Assembly: GCA_022450045.1 (NCBI GenBank)
Contig: JAKURD010000014.1
Location: forward strand, 20,025 to 84,024
DNA from: Gracilimonas sp.
Lineage (GTDB): Bacteria; Bacteroidota; Rhodothermia; Balneolales; Balneolaceae
Direction: 5' to 3'
Length of the DNA stretch: 64,000 nucleotides
The notes under the pieces were generated by a model. The model searched no databases. It was not told the origin of the DNA and was given only the letters and a program-made list of their open reading frames with translations. Below, piece after piece: positions 1 to 64,000 of this stretch. The number at the start of each line of letters is the position of its first letter. Within the stretch, counting starts at the first letter, position 1. The position numbers and the translations under genes are program-made.

Positions 1-1670
1 TGGTCGTTAGTGTCAGCTTCTTTTTCAGCAGCCAAAGATTCAGCCTTTTTCTCCTGCTCTTCCTCCTCTTTTTTTCGGGTGAGATAATAAGAGACATTTC
101 CAAGATACGTTTTGATGTAACCCGGCTGAACTTCCAGCACTTTGTTCACGGTCGGATCCAGGAAAGCCCGGTCGTGAGATACAATGATGCACGTACCTTC
201 ATACTGCTGAATGGCTTGCTGAAGGATATTCTTACTACTCATATCCAGGTGATTAGTAGGCTCATCAAAGATGAGGAGATTGGCCGGAGACAGCAACATC
301 TTAGCCAAAGCCAGCCGGCTTTTTTCTCCCCCAGAAAGCACCTTCACTTTTTTAAATACATCATCCCCCTGAAAAAGAAAACACCCAAGAATGGTTCTTA
401 AGCGATTTTCCTTTTGGTTTGAACCCGCATCCATTAGCGTTTCGAGCGCATTCTTTTTTGGATCGAGTTCATCCGCCTGATGCTGCGCAAAATAGTTCAC
501 GGTTACATTATGACCCTCAATTCGGTTTCCTTCCTGAAAGGGTTCATTCCCTGCCAGTATGCGGATCAATGTAGATTTCCCGGCTCCGTTCGGACCAACA
601 ATGGCCACCTTATCTCCGCGTTCGATTTCATAATCAATGCCGGAAAAAACCTCGTGGTCGTCATAGCTTTTGTGGAGGTCTTCGAGCTTCATCACCACCT
701 GGCCACTGCGAGGCGGCTCCGGAAAACGAAACGAAACGTTATTCTGTTCGTCATCAATCTCGATCTGTTCCATTTTCTCAAGCTGCTTGATCCGGCTCTG
801 CACTTGTCGCGCTTTGGTAGCTTTATACCGAAAGCGATCAATAAACTCCTGCGTTTCGTTGATCTGCTTTTCCTGATTTTTCTTGGCATTCATAAGCAGC
901 TCCCGCTCTTCTTCCCACTTTTTTTCATAGAAGGAGTAGTTGCCGGCATAATCGGAAATATCCCCACTTCGCAAAGCCAGTGTCCGGTTGGTGATGGTAT
1001 CCAAAAAGGCCCGGTCGTGAGAAACCACTACCACGGCTCCTTCATAATTATTCAGGAAATTCTCCATCCATTGCAGCGATTCGATATCAAGGTGATTGGT
1101 GGGCTCATCCAGAAGCAGGTAGGTTGGGCGTCGGAGAAGCAATTTGGCCAACGCAATTCTCATAAGCCAGCCACCACTGAATTCTGAGGTACTGCGGTGG
1201 AAATCTTCCTCGCTGAAACCAAGTCCCATAAGCACTTTTTCCACTTCTGAGCGCAATTCATATAATCCTGAAGATTCCAACTCCGTCTGTAAAATACCGT
1301 AGCGCTCCATTAGCTTCTTGTATTCCTTAGACTGAGGATCAACTTGAGATAATTTTTCCTGAATACCTTTTACTTTCATCTCCAGCTCAAATAGTTCAGA
1401 AAAGGCTGTTTCCACTTCTTCCAAAACAGTAAGGGTGAAATCGGGATCAACGCCATCCTGAGGGAGATATCCCAGTGTTTCTTCATTGGCGAGCGCAACA
1501 GATCCATCATCCATCTCCTGAATACCCATAATGATCTTAAGCAGAGTGGATTTTCCGGCGCCATTTGGACCTACAAGTCCAATGCGCTCGCCGGGATTGA
1601 TGAAGGTGCTGACGCCGTCCAAAAGTTCGCGGTCGCCTAAATGCAGTGTAATGTTTTCGAGTGCTAACAA
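1..1670 (-). CDS. ABC-F family ATPase (partial, 3' end outside window)
   Basis: About 556 codons of a cytoplasmic ABC-F protein, a soluble duplicated ATPase that acts on ribosomes (translation factor or ribosome protection) and has no membrane domain. Two ABC cassettes are visible. The first has Walker A GPNGAGKST near residue 35, signature FSGGW and Walker B LLLDEPTNHLD. The second has GPNGAGKST, LSGGEKSRLALAK and LLIFDEPTNHLD. Between them lies a charged linker of roughly 80 residues rich in K, E and Q, the usual ABC-F interdomain arm. The C-terminus enters a Glu/Lys-rich coiled coil (KKEEEEQEKKAE) that continues past base 1. I chose TTG at 1670 because it gives the family-typical start (M)LALENITLHLGD, and there is no ATG before the in-frame stop at 1716-1718. 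The exact ABC-F subgroup (Uup, YdiF or YheS-like) cannot be fixed. Confidence 0.93.
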   Translation of the reverse strand, partial: MLALENITLHLGDRELLDGVSTFINPGERIGLVGPNGAGKSTLLKIIMGIQEMDDGSVALANEETLGYLPQDGVDPDFTLTVLEEVETAFSELFELEMKVKGIQEKLSQVDPQSKEYKKLMERYGILQTELESSGLYELRSEVEKVLMGLGFSEEDFHRSTSEFSGGWLMRIALAKLLLRRPTYLLLDEPTNHLDIESLQWMENFLNNYEGAVVVVSHDRAFLDTITNRTLALRSGDISDYAGNYSFYEKKWEEERELLMNAKKNQEKQINETQEFIDRFRYKATKARQVQSRIKQLEKMEQIEIDDEQNNVSFRFPEPPRSGQVVMKLEDLHKSYDDHEVFSGIDYEIERGDKVAIVGPNGAGKSTLIRILAGNEPFQEGNRIEGHNVTVNYFAQHQADELDPKKNALETLMDAGSNQKENRLRTILGCFLFQGDDVFKKVKVLSGGEKSRLALAKMLLSPANLLIFDEPTNHLDMSSKNILQQAIQQYEGTCIIVSHDRAFLDPTVNKVLEVQPGYIKTYLGNVSYYLTRKKEEEEQEKKAESLAAEKEADTND

Positions 1671-2001
1671 AGTTGATGAATATCTGTGTGAAAAGTAAAG
1701 GGCTAAAAATATGGATTAATTGGGTGCGGAATGAAATTATTCATTGGGTTTGTCACGAAATCTTCGAACCAACCACAATCGCTCAACCATTGGTCATTCC
1801 CATGAAGATGGGAATCTACAAGTTGTACAGGACAAGGCAGGCACAGTAACGCGGGTTGTTAGTCTTGGGTAGAATATTGGTCGCCATCGGTGATTATTAG
1901 ATCCCCCCCTTTGCGGTGATGACGAGGTCGTGGGTAGTTTAAGAATCTGAATTTACCTCAAAAACCCTTAGTTTTTAGCAAATCTAAAAAGACCGAAATT
2001 C
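1671..2001. repeat. Intergenic region with a partial hairpin repeat (family R2)
   Basis: No convincing gene between the divergent ABC-F gene and gldC. Bases 1791-1818 are a diverged copy of the core of a repeat found more fully near 14.4, 21.4 and 49.8 kb. Its hairpin is ATTCCCAT-gaag-ATGGGAAT at 1796-1815, where the paired change (T/A for G/C) keeps the stem intact relative to the CCCGT/ACGGG version. The terminal parts of the repeat are not recognisable here. Promoters for both flanking genes must lie in this interval, but none is clear. Confidence 0.5.
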
Positions 2002-2331
2002 ATGAAGAAGAAAGAGATCAAAATCACTGTAGAATTAGATGATAAGAATGTAGCAAATAATATCGCGTTCAAGGCGGATGACATGCCCAATGTTGATGCC
2101 GTAAACTGCCGGGCCATGTTGCTTTCCTTTTGGGATTCCCATAATAAAGACACTTTAAAACTGGATCTTTGGACTCGTGATATGACCGTAGATGAAATGA
2201 AGATCTTCTTCCACCAAACCCTGGTAACGATGGCCAATACCCTCCAAAGTTCCACCGATGACGAACGTATCGCGGGCGATATGCGTGACTTCTGTGATTA
2301 CTTTGCCGAGAAAATGGAGATTAAAGAATAA
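2002..2331 (+). CDS. gldC: Gliding motility protein GldC
   Basis: 109 residues, cytoplasmic, matching the GldC family of Bacteroidota. The family is linked to gliding motility and is also present in non-gliding relatives. Recognisable stretches are the start MKKKEIKITVELDDKN, the middle LSFWDSHNKDTLKLDLWT and the block DMTVDEMKIFFHQTLVTMA, followed by MRDFCDYFAEKM near the C-terminus. Length agrees with the usual ~110 residues. It stands alone, with no other gld genes next to it. The biochemical role of GldC is not known. Family assignment is confident from the pattern. Confidence 0.9.
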   Translation: MKKKEIKITVELDDKNVANNIAFKADDMPNVDAVNCRAMLLSFWDSHNKDTLKLDLWTRDMTVDEMKIFFHQTLVTMANTLQSSTDDERIAGDMRDFCDYFAEKMEIKE

Positions 2332-2381
2332 TTAGAAATTCAAGATTAAAAATTTAAATATGGCATTCACCCAATTTTAAA

Positions 2382-3629
2382 TTAAGCATATAAAATAGAC
2401 CCAAAACTTACCCCGCTGTCTCGATCTTCTTCATCCCAGATGTCATAGGTCAGGATTTTACCTTCAAGTTTTGGAAAGATATTTAGGAAAGAATAAAGTG
2501 GTGGATATCCACAGATTCGATAAGGGTCGTACTTTTTGCTCATCAGTTCAAGCATTTTCTGGGGTGAGCCGGATGCGCCATGATCCAGAAAGGATTCATC
2601 AAAATTACGAATCTCCTCAAACATCTCTTTGGCAGATGTATCGTCGCCGAATTTCTTTCCGATGTGAGCTAAGTCTCCGCTGATCAAAAAGAATGTATCG
2701 GCATCATCTCCAAACAACTCAGTCAATAATCCGCTGAAATTATCCACCTGTTGACCTTGGAATCCATCTGATTTATAGAACAATTCATCCAGGCTGCCAA
2801 CGATGATGGGAACCATAGAAAATGTATGATCCCATAGGTGATTGATGAAAATGAGGTGCTGCTCAATACTGTGCTCAATACGGTGCGCCCGATCCTGGAA
2901 AGTGATGCCATAGTGCTCCGTTTTATCTCCAATTTTTTTCCGGATCTTTTGAATACTTTCCCAGTCAGCTTTAACCGTTCCGTTTACAATGTTAAAATCT
3001 TTGGAAGAGATCACAAACGGTCGTTCTTCGTATATATCGGGATACAGGCCGGAATAGTGAGAAGTAGCCAGCATCACCACGCGCTTGGGTTTCAGATCCT
3101 TTATTGTAGAAAAAGCTTTCACATAACTGTTGAGCCCAAACTTAAGATCGATGTGTGGCGCATACAGTGCGGTTGCGGTTTGAACCGGATCCGAGGTTGG
3201 TAACTTCTCAAAAGCCACATCCAGAAAATGCTCCATTTCTTTGGGGTCGTCAGGATAAGAAAGTCCTGCGGTGACAGAATGATGAATGTCGGAATCCTCA
3301 TATTCGGCCTCCATTTTCTCAGCATGTTCTCGAAAGTGCTGGGAATGAAGCAGGGTGTTTTCATCCAAAAACTGAACATATTCCAGGATTTGCTCTTTGG
3401 TAACCCTTTTGCCAGTGAATTTCAGGATATCCTCTACACTTCGGCTCCCGTCAAATAACGAAAAAATAGTTTGAGCCGAATAAGGTACTGCAAAATCGGC
3501 GGTAGCATATCCGTACTGGTCCTGAAAATACAAATACGTTTCACCGTCTTGTTTGATCGGGATGATCTGCACGTCAAACCGCAGCGGCGGAATGGGATCG
3601 GTGTAGGATGAGAAAATTGAATCCTTCAT
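2382..3629 (-). CDS. MEMO-family protein (AmmeMemoRadiSam system protein B type) with N-terminal extension
   Basis: 415 residues, longer than the ~270-300 usual for MEMO proteins. The C-terminal ~270 residues show the MEMO pattern: VVMLATSHYSG, IEHSIEQHLIFINHLW followed by VPIIVG, then LISGDLAHIGKK and CGYPPLYSFL near the end. These correspond to the His/Asp/Cys pocket shared with LigB-type dioxygenases. The first ~130 residues are extra and resemble a PqqD-like winged-helix fold: YATADFAVPYSAQTIFSLFDG followed by VEDILKFTGKRVTKEQILEYV. No AMMECR1 or radical-SAM partner is adjacent, so a link to that system is only by family. It lies downstream of nth on the same strand but is separated by a strong inverted repeat. 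Substrate unknown. Confidence 0.8.
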   Translation of the reverse strand: MKDSIFSSYTDPIPPLRFDVQIIPIKQDGETYLYFQDQYGYATADFAVPYSAQTIFSLFDGSRSVEDILKFTGKRVTKEQILEYVQFLDENTLLHSQHFREHAEKMEAEYEDSDIHHSVTAGLSYPDDPKEMEHFLDVAFEKLPTSDPVQTATALYAPHIDLKFGLNSYVKAFSTIKDLKPKRVVMLATSHYSGLYPDIYEERPFVISSKDFNIVNGTVKADWESIQKIRKKIGDKTEHYGITFQDRAHRIEHSIEQHLIFINHLWDHTFSMVPIIVGSLDELFYKSDGFQGQQVDNFSGLLTELFGDDADTFFLISGDLAHIGKKFGDDTSAKEMFEEIRNFDESFLDHGASGSPQKMLELMSKKYDPYRICGYPPLYSFLNIFPKLEGKILTYDIWDEEDRDSGVSFGSILYA

Positions 3630-3642
3630 GAATGCTCAATAC

Positions 3643-3703
3643 TTTAATTTTAAATGTTAAATGGCTGGTGAGTCCATTTAACATTTACGCATTTAAAATT
3701 AAA
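3643..3703 (-). terminator. Long AT-rich inverted repeat after nth
   Basis: A 14-nt arm at 3643-3656 is perfectly complementary to 3690-3703, and nested inside it TTAAATGG (3657-3664) pairs with CCATTTAA (3674-3681). The right arm overlaps the nth stop codon. It probably ends the nth transcript before the MEMO gene. The inner ATGTTAAATGG/CCATTT core recurs after typA (51936-51962), so this is a recurring terminator-like sequence here. Confidence 0.6.
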
Positions 3704-4403
3704 CATTACCCTGCATTTTTTGGCATTTGCAATTTATGCCGTAATTTTTGCACAGGGGATGATCCGGTGCTTCTGAAATTCTTGCTTTGCACGGTCCGCG
3801 GCCATGATGGATCATCAGGTGTGAAAGATCGGTCCAGCTTTCACGCGGAAACAAAGCCATCAGATCTTTTTCGATCTTGTTCGTGTTCTTCTTCTCCCTG
3901 GTGAGACCGAATCGGTTCGAAAATCGTTTTACATGCGTATCTACCACTACGCCGACATTGATCCCAAAAGCATTTCCCAACACCACATTCGCGGTTTTTC
4001 GGGCAGCACCGCGAAGCTTCAGCAGGTCTTCCATATTCCGGGGGACCTCCCCGTTAAATTCCTCTGCTAAGATCCGGGAAGTTTCCTTTAGCGATTTGGC
4101 TTTATTGCGGTAAAACCCGGTAGATCTAACCAATTCTTCCAGATCTTCCAATGGAGCATCTTTCATCAATTCCGGAGTGGGATAGGCCTCAAAAAGGTCA
4201 GGAGTGGTTTTGTTTACCCGGACATCCGTACACTGCGCACTCAAAATAGTGGCGATCAGCAGTTCGAAGGGGTTTCTGTGATTTAGCTCACAGTGCGGAT
4301 TGGGATAGTGCTTGTAGAGCTCGTTCAAAATTTCCATTGCCCGCTCTTTCTGTTTCTTTGATTTTTTAGGGAGTTTTGGAAGTTTGTTTTTCTCTTTCGC
4401 CAT
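3699..4403 (-). CDS. nth: Endonuclease III
   Basis: 234-residue DNA glycosylase/AP lyase of base excision repair that removes oxidised pyrimidines. The helix-hairpin-helix LRGAARKTANVVLGNAF carries the catalytic Lys, and VVDTHVKRFSNRFGL carries the catalytic Asp. FELLIATILSAQCTDVRVNKTTP is the conserved N-terminal block. The C-terminal cluster region has four Cys, but in an unusual order (CKAR, x12 from first to second Cys, then x6, then CKC) instead of the common C-x6-C-x2-C-x5-C. A [4Fe-4S] cluster is therefore plausible but not certain. A Lys-rich N-terminal tail (about 20 residues) precedes the domain. Confidence 0.93.
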   Translation of the reverse strand: MAKEKNKLPKLPKKSKKQKERAMEILNELYKHYPNPHCELNHRNPFELLIATILSAQCTDVRVNKTTPDLFEAYPTPELMKDAPLEDLEELVRSTGFYRNKAKSLKETSRILAEEFNGEVPRNMEDLLKLRGAARKTANVVLGNAFGINVGVVVDTHVKRFSNRFGLTREKKNTNKIEKDLMALFPRESWTDLSHLMIHHGRGPCKARISEAPDHPLCKNYGINCKCQKMQGNV

Positions 4404-4847
4404 AGCCAGTGATCAATTTTCAGTAAACGGTTATCAGTGCGTTTGAAGGTATGGGTTTAGCTGTAGATACGCAGAGTGTTTTCACTACGAAAGCACGAAA
4501 GCACGAAAAGTGGTTTAATTAATGTGTTTGTTCGTATTGATAATGAGGGCAAGTCCACCACTGCTCCTCTCTCTGGATTGTAGCAGAGCTAAATCCTGTC
4601 TCTCTCCAAAGAGAGACAATTTCTAATCAAATTTAAAACTCAGAAATTAACTTAGAAATAAGAATAAGCATGAACCTGTGTCCCGCCGGAGGGACCGAAA
4701 GATCAGCTCACTGATTTTTCAGAGAGGAGAGTCGATTATCAACCTTTATTAACTTCACTATTACCCATTCTTCTGTTCAATATTCAATATTCATTTGCTT
4801 ATCTTTGGCGCTCAAGGAATTTAGAATTGTAAACATCACACTCACAC
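4404..4847. other. Gene-free stretch upstream of glyS with short repeats and hairpins
   Basis: No supported gene. It contains a short tandem run of the 8-mer CGAAAGCA around 4488-4512. Small hairpins follow: TGTCTCTC/GAGAGACA at 4597-4618 and GTCCC/GGGAC near 4680-4695. Such sequences could be leader structure or remnants of dispersed repeats; I cannot assign a riboswitch or T-box. Promoters of the divergent nth and glyS genes should be here. Confidence 0.4.
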
Positions 4848-6305
4848 ATGTCGAATTTAGACAATCTGGATAAAATTGTATCGCTGGCTAAAGCGCGGGG
4901 CTTCATCTTTCAATCCTCAGAGATTTATGGCGGACTTAGTGCCGTGTACGATTACGGGCCCCTCGGTGTAGAACTAAAACGAAATATTCGCGATGCCTGG
5001 TGGAAAGAGATGACCCGCCGCCACGGTAATATTATTGGAATTGATGCAGCCATTTTCATGCATCCGAAAGTGTGGGAAGCCAGTGGTCACGTTGGCGGTT
5101 TCAACGATCCCATGATCGACGACAAGCAGTCCAAAAAACGCTACCGCGCGGATATGATCATTGAGCAGCATATTGAAAAGCTGCGGAAAGATGAGAAACA
5201 TGAAGAAGCCAATGCTATTCAGGAAAAACTGGATTCTTGCGGTTCCAGAAAAAGCCTGACCGAAGATTTATACGAGATCATTATGGAAAATGAGATCCGT
5301 GCCCCGGAATCCGGTGCTTTCGACTGGACCGAAGTTCGACAGTTTAACCTGATGTTCAAAACCCAGTTTGGCTCTACTTCAACTGAAGAAGACGGCGTTT
5401 ATCTTCGTCCGGAAACGGCCCAGGGAATTTTCGTGAATTACAAGAATGTACTTGATACCGCCCGTGTTCAGATTCCATTTGGGATCGCCCAAACCGGGAA
5501 AGCATTCCGGAATGAAGTGGTAGCCCGGCAGTTTGTATTCCGAATGCGGGAATTTGAACAGATGGAAATGCAGTATTTTGTGAAGCCGGGAACCGATAAG
5601 GCCGAATATGAAAAATGGCTGGAAAAACGCCTTGACTGGCACAAAATGATGGGAATCCGGGATGAGAATTTGAGAATGGCTCCCCACCCTGAAGACAAGC
5701 TTGCACACTATGCCCGGGCCGCGGCCGATATTCAGTACAAATATCCGATCGGCTGGCAGGAAGTGGAAGGGATTCATAATCGTACTGATTTTGACCTGAC
5801 ACAGCACACTGAATTCTCCGGCAAAAAACTGGATTACTTTGACCAAAAAAATCAGGAGCGTTTTGTTCCGTATGTGATTGAAACTTCTGTTGGGCTCGAT
5901 CGCCTTACTCTGATGGTATTATGTGATGCGTACCGTGAAGAAGAAGTGGATGGCGACACGCGTACCGTTTTGAAAATGAACCCGAAATTGGCTCCGACCC
6001 AGGTTGGAATTTTTCCGCTCATCAAAAAAGACAAACTGCAGGAACTGGCGCATAAAATTGAAGAAGATCTTCGGGAAGAATTCTCCGTTCTTTATGATGA
6101 TTCCGGTTCCATCGGAAAACGATATCGCCGGCAGGATGAAGCCGGAACGCCATTTTGCGTAACTGTGGATTTTGATGGAGTAGAGTCGGAAGGAGAAGAT
6201 ACGGTGACCATTCGCTACCGGGATGATATGAGTCAGGACCGAGTTCCCGTTTCAAGACTGGCCGAAGTGATCAGAGATGGAATGAAAGGCTGGAAACCTG
6301 AATAA
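4848..6305 (+). CDS. glyS: Glycyl-tRNA synthetase (dimeric, class II)
   Basis: 485 residues. Charges tRNA-Gly with glycine using ATP, in the cytoplasm. This is the single-chain alpha2 type, not the alpha2beta2 type. N-terminal FIFQSSEIYGGLSAVYDYGP and motif 1 around DAWWKEMTRRH are followed by motif 2 (RPETAQGIFVNYKNV, then IGQTGKAFRNE-like AQTGKAFRNEVVARQF). Motif 3 is IETSVGLDRLTLMVL. The C-terminal ~100 residues form the anticodon-binding domain (PTQVGIFPLIKKD to IRYRDDMSQDRV). The zinc-binding insertion is reduced: only SCGSRKSLT remains. Length is typical for bacterial enzymes of this class. Monocistronic, ended by the hairpin at 6329-6353. I keep the symbol glyS; some annotations use glyQS. 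Confidence 0.95.
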   Translation: MSNLDNLDKIVSLAKARGFIFQSSEIYGGLSAVYDYGPLGVELKRNIRDAWWKEMTRRHGNIIGIDAAIFMHPKVWEASGHVGGFNDPMIDDKQSKKRYRADMIIEQHIEKLRKDEKHEEANAIQEKLDSCGSRKSLTEDLYEIIMENEIRAPESGAFDWTEVRQFNLMFKTQFGSTSTEEDGVYLRPETAQGIFVNYKNVLDTARVQIPFGIAQTGKAFRNEVVARQFVFRMREFEQMEMQYFVKPGTDKAEYEKWLEKRLDWHKMMGIRDENLRMAPHPEDKLAHYARAAADIQYKYPIGWQEVEGIHNRTDFDLTQHTEFSGKKLDYFDQKNQERFVPYVIETSVGLDRLTLMVLCDAYREEEVDGDTRTVLKMNPKLAPTQVGIFPLIKKDKLQELAHKIEEDLREEFSVLYDDSGSIGKRYRRQDEAGTPFCVTVDFDGVESEGEDTVTIRYRDDMSQDRVPVSRLAEVIRDGMKGWKPE

Positions 6306-6328
6306 ATTTAGAAAAAATTTATCATGGA

Positions 6329-6353
6329 AAAGGTGGACGTATGATCCACCTTT
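6329..6353. terminator. Bidirectional terminator between glyS and TPR gene
   Basis: AAAGGTGGA (6329-6337) pairs with TCCACCTTT (6345-6353) over a 7-nt loop. It lies between two convergent genes and can serve both strands. Confidence 0.7.
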
Positions 6354-6357
6354 CTTA

Positions 6358-7146
6358 TTACTGAAGTTCTTCTAAGATTTCACGGGCACGATTCAGATTC
6401 CACTTATCTATTTCGTTTTTAGGTTCTATTTCAAGAACTTTTTTCAAGATCTGGACTGCTTTTTCATCCTCACCTATTCGTTTATAGTGTCGTCCAAGAT
6501 CGAGTTGGTAACGTATTTTTTCTTCAGGATCTAATTCAATGGCTTTTTTGATATACTCTTCAGCTTTTTCATTACTTGCACCCACGGGTATTCCTTCAGA
6601 AATAAATCTGGCTGCCAATCTTTGTGCTGTTGTAATATTGGCAACCTCACTGTGCCAAACCCCCAGCAGCAGCCAGGCAGGTGCGTATTCAGGTAGCAAT
6701 TCGATTGCTTTATCAGTATGCTTTTTAATTATGTGAGACCTTCTTATCCGCTCTTTGGTATCAGAAATATCAGAGATTCTGCCATTAGCTACGGCATAAA
6801 CAAAATGAGAAAAGCCTTTATCCGGATATTTATTAATAGTTCTTTCAGCATATTTCATAGCCTGCTGGTAATAGTCTTTTTTTTCTTCATTATCCTCAAT
6901 GCGAAAACCGATGCGGGAATATAGCAAGCTGGTGTGCCATAGGGATTTAAAATTAAGAGAATCAGTTTCCAATACTTCTTTGTAATTCCGGAGGGCTTGT
7001 TTTTCATTTCCATTATCAAACTGTTGGTTGGCCAATTGAAGGAGCGAATCAACAGCATTTGTACTTTGAGCTTGCAATGATAGTGTGAACAAAGAACTGA
7101 AGACAAAGAGAAAGCAAAAAGCTCTTTTAAATAAATATGTATTCAT
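6358..7146 (-). CDS. Exported tetratricopeptide-repeat protein
   Basis: 262 residues. Signal peptide at the N-terminus (KRAFCFLFVFSSLFTLSLQAQ), so the protein is exported and is probably periplasmic. Several TPR-like helical pairs follow, for example ANQQFDNGNEKQALRNYKEV, YIKKAIELDPEEKIRYQLD and GRHYKRIGEDEKAVQILKKV. TPR domains bind partner proteins; no partner is indicated. The gene is convergent with glyS, and a MITE-like element lies just upstream, between it and rpmH. Function unknown. Confidence 0.8.
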   Translation of the reverse strand: MNTYLFKRAFCFLFVFSSLFTLSLQAQSTNAVDSLLQLANQQFDNGNEKQALRNYKEVLETDSLNFKSLWHTSLLYSRIGFRIEDNEEKKDYYQQAMKYAERTINKYPDKGFSHFVYAVANGRISDISDTKERIRRSHIIKKHTDKAIELLPEYAPAWLLLGVWHSEVANITTAQRLAARFISEGIPVGASNEKAEEYIKKAIELDPEEKIRYQLDLGRHYKRIGEDEKAVQILKKVLEIEPKNEIDKWNLNRAREILEELQ

Positions 7147-7272
7147 AAAGTGCAGTTGTGTGCATTAAAAAATTAGATGCTTGATTTGCACTTTAGAACG
7201 CTATTAGTGATGGAAAGATTTCGACTGAACATTGCATTATGTGCATTTTTACACGAATGAATAATTTAATGT

Positions 7273-7560
7273 CAATAGAATCCTAAACGTTGAAATACAT
7301 TTTGGCAAAACGATCCTTCAAAAGGATTCCCGCAGATTTCCGCAAAGGATATCGCAGAGTTGCGCTGAATAGCGATGCGTATTGATAAAAGATCATCTGC
7401 GCTCCGGGCGCAACGATTCCCACGAAGTGAAACTCAGCGGGTTAATCGGCGAGCCTCTGCGAGAAAAAAAGGGGATTGATTTTAAACATGTCAACTAATC
7501 CGTCTTTATCTTCGAAAACACAGGTTTTTTTCAATTTTAAAAACGTTTAGGACGCTATTG
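7273..7560. mobile_element. MITE-like element, copy 1 (family R1)
   Basis: A 288-bp non-coding element with ~20-bp terminal inverted repeats. The right end reads AACGTTTAGGACGCTATTG and the left end is its complement with two changes. It is flanked by ATTTAATGT (7264-7272) and ATTTAGTGT (7561-7569), a 9-bp target duplication with one mismatch. A second copy lies inverted at 49484-49746. Copy 1 carries about 22-25 extra bp near 7331-7353, rich in CGCAGA-type motifs. There is no transposase, so it would need a helper element. It occupies most of the space between the TPR gene and rpmH and could affect the rpmH promoter. Confidence 0.82.
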
Positions 7561-7656
7561 ATTTAGTGTAAATAATAGTTCTGTTTTTTCGGAGATTCTC
7601 TTTATATTTAAAGCCTTTTTCGGATGAGAAATTGAACGCATAAAATATCCCGATTC

Positions 7657-7815
7657 ATGAAACGCACGTATCAACCAAGTAATAAGAAGCGCAAGAACAA
7701 ACACGGTTTTCGCGAACGCATGTCTAGCAAAAACGGACGTAGAACTATTGCGAGTCGTCGCAAGAAAGGCCGTCATAAGCTAACCGTTAGTGATGAGAGA
7801 AAAGGAGCAAAGTAA
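7657..7815 (+). CDS. rpmH: 50S ribosomal protein L34
   Basis: 52 residues. Starts [18 protein letters not shown] and continues [20 protein letters not shown], the near-invariant L34 pattern. It is a structural protein of the large subunit. The C-terminal [13 protein letters not shown] tail is the usual extended form in Bacteroidota-type organisms. Its end overlaps the start of rnpA, so the two are likely translationally coupled. Confidence 0.97.
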
Positions 7816-8224
7816 CCTTACGGATTCTCCTGAGCGTAGATTTACGTTATCAAAGTCACATATTTTACGTGGCCGGCGCAATTTTGAGGAACTGTTTTCA
7901 GGTTCCTCAATGCTCAGATCACACAACGTGAACCTTCGTTATGCCACCTATCCCAATGCTGATAAGAAGGCCCTTGTTGGCTTTATAGCCCCTAAAAAGA
8001 TTGGGAGAGCGGTGCAGCGCATCAGAACCAAGCGATTGCTGCGTGAAGCTTACCGGCTTAATCAACACATCATCACCGAATTACCCATAACAGCTGAAAT
8101 AGGATTACACTATGCTTTTATGGCAAAGCGTGCAGGCCTCACCTTCGAAACGGTTCAGCAGGAAGTCATTTCATTGTTGAAAGAACTGCGTAATCGATTG
8201 TTGTCAAAAAATTCACCCTCTTAA
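7790..8224 (+). CDS. rnpA: Ribonuclease P protein component
   Basis: 144 residues. Protein subunit of RNase P, which matures the 5' ends of tRNAs together with the M1 RNA. Recognisable are [21 protein letters not shown] at the start of the domain and the RNR-like motif [19 protein letters not shown]. The open frame begins at GTG 7790, but ATG 7793 is the next codon and equally good. Either way it overlaps rpmH by 23-26 nt. yidC follows 12 nt after the stop. The order rpmH-rnpA-yidC is the conserved bacterial block. Confidence 0.93.
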
Positions 8225-8236
8225 AACGCACTACTT

Positions 8237-10042
8237 TTGGATAAGAATACAGCCACCGGATTTGTTTTAATATTTTTGCTGATGCTGGGATGGTTTTATT
8301 TTACCATGCCTTCCGAAGAAGAATTGGCACAACAACAACAGGAACAAGCTCTCCAGGACAGCCTTGCTCAGATAGAACAAAATCAGCAGGATTCTTTAAA
8401 CCAACTTGATGAAGCTGAGGCTGAAGAACAGGAAAGAAGGGACCCAGTTATAAGTGAAGATGTGGATGAGGTACCTGAAGTAAGAGGGTTGTTTGCAAAC
8501 AGCCCGGTTTCTGAGCAAAAGAAAATTGAGGTAGCTACCCCTCTTTATACCGTCACGTTCACCAATCGAGGTGCAGGGCCGAGTTCTTTTTTATTGAATG
8601 AATATGATACCTGGGATGGCCGCCCGGTTCAGCTTATTGATGATACCACGCGATCGGCTTATAACATCGGTTTCTTATCTACCGAAAATTACAATGTTGA
8701 AACTCAAAATATTTTGTTTCGCCAGGTTACACAGGGGAACTCCATTAATATTTCTTCCGGTGAGCAACGTGAAGTTCGTTATGAGTTGGAGCTTGAGGAT
8801 GGCCGGGAACTTATTATCACGTATTTACTGAATGGTAATAACTACGAAATTGATGCTGATGTTCAATTTGCAGGACTTCAGGATTATGTGGTTGGCGGTG
8901 ATATCGATTTTGGCTGGACCGCCCCTCTAAATTTCACCGAAAAAGATCCTACGCAGGATGCACTTGAAACGGCTGCGTATGTATATGCCGGCGGTGAACT
9001 TGAAAAATTCAAGCTGACTGAACCCGGACGTAACGAAACTACGATCAACGGTAATATTGATTGGGTTGCTACGAAAACGAAATTTTTTACTCAGTTGATC
9101 AAGCCATTATCCCAAACAGATGCTGCGTTGCTTACAGGAGAGGTTACGGGAGCTATTGATAATCAGAATACCGATCACAGATATACATCTTCCATCAGAA
9201 CCAATTTTGATGATCAGGGTGAGGCCTCTTTTCGGCTCTATCTGGGACCGTTAAAATATCGCGAAGTTACCAAGGTCGACGATCATGCCTATGATATGGT
9301 TGATTTGGGTTGGAGCTGGTTACGCTGGTTCTCGGATCCTTTTGTGCGCTGGATGGTGATCCCGTTCTTTGAATTTATGTCCCGATTTACAGCCAACTAT
9401 GGGATCATTATCATTGTGTTCGCCTCTTTGGTGAAATTGGTATTGTCTCCGCTTACTTATAAGAGTTACAAAAGTATGGCCGCAATGGGCGAACTTCAGC
9501 CCCAAATGAAGGAGATACAGGAGAAGTACAAAGACAACCCGCAGAAGCAGCAAAAAGCAACCATGGATCTATACCGTAAGAATAAGGTGAATCCGCTGGG
9601 TGGCTGTTTGCCGAACTTACTACAGTTTCCAATCCTGATTACACTTTGGCGCTATTTCCAGAATTCAATTCAGATCCGCCAGGAAGAATTTTTGTGGGCG
9701 GGTGATTTATCCGCACCGGATTATATACTGAACCTACCATTTGAAATTCCATTTTTAGGTGATCAGATCGCCGGATTTGTATTATTGATGACGGCGGCTA
9801 TGATGGTTCAAAGTAAGCTTACCGGTGGAATGAGTGGTGGGGGCGGAAGTAGCCCTATGGCCGGACAAATGAAAGTACTACAGTACATTTTCCCGGTCAT
9901 GCTGTTGTTCATCTTTAACAACTTTGCTTCCGGACTGAGTTTGTACTACCTCATATTCAACGTGCTTTCCATTATTCAGCAATTCTTCATCAAGCGCAGT
10001 TTGCATGGAGATAAAGACGGAAAAGAAGTAGCTAAAGCTTAG
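8237..10042 (+). CDS. yidC: Membrane protein insertase YidC
   Basis: 601 residues. Inserts and folds inner-membrane proteins, with or without SecYEG. An N-terminal anchor (TGFVLIFLLMLGWFYFTMP) is followed by an acidic Q/E-rich linker, then the large periplasmic beta domain (about residues 90-345). The conserved transmembrane core runs from ANYGIIIIVFASLVKLVLSP, through the cytoplasmic loop KSMAAMGELQPQMKEIQEKY and GGCLPNLLQFPILITLWRYF, to the last helices (VLQYIFPVMLLFIFNN, LSLYYLIFNVLSIIQQ). Start is TTG at 8237; no ATG fits. It follows rnpA closely, as is usual. Full length for the Gram-negative type. Confidence 0.97.
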   Translation: MDKNTATGFVLIFLLMLGWFYFTMPSEEELAQQQQEQALQDSLAQIEQNQQDSLNQLDEAEAEEQERRDPVISEDVDEVPEVRGLFANSPVSEQKKIEVATPLYTVTFTNRGAGPSSFLLNEYDTWDGRPVQLIDDTTRSAYNIGFLSTENYNVETQNILFRQVTQGNSINISSGEQREVRYELELEDGRELIITYLLNGNNYEIDADVQFAGLQDYVVGGDIDFGWTAPLNFTEKDPTQDALETAAYVYAGGELEKFKLTEPGRNETTINGNIDWVATKTKFFTQLIKPLSQTDAALLTGEVTGAIDNQNTDHRYTSSIRTNFDDQGEASFRLYLGPLKYREVTKVDDHAYDMVDLGWSWLRWFSDPFVRWMVIPFFEFMSRFTANYGIIIIVFASLVKLVLSPLTYKSYKSMAAMGELQPQMKEIQEKYKDNPQKQQKATMDLYRKNKVNPLGGCLPNLLQFPILITLWRYFQNSIQIRQEEFLWAGDLSAPDYILNLPFEIPFLGDQIAGFVLLMTAAMMVQSKLTGGMSGGGGSSPMAGQMKVLQYIFPVMLLFIFNNFASGLSLYYLIFNVLSIIQQFFIKRSLHGDKDGKEVAKA

Positions 10043-10054
10043 GTTTTACGATTT

Positions 10055-10092
10055 GATGTTATGTGTTAACTTAACCGTTCACATGTAACATC
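10055..10092. terminator. Hairpin after yidC
   Basis: GATGTTA-TGTG at 10055-10065 pairs with CACA-TG-TAACATC at 10080-10092. It lies just after the yidC stop and 9 nt before the next start, so it probably reduces read-through. Confidence 0.5.
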
Positions 10093-10101
10093 AGGATCAT
10101 T

Positions 10102-11016
10102 TTGCTTAGTAAAGCACTTTTACACTTTCCCCAATTTCGATTTCGGGACGGAGAAAAACGTCTCCGGAATTCTATTCTGAAAAAGACATTTGTCAACCTG
10201 CCCGAGGAAAGGGTGCGCCTGAAACTCATTGACTTTTTTACCAAGGAAGCAGGAATCCCGGGTTCGCGAATTTCCTTTGAAAGTCCGGTTAACCTGGCTG
10301 GGGATAAGTCCAAATCCCGAACCGACATCATTTGCTACGACAAGGATTTTAAGCCGCTGCTTTTGGCGGAATGTAAGGCGCCGGATATTAAGATAGATGA
10401 AAAAGCTGCTATTCAAGTGGCTCGATACAACCAAAAAGTAGGAGCGCCTTTCGTATTGGTAAGCAATGGAATTTTGGATTTTTGGTTTAAAATTGAAGGT
10501 GAACAGATCATTCCGCAAGAAGAGATACCCAAACCTTTCAGCCCAAAGAATGAAATTATTAGGTCACTAACTTATTGGGAAGAGAGAGCCTTTATTGGGC
10601 ATCATTTAAAGCCTGTTGGAAGAGCGTTTGCGAAAACTTCCTGTGCTTCCCTTTTTAGTGATCCGCATCAGCCTGTCAGGTTTCTGAGTTTTGATGGATT
10701 CCCGGAAGAGTTTGCGTTAGGACATTACTATCGCATCTATGGGATAAAAGAGAATGTGAAAATAGGAGTCAGTATAGCAGCCAATCCCTATGGAGGAACA
10801 AGATTGAACGTTGTGTTGAACCAGGGCGGAGCCAATACTGCTTTCTTTACAACTTCCCTGAACTTGATAGCAGAACAGGAAAATATGAATACCGAAATTC
10901 ATTCATCAAAAGGCAGATTAGAAATTGACCTAACCAATGAAACTGGCTTTGATCTCAATAAAAATATCGGGGATATGGTACCGGAATTTCACTGTCTTTT
11001 GCTTAAACATTCCTAA
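10102..11016 (+). CDS. HsdR N-terminal-like nuclease-fold protein
   Basis: 304 residues. Residues ~10-140 match the type I restriction enzyme R N-terminal domain found as a stand-alone protein in many Bacteroidota: RLKLIDFFTKEAG, then SRTDIICYDKDFKPLLLAECKA with the D...ECK signature of PD-(D/E)XK nucleases, and ARYNQKVGAPFVLVSNGILDF. The C-terminal ~150 residues are not recognised. There are no hsdM or hsdS genes here, so it is not a restriction system. A role in DNA metabolism is a guess. Start TTG at 10102 right after a hairpin. Confidence 0.75.
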   Translation: MLSKALLHFPQFRFRDGEKRLRNSILKKTFVNLPEERVRLKLIDFFTKEAGIPGSRISFESPVNLAGDKSKSRTDIICYDKDFKPLLLAECKAPDIKIDEKAAIQVARYNQKVGAPFVLVSNGILDFWFKIEGEQIIPQEEIPKPFSPKNEIIRSLTYWEERAFIGHHLKPVGRAFAKTSCASLFSDPHQPVRFLSFDGFPEEFALGHYYRIYGIKENVKIGVSIAANPYGGTRLNVVLNQGGANTAFFTTSLNLIAEQENMNTEIHSSKGRLEIDLTNETGFDLNKNIGDMVPEFHCLLLKHS

Positions 11017-11097
11017 ACCGTTTGGTCGATATTCATTGGGTATTTCTGTATCCTTCAGGTCGTAAAAATCATTTCAAACCATTTTATTTAAAGAACA

Positions 11098-12435
11098 ATG
11101 ATGCACCAAAAACACCGCGAAAAGTTATTCTCACTATTTGATGACGGACAACAAGGTGCCGTTTTTATTCAGGGTTCAGAAATTTTATACCGCAATGAAA
11201 CGGATTACGAATATCCCTTTCGGCAGGAGTCCAATTTCTGGTATTTGACAGGAGTGAATGAGCCTGAATGTGCATTGATCCTGGATCTGAAGACGGAGGA
11301 ATATCATTTATTCGTTCCCAAAAGAGATGCGCAATTTGCTGTGTGGCACGGCTATGTGAAATCGCAGGATGCATGGCAGGAGCAGTACAATCCGGATCAT
11401 CTGCATTATACCAATGAGATTCTTACGGTGATGAATGAGCTCAATCCGGACAAGGTGTATTGCCTGAATGACCTGGATGCCGAGCTGATAGAAGATCTTG
11501 ATCGCAGCTTTGAAGCGGATATCGAAACCCTGCAAGATGCGCTTACTTACTGCCGTGTTATTAAGACGGATGAAGAACTTGAATACATGCGCAAATCGGC
11601 AAAGGTGAATAATCTTGCCCATACCGAAGTGATGAAAGCGATCAAGCCGGGGATGTATGAATATGAGCTGAAGGCTTTATTTACCAAGATTCAGTATGAA
11701 CACGGCCTGCAACAGGATGCCTATAACGGAATTTTTGCCGGTGGAAAAAACGCTGCTATTCTTCATTATGTGGAAAATACTAGTCAGATAAAAGATGGAG
11801 ACCTGTTTTTACTGGATGCCGGACATGAATATCAAGGTTATGCTTCGGATATCACACGTACTTATCCTGCCAATGGGAAATTTACTGATCTGCAGGCGGG
11901 CGTATATGATGCGGTGTTGAATGCCCTTAACAGTTCCATTGAAAAAGTAGAAACCGGAGCGAAAATGGAAGATTTACATCTTCATGCAGCCCAAACCATC
12001 ATGGAAGGATTGAAAGATGCAGGTGTTGTTAAAGGCTCAGTTGATGATATGATGGAAAACGACATTTTTGCATTATTCTTTCCTCATGGCTTAGGGCACT
12101 TCCTCGGACTGGATACTCATGACGTTGGCGGTTATCCGAAAGGAGTGGAACGTATTGACCGTCCTGGAATTAAGTTTTTGAGAGCTCGCCGCGATTTGCA
12201 GCCTGGAATGGTGGTGACTATAGAACCCGGAGCGTATTTTATTCCGGCACTGTTAATTCCGGCACTTGAAGACGATATTCAATCAAAATTCCTGAATGCG
12301 AAGAAGATCACCAAGATGTTTGAGTTCGGTGGAATTCGTATCGAGGATAATATTGTGGTAACTGAAGAGGGCTATGAAAACCTAACGGATGTACCGAAAG
12401 AACGAGAAAAAGTGGAGAGATTGATCAAAGGTTAA
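11098..12435 (+). CDS. pepP: Xaa-Pro aminopeptidase
   Basis: 445 residues. Cytoplasmic M24B metallopeptidase that releases an N-terminal residue before proline. The N-terminal creatinase-like domain (about residues 1-170) includes FRQESNFWYLTGVNEPECAL. The catalytic pita-bread domain has all five metal ligands: Asp pair in LLDAGHEYQGYASDITRTYP, His in FFPHGLGHFLGLDTHD, Glu in VVTIEPGAYF and Glu in GIRIEDNIVVTEEG. Two ATG codons start the frame; 11098 is the first. Length is typical. Confidence 0.93.
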   Translation: MMHQKHREKLFSLFDDGQQGAVFIQGSEILYRNETDYEYPFRQESNFWYLTGVNEPECALILDLKTEEYHLFVPKRDAQFAVWHGYVKSQDAWQEQYNPDHLHYTNEILTVMNELNPDKVYCLNDLDAELIEDLDRSFEADIETLQDALTYCRVIKTDEELEYMRKSAKVNNLAHTEVMKAIKPGMYEYELKALFTKIQYEHGLQQDAYNGIFAGGKNAAILHYVENTSQIKDGDLFLLDAGHEYQGYASDITRTYPANGKFTDLQAGVYDAVLNALNSSIEKVETGAKMEDLHLHAAQTIMEGLKDAGVVKGSVDDMMENDIFALFFPHGLGHFLGLDTHDVGGYPKGVERIDRPGIKFLRARRDLQPGMVVTIEPGAYFIPALLIPALEDDIQSKFLNAKKITKMFEFGGIRIEDNIVVTEEGYENLTDVPKEREKVERLIKG

Positions 12436-12469
12436 CCGTTATTCGTTGATTCGTTAATGGGAGGGTAAA

Positions 12470-12919
12470 TTGACAAATAAAAAATCGAAAATAGCTACTT
12501 TTGAAGATCTGTTAGTGTGGCAGGTTTCAAGGGATTTGAGACAACGGGTCTCACGCATTTGTGAAGAGTTACCCAAAGAAGAGACTTACAAATTAAAAGA
12601 TCAGATGCTAAGAGCTTCACGTTCGGTAACTGCGAATATTGCTGAAGGATATGGCCGATTCCATTTTCAGGAAAATATTCAATTTTGCCGACAAGCACGA
12701 GGCTCCTTATACGAATTAATTGATCATTTGTCTTGCGGATTTGACGAAGGTTATTTCAAAAAAGCCGAAGTTTCCAAATTAAAGAGGGAAACCATCAGAG
12801 CGATCAAACTTGTCAACGGATATATTGGTTATTTGAACAAGTCGAAGATTAATCATGTTAAAGAACCCGAAATCGATTACACAATTAAGGGTTCAACGAA
12901 TAACGAAATAAACGAATAA
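12470..12919 (+). CDS. Four-helix-bundle protein (23S rRNA intervening-sequence protein family)
   Basis: 149 residues. The pattern FEDLLVWQVSRDLRQRV, LKDQMLRASRSVTANIAEGYG and QFCRQARGSLYELIDHL is that of the S23/four-helix-bundle family. These small proteins form helical bundles and are often inside 23S rRNA insertions or scattered in genomes; function unknown. TTG start at 12470. The gene is bracketed by inverted motifs: GTTATTCGTT upstream (12437-12446) and AACGAATAAC repeated downstream (12897-12920). Such brackets hint at an inserted unit between pepP and ispH. Confidence 0.85.
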   Translation: MTNKKSKIATFEDLLVWQVSRDLRQRVSRICEELPKEETYKLKDQMLRASRSVTANIAEGYGRFHFQENIQFCRQARGSLYELIDHLSCGFDEGYFKKAEVSKLKRETIRAIKLVNGYIGYLNKSKINHVKEPEIDYTIKGSTNNEINE

Positions 12920-12925
12920 CGAACC

Positions 12926-14176
12926 TTGGCAAGAAAGAAGTTTGACATACCGGAGATATATCAGTCACCGATCATCCGTAAGGTGAAAGAAGCGACAAAG
13001 ATCATCGACCCGATGAAAAAAGATCTGAAACCCACACTGCTCGATTTCGGTCCGGTACAGTTCTACATTCCCCGCTATTTTGGATTTTGCTATGGCGTAG
13101 AAAATGCGATCGACATTGCGTACCGAACAGTGGCAGAAAATCAGGATAAGGATATTTACCTGTTGAGTGAGATGATCCACAATCCCACCGTAAATGAAGA
13201 TCTTCAGAAAAAAGGAGTAAAGTTTTTATTTGATACGGATGGCACGGAACGCATTCCCATTTCTTCACTGAACTCTGATGATATCGTGATCGTACCGGCA
13301 TTTGGAACCACGTTGGAAATTCAGGAACGACTGAAAGAAGTAGGCATCGACCCTTATCAATACAATACTACCTGTCCTTTTGTGGAGAAGGTTTGGAAAC
13401 GTGGGAAGCAGCTTGGTAAGAAAGATTACAGCTTGGTTGTTCATGGGAAACATCAGCACGAAGAAACACGGGCAACCTTTTCTCACAGTGCGGATCATTC
13501 CGAAGTAGTGGTAGTTCTAAACCCCGAAGAAGCACGGATCCTTGCGGCTATCCTTACCGAAGAAAGACCACTTTCAGATTTCGAGAAATATTTTGGCCAT
13601 AAAGCTACTCCGGGTTTTAATCCGCTGGAAGATATGGTACGCTTTGGAGTTATCAATCAAACGACCATGCTGGCTACAGAAACACAGCAAGTGATGGAGA
13701 TTCTCCGTGAAGCAGCCATTAAGCGATATGGGGAGGCAGATATCCTTGACCACTTTGCAGAGACCTCAGACACGCTTTGTTATGCCACCAATGAGAATCA
13801 GTCGGCAACCCTGGTCCTGGCTGAAACCGATGCAGATCTGGCTCTTGTGGTAGGCGGTTACAATTCGTCGAACACCATGCATTTGGTTGAGATCCTTGAA
13901 CACAAATTTCCAACCTACCACGTGCGGGATAACGGTGAGCTTTCAAAGGGTAAGATCCTGTATTTTAATCAATGGGATAAAGAGATGAAGGAAACAGAAA
14001 ACTGGCTTTCATCTGATCAGAAACCCCTGAAAATAGCATTAACCTCAGGTGCTTCCTGCCCTGATATTTTAGTTGACGAAGTACTGCTTCAGGTTCTGGA
14101 ATACTTTGAGGGAACCAAAGAGGTGGATGAAGTGATTGCTCCATTCGAGGTAAAGCTGGAACAGGATGAAGCTTAA
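12926..14176 (+). CDS. ispH: 4-hydroxy-3-methylbut-2-enyl diphosphate reductase
   Basis: 416 residues. Last step of the MEP pathway: reduces HMBPP to IPP and DMAPP with a [4Fe-4S] cluster, in the cytoplasm. The three cluster Cys are in FGFCYGVENAID, NTTCPFVEKVWKRG and TSGASCPDILVDEVL. Substrate-binding motifs VHGKHQHEETRAT and GGYNSSNTMHLVE are present. It belongs to the long (~400-residue) IspH class. TTG start at 12926. Its products would feed any isoprenoid chemistry, including the terpene-type enzyme at 57.3 kb. Confidence 0.96.
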   Translation: MARKKFDIPEIYQSPIIRKVKEATKIIDPMKKDLKPTLLDFGPVQFYIPRYFGFCYGVENAIDIAYRTVAENQDKDIYLLSEMIHNPTVNEDLQKKGVKFLFDTDGTERIPISSLNSDDIVIVPAFGTTLEIQERLKEVGIDPYQYNTTCPFVEKVWKRGKQLGKKDYSLVVHGKHQHEETRATFSHSADHSEVVVVLNPEEARILAAILTEERPLSDFEKYFGHKATPGFNPLEDMVRFGVINQTTMLATETQQVMEILREAAIKRYGEADILDHFAETSDTLCYATNENQSATLVLAETDADLALVVGGYNSSNTMHLVEILEHKFPTYHVRDNGELSKGKILYFNQWDKEMKETENWLSSDQKPLKIALTSGASCPDILVDEVLLQVLEYFEGTKEVDEVIAPFEVKLEQDEA

Positions 14177-14205
14177 TTATTGAAACCGTTAATCGAAAAC
14201 TTAAT

Positions 14206-14534
14206 AACTAACGTGCGTTTATATAATTATTCTCGTTAAAGCTTTTGAGTCACGGCCTGACGGCTTACAGTCCGCCTGACCGTTTTCATTCAGCCCCATC
14301 CCTCAGACGAGGTATTCGTCAGATGGATCTCATGGCTATTTTAAAAGGATAAAATGGATGCTTGTGGTCATTCCCGTGGAGACGGGAATCTAAGTATGGC
14401 CATTCATTCCGTATTCGATTCCTAATAAACTTAGCCCTATTTTTTTAGCATAATACTTTTCAAACAGGCTGTTCGCTGCGAAATGATCCTTCAACGTGCT
14501 AAACAGATGGTCCTTAAATCGAATTCACGTTAAC
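14206..14534. repeat. Intergenic hairpin repeat (family R2), diverged copy
   Basis: The 385-bp gap before yjbQ is filled by a copy of the R2 family. It begins near TAACGTGCGT (14209) and ends at GAATTCACGTTAA (near 14534). The core hairpin ATTCCCGT-ggag-ACGGGAAT is near 14371-14390. An extra ~130 bp with TCAGACGAGG/TCGTCAGATGG-type inverted motifs replaces the left half seen in other copies. Nothing coding is supported. Confidence 0.6.
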
Positions 14535-14562
14535 CAATCAACTAATAACAAATAACGAAAAA

Positions 14563-14982
14563 ATGTGGATCCAAAAAGAAATTCAGCTTTCGCCCAAATC
14601 CCGTGGATACCACATTGTCACGGACGAGATCCTTCGGGAAATACCTGAGATCAAAGACATCCAAACCGGACTGGCACATATCTTCATTCAACATACCAGT
14701 GCCGGTTTGACCATTAACGAAAATGCTGACCCATCGGTTCGCCGGGATTTTGAATCACACTTCAACCGGGCTGTTCCGGAAGATACATCACTATATGAAC
14801 ACACCCTGGAAGGAACCGATGACATGACTTCACACATAAAAAGCTCTTTGATGGGATCCTCGGTAACCGTTCCGATAACCGGTGGTCGTTTTAATATGGG
14901 CAAGTGGCAGGGGATTTATCTGTGCGAACACAGAAATCGTGGCGGTGGCAGGAAGCTGGTTGTTACCATTCAGGGTGAATAG
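14563..14982 (+). CDS. yjbQ: YjbQ family protein (UPF0047)
   Basis: 139 residues, the usual length. Shows IQHTSAGLTINENADPSVR, GTDDMTSHIKSSLMGSS and ITGGRFNMGKWQGIYLCEHR, the conserved blocks of the family. The conserved His and acidic residues are thought to bind metal. Members are annotated as secondary thiamine-phosphate synthases from weak side activity; the real role is unclear. Monocistronic, with a repeat element just upstream. Confidence 0.9.
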   Translation: MWIQKEIQLSPKSRGYHIVTDEILREIPEIKDIQTGLAHIFIQHTSAGLTINENADPSVRRDFESHFNRAVPEDTSLYEHTLEGTDDMTSHIKSSLMGSSVTVPITGGRFNMGKWQGIYLCEHRNRGGGRKLVVTIQGE

Positions 14983-14995
14983 TTATCATAGTTAG

Positions 14996-15571
14996 TTAAA
15001 TGCCCTTGCGGATCCGAAGCAGGCGATCGATGGGGCCTCGATTGTCAGTCGGCAGTTCATAATCGTGATGCTTGTTCGCATACTTCACATCCTCTGAAGA
15101 AAAGAAAGCTTCCGGGTCTATCTTATTAACGATATTATAGACATTATTTATCTTTTTTCGTTTAATGATGCTGAATATCACCTTCACGTCATTGAAGCCG
15201 CCTTTCCCGTCAATACTGGTTAATGCCACTCCGGCCTCCTTGAGTGCTTCGATCAGCTCCTCTGATTTGTGCAGCGTGATGATCCGAACTAAAACGGTTC
15301 CGACTTTCATCTTGTCTTCAATATAAAGCCCCATAAAAGTGCCAGCTGAAAACCCGGCAGCGTAGGCGATGTAATTTACCCAGTTATCCAGATTATTAAG
15401 TATTTGAGCTACAATGATGACCCAAATAAGTACTTCAAAGAAGCCAAGCAGCGCTGACCGCAACTTATATCCTCGTGAAACCATTGTAATGCGAATAGTG
15501 CCGAGTGATACATCAGCAATTCGTGATAAGAAAATTATTAGTGGGAGCGTTAGTGTGGAAAATTCAGCCAT
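14996..15571 (-). CDS. DUF5698/DUF2179 (UPF0316) membrane protein
   Basis: 191 residues. Three hydrophobic helices in the first ~90 residues (TLPLIIFLSRIADVSLGTIR, FFEVLIWVIIVAQILNNL, NYIAYAAGFSAGTFMGLYI) are followed by a soluble DUF2179-type domain with the GKGGFNDVKVIFSIIKRKKI segment. Predicted inner-membrane protein of unknown function, sometimes discussed as a regulator. Convergent with yjbQ, 13 nt apart. Confidence 0.87.
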   Translation of the reverse strand: MAEFSTLTLPLIIFLSRIADVSLGTIRITMVSRGYKLRSALLGFFEVLIWVIIVAQILNNLDNWVNYIAYAAGFSAGTFMGLYIEDKMKVGTVLVRIITLHKSEELIEALKEAGVALTSIDGKGGFNDVKVIFSIIKRKKINNVYNIVNKIDPEAFFSSEDVKYANKHHDYELPTDNRGPIDRLLRIRKGI

Positions 15572-15740
15572 ATTGAGAAGTAATTAAAGCGTTAAATATA
15601 AGCATAAATAATACGACAGTGAACAGGAGTCTGAATAAAAAAGCAGGCTTTTATTCCTATTACTTGTGAAGTTTAGATCTCTAATATCCTGCAAATAATT
15701 CTTGATAGTGGAGGGAAATAACCCTTATCTTTAAAGCCTT

Positions 15741-15839
15741 GGGCAAGTCCTATACAGCCAGCTCCCTTTGAACTCCGTCAGGGCAGGAATGCAGCAGCGG
15801 TAATTTGGTCGTAGCGGCGTGATATAGGTCGCTTGCCCA
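15741..15839 (+). ncRNA. ffs: Bacterial small SRP RNA (4.5S type)
   Basis: About 99 nt. The outer stem pairs GGGCAAGTCC... at 15741 with ...GCTTGCCC ending at 15839. The conserved apical part AGGGCAGGAATGCAGCAGC (15780-15798) has the GGAA tetraloop and the asymmetric loop recognised by Ffh. A T-run follows directly (15840-15848). The RNA is the core of the signal recognition particle for co-translational targeting. Confidence 0.9.
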
Positions 15840-15868
15840 TTTTTTATTTATGGAAGTTTTATCCAATG

Positions 15869-15904
15869 AAAAGCCCTGCACATGTTTAATGTGCAGGGCT
15901 TTTT
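15869..15904. terminator. Strong bidirectional terminator
   Basis: AAAAGCCCTGCACAT (15869-15883) pairs perfectly with ATGTGCAGGGCTTTT around a GTTTA loop. T-runs on both strands. It separates ffs from the convergent DUF2911 gene. Confidence 0.9.
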
Positions 15905-15924
15905 AATTTTACGCAGTGTAATGA

Positions 15925-16473
15925 TTACATGGTTTCAATAGGAACCGGTACCCGGGTAGTACCCCAGTGTAGGTTTAAATGAGCTTTAGTGTCAGATAGC
16001 TCATTGAAATAGATCTCGAACCACTCAAGATCAGAACCTTCAGCGGGTTTTGCAGTTACCCGTATGACATCCTCTGCTTCATCATATTGCGTTCCCCAGG
16101 AAAGCTTTTCATTAAGGATAATCGTCCATTCATTCATTCCCGGAATAGTATATAAAGAATAGGTTCCGGCCTCTACGCTTTTTCCTCCAAACATGACATC
16201 ATCAGAAAATGTGATGGCCGTAGATTCATTTGCGCCGGTTCTCCAAACACTTCCAATGGGAGCCAAAGGAGTACCCTCACCAAAGTAACCACGTTCTCTA
16301 AGAGCCGGACGACCATAGGTTACAGTCACTTCAGTTGTGCCTATAGTTTGACTGACGGCAGCATTAGGGCTGGCTCTGTTATTATCGTTTCCTCGTTCTT
16401 GAGCAAAGGTTGACCCGGCTATAAAAAAGAAGGCCAAAATTGGTAAAAAAAGAAATTTTATCAGTTTTTTCAT
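15925..16473 (-). CDS. DUF2911 exported protein
   Basis: 182 residues. Signal peptide FLFLPILAFFFIAGSTFAQ, then the DUF2911 domain: VSQTIGTTEVTVTYGRPALRE, PIGSVWRTGANESTAITF, VEAGTYSLYTIPGMNEWTII. The family is common in Bacteroidota and has no known function; the protein should be periplasmic or surface-attached. Followed 21 nt downstream of the amidohydrolase start region on the same strand, so the two could be cotranscribed. Confidence 0.88.
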   Translation of the reverse strand: MKKLIKFLFLPILAFFFIAGSTFAQERGNDNNRASPNAAVSQTIGTTEVTVTYGRPALRERGYFGEGTPLAPIGSVWRTGANESTAITFSDDVMFGGKSVEAGTYSLYTIPGMNEWTIILNEKLSWGTQYDEAEDVIRVTAKPAEGSDLEWFEIYFNELSDTKAHLNLHWGTTRVPVPIETM

Positions 16474-16494
16474 TGTACCGTAATTTAAAGGTTA

Positions 16495-17598
16495 TCAATT
16501 AGATTCAAACAAAGATTCATCAATGCCCGGTATTATTTTTAGGGCATTCTTATAATACACTTTTTTTAACACTTCATCGGGTAGATCCAATCCATACATT
16601 TGCCAAAAAGCATGGCGGCGGCGAAAATAGTCAAAATACTCATCGTCACTTTCCAATACCCTGAAATAAGTGTGAAATTCTACGGGCCGGTAAGTGTCTT
16701 TCCCAAATAAAAGGCGGTCCTGATACTTGATAAAGAATTCCTTGGCAAATCTCGGCTGCCGCCCAAGTTCAGCAATAATGGCAGCCGTCTCCGTGTACAC
16801 ATTAGGGAATTCATCCAAATGTTCACCAAGACGGGTAAGGTCATTGGCCATCCAACCGAAATGTGCGTTGATGAAAGTAGTTTCAGTATGCTTTCGGAAT
16901 ACGTTCCACTGTTCCTGCATCACTACTTCCCAGCTTGGATAGCGAGTTGAATCACCGCGGTGGCGATCAGGAAAGTTCTTCATTTCGAGCCAACGCTCGT
17001 TGGTATTATCAATTGGTTCCCAAAATTCAGCAGGTTCTCCGGTATGAATGAGAACAGGTATTCCCAGTTCTCCGGCTTTGGCCCAAACAGGATCAATCCG
17101 TGGATCATCTGTTTGCACACGGTTTCCTTCGGAGTTCAAAACAGCGAGACCCAGGTTCTTGAATATCTTCACTCCGCGGGCACCGTTGTTATAATCTTCC
17201 TGAAGCTGAGCTACGGCTCGTTTGGTCCAGCCGGGTTCATCAATACCGTCAAAATCGATATTCGCAAAGACCACAAAACGACCGGGAGCCTGCTCTTTGG
17301 CGGCATCCACCATCTCTTTGAGTGTTTCCCCGGAACGGCCACTCAGGTTTACCAGCACTTTCATATTCAGGCTGTCCATTTCTCGTGCGGTCTGTTTCAG
17401 ATCCATGGACCCCATTCTCCAAAGATGAGAGTGCACATCCACAAATGGATATTTGGCGGAAGTAACCTCTTCCCCCGGCACCACCAGAGTGGATTCTGGC
17501 TGATATTCTTCGAAGGTCATAGTGGTGTCGGCCTGGTGTTGAGCAAAAGAAAGATCAACGGGTATAAGAAACAGTAATAACAGGGTAAGGGTCTTCAT
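16495..17598 (-). CDS. Exported amidohydrolase-family protein
   Basis: 367 residues with a signal peptide (LTLLLLFLIPVDLSFAQ). The body resembles Amidohydro_2 TIM-barrel enzymes: FVDVHSHLWRMG near residue 50 (H-x-H metal motif), VLIHTGEPAEFWEP, NAHFGWMANDLTRLG and LLFGKDTYRP, which supply further His and Asp ligands. Likely hydrolase or decarboxylase acting outside the cytoplasm; substrate unknown. A gene-free 200-bp AT-rich stretch separates its start from the cassette at 17.8 kb. Confidence 0.78.
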   Translation of the reverse strand: MKTLTLLLLFLIPVDLSFAQHQADTTMTFEEYQPESTLVVPGEEVTSAKYPFVDVHSHLWRMGSMDLKQTAREMDSLNMKVLVNLSGRSGETLKEMVDAAKEQAPGRFVVFANIDFDGIDEPGWTKRAVAQLQEDYNNGARGVKIFKNLGLAVLNSEGNRVQTDDPRIDPVWAKAGELGIPVLIHTGEPAEFWEPIDNTNERWLEMKNFPDRHRGDSTRYPSWEVVMQEQWNVFRKHTETTFINAHFGWMANDLTRLGEHLDEFPNVYTETAAIIAELGRQPRFAKEFFIKYQDRLLFGKDTYRPVEFHTYFRVLESDDEYFDYFRRRHAFWQMYGLDLPDEVLKKVYYKNALKIIPGIDESLFESN

Positions 17599-17800
17599 TC
17601 CAAGAATAATTTAGAGCAAAATTTTAAGTTCTATATAATACATGTAGTACCGATATAAAAAAAGTTCTGTGATATCCATTCATAGCTTTTTCAATTATCC
17701 TGCCTATTGCTTTTATAAATTTTTAGTAAAAATATAACATCCTGGCTTATCCGGTCTCTTGTAAGTGCACTATATTTTCCATTCATAAACCAGAAGTACG

Positions 17801-19519
17801 ATGATCCGATATGGCATGCGCAGGTGGATGATCCCGGGGCTTTTGCTGCTGGGGATGATGGCCGGAGGGAACGGGCAGGCAAACGGCAGATAAAATCGCT
17901 GAGCCTGCAGCAACAGGCGCAGGCCGCGATGGCCGGGGAGGAAGGCCTGCCCGAGCGGGGCCGGTTTGTATTCGTCTATTCCTACAGCGGGGGAACCGAT
18001 TAACCCGGTGATCGAACTTAGTGTCAATGGCGGACAGGCAGCAAGTCTTGGCGGGCTGGCTCCCGTTCAGGATGATACCCTTGTTAACGTGTTAACATCC
18101 CGTGGAGACAAGGTAAATTTATTTGCAAGTTTTGGCCTTCGGCAGGCCACCCTCTTTCTGCACACCGGGCTCACAGGCTATGCCCCGGGTTTCTGGGGTG
18201 GCTGGGGATCGCTTACCTTTTTTGAAGTATCTGCGGAGGGAACCATAACGAAGATATTTGGCACCATGGATTACATCTACACCCATACTCCTCCCTGGCG
18301 GGGGATTGACATTGCCGTGAGCCCGCTGGAGATTGTGCCAGGGGAGGCTTCGCAGCTTACCTTTCAGGCGGTAGAAGCGCCGGGCGCGCCGGTCATTATC
18401 CCCGATGCTACGCAGATGCGGGTGCAAACGGGGCTGATCGGGCAGATAGCGGGGGGCTTGAGCCTGCCGGCGTTCGGGCTACGCTACATTTCGGGCTTCA
18501 GCGGTCCCTATGGCACCATTACCGGTACCCCGGTGTTATATGAAGCGTATCCCGACAGCGTGTTTCCATCTATCGTAAAGTTTGCCATTCCAAACATACT
18601 CGCCTACAGTCCCTACGACACCAGCATAACCGGGCTGGCCTTCCTGCAGGTGACAAATAACGAGGAGGAAGAGGAGGAGGATATCGTTATTGTGGTTTCA
18701 ACCGACAAAAACTCGGTCTATCCACAACAGACCGGCGGTTCAACTACAACGCAGGTAACGGTTCAAGTTACCCGGAACAACGAACCGGCATCCGGATTTT
18801 CGGTTTCGCTGGAAGCTAGTGCCGTTCCCAACAGCGGCGGTCACCATCATAATGGAACCCGGCCCGCAGGCAGTTTGGGATCACCCTCCGGAATAACCGA
18901 TGAGAAGGGCCGGTTTGTTACTACCTATACGTCCTCCCAAGTTTCGGGGACTGAGCGGATTATCGCATCTTCATCTCAGACAACCAGTACAGGAAGTGCG
19001 GAAATCAGCGTGGAGGTGCCTGGGTTGATTGCATTTACCGGAGGGGGGTCCTATTCTTTGAGAGGAGCTTCCATCGCTCATCCCGATAATCATTACATCG
19101 TTAATAAAGCAGCAAATAATGATCTTATAAGTGCTGCCAATGACTTTGCCCGAGCATCCTGGAATACGTCGGGGAATATGCGCTTAAATGATATGAGTTT
19201 GAAATGGGGCGGGCTGTTTGATTTGAATAATGGGTGGACAGCCGGCCGAGGCCATAGAAGCCACCGCACAGGAGAAGATGTGGATATCGAAAATTTAGTT
19301 ATTCAAGACACAACGGTTACCCTTACCCATCCTGTTACAGGGATAGAACGAGAACGCACCGTTCGGATTGCCGATAAAGATTGGTTAGAGCATTATAAAA
19401 CATTAATGGAAGATAATAACTGGAGATTTATTGATGAAGAACAAACGAATCCGCTGCGGGATCCGGAGAAGGACGACCCCACATTATACTGGACACATTT
19501 CAGACGTATTGGGAGCTAA
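17801..19519 (+). pseudogene. Secreted MepA-like peptidase with Ig-like domain, 5' frame disrupted (cassette 1, gene 1)
   Basis: A signal-peptide-like start at 17801 (RRWMIPGLLLLGMMAGG) runs into TAA at 17891. A sensible stretch in another frame (SLQQQAQAAMAGEEGLPERG...) follows, and then the long frame from 17966 to 19519 continues for 517 codons. Two compensating shifts would restore one protein; the second may lie in the G5 run at 17990-17994. The long frame has an acidic EEEEEED linker near residue 235, a Big-type Ig-like domain (~240-350), and a C-terminal domain with GHRSHRTGEDVDIE near residue 430. That matches the GHxSHxTGxDVDI zinc motif of MepA-like LAS murein peptidases. The terminal YWTHFRRIGS may hold the last His. 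Bases 17.8-18.6 kb are visibly GC-richer than the neighbours. If translation starts at TTG 17966 the product lacks a signal peptide. Confidence 0.65.
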
Positions 19520-19520
19520 T

Positions 19521-20354
19521 ATGAAAAAACTGATCCTGCTAATAGCACTGGTTTTATCATTCTCGCATCACACAGTGCGTGCCCAAAGATTGTTAGAACT
19601 TCCTAATAAGGCCTATGGAATATTTTCCGCGCAGGTAACAGAAGCGGGCAGTGACGGCTATCTGTATCAATACACCATCACCAATGCCGATTCGAGTGAA
19701 CAAGTGCTGCATGTTTTTCGAATCTCCATAGCTGATCCTTCCTATTACATAGAAAATAAAGGGGTATCGGGGCCACAGGCAAAAAAATGGTATATTGATG
19801 CTTTGTCAGAGGGGTATATTTCAGGGTCGGCAGCAAGCCGGTACACAAACTTTCCTTCGGATAACGGGCTTGCCCTCGGGGAATCGATGGAGATATCTTT
19901 TCCTTCAAAAGGGGTACCTGCTATTATGACCTTTTATACAAAAGGGTTTATTAAACCCTTAACAATGGTTGTATTTGACAGCTTAAAAGCGGCGGGGCAC
20001 ACCGATGAGGAAATTTTTCTGCCCTGGCAGGAGGAATATTTTCAGGGAACCACCATAACGCCTAAAGTGTGGCCGGAAGAAACAACTATACTGAACTTCG
20101 CAGATACGCTTTCTTCTTATTTAACCCGATCCTGTGACGAACTCGGCTGGATCCCCAATCAGGGCATCTGCCGCAGCCTGGCGGCCAAACTGGAGAATGT
20201 GCAGCGACAGCTGGAGCGCGGCAACACCAGCCCCGCCCGCGGCAGCCTGCAGGCTTTTCTGAACGAAGTGGAGGCGCAAAAAGACAAGCAGCTGTCTTCG
20301 GAGGCCTGGGCGCTGCTCTGGTTTAACGGGCAGTATCTTTTAGAACGGTTATAA
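19521..20354 (+). CDS. Secreted protein with C-terminal FIMAH-like domain (cassette 1, gene 2)
   Basis: 277 residues from ATG 19521, one base after the stop of gene 1. Signal peptide LILLIALVLSFSHHTVRAQ. The central part (NKAYGIFSAQV, ITNADSSEQVL, KKWYIDALSEGYISGSAAS, TPKVWP) is unknown but closely matches the protein at 53010-53849. The last ~65 residues (GICRSLAAKLENVQRQLERG, LQAFLNEVEAQKDKQLSSEA) look like a FIMAH domain, a helical module found in secreted enzymes and surface proteins. Part of a conserved three-gene order. Role unknown; may act with the peptidase-like neighbour. The 3' quarter is GC-rich. Confidence 0.75.
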   Translation: MKKLILLIALVLSFSHHTVRAQRLLELPNKAYGIFSAQVTEAGSDGYLYQYTITNADSSEQVLHVFRISIADPSYYIENKGVSGPQAKKWYIDALSEGYISGSAASRYTNFPSDNGLALGESMEISFPSKGVPAIMTFYTKGFIKPLTMVVFDSLKAAGHTDEEIFLPWQEEYFQGTTITPKVWPEETTILNFADTLSSYLTRSCDELGWIPNQGICRSLAAKLENVQRQLERGNTSPARGSLQAFLNEVEAQKDKQLSSEAWALLWFNGQYLLERL

Positions 20355-20386
20355 CTATTTATTTTTACCAATTAAGCGAGGTCATC

Positions 20387-21310
20387 ATGAAATACCGAAA
20401 CCCAAAACTCTGTTTACTGACATTGTTTCTTGTTTGTACGGCAACGGCCGCTTTTGGACAATCCGGAGATAACCAAGCCAGGGTAGAGCAGGAGCCGGCG
20501 GGCATGATATTGCAGATTCACCAGCCTGCTTCTTCAGCCATTGACAGCATGGACATTCAGGCAATCGACTCTGCAACAGCCGCCCGGTTCTGGCTGCAGT
20601 TTCAGTCAGCAAGGGGAAAGGCTAAAAAACAATCATCAGAGCACTCGTTTGATCAGTTAGCATATATGAGGAAACAGATAGACACAGAACAAAAGCAACG
20701 AACACTGACGTCCGGGCAGCTTGTGCGTGTACGTACAACAGCAGGCAAGGGCAGTGAAGTTGTGGTTCATCTGGAGAATACGTCCGGTAAGTCATTAGAG
20801 GACATAAAAATACATATGGATCAACTGCCTGATGGATGGAAAAGTGTGACTCCGCAGTTGAGTTTCGAAAATTTATCGCCCGGAGAAGAAAGAAAACAGA
20901 CATTCAAACTTTCAGGAGATGCGTTGAAAGAGGAAATTGTAGGCTTTACTCTCCAGGTTGGAGAGGGCTGGAACATGGGATGGACGGCCCGCGTAAAACT
21001 TCCGCAAGCGGGCAGGCAAAATGAAGTGCCCGAAGCTTTTAAGCTTCACGGCAATTACCCGAATCCATTTAACCCGACTACCACCATCAGCTACAGCCTG
21101 CCTGAAGCCATGACGGTAGAAATAAAAATATATAATCTGCAGGGACAGCTGGTGGCCGATTTCGGTAAAAAATACCAGCAAGCCGGGGTGCAAAATGTTA
21201 CATGGAACGCCGGGGCCCTGGCAAGCGGGACCTACTTTTATCAGCTAATAGCTGCCGGCAGCGATGGCAGGGAATTCATTGAACAAAAAACAATGGTGCT
21301 TATTAAGTAA
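20387..21310 (+). CDS. T9SS-sorted surface protein (cassette 1, gene 3)
   Basis: 307 residues. Signal peptide LCLLTLFLVCTATAAFGQ. The middle carries a beta-rich segment with LPDGWKSVTPQLSFENLSPG. The C-terminal ~85 residues are a type A T9SS sorting domain: GNYPNPFNPTTTISYSLPE, then IYNLQGQLV and ASGTYFYQL. The protein would therefore cross the outer membrane through the type IX system and be attached or released. Same order and 3' domain as 51984-52991. The stop codon abuts an R2 repeat element. Confidence 0.8.
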   Translation: MKYRNPKLCLLTLFLVCTATAAFGQSGDNQARVEQEPAGMILQIHQPASSAIDSMDIQAIDSATAARFWLQFQSARGKAKKQSSEHSFDQLAYMRKQIDTEQKQRTLTSGQLVRVRTTAGKGSEVVVHLENTSGKSLEDIKIHMDQLPDGWKSVTPQLSFENLSPGEERKQTFKLSGDALKEEIVGFTLQVGEGWNMGWTARVKLPQAGRQNEVPEAFKLHGNYPNPFNPTTTISYSLPEAMTVEIKIYNLQGQLVADFGKKYQQAGVQNVTWNAGALASGTYFYQLIAAGSDGREFIEQKTMVLIK

Positions 21311-21494
21311 CGTCCGTTCGAGATAAGAACTAAGTTAAAAGGATAAAAATGGATTCTTTTGGTCATTCCCGTGGAGACGGGAATCTAATGGCTGCCATGA
21401 ATTCCGTATTCGCTACCTGACCAGCCATAAGATTTCGGGCATTCGCCGCGAAATGACTTATTTACCTTATCAATCTACGCTCGAACTAACGTTA
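21307..21494. repeat. Intergenic hairpin repeat (family R2) between convergent genes
   Basis: The ~180-bp element fills the whole gap. Left end TAACGTCCGTTCGAGATAAG starts in the stop of the cassette gene. Right end CTCGAACTAACGTTAA includes the msrA stop. The ends are inverted repeats of each other (13 of 15). The core hairpin ATTCCCGT-ggag-ACGGGAAT is at about 21365-21384. It may act as a two-way terminator. Confidence 0.75.
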
Positions 21495-22112
21495 ATTTAC
21501 TTTCTCCTTCAGCAGGTGGCTAAATTCTTTTTTGAACTTAGCGATCTTGGGAGCTATCACTATTGAGCAATATCCGGCATTGGGATTATTCTCAAAGTAA
21601 TTCTGGTGATAATTCTCGGCTACATAATAATTTTCAAGCGGCTCAATCTTAGTCACAATGGGGTCTTCCCAAAGATCAGAATCATCGGTTCTTTTCAGCG
21701 AGCGTTCCGCGATCTCTTTCTGTTCTTCATTGTGATAGAAGATCACAGACCGATATTGTGGGCCTACATCATTTCCCTGCCGGTTTAATGTCGTTGGATT
21801 GTGTGTATGCCATAGTACTTCCAGCAGTTCTTCGTACGAGATCACTTGCGGGTCAAAATGAAGACGAGCTACTTCGGCATGACCTGTTTGTCCGGAGGTC
21901 ACTTCTTTATAGGAGGGATTTTCTACATGTCCGCCGGAATATCCCGATTCCACACGTTCTACGCCTTCTACAATTTCATATACGGCTTCTACGCACCAGA
22001 AACATCCGGCGCCAAAGGTTGCTTGTTCTAATTCTTTATCCATGTTTTGAGCAAATAAGAGGTTAGTACTCAGACTGATTATAAGTCCTGTTATTAATAG
22101 TAATCGATTCAT
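21492..22112 (-). CDS. msrA: Exported peptide-methionine (S)-S-oxide reductase
   Basis: 206 residues. Reduces methionine-S-sulfoxide in damaged proteins. GAGCFWCVEAVYE holds the catalytic Cys (Cys37). SGYSGGHVENPSYKEVTSGQ, LEVLWHTHNPTTLNRQGNDV and QYRSVIFYHNEEQK are conserved. An N-terminal signal peptide (ITGLIISLSTNLLFAQ) places it outside the cytoplasm. Convergent with the cassette and sharing its end with the R2 repeat. Electron donor is not encoded nearby. Confidence 0.94.
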   Translation of the reverse strand: MNRLLLITGLIISLSTNLLFAQNMDKELEQATFGAGCFWCVEAVYEIVEGVERVESGYSGGHVENPSYKEVTSGQTGHAEVARLHFDPQVISYEELLEVLWHTHNPTTLNRQGNDVGPQYRSVIFYHNEEQKEIAERSLKRTDDSDLWEDPIVTKIEPLENYYVAENYHQNYFENNPNAGYCSIVIAPKIAKFKKEFSHLLKEKVN

Positions 22113-22253
22113 ATTTCAAGGCTGTGTTTTGCAAGTGATTTATGTAACGGTATGATCTTGCCTGTATTTCAACAAAAAAACCTTTTACTTTCGTTTCTAC
22201 ATCTTTGTGATTTCACAAATGTAGAAAATATCCTGAAACACAACTTCTAAGTC

Positions 22254-24287
22254 ATGAAACTCCATTCTTTCATTTTCATATTCACAGCTTTGCTAATGAT
22301 TTCATGTTCATCGCCAAAACAAAACGTAAAAAGTATGGATTTTGAACAGACGTTTAGTTCACCCGGTGAATCACTAACGATGACTTTTACAATGGCATTC
22401 GGAATACCGGCTTATTCTATGTCATATAATGGAAAAGAAGTCATAAAACCTTCTGATCTGGGTGTAGTCTTCAGTCAGGTTGATATGTCAAAAGGATTGA
22501 ACCTGGATGCTTATGAAGCCTCAGAATATGATGATACGTGGACTCAGCCCTGGGGAGAGCAAAAACAGATCAGGGATCATCACAAGGAAGTAAAACTTTA
22601 TTTCACAAAGAATGGAAGTGGTGAAAAAATGAACCTCACCTTCCGTTTGTTTGATGACGGGATCGGGTTCCGCTACGAATGGCCTGAACAGGAAGGGCTT
22701 CAGAATTTCGTAATCACGGATGAAGTGACCGAATTCAATCTGGCGGGCGACCCTGTAAGCTGGTGGATCGGAGCCTATCAGTTGAATCGGTATGAGCATT
22801 TGTTCAATGAAACCCGGGTGTCTGAGATCGATACGGTTCATACCCCATTTACCATGAAAAGGGATGACGGGCTTCATCTCTCCATTCACGAAGCGGCATT
22901 GACGGATTTTGCCAGTATGACCATCGCCAATAATGGAGATAATTTGCTGGAAGCCGACTTGGTTCCCTGGGAAAATGGAGATAAAGTTCGCGGTTCGGCT
23001 CCGCATAAATCTCCCTGGAGAACCATTGCTCTTGGTGAAACAGCCGGGGATCTTATGACCAATTATCTGGTGCTAAACTTGAATGAACCAAGCAAGATCG
23101 AAGATACCTCGTGGATCACGACCGGTAAATACACCGGGATATGGTGGGATATGCACCTGAATACGAAGACGTGGGGATCAGGGCCGGATCATGGGGCTAC
23201 TACCGAATACACCAAGGATCTCATGGATTTTACGGCTAAACATGGATTCTATGGAGTGCTGGTGGAAGGCTGGAATACCGGATGGGACGGCGATTGGGTT
23301 TCCAATTCGGATATTTTCAGCTTTACCGAATCCTATCCTGATTTTGATATCCGGGAAGTGACCCGTTATGGGGATTCGTTGGGTGTGAAGTTGATCGGTC
23401 ACCATGAAACATCAACCGGAATATCTAATTACGAAGCTCAGGTGGACGATGCCTTTGAGCTTTATAACGAGGTGGGTGTGGAGGCTGTGAAAACCGGTTA
23501 TGTGGGTGATTTTGTGGAAGGCGGTGAATGGCACCACGGTCAGTTCATGGTACGTCACTACCGGAATATCGTGAAGAAAGCAGCGGAGCATAAGATCATG
23601 CTGAATGTGCATGAGCCGATCAAGGATACAGGCATTCGCCGAACCTGGCCAAATATGCTGACCCGGGAAGGAGCCCGTGGACAGGAATATAATGCATGGT
23701 CTGTGGATGGGGGCAATCCTCCTAATTATACAACTATTGTTCCCTTCACACGCGGGCTTGCAAGCCCATTTGACTATACCCCGGGCGTATTCAATCTACT
23801 ATTGACCGATAAGCCTGAAAACCCAAATAATAATCGTGTGATGCACACGCTGGCTAAAGAGCTGGCGCTGTATGTGGTTATTTACAGCCCTCTTCAAATG
23901 GTCTCGGATCTTCCAAAAAATCTTGAAGACAATCCGACGGCTTTGGAATGGGTGAAGGCGGTACCCACAGACTGGGAAACTACGGTTGTACCCAAAGCTG
24001 AGATCGGAGATCACGTGGTTGTTGTTAGAAAAGACCGGGATTCCAAAGATTGGTATCTGGGAGGGATAACTAATGAAGAAGCCAAACAGATAAATGTCGA
24101 ACTTGATTTCCTTGAACAGGGTATAACCTACGAAGCACACATCTGGGCCGATGGGGAGGAGGCTGATTGGGAGGCCAATCCTTATCCTTTAGATAGAATT
24201 ATACGTAAGGTAACCTCTGAAACAATTCTTGAATTAGACCTTGCCAACGGAGGTGGGGTGGCAGTAAGATTTACGCCAATAAATTAA
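22254..24287 (+). CDS. Glycoside hydrolase family 97 lipoprotein
   Basis: 677 residues. Lipoprotein signal ending LLMISCSS (Cys near residue 19), so probably anchored to the outer membrane. GH97 enzymes are alpha-glucosidases or alpha-galactosidases. The N-terminal beta-sandwich (to ~270) is followed by the (beta/alpha)8 barrel with GVLVEGWNTGWDGDW, VEAVKTGYVGDFVEGG and NVHEPIKDTGIRRTWPN, then GARGQEYNAW and the C-terminal sandwich ending VAVRFTPIN. Anomer specificity and inverting or retaining mechanism are not decided. The last ~30 bases are duplicated 6.5 kb downstream. Confidence 0.9.
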   Translation: MKLHSFIFIFTALLMISCSSPKQNVKSMDFEQTFSSPGESLTMTFTMAFGIPAYSMSYNGKEVIKPSDLGVVFSQVDMSKGLNLDAYEASEYDDTWTQPWGEQKQIRDHHKEVKLYFTKNGSGEKMNLTFRLFDDGIGFRYEWPEQEGLQNFVITDEVTEFNLAGDPVSWWIGAYQLNRYEHLFNETRVSEIDTVHTPFTMKRDDGLHLSIHEAALTDFASMTIANNGDNLLEADLVPWENGDKVRGSAPHKSPWRTIALGETAGDLMTNYLVLNLNEPSKIEDTSWITTGKYTGIWWDMHLNTKTWGSGPDHGATTEYTKDLMDFTAKHGFYGVLVEGWNTGWDGDWVSNSDIFSFTESYPDFDIREVTRYGDSLGVKLIGHHETSTGISNYEAQVDDAFELYNEVGVEAVKTGYVGDFVEGGEWHHGQFMVRHYRNIVKKAAEHKIMLNVHEPIKDTGIRRTWPNMLTREGARGQEYNAWSVDGGNPPNYTTIVPFTRGLASPFDYTPGVFNLLLTDKPENPNNNRVMHTLAKELALYVVIYSPLQMVSDLPKNLEDNPTALEWVKAVPTDWETTVVPKAEIGDHVVVVRKDRDSKDWYLGGITNEEAKQINVELDFLEQGITYEAHIWADGEEADWEANPYPLDRIIRKVTSETILELDLANGGGVAVRFTPIN

Positions 24288-24291
24288 AAAA
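24259..24291 (+). repeat. 33-bp direct repeat, left copy
   Basis: Covers the end of the GH97 gene and its stop. Matches 30829-30861 at 32 of 33 positions (A/G difference at 24269). The two copies bound the respiratory island. Confidence 0.85.
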
Positions 24292-24383
24292 GAGCCGCCG
24301 GAAAACTTGAGTAAATCGACGTGTTTGCCTGGCATACAAAGCGGTCTGCTCCGGAAGCGGTTTTCCGCCGCTGATAAGTGTGC

Positions 24384-24485
24384 TCATTTTCGAGCTGCCT
24401 GTTTTTTAAGCTGATCAACGTTTTCATGAGATAAATTTTCAAAAGATATGTTTTTTGTAACTGCTGATAGTTCATGTACAATCAT
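24384..24485 (-). CDS. Possible 33-residue small protein
   Basis: ATG at 24485 preceded by GGTAAGGAT, a fair ribosome-binding site. The product (MIVHELSAVTKNISFENL...) is helical and charged and has no family I recognise. It follows the regulator gene in the same direction. It could also be the 5' remnant of a larger gene. Low confidence. Confidence 0.25.
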   Translation of the reverse strand: MIVHELSAVTKNISFENLSHENVDQLKKQAARK

Positions 24486-24546
24486 ATCCTTACCTTTTTA
24501 TTCGGTTTGCATATTTAAATTTGATATGAGTTAAAAATTAAGACTA

Positions 24547-25179
24547 CTATTTCTCAAGGGGTATATGATAGGTGCAGGCGTGATCGCCTGAAGCGATATG
24601 GGTCTTGCGCTCGGCATTTTTATTAAAAAATTTTCTATAAAACATCACCTCCAGCTTGCAGGGCAGCTGCGTCTCCTTTACCACTTCGCTAAAGGGGCAA
24701 TTGCACTTTTTTACAATCAGTGTTCCATTCGCTTCATCAAGATCAAACTCCGGCATGAACCCCTCTTCCTCCAGCATAAGGGTAAGTACTTCAACGCGTA
24801 ACTGCATGTCATCTGCGAGTGATTCATCCATACGCTTGTCAGCCTCCTCCAATCGTTCCTCCCAAAATGCCTGAAAAAATTCTTCGATTGTTTCTTCATC
24901 ACCCTTCGATTTTAAGTAGCGGAGTAATTTCCTAATCAGTACCGATTCCGAGGAAGGAAAGAGGCTGTTCCCTTTAGGTGTCAGCTGGTACTGTAAGCTG
25001 GGGCGGCCCGGCCCGGAACGAATGTAGTCGCGTTCTAAATACCCGTCCCGTTCCAGTTGAAGAAAGTGTTCCCGAAGGGTTGTCTTGGCTAATTCCGTGT
25101 GCTCTACAGCCTCATCAATGAAGATTGTACCCTTTCGTTTTATGAGGTTAAGAAGTTCTTTTTTTGAGCCGGTAAACAT
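24547..25179 (-). CDS. Winged-helix regulator with C-terminal Cys cluster (SufR-like)
   Basis: 210 residues from ATG 25179; an upstream TTG at 25215 is possible but less likely. N-terminal HTH of the ArsR/MarR class (KKELLNLIKRKGTIFIDEAV, KTTLREHFLQLERDGYLERD, SGPGRPSLQYQLTPKG). The C-terminus has KKCNCPFSEVVKE, then LPCKLEV and SGDHACTYHI. That Cys pattern resembles SufR-type repressors that hold an Fe-S cluster. Likely senses iron, oxygen or NO and controls nearby genes. It sits directly after the broken RIC/hemerythrin-like gene and divergent from the cbb3 operon. Confidence 0.7.
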   Translation of the reverse strand: MFTGSKKELLNLIKRKGTIFIDEAVEHTELAKTTLREHFLQLERDGYLERDYIRSGPGRPSLQYQLTPKGNSLFPSSESVLIRKLLRYLKSKGDEETIEEFFQAFWEERLEEADKRMDESLADDMQLRVEVLTLMLEEEGFMPEFDLDEANGTLIVKKCNCPFSEVVKETQLPCKLEVMFYRKFFNKNAERKTHIASGDHACTYHIPLEK

Positions 25180-25220
25180 GAGGTTATTTTTTTGAAATAT
25201 TATTATACTTAGCACAGAGG

Positions 25221-25624
25221 CTATAGGGATTCAAGCTTCTGCTTAATAAGGGGAACAACAAATTCCTGCTCTATTTCAAAATTGCCTTTGAAGCGTAGAA
25301 TATAACGTTTTCAGATTATAGTTAAGAAGGCGCAAAGTAGAATAGGCCAAAGGAGGAATCTCAAAACAGCGGCCTTTTTCTCCGAGTGTACGTATCAACT
25401 TCAGCATCTCGTTTTGATCCTCCCTAATGATTTCCAACACTTTGCAATACTTCCATTTCACTCCACTTTAACTGCTGTTATATCGAGCGCAAGGTTTCCT
25501 TTTTATGACTGGAAGGCTTCAAGCCTATAGATGCAAACAGTTGGTCCGCTCTCCGATCTGCCAAGATAGTTTGATCGAGGGTGGCATCGGGGATAGGTGG
25601 TGCAAGGTTTTGATTTGAATCCAT
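25221..25624 (-). pseudogene. Degraded RIC/hemerythrin-like gene (Fe-S repair family?)
   Basis: Joining three frames gives a ~134-residue protein-like series. ATG 25624 gives MDSNQNLAPPIPDATL and ADRRADQLFASIGLKPSS, which resembles the ScdA N-terminal domain with its Cys replaced. Then QQLKWSEMEVLQ follows after a TAA; next EIIREDQNEMLKLIRTLG to YNLKTLYSTLQRQ in another frame; and FEIEQEFVVPLIKQKLESL ending at TAG 25221-25223 in the third. The last parts look like the helical di-iron half (L..L..H..E...fP). At least two frameshifts and a stop make it non-functional. It would be the first gene of an operon with the regulator. Family assignment is tentative. Confidence 0.4.
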
Positions 25625-25694
25625 AACGGCTGCTTTCTTGTTCCTATCAGCATTTAAACGGATAGAAAATATAGTATTAATTTGTTTAATTAAT

Positions 25695-25716
25695 AAAAAC
25701 GTTTTAAACCGTTTTT
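25695..25716. promoter_or_regulatory. Palindromic operator candidate upstream of the cbb3 operon
   Basis: AAAAACG (25695-25701) and CGTTTTT (25710-25716) form a perfect inverted repeat with an 8-bp centre. It sits about 75 bp upstream of the small ORF at 25791 and between the divergent regulator unit and the oxidase operon. The most likely binder is the SufR-like regulator; this is inference. Confidence 0.4.
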
Positions 25717-25790
25717 AATGTTGATATTAATTTTTGGGACTCCTACCTTTCTACTGAAGTAAAGAAAAGAAAGCTTAAAATCACCCCTTT

Positions 25791-25994
25791 ATGACATACA
25801 TAGCACTCAATGAACGGCTTTCAGAAGAGGAGTGGGCGGAGCATGTGATCAACGAAGCAAAAGAGCCGCTGCCGGATTGGGAGCAATGGAGTGGGCGCAA
25901 AGACAAGCGCAAGCACCTGATCGAAAACCGGGATGAGGAAATATTTCAAAGTCCTCTAATAAAATTGGTTAACGGTAATTCGGTAACCAGCTAA
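25791..25994 (+). CDS. Small charged hypothetical protein upstream of ccoN
   Basis: 67 residues (MTYIALNERLSEEEWAEHVI, LPDWEQWSGRKDKRKHLIEN). Soluble, acidic then basic, rich in Trp and Glu. No family recognised. It is the first open frame after the candidate operator and runs with the oxidase genes, so it may belong to their operon. Confidence 0.5.
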   Translation: MTYIALNERLSEEEWAEHVINEAKEPLPDWEQWSGRKDKRKHLIENRDEEIFQSPLIKLVNGNSVTS

Positions 25995-26040
25995 TTATAC
26001 CAATCACGAATAACGAGTAAGAAATAACCAAATTTGAGAT

Positions 26041-26112
26041 ATGAAACAATCATCAGGCCAAGCTAAAAAGGCAGATTTTAACACAAATCTACTGGTCGAA
26101 CCCCATGAATAA
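26041..26112 (+). CDS. Possible 23-residue leader peptide overlapping ccoN start
   Basis: ATG 26041 to TAA 26110-26112, product MKQSSGQAKKADFNTNLL plus five residues. It overlaps the ccoN start (26105) by 8 nt in another frame. It could be a coupled leader or the start of an alternative ccoN N-terminus. Weak evidence. Confidence 0.25.
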   Translation: MKQSSGQAKKADFNTNLLVEPHE

Positions 26113-27544
26113 TCCTTCCGCTGTACAATCAGTTGGCCGTCCATTTACGGTGGAAAAAGCGAAAGCCGAAGAACGTATCGACACATCGCCCGAATCGGTA
26201 AAACTGATCTTTACCTATATAGCGTTTTCCGCTTTCTGGCTGGTATTCGGCACGCTGGTGGGAGAATATTTGGGATTCAAATTTGTATGGCCGGAACTCG
26301 ACTCCATCTCATGGTTTTCTTTTGGTCGTCTGAGACCGGTTCATACCAATATACTATTCTGGGGATTTTTATCTCAGGCGATGATTGCACTGGCGCTGTA
26401 CGTGGTACCGCGCACCAGCCAGCGCGAGCTGTACAGCTACAAGTTTGGATGGGTCAGTTTTTGGCTCATAAACACCTCGGTCTTCTTTGGGGTTATCACC
26501 CTGATGGCCGGTATTAATAACGGCGGACAGGAATATCGCGAAATCATCTGGCCCATATTCCTGCTGTTTGCGCTTGGCCTTATCTTGGTGGCGTATAACC
26601 TGTATAAAACCATAGCCGACCGCAATGTAAAAGAGATTTACATCTCCAACTGGTACATTTTGGCTGCCTGTTTGTGGACCATTGTGCTGGTGGTTACGGC
26701 ATACCTACCGGGTTATCAGGAAGACGGTATCAGTCAGACAGTGGTACAAGGCTATTATATGCATCAAGGCGTGGGGCAGTGGTTCACCCCGATGGTGCTG
26801 GGGCTCACCTATTATTTTCTGCCCATATTACTGAATAAACCGATTTATTCGTATTCGCTGGGCGTGCTGGCCTTCTGGACCCAGATGGTATTTTATACCA
26901 TGATTGGGGCGCATCACTTTGTTTTTAGTCCCATTCCCTGGTGGATTCAGACGCTGGCCATTGTATTCAGCGTGGGTATGTTCGTGCCGGTAACTGCGGG
27001 AGCCGGAAACTTTCTATTGACCATGCGGGGCAAATGGCGGTCGATTGCCCGCAGCTATTCCCTGCCCTTTATTTTAGCGGGCGTCCTCTTTTATGCTATT
27101 GTTTCCTATCAGGGTACGCTCGAAGCCTTCCGTTCGCTCAACAAGGTGTGGCACTTTACCAATTTTACTATTGCCCATTCCCACATGAGCATGTACGGTT
27201 TCGTGGCCTTTTTGGTCTGGGGCGGCATTTATGGTCTGATCCCGCGCTTGACGGGTAAAGAGCCGCCACAATTTACGGTGGGTGCTCACTTTTGGCTGGC
27301 ACTCATTGGCGTATTGGTGTACAGTGTTCCATTAATGATTGGCGGTACGTTGCAGGGGTTAAGCTGGATGGCCGGCGAAGCCTTTATTGAATCGGTTACC
27401 CTGATGACACCCTATTGGGTATGGCGAGCCGTGGGGGGGACCATGATGTTCCTGTCACACCTGATATTTGCTTACAACGTGTGGAAAATGCGTCCCGACT
27501 CGTGGCAAAGACTTCGACAAGTAACTGAATTACAAACTAATTAG
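26105..27544 (+). CDS. ccoN: cbb3-type cytochrome c oxidase subunit I
   Basis: 479 residues, about 12 membrane helices. Catalytic subunit of a C-family haem-copper oxidase that reduces oxygen to water at low oxygen tension. Haem and copper ligands are visible: RPVHTN (low-spin haem His), YYMHQGVGQWFTP (CuB His), IGAHHFVFSPIPWW (CuB His pair) and IAHSHMSMYGF (haem His). The Tyr in FWTQMVFYTMIG matches the cross-linked Tyr. H-Q-G-V-G-Q-W after the CuB His argues against nitric oxide reductase. First structural gene of a four-gene operon; ccoO starts 5 nt later. Confidence 0.93.
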   Translation: MNNPSAVQSVGRPFTVEKAKAEERIDTSPESVKLIFTYIAFSAFWLVFGTLVGEYLGFKFVWPELDSISWFSFGRLRPVHTNILFWGFLSQAMIALALYVVPRTSQRELYSYKFGWVSFWLINTSVFFGVITLMAGINNGGQEYREIIWPIFLLFALGLILVAYNLYKTIADRNVKEIYISNWYILAACLWTIVLVVTAYLPGYQEDGISQTVVQGYYMHQGVGQWFTPMVLGLTYYFLPILLNKPIYSYSLGVLAFWTQMVFYTMIGAHHFVFSPIPWWIQTLAIVFSVGMFVPVTAGAGNFLLTMRGKWRSIARSYSLPFILAGVLFYAIVSYQGTLEAFRSLNKVWHFTNFTIAHSHMSMYGFVAFLVWGGIYGLIPRLTGKEPPQFTVGAHFWLALIGVLVYSVPLMIGGTLQGLSWMAGEAFIESVTLMTPYWVWRAVGGTMMFLSHLIFAYNVWKMRPDSWQRLRQVTELQTN

Positions 27545-27549
27545 TCAGC

Positions 27550-28563
27550 ATGAAGCTCAATTTTCATAAAAATCACAAGCTGCTGTTTGGCGTAGTATTC
27601 TGGGGATTCGTGGCTCTGACCCTCATTATAGCTGTACTACCGGCCACTTGGGTGCAGCAGCAGAATGAACCGCTGCCCGCGAGTGAACCGATGACGGAAT
27701 TACAGCGAAAAGGGCTCAATATTTTTATCAGTGAGGGATGTGTCTATTGCCACACCCAGCAGGTTCGCCCCATCGAAATGGATGAAAATTGGGGCCGGCC
27801 CTCAGCGCCCGGCGATTACGCGCGCATTAATCGACAGGATGTATGGCGACAAACCCCGGCAGTATTAGGCAGTGAGCGTACAGGGCCGGATTTAAGCAAC
27901 ATCGGCAAGCGGCAGCCTAGTGATGTGTGGCATTATATGCACCTTTACAATCCCCGTTCGGTGGTTAAAGAGTCTATCATGCCCTCGTATCCCTGGCTGT
28001 TTGAGGTCGTAGAAAATCCATCTGATGGTGCCACTACCGTCTCCATGCCCGAAGGATATGGTCCCAAAAACGGAACCATTATCGCAACCAGAGAAGCTGA
28101 AGCATTGGTCGCTTATTTGAAATCACTAAGTCAGGTGCCTATGGATGCCTGGCCTTCCGCTGCCCAACAGGCAAAGGCGGATTCGGCTGTTGCGTCTGCC
28201 GTAAAGAAAAAGGTTAATGGGGCCACGATTTACGCCAATAATTGTGCTTCCTGCCATCAGAACAATGGACAAGGCATTCAGAGTACGTTTCCGTCGCTTG
28301 TTGGTGCAGCCTACGTAACCGAAAAGGATCCAACGCGACATATTCGGGCGGTACTTTATGGCCTGCAGGGCGTTACCATCGACGGCAAGGATTACACAGG
28401 CGTCATGCAGCCGTTTGGTGAACTGCTCTCCGACGAGGAAGTGGCTGCCGTTATTAATTATGAACGTACAAACTGGGGCAATGATGCGCCCACTATCACT
28501 GCGGAAGACGTAACCAAGGTGCGGAATAACGACGAACTCAATAAAATTCAGCCCAACGAATAG
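27550..28563 (+). CDS. ccoO: CcoO fused to a C-terminal cytochrome c domain
   Basis: 337 residues. One N-terminal membrane helix (LLFGVVFWGFVALTLIIAVLP), then the CcoO mono-haem domain with ISEGCVYCHTQQVRPIEMDE and its axial Met region (SYPWLF, ESIMPSYPW). A second class I cytochrome c domain follows a linker at about residue 225: NNCASCHQNNGQGIQSTFPS. Standard CcoO has only the first haem (~200-240 residues). The added haem resembles the domain in the fourth gene (28805-29638), so the operon spreads haems differently from the usual CcoO/CcoP split. Periplasm-facing. Confidence 0.9.
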   Translation: MKLNFHKNHKLLFGVVFWGFVALTLIIAVLPATWVQQQNEPLPASEPMTELQRKGLNIFISEGCVYCHTQQVRPIEMDENWGRPSAPGDYARINRQDVWRQTPAVLGSERTGPDLSNIGKRQPSDVWHYMHLYNPRSVVKESIMPSYPWLFEVVENPSDGATTVSMPEGYGPKNGTIIATREAEALVAYLKSLSQVPMDAWPSAAQQAKADSAVASAVKKKVNGATIYANNCASCHQNNGQGIQSTFPSLVGAAYVTEKDPTRHIRAVLYGLQGVTIDGKDYTGVMQPFGELLSDEEVAAVINYERTNWGNDAPTITAEDVTKVRNNDELNKIQPNE

Positions 28564-28566
28564 ATC

Positions 28567-28812
28567 ATGATTTCTTTACTGCTGACACTTGTTCAAAAAG
28601 GATCGGATTTTTCCACTTCAAGCAAAGGCCGGGAATACCTACCCCCTGACAGTCCACTCTACTATATCGTACTGATTGGAGCATCCATCATTGTATTGGC
28701 AACCATCATACTGACGATCAAATGGTTTATCTGCCCGGGCGAAAAATCGGATGACCACATTAAACGTAAAATTCTGGACACAGACTCAACCGAATCACAA
28801 CACAATGGCTGA
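28567..28812 (+). CDS. Small single-helix membrane protein of the cbb3 operon
   Basis: 81 residues with one membrane helix (LYYIVLIGASIIVLATIILTI), then a charged cytoplasmic-type tail (CPGEKSDDHIKRKI). Starts 4 nt after ccoO and overlaps the next start by 8 nt, so it is coupled. By position it may stand for CcoQ or the membrane part of CcoP, but no sequence motif proves it. Confidence 0.7.
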   Translation: MISLLLTLVQKGSDFSTSSKGREYLPPDSPLYYIVLIGASIIVLATIILTIKWFICPGEKSDDHIKRKILDTDSTESQHNG

Positions 28813-29638
28813 AGAAGACAAGAATAAAATTCACGTGTATCTGGACGGTCAGGATAAGCCTATTGTCTCTTATCGCCCACCGGTACGTTTTGAACTGGAT
28901 ACCACTCAGCTTGAAGACGGCCCGCACACACTGAAAGTTGTGGCCTCTGATTCTACGGGTCACCAAGGCGTACGAACGATTAATTTTGAAGTTCGCAACG
29001 GTCCCGGCATCGATGTAGAAGGGTTGCAGGACAATGATATTCTGGATGGAAAAGTGCCTATATTGCTTAATGCCTATGGCGGAGCTAAAGAAACGCTTTG
29101 GGAGCCGTCCCGAGCGGAGACCCCGGCGCCGGTTCCCACCTGGGCCTGGGTGATGCTGTTGGTCATTGCGGCCTGGAGCTCATTTTATATTGCCCAACAA
29201 TGGAATGTGCCCAAGGAATATGCCGGTTCACCGACCTATAGCCAATATACCGGACAAGGTGAGCGCGGAGAGTCATCGATCCAGACCCCGCCAGCATCCA
29301 AAGCAAATATTGGAGCCACCCTCTATCGCACCAGTTGCTCCAGTTGCCATCAGGCCAATGGAGAGGGCTTAAAGGGCGTATTCCCGCCGCTTGCGGGTGA
29401 TCCTGTAGTGAAAGACGAGGACCCCTCCCGGCATATTGAGATCATATTGTTTGGCATGCAGGGAGAAGCTATCAATGGTGTAGAATACTCAGCCGCTATG
29501 CCGCCATTTTCTCAACAGCTTTCGGATGAAGAAGTGGCAGCTATTATCAATCATGAACGAATAAGTTGGGGGAATGATGCTCCAACAGTTACTTCAGACC
29601 AAGTTCAAGAAGTGCGTACGCAAGGAAACCCAAATTGA
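28805..29638 (+). CDS. Ig-like domain - membrane helix - cytochrome c protein
   Basis: 277 residues from ATG 28805, which overlaps the previous gene. Residues ~10-100 form an Ig-like beta-sandwich (IHVYLDGQDKPIVSY, FELDTTQLEDGPHTLKVVAS, VRTINFEVRNGPG). One membrane helix follows (TWAWVMLLVIAAWSSFYIA, near residue 120), then a mono-haem cytochrome c domain with SCSSCHQANGEGLKGVFPPL and AAMPPFSQQLSDEEVAAIIN. No signal peptide. It takes the place of CcoP but has one haem rather than two. If the haem is periplasmic, the Ig-like part should face the cytoplasm, which is odd. Confidence 0.85.
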   Translation: MAEEDKNKIHVYLDGQDKPIVSYRPPVRFELDTTQLEDGPHTLKVVASDSTGHQGVRTINFEVRNGPGIDVEGLQDNDILDGKVPILLNAYGGAKETLWEPSRAETPAPVPTWAWVMLLVIAAWSSFYIAQQWNVPKEYAGSPTYSQYTGQGERGESSIQTPPASKANIGATLYRTSCSSCHQANGEGLKGVFPPLAGDPVVKDEDPSRHIEIILFGMQGEAINGVEYSAAMPPFSQQLSDEEVAAIINHERISWGNDAPTVTSDQVQEVRTQGNPN

Positions 29639-29704
29639 GTGTATGAAAACAAAGGATGTTTAACATCTATAAAAATTACAATCTTAATAAAATCATATAA
29701 AATT

Positions 29705-30130
29705 ATGCCGACAAGTAAAGCAAATGCAACATGGAACGGAGATCTGAAAAATGGAAACGGAGTTATGAAATTTGACAGCGGCTATTACGAAGGAGAATAC
29801 ACCTTTGCTTCTCGTTTTGAGAACGGAAAGTGAACCAATCCGGAGGAGCTAATCGGTGCTGCGCATGCCGGTTGTTACGCTATGGCTCTATCAAATGAAC
29901 TGGCTGAAGCAGGTCATAACCCAAAATCAGTAGATGCACAAGCAGAAGTTACGTTTGAAATTACTGACAGCGGCCCGGCTATAACCGGAATAAAACTAAT
30001 CGCAGTGGCCAATGTGCCAGGTATCGATAACGACACGTTCCAGCAATTTGCGGAGAGAGCGAAAGAAGGATGTCCGGTTTCCAAAGCATTAGCTGGAACG
30101 AATATAACCCTTAATGCAACATTGAAGTAA
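29705..30130 (+). pseudogene. osmC: OsmC-family peroxiredoxin gene with an in-frame TGA
   Basis: From ATG 29705 the frame reads MPTSKANATWNGDLKNGNG and FASRFENGK, then TGA at 29831-29833 (codon 43), then TNPEELIGAAHAGCYAMAL and onward to TAA 30130 in the same frame. The family has a conserved Gly at the stop position (...GTNPEELIGAAHA), so a GGA to TGA change explains it. Both catalytic Cys (AHAGCYAM and KEGCPVSKAL) remain. OsmC removes organic hydroperoxides in the cytoplasm. Restart at ATG 29882 would give only the C-terminal part. Recent inactivation or a base error. Confidence 0.85.
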
Positions 30131-30186
30131 CCATCTCAATGCTAAATAAATACTTTAATTTTAAACAAAAAGTCTCATTATCTATT

Positions 30187-30763
30187 ATGCGTTATCTAAC
30201 TTACCTATTTCCGTTTGTTCTGTTATTGGTTACAGCTTGTGGAGGAGGCTCTGACAACAAGACCCGGGTTGAAAGCAGTACTAAAGCTCAAAACTCTATT
30301 CAGCAAGCATCTAATGTGCGAACTATTGATATCATCGGGGTTGACCAGATGAAGTCTGTCGTCAAAGATGAAAGCCAGCAAGGGATCACCACCGGCACAA
30401 AGGCAGGCAACGGCGGCATGCTGGAACTGGAAACTATTTCGGCTGAACCCGGCGAACAGATTCGTATCCGACTGACGACCCAAAGTAAGCTGCCTGCTTC
30501 GGCCATGTCCCATAATTTTGTTCTACTGATGCTTTCGACAGATGTCGATGCTTTTTCTCAGGCAGCTATAAAGGATAAAGACAACGAGTATATCCCATCC
30601 GAAATGACCGATCAGATCATAGCTCATACTGATCTGGCTGCCGGTGGCGAAACCGTTGAAGTTACCTTTACAGCTACCTGAGCAAACAGGAGATTATCCT
30701 TTTATCTGTTCTTTCCCCGGACATTATGCTGCGGGTATGCAAGGCACCCTAAAAGTTGAATAG
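30187..30763 (+). pseudogene. Azurin-like cupredoxin lipoprotein gene, frameshifted
   Basis: ATG 30187 opens a lipoprotein signal (LFPFVLLLVTACGGG). The domain follows azurin: LTTQSKLPASAMSHNFVLL holds the first copper His and IIAHTDLAAGGETVEVTF matches the azurin core. After VTFTAT the frame stops at TGA 30679-30681. The next frame continues EQTGDYPFICSFPGHYAAGM, giving the remaining copper ligands Cys, His and Met, and ends QGTLKVE at TAG 30761-30763. One extra base (or two missing) near 30676-30680 explains it. Azurin would donate electrons to the adjacent cbb3 oxidase. Confidence 0.85.
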
Positions 30764-30828
30764 GAAATGAGTCCACGGTTCAGGTAAACGTTCTGCGGTT
30801 GTCTGGTCGTGGCTTTTCCGAAAATGGA

Positions 30829-30861
30829 TGGCAGTAAGGTTTACGCCAATAAATTAAAAAA
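30829..30861 (+). repeat. 33-bp direct repeat, right copy
   Basis: Matches the GH97 3' end at 24259-24291 with one difference. It would encode the same MAVRFTPIN end with no gene attached, so it is a copied fragment marking a junction. Confidence 0.85.
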
Positions 30862-30882
30862 TAATCCAAAACAGGTCACATT

Positions 30883-31710
30883 ATGAAAAACGCTGTATTG
30901 CTGCTACTGATCATTCCAATTTTGTCCGGGAATATCTGGGCACAGGAATCACCAACCACCCGTGAAATGAATCTCATTAACTGGCAGGAGTTTGAGAAGT
31001 TTGTACCTGAAAAGATTGAAACGGTTTTATTACCTACCGGAACCTTAGAGCCTCATGGGGTGATTCCGAATGGGTCGGATAATCTGGCTCCGGAAGCAAT
31101 GGCGAGGGAGCTGGCAAGTGAGGTGAACGCACTGGTTGCACCAACACTGAATTATGGAATGACAGGAACACTGGCAGCTTATCCCGGTGCTTTTGCTATG
31201 AGCGAAGAAGTGTATCGCGCCTTTGTGGGTGAGATCCTGGAAGGCTTACATAAAAATGATTTTAAGAACATCATTATTCTGAATGGTCACGGTGGTGGAC
31301 AGACTGCTGTACTTCAGGATCTGGCAGCTGAACTATCAAACAAATTGCAGGTTCGGATCATGGTCATCAACTGGTGGAGTCTGGCTTCAGAAGATACCTT
31401 TGCTGTATTCGGTGAAAATGGTGGTCATGCCGGAAATAATGAGTCAGCCTATATGCAGGCCGTTACTCCCGATCATATTCATCCTGAGTGGTACACCGGA
31501 CCGGAGATGACAACACCATATCCGAGTAGTAGTTCCTGGTCAGCGTATCCTTTTCCTTCTTCTATTGGATTATATGAGCCGGGAGAGGGGTTCCCTACTT
31601 TTGATCAGGATCAGGCTAAAGAATATTTTGAAAGAGTGAATACAAGGGTTGCTAACCTGATCAAAGAGGTGATCGGGAAGTGGGATATGGCCGGGTTATT
31701 CAGGGAGTGA
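30883..31710 (+). CDS. Exported creatininase-family hydrolase
   Basis: 275 residues. Signal peptide (VLLLLIIPILSGNIWAQ). The creatininase fold shows its metal ligands: TGTLEPHGVIPNGSDNLAPE (Glu, His, Asp), ILNGHGGGQTAVLQDL (His) and GGHAGNNESAYMQAV (Glu). The family hydrolyses cyclic amides; true substrate unknown, and creatinine is not implied. Lies 21 nt after the right direct repeat; before insertion of the island it probably followed the GH97 gene. Confidence 0.88.
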   Translation: MKNAVLLLLIIPILSGNIWAQESPTTREMNLINWQEFEKFVPEKIETVLLPTGTLEPHGVIPNGSDNLAPEAMARELASEVNALVAPTLNYGMTGTLAAYPGAFAMSEEVYRAFVGEILEGLHKNDFKNIIILNGHGGGQTAVLQDLAAELSNKLQVRIMVINWWSLASEDTFAVFGENGGHAGNNESAYMQAVTPDHIHPEWYTGPEMTTPYPSSSSWSAYPFPSSIGLYEPGEGFPTFDQDQAKEYFERVNTRVANLIKEVIGKWDMAGLFRE

Positions 31711-31760
31711 GGTTAATACTCGTTGGTGGAAATAAATACGTTTTATTTTATAAATCAATG

Positions 31761-32072
31761 TGAGTTCGAGATAAGAACTAAGGTAAAAGGATAAAAACAG
31801 ATGCTTTTGGGCACCCAAGCTTGTTCTTAGCCTCATCCAGCATCCTGCGCCTGCACCATCGATCAGATGGGTAATCCATCTGATCGAATCCGTGGCTGTT
31901 TGCCCTGCCCCTCGGTCTGATGGCTCCAAGTCCATCTGACCGATTGCCTGATTTGGGCGCCTAAACTTGTTCTTATCCTAATCCAATATTCTGCGCCTAC
32001 ACTATCAATCAGCTGATCCATTAGACGGATCTTGCAGCTATTTTAACATTCTTTATATCGAATTCAAGTTAC
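31761..32072. repeat. Intergenic hairpin repeat (family R2), long variant
   Basis: The left end TGAGTTCGAGATAAGAACTA (31761) and right end TATCGAATTCAAGTTAC (near 32056-32072) match the R2 family, but the centre is replaced. It has two strong hairpins: GATCAGATGG-gtaat-CCATCTGATC (31861-31885, perfect) and CGGTCTGATGG/CCATCTGACCG (31913-31942, one mismatch). No gene is supported in this 380-bp gap. Confidence 0.6.
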
Positions 32073-32093
32073 TTAATTTCTTTGTCATCGTTT

Positions 32094-33143
32094 TTATTGA
32101 TTAAGTGAACCTTTATAAACGACCCCATTCATAATATCAGAGAGATATATAGTATTGTTGGCTGGATTAATTGTGAAACTTATGAAATATGATTCTGCAG
32201 ATGGCATTTGGTAGAAAGCTGTAATGGATCCGTCTTCATTTACTTTAGTGAGATGTTGGAGGGCTTCTCTCGGTTTAGACCCAAGCAAAAATATATCAGA
32301 ACCAATGACTCTGATATCGAGTGTATATCCCAAAAATGGAAGGGCATTTGGTACATTTTTAGCTGCTTCTACAATATCATTTTCCAGCTTTTCATTATCA
32401 GGAAGCACTAACTTCTTTTCCCAGATCAAATTACCGGACTTGTCATATTTTCTAAGTTCACTGTAGGAATCAAGGAAGGCGTACACATGATTATCGCCTA
32501 AAACCACATTTACATTATTTTTGAAGTAATCCGGAACTCTTCCATTGATGATGTCATTACGGCTGGCCTCTATGTCCATATCTTCCACTTCAGAAACTTT
32601 AGCTTGTCCGAATAGAAAGGAAGAATCGGACCTGGTGTCCATCCACTTGATCAGCTTATTATTTTCTCCTGCTGCACCTGTATAAAAGGTTCGGTCGTTT
32701 TCTAAGGCGATACTGCGATCAAAGGATTTACTTTCATAGGCATAGCTATCCTGAAAATTACCCGAGTAATCAAATTCTAACACTTTATACTGGCTGATAT
32801 CAACTACATGGATTAAGTCAGAGAATATATTGATATGTCCCGGACTTAGAAATTCAGCCGGACCTCTTCCTTCTTTTCCAAATTGTGCAACTAAGTCACC
32901 CCGAGGTGTAACGATCGTGATCTTTTTGATCTGACCATCAGCTACCAGGAGATTCCCATTATCCATCAACGCAAGAGCACCCGGCCGGGAAATACCGTGG
33001 CTGTCGAAGTCCATAAATTGTGTTAGGGTATCTATTTTGATTAGTACCGGTTCGACCTGTTCGGTTGCTTCTTTTTCTGTGCACCCGATGGAAATAACGA
33101 TCAAAGCCAGAGTGGAGAGTGTAAATTTAAAAAGCATGATCAA
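32094..33143 (-). CDS. 6-bladed beta-propeller lipoprotein
   Basis: 349 residues. Lipoprotein signal (LSTLALIVISIGCTEKE). Repeated blade-like segments such as RPGALALMDNGNLLVADG, GRGPAEFLSPGHINIF and IHVVDISQYKVLEFDYSG fit the NHL/6-bladed propeller proteins common in Bacteroidota. Surface- or periplasm-located; likely binds a ligand or protein. Function unknown. It is convergent with the creatininase, separated by an R2 repeat. Confidence 0.8.
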   Translation of the reverse strand: MIMLFKFTLSTLALIVISIGCTEKEATEQVEPVLIKIDTLTQFMDFDSHGISRPGALALMDNGNLLVADGQIKKITIVTPRGDLVAQFGKEGRGPAEFLSPGHINIFSDLIHVVDISQYKVLEFDYSGNFQDSYAYESKSFDRSIALENDRTFYTGAAGENNKLIKWMDTRSDSSFLFGQAKVSEVEDMDIEASRNDIINGRVPDYFKNNVNVVLGDNHVYAFLDSYSELRKYDKSGNLIWEKKLVLPDNEKLENDIVEAAKNVPNALPFLGYTLDIRVIGSDIFLLGSKPREALQHLTKVNEDGSITAFYQMPSAESYFISFTINPANNTIYLSDIMNGVVYKGSLNQ

Positions 33144-33268
33144 TGAGTTAAGTATATTACTAATTTAATAGTATTTAATCGTTTTCATTGATAATGTCAA
33201 GAAAGAGAGATGAAGCATCGTGTCGCTACGGGCAGAGGGGGAAGAATGAAAAGGAGAGAAGAATGGGC

Positions 33269-33304
33269 AAAAAAAAAGCCCGTCTCTTAAATAAGAAACG
33301 GGCT
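33269..33304 (-). terminator. Terminator of the tRNA-Leu gene
   Basis: On the minus strand a GC-based stem (AGCCCGT...ACGGGCT, 33278-33304) is followed by a run of nine T (33269-33277). Confidence 0.85.
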
Positions 33305-33312
33305 CAATTATT

Positions 33313-33400
33313 TGGTGCTCACGAGAGGAATCGAACCTCCACGGCCGTTAGGCCATACGCCCCTCAAGCGCACGCGTCTACCAGTTCCGCCACGTGAGCA
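33313..33400 (-). tRNA. tRNA-Leu (anticodon GAG)
   Basis: 88 nt including an encoded CCA. Acceptor stem TGCTCACG pairs with CGTGAGCA. The D-arm GGCGGAACTGGTAGACGC is typical of tRNA-Leu. The anticodon stem TGCGC/GCGTA carries the loop TTGAGGG, giving anticodon GAG for CUY codons. A long variable arm (GGCCTAACGGCCGT) and the T-arm GGTTCGATTCC follow. Class II tRNA, clear call. Confidence 0.95.
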
Positions 33401-33463
33401 TTGGTAGTGAATCAAGGGCGACAAAGATAGCGTTTTTACTTCTCAAAATTCAATGGTTTCCAT

Positions 33464-33640
33464 AAAAAAACCCATCCAAAGTAATGAATGGGTTTTGCTG
33501 AGTGTACATCCGTTCAGAGTTGCACATCAGGCTTAGGCGAATTGCTCTTTTCAATATTTAGACGAGCTTCCCAAGCCTAAAGTTCTGTTACCTATTGTCT
33601 GCTCCAACGCAAAACGTCCGTAGCGAGTTGAGATGGGAAT
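33464..33640 (-). ncRNA. Structured small RNA candidate (6S-like shape)
   Basis: Between the TPR gene and tRNA-Leu, minus strand. A Rho-independent terminator (AAAACCCAT...ATGGGTTTTTTT, 33464-33496) ends the region with no gene upstream of it for ~240 bp. Nested pairings are visible before it: CGTT/AACG, GTTG/CAAC, CTTTAGGC/GCCTAAG and GCTC/GAGC, separated by internal loops. A long rod with a central bubble is the general shape of 6S RNA, but I cannot confirm the family; another RNA is possible. Confidence 0.4.
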
Positions 33641-33707
33641 TTGACATGAGAGGGGATGGCTATGCCACAATCGAAATGCTTGCGATAGTATCCACAAAAA
33701 CTTCAAC

Positions 33708-33734
33708 ATTCAATATTGGATGTTGAATGTTCGA
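33708..33734 (-). terminator. Hairpin downstream of the TPR gene
   Basis: AACATTCAA (33708) pairs with TTGAATGTT (to 33734) just after the stop of the gene at 33742. Probable terminator of the minus-strand dnaA-to-TPR gene series. Confidence 0.5.
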
Positions 33735-33741
33735 TGTTCTA

Positions 33742-34290
33742 TTATTGCTCTTCTTCCAGCTGTCGCCTGGCGTATTCATTATCAGGATCAATCTTAAGGG
33801 CTTGCTCGTAATAGGTGCGGGCTTTATCAGGTTGACCGCCTTTGTTAATCATGTCGCCCATGAGAATCCAGTTCTCGGCATCCGTAGGGTCTTTTTTGAT
33901 GCGATCAATGAGATAAGGAATAGCTTCCTGTCCGCGGTCGGTCATCAGCATCAGCATAACTTTATTGCGGTGTGCAGCTGAAGTATCATTAAGTTCAATG
34001 GCTTTGTCGAAATCCTCTTCAGCTTCTTTAAGCTTTTCGAGCTGCATCCTCACATTTCCCCGAAGATTATAATAAGGGGCATTGTCATCAGACAGTTCCA
34101 AAGCCTTTTCAATGGCTTTCATGCTGATGTCCCATTGGTTGAGTTGCTGCATAACCAATGCTTCCAGGTAAAAAGCCTCATGAGAGTCAGGTTGTTCCTC
34201 CTGCAATTCTCTGGCTACATCCAGAGCGTAATCAATTTCCTTTTCACGTAATAATTCAAATCCTTTATTCAGTTTCTCTTCGAAATTCAT
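33742..34290 (-). CDS. TPR-repeat cytoplasmic protein
   Basis: 182 residues without signal peptide. Consecutive TPR units: EKLNKGFELLREKEIDYALD, ALVMQQLNQWDISMKAIEKA, DNAPYYNLRGNVRMQLEKLK, AENWILMGDMINKGGQPDKA and ARTYYEQALKIDPDNEYARR. Protein-protein interaction scaffold of unknown partner. Last gene of the run dnaA-folB-folK-dNK-DUF4834-TPR on the minus strand; 9 nt after the DUF4834 gene. Confidence 0.85.
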   Translation of the reverse strand: MNFEEKLNKGFELLREKEIDYALDVARELQEEQPDSHEAFYLEALVMQQLNQWDISMKAIEKALELSDDNAPYYNLRGNVRMQLEKLKEAEEDFDKAIELNDTSAAHRNKVMLMLMTDRGQEAIPYLIDRIKKDPTDAENWILMGDMINKGGQPDKARTYYEQALKIDPDNEYARRQLEEEQ

Positions 34291-34299
34291 GGAGTTTGT

Positions 34300-34488
34300 T
34301 TATTTGTCTTTATTTGAAAGGTCTTCGTATTCCGCTTCTTCAATTTCATCAATAGTATTGCGCCGGTTTCCAGATCCGTTTTTAAAGGGATCAAAGTTCT
34401 TATGACGCTTATTGGAAGGTAAGAACAATCGGTTGATATATCTCACCAAAAAGAAAAACACGATGGTAAAAAATATAAACTTAAGCAT
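34300..34488 (-). CDS. DUF4834-like small membrane protein
   Basis: 62 residues: one membrane helix at the N-terminus (LKFIFFTIVFFFLVRYINRL), then a basic and acidic tail ending DEIEEAEYEDLSNKDK. This fits the DUF4834 family of Bacteroidota, often placed in such folate/dNK neighbourhoods. Function unknown. Confidence 0.7.
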   Translation of the reverse strand: MLKFIFFTIVFFFLVRYINRLFLPSNKRHKNFDPFKNGSGNRRNTIDEIEEAEYEDLSNKDK

Positions 34489-34493
34489 GATGC

Positions 34494-35135
34494 TTATGGT
34501 GCTATGTGAATGTGTGTGTTGGTACGAACCGGTTTATCAAAGATCTGTTCTTCGATATAACTCAGCTGCTCTTTATTATTCACAAAATCTATCTCTGTAG
34601 CATTCAGAATAATAAGGGGAGCCCGGCTGTAATGGTGAAAAAAGTGGTTATAGGCATCATTGAGTTCTTTAAGATACTCCGGAGTAATATTACGCTCATA
34701 ATCTCTGCCTCTGTTTTCAATATTCTCCATTAAACGCTCAACCGAGGATTGAATGTAAATGATCAGATCAGGCTGAGCAGCAATTCCGGTCATAATACTA
34801 AAAATATTATCATACAAAGCCATTTCGTCCTGATCAAGATTTAGCCGGGCGAAAATTCGATCTTTATCAAAAATATAATCGGAGATGGTCAATTGATGAA
34901 ACAGATCCTGGCTCATCATATTCTGCTGCTGCTTAAACCGGCTCGCTAAAAAAGCCAGTTGAGTTTGAAAGGCGTAACGTTCGCGGTCTTCATAAAATTT
35001 TGGAAGAAAAGGATTATCCTCAAATTCCTCTAAAACCAAACGGGCATTTCTTCGCTCTGCTAATAAGGAAGCAAGTGAGGTTTTTCCTGCTCCTATCACA
35101 CCTTCAATGGCAATAAAATCATACGGGTTGGGCAT
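34494..35135 (-). CDS. Deoxynucleoside kinase
   Basis: 213 residues. Phosphorylates deoxynucleosides for the salvage pathway. P-loop IEGVIGAGKTSLASLLAERR at the N-terminus, VLEEFEDNPFLPKFYEDRER (substrate Glu and the dNK-type motif), QLAFLASRFKQQQ and the LID-like ENRGRDYERNITPEYL. Base specificity cannot be told. Four nt downstream of folK, same operon. Confidence 0.9.
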   Translation of the reverse strand: MPNPYDFIAIEGVIGAGKTSLASLLAERRNARLVLEEFEDNPFLPKFYEDRERYAFQTQLAFLASRFKQQQNMMSQDLFHQLTISDYIFDKDRIFARLNLDQDEMALYDNIFSIMTGIAAQPDLIIYIQSSVERLMENIENRGRDYERNITPEYLKELNDAYNHFFHHYSRAPLIILNATEIDFVNNKEQLSYIEEQIFDKPVRTNTHIHIAP

Positions 35136-35138
35136 CAG

Positions 35139-35627
35139 CTACCAGTTCAATGTTGTTTTGTCAATTTGGAGACGCGGTGCTTGTTCAATGAGTTCCTCCA
35201 CATGCTGAGCGGAAACGGGATCATGCCAATCGGGTAAAACCTCTTTTAATGGCAACAGAACAAATAAACGCCGGGCATATTCCTGATGGGGAATGATAAG
35301 GCTATCTGTTTCAATGACCAAGTTATCCCAGGCAATTATATCCAGATCCAGTGTGCGTGCAGTCCATTTTGGGTAGCGGGAAGGCCTTCCCTGTTTCTTT
35401 TCCTGTTCTTTGAGCTTTTCAAACAATTCCTCAGGTCTAAGAGAAGTTTCAAGCACGGCTACTGAATTCAGAAAATCATGTTCGGAAGGGCCTACAGGTT
35501 CCGATCTGTAAATAGAAGATTTAACGACCTCTTTCCCGGAAATATCTTCCAGGAAATTGCCGGCTTCTCTAAGTTGTTGATGAGGATCATTCAGATTAGA
35601 ACCCAGGGCGATTACTACGCGGGCCAT
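35139..35627 (-). CDS. folK: 2-amino-4-hydroxy-6-hydroxymethyldihydropteridine diphosphokinase
   Basis: 162 residues. Transfers pyrophosphate to the pterin in folate synthesis. VVIALGSNLNDPHQQLREA, SSIYRSEPVGPSEHDFLN and the HPPK signature RTLDLDIIAWDNLVIETD with IPHQEYARRLFVLLPL are clear. Starts inside the end of folB (13-nt overlap), so the two are translationally coupled and act in consecutive steps. Confidence 0.95.
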   Translation of the reverse strand: MARVVIALGSNLNDPHQQLREAGNFLEDISGKEVVKSSIYRSEPVGPSEHDFLNSVAVLETSLRPEELFEKLKEQEKKQGRPSRYPKWTARTLDLDIIAWDNLVIETDSLIIPHQEYARRLFVLLPLKEVLPDWHDPVSAQHVEELIEQAPRLQIDKTTLNW

Positions 35628-35974
35628 GACATCCTCGCTTCGGTATATGCGGTCTGGGATGAGAGGGGAGGATTTAATTTACGGACAGTAACTTCAAAGT
35701 TAGTCTGTTCGGGGAGGGAAACTCCAATTTCTGACCCTATTTTATAACAAAGATGCTCGATAAGATCTACTGAGGCTCCGTGCATAATATCCGATGCGAT
35801 CTTATGGATTTTAGTGTAATCGATGGCATCAGAAAGTTGATCGGATTTTCCGGCCTTGGAAAGGTTAGTGGAAAAGATAACATCCACCTCAAAATCATTA
35901 CCCTTTTTTTTCTCGTGTTCATGCACTCCGTGAAATGCCCTGAACTTCATCCCTTTGATGGCGAGGGTATCCAT
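35615..35974 (-). CDS. folB: Dihydroneopterin aldolase
   Basis: 119 residues, usual length. Cleaves dihydroneopterin to the FolK substrate. Conserved GMKFRAFHGVHEHEKKKGND (catalytic Glu), DAIDYTKIHKIASDI and LIEHLCYKIGSEI. The C-terminus VTVRKLNPPL is typical. Follows dnaA by 3 nt and overlaps folK. Confidence 0.95.
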   Translation of the reverse strand: MDTLAIKGMKFRAFHGVHEHEKKKGNDFEVDVIFSTNLSKAGKSDQLSDAIDYTKIHKIASDIMHGASVDLIEHLCYKIGSEIGVSLPEQTNFEVTVRKLNPPLSSQTAYTEARMSWPA

Positions 35975-35977
35975 AAA

Positions 35978-37423
35978 TTAAAGGCTGGCTACTTCTATAC
36001 GTTGATGAAGTTCCTCAACCATGCGCTTGTGTTTAGCGCTTGTTGAAACGCGTTCTTCCACTGTTGAAATGGCATGGATCACGGTAGAGTGATCGCGGCC
36101 GCCAAAATGTAAGCCAATGGTTTTTAAACTGGATTTGGTAAATTTTTTGGAGAGATACATTGCGATCTGTCGGGCTTCAACAATTTCCTGCTTCCTCGTT
36201 TTTTCCCGAACCTTATTCGTATCTATACCGAAATAATCACACACATAATTTTGGATCTGCTCTATGGAGATCTGCGTGTTTGAATCCTTTACCATATCCT
36301 TTAACACACGTTTGGCCATCGCCAAGTCGATATCATCAATATTCTGAAGAGAAGCGTGGGCTAGTAACTTGATGATCGCGCCTTCAAGATCACGAACATT
36401 GGATTTAAAGTTGTGAGCTACAAATTCAATAATCTGTGGATCAATTTCTATTCCATTGTCATTAGCTTTGCGCTCAAGGATGGCGTATCGGGTTTCGTAT
36501 TCCGGCATTTTCAGGTCGGCACTCAAGCCCCAGCCAAAACGGGAGATCAGACGTTCTTCAATGTCTGGAACATCTTTAGGAGCGCGGTCACTGCTAAGAA
36601 TGATCTGCTTACCATCCTGATGAAGGGCATTGAAGATGTGAAAAAATTCTTCCTGAGTTTTCTCTTTACCGCTGAAGAACTGAATATCATCCACCATCAA
36701 AACATCGATGTTCCGGTAAAACATGGAAAACTCACTGGCCCTGTTATTCCGGATTGCGTGTACAAATTCGTTGGTGAAAGCTTCAGAGGAGATATATAAT
36801 ACAGACTTTTCATCCCCAAACTTCTCTTTGATCTTGTTGCCGATACTTTGGACCAAGTGAGTCTTTCCAAGTCCGGTTGGTCCATATACAAAAAATGGGT
36901 TAAAGGAATTACTTCCGGGATTATCAGCAATGGCCATTGCTGCAGAACGGGCAAGACGATTACAGTCTCCTTCAATAAATCGCTCAAATACATAATTGTT
37001 GTTCAGATTTGAGTCGATCTTGGTCTTGCGGATTCCGGGAATCACAAAAGGATTTTCAATACGGTCGGGCTGATACTCGGGGTATCCATTTGACTCTTGC
37101 GGTTGAACGGGACCCATTGGCCGCTGCGGCATTCTTACCGATCGGTTGTTTTCAAACTGATCAGACTTTTCCATTACGATAGAGTATTCAAGTTTTCCTT
37201 CCGGCCCCAGTACTTTTGCAAGTGTAGAACGAAGCATATTATAGTAATGTTCTTCCAGCCATTCATACCAAAATTGACTGGGCACTTGTACGGTAAGTGT
37301 ATTGTCTTTCAGAGATACCGGCTTGATTGGTTCAAACCAAGATTTATACTTCTGGTAACTGATGTTGTCTTTAATAATATCAAGGCAGTTTTCCCATGCC
37401 GATTCAACCGATAACTCGTGCAA
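35978..37423 (-). CDS. dnaA: Chromosomal replication initiator protein DnaA
   Basis: 481 residues. Binds DnaA boxes and opens oriC. Domain I (VESAWENCLDIIKDNISYQK), a linker, AAA+ domain III with Walker A YGPTGLGKTHL and Walker B VLMVDDIQFF, sensor ISRFGWGL, and domain IV with the signature GGRDHSTVIHAISTVEE that contacts DNA. TTG start at 37423; no ATG fits. First gene of the run to folB and folK, with the oriC-like region directly upstream. Confidence 0.97.
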   Translation of the reverse strand: MHELSVESAWENCLDIIKDNISYQKYKSWFEPIKPVSLKDNTLTVQVPSQFWYEWLEEHYYNMLRSTLAKVLGPEGKLEYSIVMEKSDQFENNRSVRMPQRPMGPVQPQESNGYPEYQPDRIENPFVIPGIRKTKIDSNLNNNYVFERFIEGDCNRLARSAAMAIADNPGSNSFNPFFVYGPTGLGKTHLVQSIGNKIKEKFGDEKSVLYISSEAFTNEFVHAIRNNRASEFSMFYRNIDVLMVDDIQFFSGKEKTQEEFFHIFNALHQDGKQIILSSDRAPKDVPDIEERLISRFGWGLSADLKMPEYETRYAILERKANDNGIEIDPQIIEFVAHNFKSNVRDLEGAIIKLLAHASLQNIDDIDLAMAKRVLKDMVKDSNTQISIEQIQNYVCDYFGIDTNKVREKTRKQEIVEARQIAMYLSKKFTKSSLKTIGLHFGGRDHSTVIHAISTVEERVSTSAKHKRMVEELHQRIEVASL

Positions 37424-37803
37424 TTTTCCAAATCCCCCTTACGGTAGTTAGCTTAAAAGTGTGAGATCAAACCAAAGCCACTTATCCACAAAAAAATTTA
37501 AAGCTTTGGCTTTGTGCTGATTTGAAAATGGCAATTTATTGAGCACTTGTCAAACGGTGATACTTGTATTTCGCAAAAGTTATCCACACTGCAACTTTTA
37601 TGGTAACGTATTGGCAGTCAATGGATTATCAATTTCTATAAATAATTTCTAATTAACACTTGACACCCCTTAATATTGCTGTAACACTGAATTGACCTTT
37701 ATAAAACAAAGGATGTAAATTTTTTAAATTCTTTTCCACAAGTTTTCCACATTATATAAAACCATTACTATTTTGCTGGTTTATTAAAAATTTCAAGAAA
37801 TAA
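37424..37803. other. Probable replication origin (oriC)
   Basis: 380-bp AT-rich gap between dnaA and prmC. Two perfect DnaA boxes TTATCCACA lie at 37482-37490 and 37580-37588; two near boxes TTTTCCACA lie at 37732-37740 and 37743-37751, all in one orientation. Between them are AT-rich stretches (about 37618-37680 and 37697-37731) that could melt. The location beside dnaA agrees with many bacterial origins. Confidence 0.75.
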
Positions 37804-38664
37804 TCAAGGCTTTTTTGCTTTTAAAAATCGAGGCTTCCCGCTGTAATCATTCTTTACGATGGCTTCCCAACTGCCCTCTTGAAATATGTGGAGTACTTCC
37901 TGAGCATGATCTTCATGAAGTTCTAAAAAAACGGAGCCTTTTGTCTGTAAATATTTTGAGCACAGATCTTCAAGCGCCCGGTACATTTTTTGCGTGGACT
38001 CACAAAACAAAGCAAGCTCAGGTTCATACTTTTTCACTTCATCTTCTAATGAGTTTTTTTCATCAGGGTGAATGTACGGCGGGTTCGAAATGATGAGATT
38101 AAATTTGTGATTCCCTAAAGACTCCGGATAGAACAGATCATCTTTGTAAAAAGAAACATCTGTCTCATTATAGTCCGCATTTTTTTTTGCAATGGTTAGA
38201 GCATCCTGAGAGATTTCGGTTGCAAAAACTTTCCAACCCGGTCGGGCATGTTTTAGTGCAATAGGGATACATCCGGAACCGGTGCCCACATCAAGTGCTT
38301 TTAACGATTCCACATCGCCATGGAGTTCGAGAATCCAATCCACCAGCTGTTCGGTTTCCTGCCTCGGAATGAGAACACCGGGCTGAACTTTTATCCTTAT
38401 GTGGTGAAAATCAGTTTCGCCGGTAATATACTGGAGAGGTTCATGAGCTGACCTACGTTTCACCATTGGGCGCAACTCTTCCAATTCTTCTGAAGAAAGT
38501 GGACGGTCATAAGCCAAATACAGGTCTAACCTTTTGATGGAAAGTACATGTGCCAATAGCCATTCAATGCTAAATCGAGGTGACTTAACCTGTTTTTGCT
38601 CAAAGAAATCCGTAGCCCATTCAAGCATGCTAAGAACCGTCCAAACGGATGGAACTTTAGACAT
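37804..38664 (-). CDS. prmC: Peptide chain release factor N5-glutamine methyltransferase
   Basis: 286 residues. Methylates the GGQ glutamine of RF1/RF2 with SAM. PRFSIEWLLAHVLS in the helical N-domain, PLQYITGETDFHHIRIKVQ and GVLIPRQETEQLVDW, SAM motif ALDVGTGSGCIPIALK and catalytic NPPYIHP near residue 190. Length typical. Starts 3 nt after the stop of the gene at 38668 (same strand), so cotranscribed. Confidence 0.95.
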   Translation of the reverse strand: MSKVPSVWTVLSMLEWATDFFEQKQVKSPRFSIEWLLAHVLSIKRLDLYLAYDRPLSSEELEELRPMVKRRSAHEPLQYITGETDFHHIRIKVQPGVLIPRQETEQLVDWILELHGDVESLKALDVGTGSGCIPIALKHARPGWKVFATEISQDALTIAKKNADYNETDVSFYKDDLFYPESLGNHKFNLIISNPPYIHPDEKNSLEDEVKKYEPELALFCESTQKMYRALEDLCSKYLQTKGSVFLELHEDHAQEVLHIFQEGSWEAIVKNDYSGKPRFLKAKKP

Positions 38665-38667
38665 GGG

Positions 38668-39054
38668 TTATTCTTCTTCGGCTTGGGCCGGAGGCTGTTC
38701 TTCCTGAAGTGTGAGTCCGTGACGCTTGGAAAAGTCAAGAATGAAATCAATAACGTGAGATTCCACATTTTGCTCTTCCGAGAGGGAACTTCCGCGGAAG
38801 CCCATTCGTCCACCGGTTTTTTTGAGGACTATTTTGTTATGTTTTCCTTTACTTTCCAGGATACAAGTTAGCGTAACACTGGAATTGATCTGTTTTTCAT
38901 ATTCCTCATAAACAGCTACATATATAGTCTCAGAAGTACCTTCAGGAGAATATTCGTATAAAAATTTAGGCGGATGTTCTTTGAACATTTTGGATGACAT
39001 TCTGCGAAGCGTTGCAGTTGGTCCAAATACAAAATAAGTTGTGTGTGAATTCAT
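38668..39054 (-). CDS. Hypothetical protein upstream of prmC
   Basis: 128 residues, soluble, no signal peptide. Segments: TTYFVFGPTATLRRMSSKMF, YEYSPEGTSETIYVAVYEEY, a central VTLTCILESKGKHNKIVLKK and an acidic, Pro-rich C-terminal tail (QEEQPPAQAEEE). Mixed alpha/beta by appearance. No family recognised. Cotranscribed with prmC. Confidence 0.7.
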   Translation of the reverse strand: MNSHTTYFVFGPTATLRRMSSKMFKEHPPKFLYEYSPEGTSETIYVAVYEEYEKQINSSVTLTCILESKGKHNKIVLKKTGGRMGFRGSSLSEEQNVESHVIDFILDFSKRHGLTLQEEQPPAQAEEE

Positions 39055-39210
39055 GCTTTGTAGCTTGAATTAATTATTTTAAAGGTATGTTGTATATCAA
39101 AAATTTGTGCTGAAAATAACAGGTTATTGCTTTAAGACAATAAGAAATTCAGGAAAATTTCGTTATCCGTTCAAATTTAAGCCTCAGACACACTTAAAAC
39201 CATTTTTTAG

Positions 39211-40074
39211 ATGAAAAAATTGTCCCTATTTATTATCACATTTTTGATATGCTTTCAAACTAATCAGGTTTATGCTCAATTTGGAGAGCCTGAAGTGGAA
39301 GAAAAGGAAACCCCAAGGAATTTATACGATGAAGGTTATAATGTCGGATTTGGGTTTAACCTGGCGCTAACTGATTTTGGTTTGGGGGTTGGAGGTCAGC
39401 TAAGGGTCGGGCTTGGGCCATATACTGAGGGAATAGCTACACTGAAGATCGCAGGATTAAAAGATCCAACTGAGCAAACATTTACGGACTTTTTAGGATA
39501 CCGGACTATACCGGAAAAGTACCAACGGGTAATAGCTGTACCTTTTTATGTTGGTCTCAAAAAACGTTTTTTTGCAAAAGCAATATCAGATAGCTTTAGG
39601 CCATATGCATCGTTAAGCGCGGGGCCAACATTTGCTTTTTCGTACAGTTATTTTAAGGATTATAATGAAAATGGATTTCGCGAAAATGATGGCCGGATAT
39701 ATCCTATTGTAGAGCCGGTCAATGATATTTTTACAGGATGGAATAATTCCAAAACCCATTGGGGACTGGGTGGTGAATTTGTCCTGGGAATTGATTTTGG
39801 TGAAAACTTCGCAAATCTCTCAAGTATTCAGTTTGGATACACTATGAATTATTTTTCTGATGGCATTCAAGTTTTGGAACCTTGTCAGCCGGACTTGAAT
39901 CGAATCAATCAGGCTCCGATAAATCCATGTGGGTTAGGAGTTGATTACGCGCAAGTTTTAGTACCTGATGGAGGAAATGTGTCTATAGCTCAAGCTCCAC
40001 TCGAGCAAGCTAACGATCCCCGAAAATATTTTGGTTCAGCTCAGATTAGTTTCGTATTTGGCTGGATGTGGTAA
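39211..40074 (+). CDS. Outer-membrane beta-barrel-like protein
   Basis: 287 residues. Signal peptide (LSLFIITFLICFQTNQVYAQ). Alternating polar/aromatic strands such as YNVGFGFNLALTDFGLGVGG, GLGGEFVLGIDFG and the last strand SAQISFVFGWMW (ending in Trp) are typical of outer-membrane barrels. No specific family. Convergent with the HAD gene, 5 nt apart. Confidence 0.7.
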   Translation: MKKLSLFIITFLICFQTNQVYAQFGEPEVEEKETPRNLYDEGYNVGFGFNLALTDFGLGVGGQLRVGLGPYTEGIATLKIAGLKDPTEQTFTDFLGYRTIPEKYQRVIAVPFYVGLKKRFFAKAISDSFRPYASLSAGPTFAFSYSYFKDYNENGFRENDGRIYPIVEPVNDIFTGWNNSKTHWGLGGEFVLGIDFGENFANLSSIQFGYTMNYFSDGIQVLEPCQPDLNRINQAPINPCGLGVDYAQVLVPDGGNVSIAQAPLEQANDPRKYFGSAQISFVFGWMW

Positions 40075-40079
40075 TAAAA

Positions 40080-40826
40080 TTAATCGCTTGAAATCTTTTT
40101 GAACCACTCTTCCGGTTTAGCTAAGCTCTCAATGATCAAGTCCGGATTATGTTCAGCAAGCTCTTCATACTCATACTTTCCGGTAGTGAGAGCCACACAT
40201 TTCATGCCGGCATTATTTGCACAAATTATATCCCGGGGAGTATCACCTAATATTAGAAATCGAGCAGGGTCGAGAGTGAAGTCATGAATTTTTTGAACTT
40301 CATTGATGGCTAACTGAGGTAATTTGTTCCGATCTCTTTCAAACTCCCCAAATGCTCCAAAAGAAAAGTCGCGATGAATGTCTGCCGCTTTTAACTTGAT
40401 GTGAGCTGCCTGAGGATAATTTCCCGTAAGAAGCCCGCAAATAAAATTTCCATCGAAAAAGAACCCCAGTGCATCGTCAATGTGATCATGTCTTTTAACT
40501 TTATCCGTTTTAGTCAATAACACATTTTTTAAATAATCGAGATACCGGATCTTAAATTTCTGATACAGGTTTTTATCAAAATTATGGTTTACCAAAAAGG
40601 AGGTAAAAATATCGTGATCTGTTCTTCCGGAGAAAGAATCGGCTTCCATGTCTGGATAGTTGATCTCAAGTTCATCAAGAATCCGGCGAAGGTGGCTTCG
40701 GTTATATTTGCTATCAACGGTTAGAAGAGTTCCGTCTATGTCAAAAAGGATGATCCAGGGGTGCTGTTGATCTTGCTGCAAGATGGATAGTTTTTTGGTT
40801 AGGTATTCTGGTGTTTTAGGAATCAC
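40080..40826 (-). CDS. HAD-family hydrolase (phosphoglycolate phosphatase-like)
   Basis: 248 residues. HAD motif I ILFDIDGTLLT with the nucleophile Asp, cap domain of helical type, motif II in GLLTGNY, motif III Lys region (AFGEFERDRNKLPQLAI) and motif IV LGDTPRDIICANNAG. Probably a small-molecule phosphatase in the cytoplasm; substrate not determined. Confidence 0.88.
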   Translation of the reverse strand: MIPKTPEYLTKKLSILQQDQQHPWIILFDIDGTLLTVDSKYNRSHLRRILDELEINYPDMEADSFSGRTDHDIFTSFLVNHNFDKNLYQKFKIRYLDYLKNVLLTKTDKVKRHDHIDDALGFFFDGNFICGLLTGNYPQAAHIKLKAADIHRDFSFGAFGEFERDRNKLPQLAINEVQKIHDFTLDPARFLILGDTPRDIICANNAGMKCVALTTGKYEYEELAEHNPDLIIESLAKPEEWFKKISSD

Positions 40827-40920
40827 TAATAAAATATTCGGCTAAGTTACAAAACTTGATGTGAAAATGGCTTTACGTACATGTTAAATCGCAGTACCTT
40901 TGAGCAATTATTCTCACTAA

Positions 40921-42225
<1,305 letters not shown>

Positions 42226-42316
42226 GATTAATGAAGACGATCGTGATCCTTCGAAAAAATAAATTTGTAAGGAACTGCTTTGAGATCGCTCTTACATAAT
42301 ACGTAGTAGCTTTTAT

Positions 42317-42350
42317 GAGCCGCCTTTGATTACTGAGGGCGGCTCTTTTT
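42317..42350 (+). terminator. Rho-independent terminator of eno
   Basis: GAGCCGCC (42317-42324) pairs with GGCGGCTC (42338-42345), followed by five T and an AT run. Confidence 0.9.
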
Positions 42351-42399
42351 ATTTCAAAACCGTCTGCTAAAAAGCATCAGAATGCGTACCATATAGGTC

Positions 42400-43533
42400 A
42401 TGCAGAACACTCACACCGAACTTCTCAATTTCCGTAATCATCTGGATACCAAGATTGATTGGGCACCTCACCTGAATGTGATCACAGGACCAAACGGTTC
42501 CGGAAAAACCAGCCTGATAGATGCCGTACATTACTTATGTATGTCCCGCAGTTTTGTTTCGAGTACCGATATGTATGTTGTCAATCAGGATGAAAGCTAT
42601 TTTATGATAAAGGGGCATTTTGAGGGGAATATCAGGTCTGAGTTCGATGTTTCATGTTCTTATTCGCGGGGTGATGGAAAAAAGATTTTTGTAAATGACT
42701 CTCCGCTCGACCGGCTCTCAGACCTGATCGGGATGGTACCGGTAGTTACCCTCACCCCGGATGATAAAAAACTGACGCTTGAAGGTCCAACCGAGCGCAG
42801 ATCATTCATTGACTCATTCATCAGCCAGATCTCTCCGGCTTACCTAAGAGATCTCATCGAGTATCGAAGAGTGAGAAAGCAGCGTAACTCTTTATTGCAA
42901 GAATACCGGGGCGCACTTTCTGTACTGGAAGCTTATCTGGAACCCTGGGATGTGCAGCTGGTGGAGGCCGGGGCGCGGATAGTGGCAAAAAGATATGAAG
43001 TGCTGGAAAATCTGAAAGCCTATTTAGAGAAAGATTACGCAATGATATCGGGGATGGACCTCACTACAAATCTTGAATATCAAACTTTTTGTAAGCCGAC
43101 TACCGATGTTGAAGCTATTGAGAAGGAGTACTATGAACAGTTGGGAAAAGTTCAGTCTAAAGAAATTGAAAGAGAGGTAACGACGATCGGGCCTCATAGA
43201 GATGAGATTGTTTTTTACCTGGATGATTTTGAATTGCGACGGTTTGGATCTCAGGGCCAACATCGGCTTTTTGCTTTGTCTCTTAAACTTGCTCAGCTTC
43301 ATTATTATTCAGATGAACTGGATGACCTTCCCATCCTGATGCTGGATGATGTTTTTGGAGATCTGGATCTCAAGAAGACAGAGATCTTATTAGATGCTCT
43401 ACAACAACATAAAGGTCAAATATTCATAACTTCCGCGAATCCGGTTCCTTTCGAAGATTATGTTACCTTTGATGGGATAAATAACCGGTTGTACGAAGTA
43501 GAAGATGGAAAGGTGAGCGAGGTTACGAAATGA
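42400..43533 (+). CDS. recF: DNA replication and repair protein RecF
   Basis: 377 residues. SMC-like ATPase that helps load RecA at gaps. Walker A ITGPNGSGKTSLIDAVHYL, signature RRFGSQGQHRLFALSLKLAQ and Walker B ILMLDDVFGDLD are intact, as is the QIFITSANPVPF D-loop/terminal region. The DUF721 gene starts within the stop (ATGA overlap). Typical length. Confidence 0.94.
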   Translation: MQNTHTELLNFRNHLDTKIDWAPHLNVITGPNGSGKTSLIDAVHYLCMSRSFVSSTDMYVVNQDESYFMIKGHFEGNIRSEFDVSCSYSRGDGKKIFVNDSPLDRLSDLIGMVPVVTLTPDDKKLTLEGPTERRSFIDSFISQISPAYLRDLIEYRRVRKQRNSLLQEYRGALSVLEAYLEPWDVQLVEAGARIVAKRYEVLENLKAYLEKDYAMISGMDLTTNLEYQTFCKPTTDVEAIEKEYYEQLGKVQSKEIEREVTTIGPHRDEIVFYLDDFELRRFGSQGQHRLFALSLKLAQLHYYSDELDDLPILMLDDVFGDLDLKKTEILLDALQQHKGQIFITSANPVPFEDYVTFDGINNRLYEVEDGKVSEVTK

Positions 43534-43823
43534 GATTTGATCCACCAAAATCGCTGAGTTCTGTGCTGGAAGATTTTCTTGAAAAATTTCCCCAGAAAAG
43601 AAAATTGAAGCAAGGCATGATACTGTCTGCTTTTGAAGACGTGGTAGGGCCGAGGATGGCTTCCGAAGTTGAAGACCTTCACTTTGAAGGAAATAAGCTG
43701 GCAATGAAGGTAAAACACCCTGCATGGCGACAGGAAATTCATGGTAACAGATTTAGTATTGCAAAGAAATTAAATTCCAAAGTTAAAGGTGATGTAATTT
43801 CAGACATCATTGTTCGCAGTTAG
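43530..43823 (+). CDS. DUF721 protein
   Basis: 97 residues. Shape of DUF721/DciA-like proteins found after recF: LEDFLEKFPQKRKLKQGMIL, AFEDVVGPRMASEVEDLHFE, VKHPAWRQEIHGNRFSIAKK. DciA-type proteins load the replicative helicase in bacteria lacking DnaC; whether this is such a loader is inference. Overlaps recF by 4 nt (ATGA). Confidence 0.88.
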   Translation: MRFDPPKSLSSVLEDFLEKFPQKRKLKQGMILSAFEDVVGPRMASEVEDLHFEGNKLAMKVKHPAWRQEIHGNRFSIAKKLNSKVKGDVISDIIVRS

Positions 43824-43857
43824 TTGATTTACCTTAATCCTGCATCTATATTCGGCT

Positions 43858-44868
43858 ATGTCTGATATCTCAGAAAATAACATATTTACCCGCCTGAAAG
43901 GGCTGATAAAATCCGGCACAAAACCCGGTGTTGAAGAAACGGAAGTGAGTTTCATGCGCCGCGAAAAAATCATTGTTTTTGCCGGAGCATACATTATGGC
44001 GGTTTCGTTGTGGTTTATCGTAAACCTGAGCGGGAGTTTTAGTATTAATATAAATGTTCCCATAGAACCGGGTAATATTCCGGAGAACATGGCTTTGACG
44101 GAAGAACTACCTGAATTTGTTCAGGTTGGAGTTTCTGGCGACGGCTGGCAGCTGCTGAACTTATATAATGATCCTCCTGTGGTTGTCATAAACATTGAGA
44201 ATAGAGAGGTAAATTTATTTGAGCAGGTTCGTCAGCGCCTCAGCTATTTACAGGGGATTGATATCGCCAAAGTTCAACCGCTGCTTCTTTCTGTAGATAT
44301 GGAGCCGAGGAAATCTAAAAAAGTTCCTGTAAAAATTCCTTCAGAGATAAGTTTTGAAAACCGATTTGGATTAGTGGGGAGTCCGTCTTTTAGCCCGGAC
44401 AGCATCACCATAACAGGGGCTGAATCAATAATCGAGGAGATCGATGAATGGATTGTTCAGGATACATTACGCCTTTCGGGTGTAAGGAATGACATCTCTA
44501 TGAATATATCTCTGAATAAAAATGACGGCGTAATTGAGCTGTCTGAAACAGAGGTCACTTTTACAGCGGATGTCTCAGAATTTACAGAAGGTGAAACTAC
44601 GGTATATATTCGCACAAGAGGATTGCCCCGCGGACAGAATGTGAACTATAATCCATCTTCTGTTACTATTAAATTCGATGTACCTATCGAGCAATTTGCC
44701 GCTGTTGAAAAAGTACAGCCTTATGAAGTATATGTACCTTACTCTAAAATAGTGGAAGACTCTTCAGGCTTTGTGACTCCTGATATTGAACTTAAAGCAG
44801 ATCAGTTTGAACTGCGGCTTCGCAGTTTCCAGCCCAAAGCAGTGGCATATTTTACAGTGCTGAATTAG
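43858..44868 (+). CDS. YbbR-domain membrane protein (CdaR-like)
   Basis: 336 residues. One membrane helix (KIIVFAGAYIMAVSLWFIVN) after a ~35-residue cytoplasmic start. Several YbbR repeats outside follow (SININVPIEPGNIPENMAL, SKKVPVKIPSEIS, ETTVYIRTRGLPRGQNV, KAVAYFTVLN). In Firmicutes CdaR controls the c-di-AMP cyclase; no cdaA gene is adjacent here. Likely cell-envelope role. Confidence 0.82.
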   Translation: MSDISENNIFTRLKGLIKSGTKPGVEETEVSFMRREKIIVFAGAYIMAVSLWFIVNLSGSFSININVPIEPGNIPENMALTEELPEFVQVGVSGDGWQLLNLYNDPPVVVINIENREVNLFEQVRQRLSYLQGIDIAKVQPLLLSVDMEPRKSKKVPVKIPSEISFENRFGLVGSPSFSPDSITITGAESIIEEIDEWIVQDTLRLSGVRNDISMNISLNKNDGVIELSETEVTFTADVSEFTEGETTVYIRTRGLPRGQNVNYNPSSVTIKFDVPIEQFAAVEKVQPYEVYVPYSKIVEDSSGFVTPDIELKADQFELRLRSFQPKAVAYFTVLN

Positions 44869-44878
44869 AGCTTACCCA

Positions 44879-47275
44879 TTAAAAATTCAGCACAAGTCCA
44901 ATGGAGGGGAGCACTTCTCCACTATCCGTTGCACTTACCCGAATCAACTCTCTTGGGGTAATGATCTCTCCGTTTTCATCTCTTTTTAAACCAAACCGCG
45001 GTTCCGATGGGCTTGATTGCGCCAGCACATTCTGCACTTCCAGATACACATCGAGGCTGAGATTCTCAAAATTGAATTTTTTATCTATGCGTACATCCAG
45101 TTGACTGAGTGGGTCTAAACGGACGGAGCCCAACTCCTCATAATCCCGAAACACGGCCGGGTAATTATCAAGTGTTCGCTGCTGATCTACCGGCGGGTAG
45201 GGAGATTTGCCAAGGAACCGATAGCGGGAGCTCACTTCCCAATTGTTGCCGAATTTGTAACCCCCTAACAAAGAAACCAATACACCGTTATCCCAAACGG
45301 CCGGTTTATATTCATCATCGTACAAGTTGGTAAATTCACTTTTATAAAAGGTGAAAGCAGCTACTCCGTAAAACTTGCCTGTAAATTTTTGCTGATAGAG
45401 AAGTTCCAGTCCATAAGTGCGGCCTTTTCCGTCGCTGATGATTTCTTCGCTTCCAAATACTTCAAAATCACCACCTTTATTAGCCAGCGAAACGCTATCG
45501 GTGGTTGAAATGGGATAATCATCATACAATTTTAAAAATCCTTCGGCAGAAATTCGGGCCCGGTCGTTTAGCAAATATTCAATTCCTGCAACCAAGTGAT
45601 CACTTTGAATGTATGCGGAAGAGGTATTGGAGAAATTTCCGTTTTTGTCTTGAAATCCCAGGGTAGTATAGGGAAGGATCTTATAATATCTACCGATTGA
45701 TGCATTTGCCGTCAAATTCTCATTTTCAGTCAGTTTGTAGGAAATGGAAAATCGGGGACTGAGTGTTCGATAGATCTCATTTCCTGCTTTGGTGAAGGTG
45801 TTGCCATCGGCTCTCAATCCAAGTGAAAGCCCTAAGCGGTTATTAAGGAAATCCGCTGAACTTTGGATAAAAACTCCATAACGGAAAAAATTCAGATTAG
45901 TCTCAAAATTCAGGTCATTGATAATATCTTCAGTAGTATTGGTGTAGTCTGCATTAATGACATTCAGTCCGCCTGAAATGGTCCAGTTCTCTATAAATTT
46001 GGTGGCTTGATATCGCAGGTGTGTTTCCGTTTCGCGAGATTCATTTTTGAGATATAAACCGGTTTCATTCACATTATCCTCATAACGATAAAAGAAATTT
46101 CCAAGCGTGTTGTTGCTAATTACCGTTTCCATGAAACCGCTGTTATCAACAAACTGCCGGCGCCATCCGATTCCCACCGTGTTGCTGTTTTGTCGTATAA
46201 CCGGAATCTGGTTCTGAATGGCTTCCTGCTCAGGATCAAATTCATCCAGATCGTTGATAGCAAGGTCATCAATAGAGCCTACGCCCGTTAGGTAGATCCG
46301 GTTATTGTCGTTAATGCGGTGATTCACTTTGTATTGATAATCCCAGTAGTCAGGTAGAAAAGGTAAGCCGATAGCCTGGAATAAAAGTTGTAGATACGAT
46401 CGCCGAACCGACGCGATGTATGAAGTGTTGGCTTCGGAATCGTCGCCTTTAAAAAGAGGACCCTCAACTGTAAAAGCAGCCTCACTGGAGCCTACTCTCA
46501 AATTCCCCATAAACTCACGATCATTTCCAGTGCGCTGGTTGAACTGAAGCACGCCTGAAAGCACATTTTCATATTTGGAATCGAAGGAGCTGGCAGTCAA
46601 CGAAACGCCTTCAAAAAAAGAGACATTCAGTAAACCCACCGGTCCGCCCGCACTTCCCTGTGTTGAAAAGTGATTGATGTTGGGAATGGGGATACCATCT
46701 AAATAATATACATTCTCATTGGGAGCGCCTCCGCGGATAATCACATCATTTCGAAATCCACCAACCGAACCGGAAACTCCGGGCAGCGATTGCACTACCT
46801 TGGCAATGTCATTATTACCTCCGGGATAGGCGGCAATTTCCTGCTGATTGAATTTTTGAATGGAAAGTGGTGTGACATCTTCTTTAGCAAAAGGGTTTGG
46901 GGTTATGTTGATCTCGTCCAGTTCGCTCACCTGTTCCTCAAGCTGAAAATTGAGATCAATATTTCCTTCTGAACGTATAACGACATTGAATTTGGTTTGG
47001 CTGACAAACCCCACGTAAGAAACTTTCACATTATAGGTTTTGGGAGGAATGTTGTTGATGGTGTAGCGGCCTTGGGAATTTGTGGCATCACCCAGTTCGG
47101 TGCCCCCAAAAATAACGGTTGCACCTACCAGCGGTTCCCCGGTTTTAGCATCGGTCACTTTCCCGGTTATGGTTCCGGTAGATTGTGCAAATAATGATAC
47201 TTGAATTCCCACTGATAGTATAAGTATAATGATGAATAGACTGTTCTTAAACATAAATGAGAATGCGATATTCAA
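44879..47275 (-). CDS. TonB-dependent outer-membrane receptor
   Basis: 798 residues. Signal peptide (SLFIIILILSVGIQVSLFAQ); a CarboxypepD_reg-like Ig domain (GTITGKVTDAKTGEPLVGAT, GRYTINNIPPKTYNVKVSYV); plug domain with QSLPGVSGSVGGFRNDVIIR and GGAPNENVYYLDGIPI; long beta-barrel ending VLPSIGLVLNF. Imports a ligand with TonB energy; with no SusD partner here it is probably not a SusC pair. Substrate unknown. Divergent from the SDR gene by position. Confidence 0.9.
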   Translation of the reverse strand: MNIAFSFMFKNSLFIIILILSVGIQVSLFAQSTGTITGKVTDAKTGEPLVGATVIFGGTELGDATNSQGRYTINNIPPKTYNVKVSYVGFVSQTKFNVVIRSEGNIDLNFQLEEQVSELDEINITPNPFAKEDVTPLSIQKFNQQEIAAYPGGNNDIAKVVQSLPGVSGSVGGFRNDVIIRGGAPNENVYYLDGIPIPNINHFSTQGSAGGPVGLLNVSFFEGVSLTASSFDSKYENVLSGVLQFNQRTGNDREFMGNLRVGSSEAAFTVEGPLFKGDDSEANTSYIASVRRSYLQLLFQAIGLPFLPDYWDYQYKVNHRINDNNRIYLTGVGSIDDLAINDLDEFDPEQEAIQNQIPVIRQNSNTVGIGWRRQFVDNSGFMETVISNNTLGNFFYRYEDNVNETGLYLKNESRETETHLRYQATKFIENWTISGGLNVINADYTNTTEDIINDLNFETNLNFFRYGVFIQSSADFLNNRLGLSLGLRADGNTFTKAGNEIYRTLSPRFSISYKLTENENLTANASIGRYYKILPYTTLGFQDKNGNFSNTSSAYIQSDHLVAGIEYLLNDRARISAEGFLKLYDDYPISTTDSVSLANKGGDFEVFGSEEIISDGKGRTYGLELLYQQKFTGKFYGVAAFTFYKSEFTNLYDDEYKPAVWDNGVLVSLLGGYKFGNNWEVSSRYRFLGKSPYPPVDQQRTLDNYPAVFRDYEELGSVRLDPLSQLDVRIDKKFNFENLSLDVYLEVQNVLAQSSPSEPRFGLKRDENGEIITPRELIRVSATDSGEVLPSIGLVLNF

Positions 47276-47367
47276 AGTTGTTCATTTTTGGGTGAACAAC
47301 ATTCATGGAAATTAAAACCGTTCCACCGCAAGGGGGGGCATAGAATTCCCAAATGGTTAATGGATAA

Positions 47368-48144
47368 CTATCCAAATAACCCTTTAATACTTCCACCATC
47401 ATGACTGATGGTTTGCCCGGTTACATACCCCGCATGAGGCGAAAGTAACCAGGCGGCCAGCGAAGCAAACTCTTCAGCTTTCCCCATTCTTCCAACGGGA
47501 ATATTTTTTTCCATTCTTTCTTTGGCTTCTTCAAAACTGATATTCAGTGAAGCTTTGTTCTTTTGGATAACCCGTTCGATGGCGGGAGTTTCGTGTGAAC
47601 CGGGAGCAAGAACATTGGCCGTTACTCTGGATTTGGCTATTTCCAGCGCTAGTGTTTTTACGAATCCGACCACTCCTGCCCGAAAGCTGTTGCTGAGTGT
47701 GAGTGAAGGTAACGGCTGTTTTACGGACTGACTTTCAATAAATACCATGCGTCCATATCCTTTTTCTTTGAAGTACGGTGCCAGTCGCAATGCGAGGTCG
47801 ATCTTCCACCGCATAACGAGTTTCCAGGCTGAATCCCAGTCATCCATATTGGTTTCGAGGGGTGTTCCCGTTGGTGGTCCGCCCGCATTAAAAACAATAC
47901 CGTGGGTTTGTTCGGCTTTCACCGATTTCTCGATCTTGTCGAGTGTCTCGCTATAAATTAAACTGCCCTCAATAATCTCTGTTTGTTCTTTGAAATGGCT
48001 GAATTTGTCTCGAAGGACTTCACCCCGCCTTGCTATTAATACAACGTTTGCACCTTCCTGTAAAAGCTGCCGGGCGATGGCCTCTCCAAAACCGCTGGAG
48101 GCTCCGCATATTATAAATCGTTGGTCTGATAGTTTTAAGTCCAT
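47368..48144 (-). CDS. SDR-fold oxidoreductase lacking the classical Tyr
   Basis: 258 residues. Rossmann NAD(P) motif IICGASSGFGEAIARQLL and the VFNAGGPP segment show the SDR fold. At the usual YxxxK site the sequence reads SQSVKQPLPSLTLSNSFRAG, so Tyr and Lys are replaced (Ser-Asn and Arg). This is known in an SDR subgroup, and its chemistry may differ. C-terminal Ala/Gly-rich TGQTISHDGGSIKGLF. Substrate unknown. Confidence 0.85.
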   Translation of the reverse strand: MDLKLSDQRFIICGASSGFGEAIARQLLQEGANVVLIARRGEVLRDKFSHFKEQTEIIEGSLIYSETLDKIEKSVKAEQTHGIVFNAGGPPTGTPLETNMDDWDSAWKLVMRWKIDLALRLAPYFKEKGYGRMVFIESQSVKQPLPSLTLSNSFRAGVVGFVKTLALEIAKSRVTANVLAPGSHETPAIERVIQKNKASLNISFEEAKERMEKNIPVGRMGKAEEFASLAAWLLSPHAGYVTGQTISHDGGSIKGLFG

Positions 48145-48208
48145 GATATCCTGATATGTAGTTTTTGAATGGAAGGGTAAAGTAATGCTCTGTGTGCGAT
48201 CAGGAAAC

Positions 48209-49171
48209 TCATATTTCCTGTAACACTAAATAGCCGGTATAAACTAAGAATAGGACCAAAAGAGATGCGGCTTCCCAACGGTCTAATTTTCTTTTGCCCC
48301 CAGTGAACATAGCAATAAAAAGCAGCAACGTTCCCCCTGCCAGTAAATACAGTTCAGAGTTAAAAGAAGGGTTGAAAGAAATTGGTTTTACAAAAGCACT
48401 TACGGCCAGGATCAAAAAGATGTTGAAAATGTTGGATCCGATGATATTTCCGACAGCTATATCCACATTTTTACGCATGGCAGCTACAACGGAGGTTGCT
48501 AATTCTGGGAGTGATGTCCCAGCTGCAATAATGGTAAGGCCAATGATTTTTTCACTGACTCCCAAAACAGTAGCAATTTCAATGGCGTTATTTACGACGA
48601 ATCGTCCGCCCAGGACCAAGCCGGTCAAGCCGCCAAGTATTAGTCCCCATATCTTCAGTTGAGAAAGGTCGTTTTTTAGGACGTTTTCTGTTTGAACCGA
48701 AGGATCAGATTTCAATTGCTTGTACACATAGAAAAGGAAGAGCCCGAAAAGTGTAAGTAGGATAAATCCATCAATTCTTGAAATGAGTGGAGAAGTACCG
48801 GAGAAAAAATCATTGGCTAAAAAGAAAAATAATACCACTGCAAGTAGTGAAAGTGGGATCTCCTTCCACACCGTACTGGATTGAACCGCCAAAGGAGCAA
48901 TTAATCCTGAGATACCAAGAATCATAAAAAGGTTGAAATTATTACTGCCAATAATGTTCCCAAACACGATCTCATCATATCCGTTAACGCTGGCCAGCAC
49001 AGTCACTATAAGTTCCGGTGCGGAAGTTCCAAAAGCTACAATGGTCAGACCAATGGCGAGATCAGAAACATTATATTTTTTTGCAAGAGCGGTAGCTCCG
49101 TTTACAAGCCAATCGGCTCCTTTAATTAAAAGTAAAAGTCCAAGGATCAGCCAGAGAATTGGGGTATGCAT
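48209..49171 (-). CDS. Calcium/sodium exchanger (CaCA family, YrbG-like)
   Basis: 320 residues, about ten membrane helices. Two inverted alpha repeats are clear: GTSAPELIVTVLASVNGY with GNIIGSNNFNLFMILG, and GTSLPELATSVVAAMRKN with GNIIGSNIFNIFLILA. Each holds the Glu and Ser/Asn ion-binding residues. Exchanges Ca2+ for Na+ or H+. Followed by vapB remnant and the second MITE upstream. Confidence 0.93.
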   Translation of the reverse strand: MHTPILWLILGLLLLIKGADWLVNGATALAKKYNVSDLAIGLTIVAFGTSAPELIVTVLASVNGYDEIVFGNIIGSNNFNLFMILGISGLIAPLAVQSSTVWKEIPLSLLAVVLFFFLANDFFSGTSPLISRIDGFILLTLFGLFLFYVYKQLKSDPSVQTENVLKNDLSQLKIWGLILGGLTGLVLGGRFVVNNAIEIATVLGVSEKIIGLTIIAAGTSLPELATSVVAAMRKNVDIAVGNIIGSNIFNIFLILAVSAFVKPISFNPSFNSELYLLAGGTLLLFIAMFTGGKRKLDRWEAASLLVLFLVYTGYLVLQEI

Positions 49172-49279
49172 GGGCTATGAATTAAGTTTGAATAGCTCGA
49201 AATGCAGATGTTCTTTTATCAATTTGAAACACTCTACCCAGATTGACCTATCCACTAAAACTTTATATCGGGACATGTT

Positions 49280-49476
49280 CTATCTTTTGCGATCCCTGAG
49301 AGTATCCAGGTCAATATCCAGATCTATAGTTCCTTTAAGCGCAATGAATTTTTTACGTTTTGAACGATTGATTTGCTCTTGCAAAACATCTTTGATGACC
49401 TGACTTTTGTTTTAGCCCCGGTTACTTTCATGGCTTCATTAATTAGTTTCTCAGGTATATATAATGTGGTTCTCAT
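49280..49476 (-). pseudogene. vapB: VapB-type antitoxin remnant (frameshifted)
   Basis: ATG 49476: MRTTLYIPEKLINEAMKVTG and AKTK, then the frame shifts by one missing base. The other frame gives QVIKDVLQEQINRSKRKKF, then GTIDLDIDLDTLRDRKR ending at TAG 49280-49282, as in DUF2191/VapB ribbon-helix antitoxins. No toxin gene follows. The MITE insertion lies at the start codon. Likely a dead orphan. Confidence 0.75.
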
Positions 49477-49483
49477 AATAAAT

Positions 49484-49746
49484 CAATAGCGTCCTAAACG
49501 TTTTTAAAACTAAAAAACCTGTGTTTTTAAAGATAAAAACGGATTAGTTGATATGTTTAAAATCAATCCACCCTTTTTCTCGCAGAGGCTCGCCGATTAA
49601 TCTGCTGAGTTTCACTTCGTGGGAATCGCTGCGCCCGGAGCGCAGATGATCTTTTATCAAAACGCATCGCTATTCAGCGCAACTCTGCGAGAATCCTTTT
49701 GAAGGATCATTTTGCCAAAATGTATTTCCACGTTTAAGACGCTATT
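49484..49746. mobile_element. MITE-like element, copy 2 (family R1, inverted)
   Basis: 263 bp, same element as 7273-7560 but in opposite orientation. Ends CAATAGCGTCCTAAACGTTT and its complement near AAACGTTTAAGACGCTATT. Flanks ATAATAAAT (49475-49483) and ATGATAAAT (49747-49755) match at 8 of 9 bases, supporting a 9-bp target duplication. No coding capacity. It lies directly upstream of the vapB remnant. Confidence 0.8.
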
Positions 49747-49784
49747 ATGATAAATTATATATCAATGCACAAATTAATATTTAA

Positions 49785-49981
49785 TTAACGTCCGTTCGAG
49801 ATAAGAACTAAGTTAAAAGGATAAAAATGGATACTTGTGGTCATTCCCGTGGAGACGGGAATCTAATGGTTGCCATGAATTCTGTATTCGATACCTGCCA
49901 AACCATAGGATTTCGGGCATTCGCTGCGAAATGACCATTCAACGTGTTCAACAGATGGTCTTTATATTGAATTCACGTTAA
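49785..49981. repeat. Intergenic hairpin repeat (family R2), best copy
   Basis: About 197 bp with end motifs TTAACGTCCGTTCGAGATAA and GAATTCACGTTAA, inverted to each other in part. Core hairpin ATTCCCGT-ggag-ACGGGAAT at about 49843-49862. Flanked by TTAA on both sides. It lies between MITE copy 2 and typA. Confidence 0.7.
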
Positions 49982-50107
49982 TTAAAAAATTTTATCAGAA
50001 TCACATCAATAATCACCAAAATACTTACGTAATTAATTAATACGGAATTGGTCAAAATAGCCGTATATTTAAGGCTTGCAACTTTTCAATAATTCCATAT
50101 TACATTA

Positions 50108-51928
50108 ATGTCACAAGATTTAAGAAATATCGCCATCATTGCTCACGTAGATCATGGCAAAACAACGCTCGTAGATCAAATTCTAAAACAGAGCGGTACC
50201 TTTAGAGAGAACCAGCAGATAGAAGAACGGGTTATGGACTCGGGCGACCTGGAAAAAGAACGCGGAATTACTATCAGTTCAAAGAACACCGCAGTTCACT
50301 GGAAGGGAACCAAGATCAATATTGTGGATACTCCGGGTCACGCTGATTTTGGTGGAGAGGTAGAGCGCATCCTTAAAATGGTAAATGGTGTAATTTTGCT
50401 CGTTGATGCCGCTGAAGGCCCGCTTCCACAAACCAAATTTGTATTGCGTAAATCTCTGAGTCTGGGTTATCGCCCCATTGTTGTGATCAATAAAATTGAC
50501 CGTAAAGATGCGCGCCCTGATGCAGTATTGGATGAGATCTTTGATCTTTTTGTAATGCTGGACGCTACCAACGAGCAGCTTGATTTTCCTGTGCTGTACG
50601 CAGTAGCCGTTAACGGAATTGCTAAAACAAATCTTGAAGATGAGAGTGATAACCTCGAACCTCTTTTGGATAAAATTGTAGATCACGTTCCTGCTCCTGA
50701 GCAGAAAACAGAAGAGAAATTCAAAATGCTGGTTAGCAGCATCGACTGGAATGACTATGTTGGTCGAATTGCCGTAGGCCGAATTGAGCAAGGAACCATC
50801 AAAATTGGGCAGGAAGTAGCTCTGATGGATGGCAAAGGGAAGGTGAAAGAAAAAGCCCGCGCCACTAAGTTATACACGTTTAACGGGCTGCAGCGCGAGC
50901 CCGTTGAAACGGCTGTTGCAGGTGATATCATTGCGCTTGCCGGTTATGAAGAAGTAAATGTTGGCGATACGCTGACCGATACCGCAGATATGAATCCACT
51001 GGAATATGTGGATATGGACAAGCCGACTATTGCAATGTATTTCAGGGTTAATAACTCACCTTTTGCCGGAAAAGAAGGAGATTATGTGACTTCCAATCAG
51101 CTAAAAGATCGGTTAACCAAAGAAGTGCGCACCAATGTTGCCATGCGGGTTGAGCCGACTGAAAGTCCTGATATCTATAAAGTATCGGGTCGCGGTGAAT
51201 TACAGATGGCTATTTTGATCGAGACGATGCGACGTGAAGGATTTGAATTTTCCGTATCCCGACCAGAAGTACTTTTCAAGGAAGTAGATGGAGTAACCCA
51301 TGAGCCGGTAGAAGAAGTGGTCGTGGATGTTCAGACAGATTACAGTAATCGGGTGATCGATAATCTGCAAAAGAGAAAAGGTATAATGACATCTATGAGT
51401 CAGGAAGGGGAAAATAACCGAATTGAGTTTCGTGTACCTTCCCGTGGATTGATCGGCTTCCGTGGAGAGATGCTGACCGAAACCCGGGGAACCGGAATCA
51501 TGCACCAGCAATTTGATGGCTACGAGCCGTATGCAGGTGAGATCCCCGGAAGAACACGAGGTGCGTTGATCGCTCTTGAACAAGGTGACGTGACCGGATA
51601 TGCCCTCGAAGGTGTACAGGATCGCGGTGAATTTTTTGTAGAGCCGGGAGACCCTGTTTATCAGGGTCAAGTGGTTGGGGTAAACAAACGCAGCGATGAT
51701 ATGGTGGTAAATGTAGTAAAGAAAAAGAACCTTACGAACCACCGTGCAACTCAGACTTCTGATGCAGTTAAGATCAGCCAGGCAAAAAAATTAAGCCTTG
51801 AGCAATGCATCGAATTCATTGATAATGATGAACTGCTGGAAGTAACTCCTAAAGCATTGCGTATCCGGAAAACTTACCTTGATCATAACGATCGCAAAAG
51901 GGAAGAGAAGAAAAAAGCCGGGGTTTAA
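50108..51928 (+). CDS. typA: Translational GTPase BipA/TypA
   Basis: 606 residues. Ribosome-associated GTPase linked to stress adaptation and ribosome assembly. G1 AHVDHGKTTLVDQIL, G2 ERGITISSKNTAVHW, G3 VDTPGHADFGGEVERI, G4 VVINKIDRKDARP, then the BipA C-terminal domain with GFRGEMLTETRGTGIMHQQF. Full length. A hairpin at 51936-51962 follows. Confidence 0.97.
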   Translation: MSQDLRNIAIIAHVDHGKTTLVDQILKQSGTFRENQQIEERVMDSGDLEKERGITISSKNTAVHWKGTKINIVDTPGHADFGGEVERILKMVNGVILLVDAAEGPLPQTKFVLRKSLSLGYRPIVVINKIDRKDARPDAVLDEIFDLFVMLDATNEQLDFPVLYAVAVNGIAKTNLEDESDNLEPLLDKIVDHVPAPEQKTEEKFKMLVSSIDWNDYVGRIAVGRIEQGTIKIGQEVALMDGKGKVKEKARATKLYTFNGLQREPVETAVAGDIIALAGYEEVNVGDTLTDTADMNPLEYVDMDKPTIAMYFRVNNSPFAGKEGDYVTSNQLKDRLTKEVRTNVAMRVEPTESPDIYKVSGRGELQMAILIETMRREGFEFSVSRPEVLFKEVDGVTHEPVEEVVVDVQTDYSNRVIDNLQKRKGIMTSMSQEGENNRIEFRVPSRGLIGFRGEMLTETRGTGIMHQQFDGYEPYAGEIPGRTRGALIALEQGDVTGYALEGVQDRGEFFVEPGDPVYQGQVVGVNKRSDDMVVNVVKKKNLTNHRATQTSDAVKISQAKKLSLEQCIEFIDNDELLEVTPKALRIRKTYLDHNDRKREEKKKAGV

Positions 51929-51935
51929 GGGGACA

Positions 51936-51962
51936 ATGTTAAATGGACAGACCATTTTACAT
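51936..51962 (+). terminator. Hairpin after typA
   Basis: ATGTTAAATGG (51936-51946) pairs with CCATTTTACAT (52-62) with one mismatch. It lies between convergent typA and the cassette gene and resembles the one at 3655-3682. Confidence 0.55.
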
Positions 51963-51983
51963 TTAGCGCTATAAAACTCAATA

Positions 51984-52991
51984 TCACTTAATGAGGGTGA
52001 GTTTTTGTTCATCAACGAAGAATGCGCCGGATTCACTAACTGCCGTTATCTTGTAAATATAGGTTCCGCTGGCTGATTGCGCAGCATTCCATACAACATT
52101 ATGATTTCCGTATGTTTGGCGGTGGTTGATCAGTGTAGCTACTTTTTGCCCGTTTATAGTAAATATCTCGAGCTTTACATTCATGGGTTCAGGCAGGGCA
52201 TAACTGATCGTTGTGGTGGGATTGAAAGGGTTGGGATAGTTTCCGTACAGTTCGAATGAATTTGGCATTGATTTTTCTTCTGAGGAAGCCGGTTCTACCC
52301 GTGCCGACCATGTCGTGATAATCTCATTAGAGCTAAACTGAAAACCCAGTTGTTTTGCACCGGAATTTTCATGTGCTTCCAGCTCAAAAATAAAATCATC
52401 CAATCCATTTGCCGGAATAGTCGCGATGTTATGTTCAGCCGGCAGTAGATTCCACCCATCAGGCAACTGATTTGGGTGAATACGAAGATTGGTGATGGGA
52501 CTTTCGGTATGATTTTCTACCGTCACCTTCAATCGGTTTCCCGTCAACGCCTGTGTGTAAATACGCAGCGGAAGCTGATAATCTTTCTTTGATTTGTGCT
52601 CATGCTCAAAGTAACCGTTTACAATATCTTCCCGCTTTGATTTCGCCTCCACCTTGCCGTTCAGTACATCAAAGGCATATCGGCGTTGCGCCTCGGCCGT
52701 ATCGGGATGAACGATCTCTACTTTATAGCCGCCACCAGGCAAGGGAACGAAGCGAATGGCTTGCCCCTTATATTTTTCCGCCTCTACTTTATTTAATCGC
52801 AGCAATTTGGTTTTAAGAGAATCACCACCCGGCTTTTTCTCAAACTGTAGAATCATTCCTTTCCCTGCTTTTTTTTCGATGGAAAGTTTCTGGTCTGATC
52901 CACTGCTTTGCCGGGCCTGGAGGTCAGTCCATAAAAGCGATAAAAGCAAGACCGGCAAGATGAACTTGAAGTAGGTATTAAAGGGTTTCAT
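51984..52991 (-). CDS. T9SS-sorted surface protein (cassette 2, gene 3)
   Basis: 335 residues. Signal peptide (FILPVLLLSLLWTDLQARQ). The middle includes LPDGWNLLPAEHNIATIP, like the paralogue at 20387. C-terminal type A sorting domain GNYPNPFNPTTTISYALPE, then LEIFTINGQKVATL and ASGTYIYKI. The N-terminal half is longer than in cassette 1 and differs more. Secretion by T9SS to the cell surface is inferred from the sorting domain. Intact. Confidence 0.8.
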   Translation of the reverse strand: MKPFNTYFKFILPVLLLSLLWTDLQARQSSGSDQKLSIEKKAGKGMILQFEKKPGGDSLKTKLLRLNKVEAEKYKGQAIRFVPLPGGGYKVEIVHPDTAEAQRRYAFDVLNGKVEAKSKREDIVNGYFEHEHKSKKDYQLPLRIYTQALTGNRLKVTVENHTESPITNLRIHPNQLPDGWNLLPAEHNIATIPANGLDDFIFELEAHENSGAKQLGFQFSSNEIITTWSARVEPASSEEKSMPNSFELYGNYPNPFNPTTTISYALPEPMNVKLEIFTINGQKVATLINHRQTYGNHNVVWNAAQSASGTYIYKITAVSESGAFFVDEQKLTLIK

Positions 52992-53009
52992 AATAAATCT
53001 CCCGTTTGT

Positions 53010-53849
53010 TTATTGCTGTAATTGTTCGAGCAGGTATTCCCCGTTAAATTTTAATAATGCATACGCTTCCGGTGAAAGCTGCTGTTCCCGAATGGCTTCC
53101 AGTTCATTTAAAAAGGCTTGTACATTATTGATAGCCGTTTGGGTTCGTCCCTGTTCCAGTTGCCGCTTCACATTGTCCAGATTGGCCTGAAGGCTTCGGC
53201 AGATGCCGGGGTTGGAGATCCACCCGAGTTCACAGGATTGAGTTTGGTAATTGATTAGGGTGTCAAGGAAATTTATGAGATTTATTTCATCCGGCCAGAC
53301 TTTGGGAGCAATGGTAATGCCCTGATGAGATTCCTCCTTCCAATCAAGAAAAATTTCATTATCGGTAAAGCCGGCTTCTTTAAGGCTATCAAACTCAGTC
53401 ATCGTAATGGGCCGGACAAACCCTTGGGTGTAAAACGGCATAATGGCTGGTAATCCACGGGAAGGAAAAGAAATGCTTATTGATTCTCCTGGTGCTAATC
53501 CATTTTCGGGAGGAAAATTTATAAACCGGCTTGCCGCTGCTCCCGACACATATCCCTTGTTGGATCCATCAATGTACCACTTTTTTGTTGCTGGGCTTGG
53601 GATATCTATATTTTCATCATAAAAAGATTGATCCTCGATTAAGAGGTCAAAACCAGAAAGCACTTGTTCACTCGAATCTGCGTTGGTGATTTGATATTCA
53701 AACAGGTATCTTGCGTTTTCTGATATGGTTACCTTAGCAGAGAAAATCCCATAGGCCTTGTTTGGACGTTCAAGGTTAATTTGTGCAAAGCTTAGCTGTA
53801 TAAATGCTATTATCAGAAGCAAGAATGTATTTATAAATTTTATAATCAT
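53010..53849 (-). CDS. Secreted protein with C-terminal FIMAH-like domain (cassette 2, gene 2)
   Basis: 279 residues from ATG 53849, chosen because of the strong GGAGG site just before it (53854-53859). Signal peptide (NTFLLLIIAFIQLSFAQ). Shares NKAYGIFSAKV, ITNADSSEQVL, KKWYIDGSNKGYVSGAAASR, APKVWPDE with the cassette 1 protein, and the C-terminal FIMAH-like block (NPGICRSLQANLDNVKRQLE, VQAFLNELEAIREQQLSPEA). Two nt after the broken gene 1. Unknown role. Confidence 0.75.
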   Translation of the reverse strand: MIIKFINTFLLLIIAFIQLSFAQINLERPNKAYGIFSAKVTISENARYLFEYQITNADSSEQVLSGFDLLIEDQSFYDENIDIPSPATKKWYIDGSNKGYVSGAAASRFINFPPENGLAPGESISISFPSRGLPAIMPFYTQGFVRPITMTEFDSLKEAGFTDNEIFLDWKEESHQGITIAPKVWPDEINLINFLDTLINYQTQSCELGWISNPGICRSLQANLDNVKRQLEQGRTQTAINNVQAFLNELEAIREQQLSPEAYALLKFNGEYLLEQLQQ

Positions 53850-53851
53850 TT

Positions 53852-54658
53852 TTATCCTCCTATCCATCTAAAGTGTGGCCAATATAATTTGGGGTCGTCG
53901 TTTTTAGGGTCCCGTAGCGGATTAGACTGTTCCTCATCGATAAAACTCCAGTTTTTTCGTCTCATTAAACGCTTATACTTATTCAACCAATCTTCACTAG
54001 CAATTCTAACTGTTCGCTCCCTTTCTTCATTGGTAATGGGGTGGGTAACGGTAACCGTTGTATCTTGAATTACAAGATTTTCGACATCTATATCTTTTCC
54101 TGTTCTGTGACTTCTATGTCCCCTTGCTGAATTCCAATTGTTGTTAAGGTCAAATAAACCTCCCCACTTCAGACTTATGTCGTTTAAATACATATCTCCG
54201 CTTGTATTCCATGATGCATTGGAAAAGTCAGTCGCAGCATCTATAAGATTATCTTTGGCAGACTCATTATAAATGTAATGATTGTTTGGGTGGGCACCGT
54301 TTGCACCTGTCAAACTGTAATCCTCTCCTTCGGGAAATTCAATTAATTCGTCTACCATAATAATAATTTTAGCACTATCTTTACCAGATGTCTGTGATGA
54401 AGAGGCCACAATCCATTCTTCCCCGGCTATTTCGGATGAGGTAAACGCAGTGGTAAAAACACCATTTTCATTGGTTACACCCGATATATTTTCCAGGGTT
54501 CCGGTAACACGTTCTCCATTGTGTTCATGTCCGCCGCTGTTGGGCACGGTTTTAACCTGCAGTGAACACGGAAACCCCTTCAACAGGTTCATTTTCTTTT
54601 AGTGCCTGCACGGTAACGGTGGTACTTACATCTCCTCCGGTTCTTTGCGGGAAAGCTC
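53852..54658 (-). pseudogene. MepA-like peptidase, 5' lost and frameshifted (cassette 2, gene 1)
   Basis: The C-terminal ~240 residues read in one frame: PNSGGHEHNGERV, GARGHRSHRTGKDIDVEN (the GHxSHxTGxD zinc motif) and the end LYWPHFRWIGG. Upstream the homologous frame (QRTGGDVSTTVTVQALKENE, then PVEGVSV) is shifted by one base near 54560, and before about 54655 it is replaced by IS30 transposase sequence. So the signal peptide and most of the Ig region are gone. A start at ATG 54592 would give a cytoplasmic fragment without export. Confidence 0.8.
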
Positions 54659-54781
54659 TCGGGAAATAGTTGATTTGTGAACCCCGATAATTTCTGCGAT
54701 TTTAGTTTGTGAGTGTCCTGCATGGAGCAGCGCATTAATCTTATGGCGATCTTGTAGGTCAAGTTGTTTGTATTTTTGCAT
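54626..54781 (-). pseudogene. IS30-family transposase fragment (N-terminal HTH)
   Basis: ATG 54781 gives MQKYKQLDLQDRHKINALLH, AGHSQTKIAEIIGVHKSTIS and REL, the DNA-binding start of IS30 transposases. After about 54655 it reads into cassette gene 1 in another frame and stops at 54626. The catalytic DDE part is missing. Together with the palindrome at 54812 and the sequence to about 54873, which resembles an IS30 end (GTTGCACTTATGACTTG), it is the remnant of one element end. Confidence 0.85.
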
Positions 54782-54811
54782 AGTAACACGAATATAAGCC
54801 GCTTGGCCGAA

Positions 54812-54837
54812 AACCCTGAGGGATATCCCTCAGGGTT
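54812..54837. terminator. 26-bp perfect palindrome in the IS30 remnant
   Basis: AACCCTGAGGGATATCCCTCAGGGTT split as two arms around the centre, with a T run on the + strand (54838-54847). It can terminate transcription entering the peptide gene from the left, or from the IS side. Confidence 0.75.
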
Positions 54838-54875
54838 ATTTTTTTCGTGTTGCACTTATGACTTGAACTCAGGAT

Positions 54876-55061
54876 ATGAAAAAATTTAAAAAAGCCGATC
54901 AAGTTGAATTAAAGCCTCTGAATGAGGACATATATGATGAATTCTCTATCCAGGAGCTTGAGCAACGATTAGAAACAAAACCATGGATATGCGGTGGCAA
55001 TTGCAATGATTTTGATGTTGAAATCCCAGAAGAGCAAATACTGGATATACCTGAACTATAA
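54876..55061 (+). CDS. Putative RiPP precursor peptide
   Basis: 61 residues. Acidic leader-like part (LKPLNEDIYDEFSIQELEQR, then LET) followed by a short core KPWICGGNCNDF and an acidic tail EIPEEQILDIPEL. ELEQRLE resembles leader motifs of class II-type modified peptides. The two Cys spaced by GGN and the Trp are candidates for modification or a disulphide. It is followed by an M50 protease with an RRE-like region and a terpene-type enzyme. Only context supports the precursor role. The start is a few bases from the IS30 end, so its promoter may be unusual. No family name known to me. Confidence 0.6.
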   Translation: MKKFKKADQVELKPLNEDIYDEFSIQELEQRLETKPWICGGNCNDFDVEIPEEQILDIPEL

Positions 55062-55063
55062 TA

Positions 55064-55281
55064 TTTATTTTAAAACAGATAAGGGATAAGAGTCTTAGAA
55101 AATAGCACCTAACTTTTTGATATTAATTTCAAAGTTATCTCTAATTTCTAAACTTGATCTAACTACGGGTAGGGAGATATATGAGTCTTGATATTAAATA
55201 GTTGTTTGTTGCAAATTTAAAGACTCTTATTTCTGGTTTTCTAACTTAAAAGCATAAGTTTTTTAATAGAAGGCTAGTAGA
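55064..55281 (+). promoter_or_regulatory. Intergenic region with Bacteroidota-type promoter
   Basis: TTTG at 55205-55208, a 19-nt spacer, then TATTTCTG (55228-55235) matches the -33/-7 consensus TTTG / TAnnTTTG with one change. A transcript would start near 55242 and reach the M50 gene ATG at 55282. So the three maturation genes may be transcribed separately from the peptide gene. Confidence 0.5.
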
Positions 55282-56490
55282 ATGGTAGACTTGAATGACA
55301 TAAAACTATTAGATGTACAGCCTCTTTCATCTTCGAGCAAGTATCAATTATTTGTAATTAGCTACCAAGACAGACATTTTGAAGTAAGTGAATCAGTAGC
55401 AGCGTTGATTGAAATATTAAAAGTTACAAACTCAGAAGTGGAAGTTGCTCTTGAACTTTCACGAAAAAATGGAATAGAGTATTCACAAGAGGAAATAAAA
55501 AAATTGGTAAACACTTATATTGATCCAATCTTTAGGCCAAAGAGTGAAAAGAAAGATTCTTACATTTGGCTAAAAAAAGAGTTTTTATCAAGTAAGTCTC
55601 TTAGTCCACTCACTCATTATTTTAGCTATCTCTTCAAGCCTGAAGTTGTTATAGCATTTACAGTATGTATTGCTATAGCACAAATTTGTTTTTTTGTATT
55701 TGCTACTAATGGACAGTCCATTACTAGTTCACATAGCATTGAATCATTTTTACTCGGAGGTGGGCTTTTTTTTCTTTCTGTTATATTTCATGAACTTGGC
55801 CATGCATCTGCTTGCAAATATTATGGAATTGAACATGGCCATATTGGTATAGGATTATACCTGCATTTCCCAGTTTTTTATGCTGATGTATCAAATATCT
55901 GGAAGCTAAGAAGAAAACAACGAATCGTAGTGGATTTAGCTGGGATCTATTTTCAATTGCTATTCTTACTTCCAATTATTTTAGTACATTTTATGACCAA
56001 TTTGGATCTTAAATATGTTATTTATGCCATTAATTTATCCTTCCTTTTTGACTTAAATCCCTTTTTTAGATTTGATGGATATTGGGTGTTTACAGATCTT
56101 TTGGGGATTGCCAATCTTAGACAAAGAACCAATGAAGCAATAAGTTATATGATAAAAAAGATGCGAGGTAAAGAAATATTGGAGAAGCCATACCTTTATA
56201 AAATAAATGCTAAAGAAAAGTACATTTTTTTAGGCTACATAATAGTATCAAACTTGTTTTTCGGATATTACATCTTGTATAAAATACCGCTTTTTCTCTA
56301 TCAGTTTGTAAGAACTATACCAAATGATCTTCAATATATTTTTGAGAGTTTTACCAGATTAGATACACCATTTCCCTTCGAATTGTTAGGGCCTGTTTTA
56401 ATACAACTAGGATTTATTTTGTTAATTCTATATATGTTCTTTAAAGTTTTGTCAAGTATATATAATTATACCACAAATAAATTATCATGA
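55282..56490 (+). CDS. M50 family membrane metalloprotease with RRE-like N-terminus
   Basis: 402 residues. The first ~95 residues (FVISYQDRHFEVSESVAALI, then ILK, and later EEIKKLVNTYI) resemble a PqqD-like RiPP recognition element. Then at least six membrane helices with the zinc motif HELGHA in FLSVIFHELGHASACKYYG and the second site DLNPFFRFDGYW (NPFFRxDGYW type). Such M50 proteins occur in peptide-bacteriocin clusters, where they cut or export the peptide. First gene of a tight three-gene operon, overlapping the next start by 4 nt. Confidence 0.8.
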   Translation: MVDLNDIKLLDVQPLSSSSKYQLFVISYQDRHFEVSESVAALIEILKVTNSEVEVALELSRKNGIEYSQEEIKKLVNTYIDPIFRPKSEKKDSYIWLKKEFLSSKSLSPLTHYFSYLFKPEVVIAFTVCIAIAQICFFVFATNGQSITSSHSIESFLLGGGLFFLSVIFHELGHASACKYYGIEHGHIGIGLYLHFPVFYADVSNIWKLRRKQRIVVDLAGIYFQLLFLLPIILVHFMTNLDLKYVIYAINLSFLFDLNPFFRFDGYWVFTDLLGIANLRQRTNEAISYMIKKMRGKEILEKPYLYKINAKEKYIFLGYIIVSNLFFGYYILYKIPLFLYQFVRTIPNDLQYIFESFTRLDTPFPFELLGPVLIQLGFILLILYMFFKVLSSIYNYTTNKLS

Positions 56491-57326
56491 ATAGAAGACT
56501 GGTATTGTTTTTTTTATTGATGTTACCTTTTTCGGCTATCGCTCAAACTGTAAAAGGTAAGGTGTATACTGAATCTACTGTCCAGGATCCTTTGGCTTTT
56601 GTTAACATTGGAATTATTGGAACTACCGTAGGGACAGTTTCTGATGAAGAAGGGTATTTCACTCTACCTTTTAGAAAAGAACATCTTAATAAACAAGTTA
56701 GATTCTCCATCATTGGGTATAAATCTAAAGAGTATAAACTGGACAATTTATTGAACCAGTTTAATGAGATTAAGATGGAAAAAGATACAGTTCAATTAAA
56801 TAAAATAGTTGTAACTGATTTTCGATTAAAGAAAAAAGACAAGGGTACAAAGACTTCCTCTAAAAGAATTGTTACAGGTTGGAACAGATATATTTTAGGT
56901 GGTGAACGCGGAATAAGGATTAAAGTTGGTAGTAAGCCCATATCTGTGAAAAGCCTGCATTTTCACGTAGCTAATAATGGATTTAAAAAGGTGTTATTAA
57001 GATTGCATTTTAGAAATTTCAAAGATGGTGTTCCTTTTCGACATGTAGTTAATTCTGATATTATAATTCCAGTAAATATAAAGTCTGGGTGGGTAAATGT
57101 AGATCTTGAAGAATACGATTTGGTTTTTGAGGAAGATGTTGCAGTTACATTGCAACCTGTGCACAGAACTGGGGAGTGCCTTGAGCAAGAAAATTGTTTT
57201 CATCTTTCTTTAGGCATGTTCAGGATTTTTAGTCCTAATTGGCTTGTTTACAAAATTTCCAGTGAAGCTGATTGGGAAATAAAAAAAATATACAGTCCGG
57301 GAATCTATTTGTCCGTATATGAGTAA
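56487..57326 (+). CDS. Exported CarboxypepD_reg-like domain protein
   Basis: 279 residues. Signal peptide (LVLFFLLMLPFSAIAQ), then a CarboxypepD_reg-like beta domain (VKGKVYTESTVQDPLAFVNI, TVSDEEGYFTLPF). The C-terminal ~170 residues are beta-rich with two Cys (TGECLEQENCFH). No TonB barrel follows, so it is not a receptor. Probably periplasmic or outer-membrane-associated helper of the peptide system. Coupled to its neighbours (ATGA overlap before, 5 nt after). Confidence 0.7.
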   Translation: MNRRLVLFFLLMLPFSAIAQTVKGKVYTESTVQDPLAFVNIGIIGTTVGTVSDEEGYFTLPFRKEHLNKQVRFSIIGYKSKEYKLDNLLNQFNEIKMEKDTVQLNKIVVTDFRLKKKDKGTKTSSKRIVTGWNRYILGGERGIRIKVGSKPISVKSLHFHVANNGFKKVLLRLHFRNFKDGVPFRHVVNSDIIIPVNIKSGWVNVDLEEYDLVFEEDVAVTLQPVHRTGECLEQENCFHLSLGMFRIFSPNWLVYKISSEADWEIKKIYSPGIYLSVYE

Positions 57327-57331
57327 ATTCT

Positions 57332-59341
57332 ATGGAACAACAAATATCTACAAAATATCGAAACTTCTACCGTGAATACATCCAAAAGCTTTCTATTGAT
57401 CATTCAATAAAGAGCCGAATCCTTGATGAAAGAATCTTCTCTGGCGACTATAAATTTTACCTTTTCTATCCTCGTCTTTTTTCCGAAGCTTTTAACATTG
57501 TTGATGACCGAAATCTGAAATTACTCAGCATTTCTGGTTTTCTTTATTATTTATCACTTATCAGCTTGGATAGGATCTATGATTCCAGAGAAGAAGAATT
57601 GAGCCATGGTAATTTGGCAATTATTACAACATGTCAGGAAGAATCAATTAAAATACTCAGTTATCTTTTTGAGCCCGGTTCAGAATTTTGGAAATATTGG
57701 AATAAGAGGAAAAGCAAATATTATAGCGCAATGAGTATGGAAAACAATGGTTTTATATCCTCCGAGTCTCAGTATTTTAAATTAGCGGATTATAAAAGTG
57801 AGTTTGGTAAAGTTGCGATTGACGCACTTCATCTCCTATCCCAAAAAAAATATACCAGCAGATACAAAGATCTTCTTTTAGCTCACAGGCATTTTTCCAT
57901 AGCGAATCAAATTGTGGATGATATTCAAGATATTACACTAGATAGAGAACAAGGCCAGTTTAATTGGGTTTTCAGGCATTTATCATCTTTTCTAGAATCT
58001 AATGACCTAAATTGTAGTAAAATGAGTTCGACGCAGATAAAAAAATACCTCTACTCTTCGAACCTGGCTGTTAATTATTATATCAAAGCGGGTAACTTTT
58101 ATAATAGTGCCCTAAAACATGCGGAAAAGGCTCAAGCCACTTTATTTCACAAGAGTTTAAAGAAATTACACAAAGAAAATGACCACCGCATTAATACTAT
58201 AAATGGATATAATATGATTCTAGAAACAAGGGCAAAGGTAAATAAAAGTAAAATACGTAAACGCGCATCTTTTCTTAAGAAACTTTCGATGGATGAACTT
58301 GACCATTCTCTTCAGGATGGCATAAATTACTTACGCTCGACAATCGACGATACGTACAAGTGGCATGATTTTTTAACGAATGCCGGGCTAAGTACTGGTT
58401 GGGTAACGTCCTATGTGGGATTTCAGTTATCTGAAGCTGGACTAGCAAGTGATTTAGTAAAGGATGTAATTGATAGATTGTTGAGGGAAGAAAATATCAT
58501 ATCCGTTGGTGCTTATAATGAAAGCATGATTCACGATGCAGATTCTTTAAATTTTGCTGTTGCTCTTTCAGGGGCTTTGGATATAGATCAACAACGAATA
58601 TTACTTGATTCTTGGTTTGATTTTCAAGGAAGTGATGGTGGTTGGATGACTTACAACAAGCCTGATGCATTACGAGCACGGCTGGAATTTTCTGCAGATG
58701 AAAATGTTAAGGGTTGGACCGAGTCACATCCTTGTGTTTCTGCAGTAGCCGCGTATATCTTAAACTACATGGGCAAGTATCAGAATCGTTATAAAAAAAC
58801 CATTAAGTATTTGCTTAGCTGTCAAACTGAAGCGGGTTATGTACCCTCCTATTGGTGGACTAACTCAGCATATAGCACTTCTTTCTTTATAATGTCACTT
58901 GCGAAAGGGAACGATCATTCTTCAGAATTAGAAAATGCTAAGAAATGGTTAATTGACCAGCAAAATTCTGATGGAAGCTGGCCTATTTCAAAATATAGTT
59001 TTGAATCCAGTGCTTTTTACACAGCACTGGCTGTAAAGGTATTGATTAAAACCAGTAAGGAAGAATACAATGCCAATATTGTAAAAGGATTGCTCTGGCT
59101 TTTAAATAATCAACTTAAAGATGGTAGTTGGCCAGTAGCACATATACTACGCATTCCCGCAACCGATGTAGTAAATCCAGAACAAGTAAGCCAGTGGAGG
59201 GAAAGTTCATTTGGAGTCAACGCTCTAATCGATGATCATATAGGCAACTTTACAACGGCTACAGTACTCAATACATTTTCTTGTTATTTACGATCTATTG
59301 GTTCTAATATTGAAAGCAAAGATAAAATAGATTATCGCTAA
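57332..59341 (+). CDS. Fused class I isoprenoid-synthase-like and class II terpene-cyclase-like protein
   Basis: 669 residues, no signal. N-terminal half is helical with LDRIYDSREEEL at residue ~79-90 (D80, D84) and ANQIVDDIQDITLDREQGQF with D196-D197-x-x-D200, like the two Asp-rich sites of prenyl/phytoene synthases. The C-terminal half (~330-660) is an alpha/alpha toroid with HDADSLNFAVALSG (D402-A-D404-S405, DxDD-like but last D missing) and QW-type repeats at about 432 (QGSDGGW), 544 (QNSDGSW) and 594 (QLKDGSW). Domain order class I then class II is the reverse of plant bifunctional enzymes. In this cluster it could prenylate or cyclise a prenyl group on the peptide; that is inference. 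Confidence 0.7.
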   Translation: MEQQISTKYRNFYREYIQKLSIDHSIKSRILDERIFSGDYKFYLFYPRLFSEAFNIVDDRNLKLLSISGFLYYLSLISLDRIYDSREEELSHGNLAIITTCQEESIKILSYLFEPGSEFWKYWNKRKSKYYSAMSMENNGFISSESQYFKLADYKSEFGKVAIDALHLLSQKKYTSRYKDLLLAHRHFSIANQIVDDIQDITLDREQGQFNWVFRHLSSFLESNDLNCSKMSSTQIKKYLYSSNLAVNYYIKAGNFYNSALKHAEKAQATLFHKSLKKLHKENDHRINTINGYNMILETRAKVNKSKIRKRASFLKKLSMDELDHSLQDGINYLRSTIDDTYKWHDFLTNAGLSTGWVTSYVGFQLSEAGLASDLVKDVIDRLLREENIISVGAYNESMIHDADSLNFAVALSGALDIDQQRILLDSWFDFQGSDGGWMTYNKPDALRARLEFSADENVKGWTESHPCVSAVAAYILNYMGKYQNRYKKTIKYLLSCQTEAGYVPSYWWTNSAYSTSFFIMSLAKGNDHSSELENAKKWLIDQQNSDGSWPISKYSFESSAFYTALAVKVLIKTSKEEYNANIVKGLLWLLNNQLKDGSWPVAHILRIPATDVVNPEQVSQWRESSFGVNALIDDHIGNFTTATVLNTFSCYLRSIGSNIESKDKIDYR

Positions 59342-59392
59342 ATATTAGTAAATAAAGACATTTTCTAAGATAGTATGAACCGAATTCTAAAT

Positions 59393-59867
59393 TCAGAGTT
59401 CAGAATCCTTTTGCCTCCCCCATGTGTTATACTTCTTCGAATGGCTGGGTCCCGCCGGTTGTCGGGATTCTTCTCTGAGCGGTTCACATTCTTTAAGTGT
59501 GTCATGCAAGTCGGATGGAAGCTGTTGATACAATTCGGCACCCTTGGTTTTCCAGGCAATCATTTCATCGCTGACATCTTTCACCACTTTGGCAGGATTG
59601 TCAACCAAGAGCTTACGCTTTTCAATTTCCATACCCTCGGGCACAAATGCCAATGCCCCCAACGATGCATTCATCCCCCAGCTCCACACGATCCATAACG
59701 ACAGCATTCATACCCACCAGGCAATTGCGGCCGATATGAGCACCATGAATGATTACGCCATGACCGATATGAGCACTTTCTTCAAGTATTACAGTGACTC
59801 CCGGAAACATATGTATCGTACAGTTTGTCGTGTTAACTATAGTAGTTTTATGGGTTAATAGCCGCAC
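59393..59867 (-). pseudogene. Gamma-carbonic-anhydrase/PaaY-like gene, truncated and frameshifted
   Basis: Left-handed beta-helix hexapeptides are seen: AHIGHGVIIHGAHIGRNCLV, GMNAVVMDRVELGDECIVG (59867 to ~59650). After a G5 run the frame moves (one extra G) and continues ALAFVPEGMEIEKRKLLVDN, PAKVVKDVSDEMIAWKTKG to 59393. The N-terminal third, with the signal-less start and the first metal His, is missing. The C-terminal helices match PaaY/YrdA proteins. Dead gene at the edge of the RiPP cluster. Confidence 0.8.
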
Positions 59868-60034
59868 TTGGTGCTGTTCTTGAGGTGATTTTATAGGTTT
59901 CAGCTTCTAAGAAAGAGGTTGATCTTGCAGTTTTTCCCAAAATAGAAAAGGTTCGTAACTTATTTTAAAAATAAATCACGAACCTTGATCTGAAAAATAG
60001 GTACAAGTACAGCTTTATTTAGTTCAGGGTCTTA

Positions 60035-61219
60035 CTATGTATCCCTGCATTCTATCAAATCACCGGCAATGCCTTGGGCGGACCTCCCTTTAGTATTGGT
60101 GAATGTACTCTTAATCTCATTCCTGCTTATGTATGGACCATGACCCGCAGGCTTAATAATTTCAAGCGCTTTGAAGGGAACCGATGTTGTTGTACGATTC
60201 ACCTGCAACAAAAACGACTGGTAATATCCGGGATCTACTTCGGCCTCAAGATTGAAACTAAAATGTCTGGACCTTGTTTCTGACTTGTCATAGGTTCTGG
60301 TTTGGCTTGAGCTAAGGGTATTTTTAACGCTTTCTGAGACACTGGTTTTCATAATCTCAATCCCGGCCTCAACACCGACTTCCACTCCTATCTCGGTAGA
60401 TTGTCCACTTGTTCTTGAAGAACCCCAGCTTTGGCTCTCCTCAACATCAGCACCAAGTGTCTGCGAGATTTTAAGGGGCCTATTCACTCCCTTTCCACAA
60501 TTATGGGCTGAATAGTATGCGGTAGATGAATGACTAAGATCTGCTGCTGTGGTTGTTGTAGTTATCTTATCGATTTCGTAGTCTACTATATGGAGACCTG
60601 CGGTGGAGATCGGAACACCACCGATTCCTTTCACCAATTTGTTCCGATTCACTTCGGCCCATTGGTGCTTATACCGGCCGGCCGTATTAAGGGTTGGATT
60701 GGGCCCTTTATCCCAGCTTACTCCGCTCTGGAGTACAAGCTCTCCGCCATTCGTTATAACCACGTGGTCGGCATGGGTACCGTATGTGCCGCTGGACCAT
60801 CTGGAGACTCCCCCGTCTTTAATAGCTTTATTATACAGAACGAGGTTGCCATCGCCCTGCATTTCGAGACTCGTTGCGTTTGGATTTTGTGTGGCATAGC
60901 CGTGGCCGCTGTACCAGTAGTTGACGTACGGAGTAGCTCCCCCTTTCCCGGGTGCATTGGATATAATTATAGTAAATCTTTGGTTTAATGTAAGCATCAC
61001 ATGAAATAACCCGTTCTTTGAGACAATACAGCTGCCATTTCCTAATGAGGAGTGTACGAGCATATAGTTCGGTGAACGTTCGCTGCACCTCCCGAGGGAA
61101 GCCCAACCGTCTTTCTCCGTTACCGAGCTCTGAGCCATCAGGGTAGTGCCGGGAAGTGCCAGAGCTATCACCGCGCAGGCAGTGAGGGTTCTTTTTAGTA
61201 TGTTGATTATTGTTTCCAT
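60035..61219 (-). CDS. Secreted bulb-type lectin protein with possible aerolysin-like pore-forming domain
   Basis: 394 residues. Signal peptide (TACAVIALALPGTTLMAQ). Residues ~60-165 form a bulb-type (GNA-like) lectin domain with the mannose motif QGDGNLVLY intact (QxDxNxVxY), plus VVITNGGELVLQ as a weaker repeat. The C-terminal ~170 residues are Ser/Thr-rich and amphipathic (ESQSWGSSRTSGQSTEIGVE, VGVEAGIEIMKTSVSESVKN, TRSRHFSFNLEAEVDPGYYQ), the look of aerolysin/ETX-type beta pore formers. Likely binds a glycan and inserts in membranes, but this is inference. Followed by a lipoprotein gene, then regulators. Confidence 0.65.
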   Translation of the reverse strand: METIINILKRTLTACAVIALALPGTTLMAQSSVTEKDGWASLGRCSERSPNYMLVHSSLGNGSCIVSKNGLFHVMLTLNQRFTIIISNAPGKGGATPYVNYWYSGHGYATQNPNATSLEMQGDGNLVLYNKAIKDGGVSRWSSGTYGTHADHVVITNGGELVLQSGVSWDKGPNPTLNTAGRYKHQWAEVNRNKLVKGIGGVPISTAGLHIVDYEIDKITTTTTAADLSHSSTAYYSAHNCGKGVNRPLKISQTLGADVEESQSWGSSRTSGQSTEIGVEVGVEAGIEIMKTSVSESVKNTLSSSQTRTYDKSETRSRHFSFNLEAEVDPGYYQSFLLQVNRTTTSVPFKALEIIKPAGHGPYISRNEIKSTFTNTKGRSAQGIAGDLIECRDT

Positions 61220-61266
61220 GGTTTTAGGTATTTAGTTATGGTTTGGTTCGTGTTGTTAGTGGTATG

Positions 61267-61866
61267 CTACCAGCCTTCATCATCAGAATTATTGTCGGAA
61301 TTGTCAGAACCGTCATCATTCGATTGGGCAGCAGTTGTGTCGGCTGGTATACCCGGCAGGGAGTTGTTTTCGTTAAATATGCCTTGCGAAGTAGAGCCGC
61401 TGCCGGTACCTATGCCAAAGTTGGTTTCATTGAGTTTTAGTATGTATGCAAGGGTCTGGTCGTAGATTTGAACTTTTAAAGAATCATCGAGGTTGGTATT
61501 AGCAAAGAATTCACACATCCTGTAATACATTTCGCGGGTAAGCAGCACGTTAACGGAACGCCCGCCCAGCCCGCCTTCCGTTTCCCCCTCAGAAACAGCT
61601 TCGTTTGTTTTATCCCCGATGTGTAGTAAAGACAAGCCGAGGGATGCATTATCCTGTTCATTAAAGGTGGCATCGGGTGCGGGTTCTGAGCAGATAATCT
61701 GCTGATCGTTCTTTTCCCGGACAATGGTTGATTTTGTAGCCGCAGACGTAGTGTAAAATCCATCGCCTTCTATTTTCTGGAATTTTACCTCAAGCGGCTG
61801 CATGGAAGAACAGGCGTTTACCGCCATCAGTGAGGTTATAAGAATGATAATCTTTAAAGTCTTCAT
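61267..61866 (-). CDS. Hypothetical lipoprotein of the lectin locus
   Basis: 199 residues. Lipoprotein signal (IIILITSLMAVNACSSMQ; Cys19). Central VNVLLTREMYYRMCEFFANT and YDQTLAYILKLNET are helical; the C-terminus is very acidic and Ser/Asp-rich (DDGSDNSDNNSDDEGW). No family. Its start overlaps the LuxR-type gene (4 nt), so it is cotranscribed with the regulators and precedes the lectin gene. Confidence 0.7.
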   Translation of the reverse strand: MKTLKIIILITSLMAVNACSSMQPLEVKFQKIEGDGFYTTSAATKSTIVREKNDQQIICSEPAPDATFNEQDNASLGLSLLHIGDKTNEAVSEGETEGGLGGRSVNVLLTREMYYRMCEFFANTNLDDSLKVQIYDQTLAYILKLNETNFGIGTGSGSTSQGIFNENNSLPGIPADTTAAQSNDDGSDNSDNNSDDEGW

Positions 61867-62099
61867 TTCGGTCTTATTGTAAAGTTTTTGATTTCGGTGC
61901 GATATTTCACGGCATAGCGCAACACGCTGTTGTTGCCCTTTAAGTCAAGCTTTTTGGCAATACATCCCCGGTGGTTTTCCACGGTTTTGGGAGTAAGAAG
62001 GAGTGACTCTGCTATTTCTGCTGAGGTCTTCATTGCAGCAACCAGCTTCAGCACTTCGATCTCCCGTCCGGACAGGGTTTTGAGTTTATCTAAGTCCAT
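61863..62099 (-). CDS. LuxR-type HTH protein without receiver
   Basis: 78 residues, only the DNA-binding domain: [39 protein letters not shown]. Short for a LuxR protein, similar to GerE-size ones. May bind the same DNA as the response regulator next to it, or modulate it. Overlaps the lipoprotein gene. Confidence 0.85.
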   Translation of the reverse strand: MDLDKLKTLSGREIEVLKLVAAMKTSAEIAESLLLTPKTVENHRGCIAKKLDLKGNNSVLRYAVKYRTEIKNFTIRPK

Positions 62100-62186
62100 A
62101 GCTCAATTAAATACGAACGGGTCAACGAGGGAATAGGGGCCAGCCCTCATTTTTATAAAGGAGAATCAGAGGAAGGAGGGAGAGGT

Positions 62187-62795
62187 CTAAAGCCGATCTC
62201 TGTTTTCTATAGCCCAGGTGAGCAACCTGTTATTTTTGGATTTCAGGTTAAGCTTACGCATAATATTGGCACGATGGTTTTCCACGGTTTTCGGGGAGAT
62301 GAACAGTTTTTCGGCGATCTTCTTCGTGGTATTATTCTCAGAGATAAGCTGAATAATCCGTTTCTCCGAAGCGGTAAGACTGGCAACGCCGTTAGATTTA
62401 ATTTCACCGGTATATTTGATGGATGGATCATTGGCTGCAAGTTCGATGGCTACCCGAATCTGGTCTTCTTCAAAGGGTTTGACGATATAGTTCTGTGGCC
62501 GGCTCTCTTTGGCTCTCTGTAGAATACCGGCATCGGAATGGGCTGTAATATATATAACGTGAACATTCAGAAACCGGCTGATAGCTTTTGACGCCTCGAT
62601 ACCATCGGTGGCATTTTCTTCGAGATTGATGTCAGAAAGCAGAAGATTTGGCAAAAACCGGTGTGCTACAGCCTCAGCTTCGGCAGCATCATTGGCTATT
62701 CTTATTTTCTTGATACCCATTGTCCGGATGATCCGCTCCACATCACGGGCTATAACCATCTCATCATCCAGTATGAGCACTCTCAGGTCTTTCAT
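62187..62795 (-). CDS. NarL/FixJ-type response regulator
   Basis: 202 residues. Receiver domain with [20 protein letters not shown], phospho-Asp in [15 protein letters not shown] and Lys in [12 protein letters not shown]-terminal LuxR HTH ([37 protein letters not shown]). Partner of the kinase whose stop overlaps its start (ATGA). Probably controls the lipoprotein and lectin genes. Confidence 0.93.
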
Positions 62796-64000
62796 AGTTC
62801 ACCTATCGGTATGTCAAAGCGATGGACGGTACCATCTCCGTTTTGCAGAGTGGCTTTGGCTTTTAGTTGTTTGGTCATATCTGTAACAAGCAGCATGCCC
62901 AGCGAGACTCTTTTTCCGTTTTGATCCTTGTTTTTTTTCGATATTCCAGTGCCATTATCAGAAATGAGCAGCTTCAGCGTCTCCAACTGCCGGCCGGCCT
63001 CAATGCGAATGATACCTGAATCACGGTTTTTAAAGGCGTGCTTGCAAGAGTTGCTGATGACCTCGTTGATCATGAGCCCGAGTGGAATCGCCGTTTGCAG
63101 ATCAATTTTTACCGGTGCAATATCGTACTGCAGCTTAATAGTGCAAACGGTATCTTCATAAAGCCGTTTCACATGTTTTGCCAGCCGGGGAATATATTCG
63201 GAGATATCGACCTCTTTGAGGTCGTCATTCTGGTAAAGTATCTCGTGAACGGTGCTTATACTCTTGATCCGCCCTTTACTGGATCGGATGGCGTTGAGGG
63301 CAGATTCATCATGTACATGCTCGGCCTGCAGGTTTAGCAGACTTGTAATGATTTGCAGGTTGTTTTTAACCCGGTGGTGAATCTCCTTGAGCAGCAGTTC
63401 TTTCTCGTGCAGATTCTTTTCTATCTCTTTCGTACGTTCGCGCACCATTTTTTTGAGGTGCTCTTTTTGATGCTGCAGTTTTCGGGTCCGGTAGTGGGTG
63501 TAGGTCACCACGCATCCGGCAATAAGCGCCAGCCCAGTCAGGAAATAAAATACCATTGCTGCACTGCTGAGGTGCCAGGGCACAGGAATGGAGAAGGAGA
63601 ACAGAGCTGCCTCACTTACGTTTTCGTAGAGGTCTTTTGCACGTACTTCAAAACGATAATCGCCGTGTGGCAGGTTGGTATAGTCTTTTTGGGTTTCGGG
63701 AGTCCAGTCGCTCCAGGTTTCTTCAAAACCCGACAGGCGATAGCTGTAAAGCACTGCTTCCGGCCGCTGGTAGAAAGTGGATGAGAACTGAAACCGCAGG
63801 GCGCGCTGATCCGGATTCAGCTCAGGCTGTGTAAAGCCTTGGGAATAACCGCCCCCGAAAATCAGCGAGTCGGAGTCTGCCGGCGTCACCGAATTGAAAT
63901 TGATGCGTATGCCGGCGTTTTGGTTCACCGAATGATCGGGATCGTATCGAATTACTCCCTGATTGGCTACCATCCATACCAGGCCATCCGGATCAAAATG
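62792..64000 (-). CDS. Hybrid-type sensor: propeller/Y_Y_Y region and HisKA_2 histidine kinase (partial, 5' end outside)
   Basis: About 403 codons of the C-terminus. The end of a reg_prop propeller ([17 protein letters not shown]) is followed by a Y_Y_Y domain ([34 protein letters not shown]), one membrane helix ([19 protein letters not shown]), a coiled coil, the HisKA_2 phospho-His region ([20 protein letters not shown]) and an HATPase domain with N-box [13 protein letters not shown] and G-box [10 protein letters not shown]. The sensing part is periplasmic. Continues beyond 64000. Confidence 0.92.

What the first reader, a model, noticed from the sequence alone, without database searches (positions are those of the whole stretch)
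54876..59341. Putative RiPP cluster with an M50 protease and a fused class I/class II terpene-type enzyme
Seen: a 61-residue peptide (ELEQRLE leader-like, WICGGNC core), an M50 protease with an RRE-like N-terminus, an exported CarboxypepD_reg protein, and a 669-residue enzyme with DDIQD (class I) and DADS plus QW repeats (class II), the last three tightly coupled. Known: M50 proteases and RRE domains occur in RiPP clusters; the enzyme motifs belong to isoprenoid chemistry. Inference: the product may be a prenylated or terpenoid-modified peptide. I know of no described system with this set, and it lacks a radical SAM enzyme, LanM or YcaO.
Basis: partly seen in the sequence, partly recalled or inferred. 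Interest (0 to 1): 0.88.

Follow-up and report, generated by a model that had tools for sequence, protein, structure and literature searches.

The report
Terpene-decorated peptide gene cluster
A small gene cluster in a relative of the bacterium Balneola looks built to attach a long isoprenoid chain to one tryptophan of a short peptide, fold that chain into rings and then cut the peptide free; enzymes of this kind were reported in 2024, and what looks new is that the ring-forming half is swapped between relatives and that this copy has lost a partner enzyme.

Summary
The 669-aa enzyme is a trans-isoprenyl-synthase-like domain fused to an MstE-like class II terpene cyclase. Of 34 related genes in 32 loci, 31 have a small same-strand precursor with the same leader (FxVEELExRxE) within 6 kb and 31 an M50 gene (27 and 27 of 29 without near-copies). 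Of 40 distinct precursors, 33 carry Trp 3-4 residues after the leader motif. The M50 N-terminus resembles RRE domains (suggestive only). Best reading: the first domain prenylates that Trp, the second cyclises the chain, the M50 protease removes the leader. This architecture is already described (ChrPC, 2024, seen here only through a 2026 review). What looks new: two kinds of cyclase half are exchanged on one prenyltransferase domain (breakpoint near residue 300 against the closest relatives); those relatives carry a radical SAM/SPASM gene beside the precursor, hinting at doubly modified peptides; this genome lacks it, and an IS30-like remnant ends about 2 bp before the precursor's start codon. 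This copy may be silent or make a simpler product. No chemistry was tested.

The parts
54876..55061 (+). RiPP precursor, 61 aa; leader motif FSIQELEQRLE = residues 23-33; predicted modified Trp37; core WICGGNC...
   Evidence: Sequence; local matches of 84.9% (53 aa) and 72.4% (58 aa) beside the same genes in L027/L028; leader pattern and Trp position across 40 distinct precursors; only match in own genome at E<=1
54942..54974 (+). Leader recognition motif FSIQELEQRLE
54984..54986 (+). Trp37, 4th residue after the leader motif, predicted prenylation site
   Evidence: Trp at +3/+4 in 33 of 40 distinct precursors; shuffled cores mean 4.1, maximum 11 in 2000 trials
55282..56490 (+). M50 membrane metalloprotease, predicted leader-removing (perhaps exporting) protease; HELGH at residues 170-174
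55288..55542 (+). Possible RRE domain of the M50 protein (residues 3-87), predicted leader-binding
56487..57326 (+). Exported protein with CarboxypepD_reg-like domain, role unknown
   Evidence: homologues at 62% and 51% in L027/L028
57332..59341 (+). Fused prenyltransferase-cyclase (PC) enzyme, 669 aa
57332..58231 (+). P domain (residues about 1-300): trans-IDS-like fold; D80/D84 (57569-57583) and Q193-x-x-DDxxD-x3-D204 (57908-57943)
58274..59305 (+). C domain (residues 315-658): MstE-like class II terpene cyclase; D402-A-D404-S at 58535-58546
54645..54873 (.). Remnant of an IS30-like element (transposase N-terminus on the - strand, 54626-54781) whose similarity to other copies ends at 54873, 2 bp before the precursor ATG
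   Evidence: 84% identical to a copy elsewhere in the genome that has a 358-aa transposase frame with HTH_38 and rve domains; two short terminal matches end at 54870 and 54873. The name IS30 is recalled
54812..54837 (+). Terminator-like hairpin in the remnant, reading towards the precursor
   Evidence: 1 found; 2.5 expected in shuffles of the region, so no statistical weight; the paired stem is kept in the other copy

Best explanation
A RiPP cluster of the ChrPC kind. The precursor is made with a FxxxELExRxE leader. The N-terminal P domain of the fused enzyme transfers a long prenyl group (C10-C20, most likely geranylgeranyl) from its diphosphate to Trp37; the Asp motifs hold the Mg-diphosphate and Gln193 helps hold the indole. 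The C domain then protonates the end of the peptide-bound chain through the DADS aspartate and cyclises it to a polycyclic terpenoid. The M50 protein binds the leader, probably with an RRE, and cuts it off at or in the membrane. Shown by sequence: the genes, domains, conserved residues and linkage, the insertion-element remnant, and no match for the relatives' radical SAM gene in this genome. Predicted: the folds. Inferred: every chemical step, chain length, cleavage site, export. In the closest relatives a radical SAM/SPASM enzyme probably adds a second modification to the same WxC core; here it is missing, so the product (if made) would be simpler.
For: Fused enzyme with predicted polyprenyl-synthase and MstE folds. 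Catalytic motifs conserved. 31 of 34 PC genes with a same-strand precursor within 6 kb, 31 of 34 with M50; without five near-copies of one cassette 27 of 29 each; five of the six missing items lie on short, end-cut or disrupted contigs, the sixth (L068, no precursor) does not. Trp at +3/+4 in 33 of 40 distinct precursors, within +8 in 37. Gln upstream of the second Asp motif, named in the review as the Trp-recognition residue of trans-IDS-like peptide prenyltransferases, in 26 of 27. The review describes the same architecture and reaction for ChrPC. Purifying selection between one Allomuricauda and one Flagellimonas copy: dN/dS 0.009 precursor (47 codons), 0.115 P, 0.162 C, 0.103 M50.
Confidence: 0.82

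Rival explanations
1. The fused enzyme makes a free (non-peptide) terpenoid: the first domain makes a prenyl diphosphate, the second cyclises it, and the peptide and M50 genes are a separate RiPP or signalling unit.
For: Drimenyl diphosphate synthases and squalene-hopene cyclases share the C-domain fold; the first domain's only notable sequence matches are polyprenyl synthases, weakly.
Against: The peptide and M50 stay with the enzyme in Balneolaceae, flavobacteria, Cytophagales and others, also where the flanks differ; Gln before the second Asp motif fits indole binding; a fixed Trp in the peptide; P-only versions still sit with a precursor and M50 (L036, L070).
Confidence: 0.07
2. The window's cluster is a decaying remnant: the insertion-element event removed the radical SAM gene and promoter, and the precursor is no longer expressed or properly matured.
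For: The element's similarity ends 2 bp from the ATG, with a terminator-like hairpin pointing at the precursor; no radical SAM homologue in the genome, while the same search finds it in 3 of 3 relatives, and in the two closest it ends 43 and 46 bp before the precursor; the core keeps the WIC pattern of the rSAM-bearing relatives EAC52, MES10 and G051; no promoter-like site was found between 54500 and 55700 on the + strand (a sigma-70 scan that may not fit this phylum).
Against: All four reading frames are intact; 29 of 34 relatives have no such radical SAM gene within 6 kb either, though several lie on cut contigs. The genome is 96.8% complete in 71 contigs, so the gene's absence is not proven.
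Confidence: 0.35
3. Only prenylation occurs; the C domain is structural or acts elsewhere, not on the prenyl chain.
For: P-only relatives exist (2 of 27: L036, L070).
Against: The acidic DxD(S/D) motif is kept in all 24 C domains that I labelled by type, and well-supported branches force changes between the two cyclase kinds, as if the cyclase activity mattered.
Confidence: 0.07

Closest known systems
ChrPC-type RiPP maturases (Hubrich et al. 2024, Chem 10:3224, PMC11484575; not held, known to me here only as described in review PMC13290415)
   Same: Trans-IDS-like P domain fused to a cyclase C domain; internal Trp of a ribosomal peptide; C10-C20 prenyl donors, then cyclisation
   Different: ChrPC's sequence, organism, C-domain type and neighbours were not seen here; whether M50, radical SAM partners or C-domain exchange are described there is unknown to me
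NctPC (same paper, via the review)
   Same: MstE-like C domain fused to a peptide Trp prenyltransferase, geranylgeranyl donor
   Different: Its P domain is an ABBA-barrel fold, not the all-helical trans-IDS-like fold predicted here
ComQ / PalQ tryptophan prenyltransferases
   Same: Trans-IDS-like, Trp prenylation of a ribosomal peptide (PMC10853753, first part of section 2; review section 2.4)
   Different: No cyclase domain is described for them there; PalQ sits with an NHLP-type precursor and needs a terminal Trp
MstE (Scytonema monodomain class II terpene cyclase)
   Same: C-domain fold and DADT/DADS motif
   Different: Stand-alone; solved with prenylated dihydroxybenzoates, not peptides
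Epipeptide (EpeP/YydH/LiaK) and daptide M50 proteases
   Same: M50 membrane protease; EpeP is thought to cut and export its RiPP (PMC10885120, passages); nearest NCBIfam models
   Different: Scores far below the family cut-offs; a possible RRE at the N-terminus; different peptides

Membership tests
ChrPC-type prenyltransferase-cyclase RiPP | Trans-IDS-like P domain fused to a class II cyclase-type C domain | tested here: met
   By predicted structure
ChrPC-type prenyltransferase-cyclase RiPP | Gln just upstream of the second Asp motif | tested here: met
   Q193 in NQIVDDIQD; present in 26 of 27 enzymes compared
ChrPC-type prenyltransferase-cyclase RiPP | RiPP-like precursor with an internal Trp next to the enzyme gene | tested here: met
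   Trp37; 37 of 40 distinct precursors have Trp within 8 residues of the leader motif
ChrPC-type prenyltransferase-cyclase RiPP | Sequence relatedness to ChrPC itself | not testable with these tools
   Primary paper not held; sequence not available
ChrPC-type prenyltransferase-cyclase RiPP | C10-C20 prenyl transfer to Trp followed by cyclisation | not testable with these tools
   Needs biochemistry
NctPC (ABBA-type) | ABBA-barrel P domain | tested here: not met
Daptide M50 protease NF041824 | Score over the curated cut-off of 300 bits | tested here: not met
   97 bits
YydH/LiaK epipeptide protease NF058609 | Score over the curated cut-off of 225 bits | tested here: not met
   66.5 bits
RRE-containing RiPP protein (M50 N-terminus) | PqqD-like fold, three strands then three helices | tested here: inconclusive
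Radical SAM RiPP system | Radical SAM/SPASM gene in the cluster | tested here: not met
   No match in the own genome with two queries, the second with 3 of 3 relatives positive; none in the window below E 0.09. Present in L027, L028, L031, L034, L035

The most novel reading that the evidence does not exclude
A modular RiPP platform in Bacteroidota: one Trp-prenyltransferase domain repeatedly exchanges two kinds of terpene cyclase half (MstE-like DxDS and squalene-hopene-like DxDD), so nature re-decorates near-identical peptides with different polycyclic terpenoids; in Balneolaceae and in at least one other family a radical SAM/SPASM enzyme acts on the same WxC core, giving peptides with both a cyclised terpenoid on Trp and a radical-made link or change nearby, perhaps at Cys.
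Probability: 0.45. Interest if true: 0.72.

Novelty: new variant of a known kind. Interest (0 to 1): 0.52.

Why it matters
To my knowledge, ribosomal peptides carrying cyclised terpenoids have been known only since the 2024 paper. This set gives 34 related enzymes (29 without near-copies) with matched precursors, and a natural domain-swap pair (window against Balneola sp. EAC52: related P domain, 85% identical precursor match, different cyclase kind) that lets one ask directly what the cyclase half decides. If the cyclase halves are exchangeable, they are ready-made parts for building terpenoid peptides. The radical SAM neighbours suggest doubly modified products, which I did not find reported in what I could read.

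Tried and rejected
Rejected: Cys as the conserved modification site (17 of 44 listed precursors have no Cys after the leader motif). Rejected: the idea that the set is undescribed. Led nowhere: a single-protein scan of genome contigs (32 stretches, no relative confirmed); Pfam for the P domain (only polyprenyl_synt, below its cut-off in each protein where it appears); a family for the precursors (window peptide; three relatives' peptides, one sub-cutoff azolemycin-type hit for L027's). dN/dS between window and L027 is saturated in the three genes computed, so nothing is said about current selection on the window's copy. The script stopped on an N in L027 before its last comparison; the G+C figures come. 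One search (five phrases) found no paper; some searches were seen as listings, and only the papers named in the report were opened. Not examined further: weak matches in G246, G270, G392, G180, G396 and G242; in G396 the P domain is split over two frames. L032 (cyclase only) and L037 (a 372-aa cyclase-like protein) were fetched but not counted among the 34. Seven of the 34 PC genes (L030, L050, L054, L058, L059, L060, L061: near-copies, cut by contig ends, or disrupted) were left out of the 27-row tree. The fold search for the PC model is filled mostly by the C domain; the P domain is seen through rows such as 33, 35 and 49. In L068 no precursor was found with the leader pattern. The label changes of the tree are only weakly clustered against shuffles (MstE 6 changes, as low in 18 of 500; DxDD 7, as low in 189 of 500), and deep nodes are unsupported, so the number of exchanges is a lower bound from starred branches only.
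Full report
What is there. Four genes read in one direction: a 61-aa peptide (54876-55061), an M50 membrane metalloprotease (55282-56490), an exported protein with a CarboxypepD_reg-like domain (56487-57326) and a 669-aa enzyme (57332-59341). The stretch has lower G+C (33.2%) than any of 120 overlapping tiles of the same length in the window (mean 42.7%, sd 3.0), which fits a foreign island.

Relatives. A search of 395 genomes of the phylum with the enzyme gave matches in 15, the own genome included; I fetched eleven stretches from ten of the others. A profile search of 244 genomes of the class gave 6 with a match, the own included. Named hosts include Balneola sp. EAC52, a Balneolaceae MAG (MES10), Flavobacterium, Allomuricauda, Tenacibaculum, Aquimarina, Fulvivirga, Chryseobacterium defluvii, Polaribacter and Candidatus Symbiothrix. 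In all, 34 P-domain genes in 32 loci were examined. 31 of 34 have a same-strand peptide with the leader pattern within 6 kb; 31 of 34 have an M50 homologue within 6 kb. Six of the 34 (L030, L054, L056, L059, L060, L061) are near-copies of one cassette (96-99.9% DNA identity); keeping one of them gives 27 of 29 for each. Misses: L058 and L061 (peptide) and L029 and L050 (M50) lie on short or end-cut contigs, L054 (M50) has a truncated enzyme gene, and L068 is a true miss for the peptide by this pattern. The leader pattern occurs 44 times in the window and 33 loci scanned, and never in 20 shuffles made from two-base blocks.

The peptide. Of 40 distinct leader-plus-core sequences, Trp stands at position 3 or 4 after the leader motif in 33 and within 8 in 37; shuffling the cores gives a mean of 4.1 and a maximum of 11 of 40 in 2000 trials. 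The peptides were chosen by leader, not by Trp. Exceptions: L031 and L063 (Trp at +20) and L036 (no Trp in a Cys-rich core). Between one Allomuricauda and one Flagellimonas copy dN/dS is 0.009 for the precursor (47 codons) and 0.10-0.16 for the other genes: a product held constant rather than a diversifying one.

Known system. A 2026 review (PMC13290415; passages, section 2.4 and parts 1-2 of its reference list read) describes the trans-IDS-like peptide prenyltransferases ComQ, PalQ and ChrPC. ChrPC has a P domain that puts C10-C20 groups on an internal Trp and a C domain that cyclises them; NctPC pairs an ABBA-type P domain with an MstE-like C domain. A Gln just before the second Asp motif is proposed there as the key to Trp recognition; it is present in 26 of 27 enzymes here (L031 has Cys). 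The PalQ paper (PMC10853753) was read in its abstract and the first part of section 2. The primary ChrPC paper (Hubrich et al. [quoted passage not shown] The listings showed no other account of the combination in the held library.

What looks new: exchange of the cyclase half. C domains fall in two groups with no overlap in pairwise bit scores (within-group minimum 60.8, between-group maximum 55.5): 15 MstE-like with DxDS and 9 with DxDD (labels assigned by me from BLAST and motif; one further enzyme is split and two are P-only). Pfam finds the squalene-hopene cyclase family in the window's enzyme and in all six DxDD enzymes scanned, but not in the one other MstE-like enzyme scanned, L030. On a P-domain tree of 27 rows the window's enzyme is sister to Balneola EAC52 (97/93) and then MES10 (100/100), both DxDD, while the window is MstE-like; well-supported branches force at least 3 changes for the MstE label (16 rows, the split one counted in) and 4 for the DxDD label (several long branches, deeper nodes unsupported). 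Identity between the window and EAC52 enzymes is 40-80% per 30 residues up to residue 300 and 0-40% after it, whereas EAC52 and MES10 keep 33-73% before and 37-80% after it, bar the last block of 17%. DNA similarity to EAC52 also stops at 58236. Tenacibaculum (L047) and Flavobacterium foetidum (L049) carry both kinds side by side.

What looks new: a radical SAM partner, missing here. In EAC52, MES10, G051 and G385 a radical SAM/SPASM gene lies directly upstream of the precursor; in G057 another lies next to the M50, followed by a cytochrome P450. Five of 34 have such a gene within 6 kb. The nearest NCBIfam models are Cys-rich-peptide and ranthipeptide maturases, all far below cut-off, so a thioether is only a guess. 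The WIC core is shared by the window, EAC52, MES10 and G051. In the window the DNA similarity to EAC52 starts at 54875, one base before the ATG; upstream is the remnant of an IS30-like element, 84% identical to a copy elsewhere in the genome with a 358-aa transposase frame, the similarity ending at 54873. No homologue of the radical SAM gene was found in the genome with either of two queries; the second finds it in 3 of 3 relatives tested (genome 96.8% complete). In EAC52 and MES10 the gene ends 43 and 46 bp before the precursor, so the precursor probably shared its promoter.

Mobility. A stretch of 5.8 kb that holds the whole set is 99.5-99.6% identical in three Allomuricauda species, with no megablast similarity in the flanks (L056 against L059 and L060).

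Mechanism and confidence. I hold at 0.82 that this is a cluster for a Trp-prenylated, terpene-cyclised peptide with leader removal by the M50 protease. The chain length, the linkage and the cleavage site are inferred. Whether this particular copy still works is open (0.35 for decay, which can be true together with the main reading).

Noticed in passing
L056/L059/L060: about 7005-12824: A 5.8-kb cassette (precursor, exported protein, PC enzyme, M50, second CarbopepD_reg_2 protein) is 99.5-99.6% identical in three Allomuricauda species with different flanks: recent horizontal transfer.
   Followed up: partly
L055/L030 (contig PAAX01000017.1): A contig titled as an Ignavibacteriae MAG is 99.9% identical over 11.7 kb to Allomuricauda aurea, so it is probably mis-binned.
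   Followed up: partly
L036:1-6439: P domain without cyclase, with Cys-rich precursors that have no Trp in the core (LSCYCAINLCGGYCC...), beside a protein with CarbopepD_reg and TonB-plug domains and an M50: a possible non-Trp substrate.
   Followed up: no
L070:8641-10993: P domain without cyclase; the precursor has Trp at +3 and a long Gly/His/Asp-rich tail: prenylation without cyclisation is likely.
   Followed up: no
L031:4108-10410: Most divergent member: Gln before the second Asp motif replaced by Cys, Trp near the peptide's C-terminus, plus radical SAM and cytochrome P450 genes.
   Followed up: partly
L065:7202-10515: In a Candidatus Symbiothrix MAG the cluster is followed by a HlyD-family protein and an ABC transporter whose best NCBIfam match is TIGR01193, peptide cleavage/export (514.3 bits, just under its cut-off of 523.85): a likely export route.
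   Followed up: partly
window:59393-59867 (- strand): Two overlapping out-of-frame ORFs just downstream of the cluster may be one broken hexapeptide-repeat gene: the second has Hexapep (E 8e-10), the first has no Pfam hit.
   Followed up: partly
window:53852-54592 (- strand): This ORF starts close to the insertion-element remnant and may have been truncated by the same event; only a sub-cutoff Peptidase_M74 hit.
   Followed up: no
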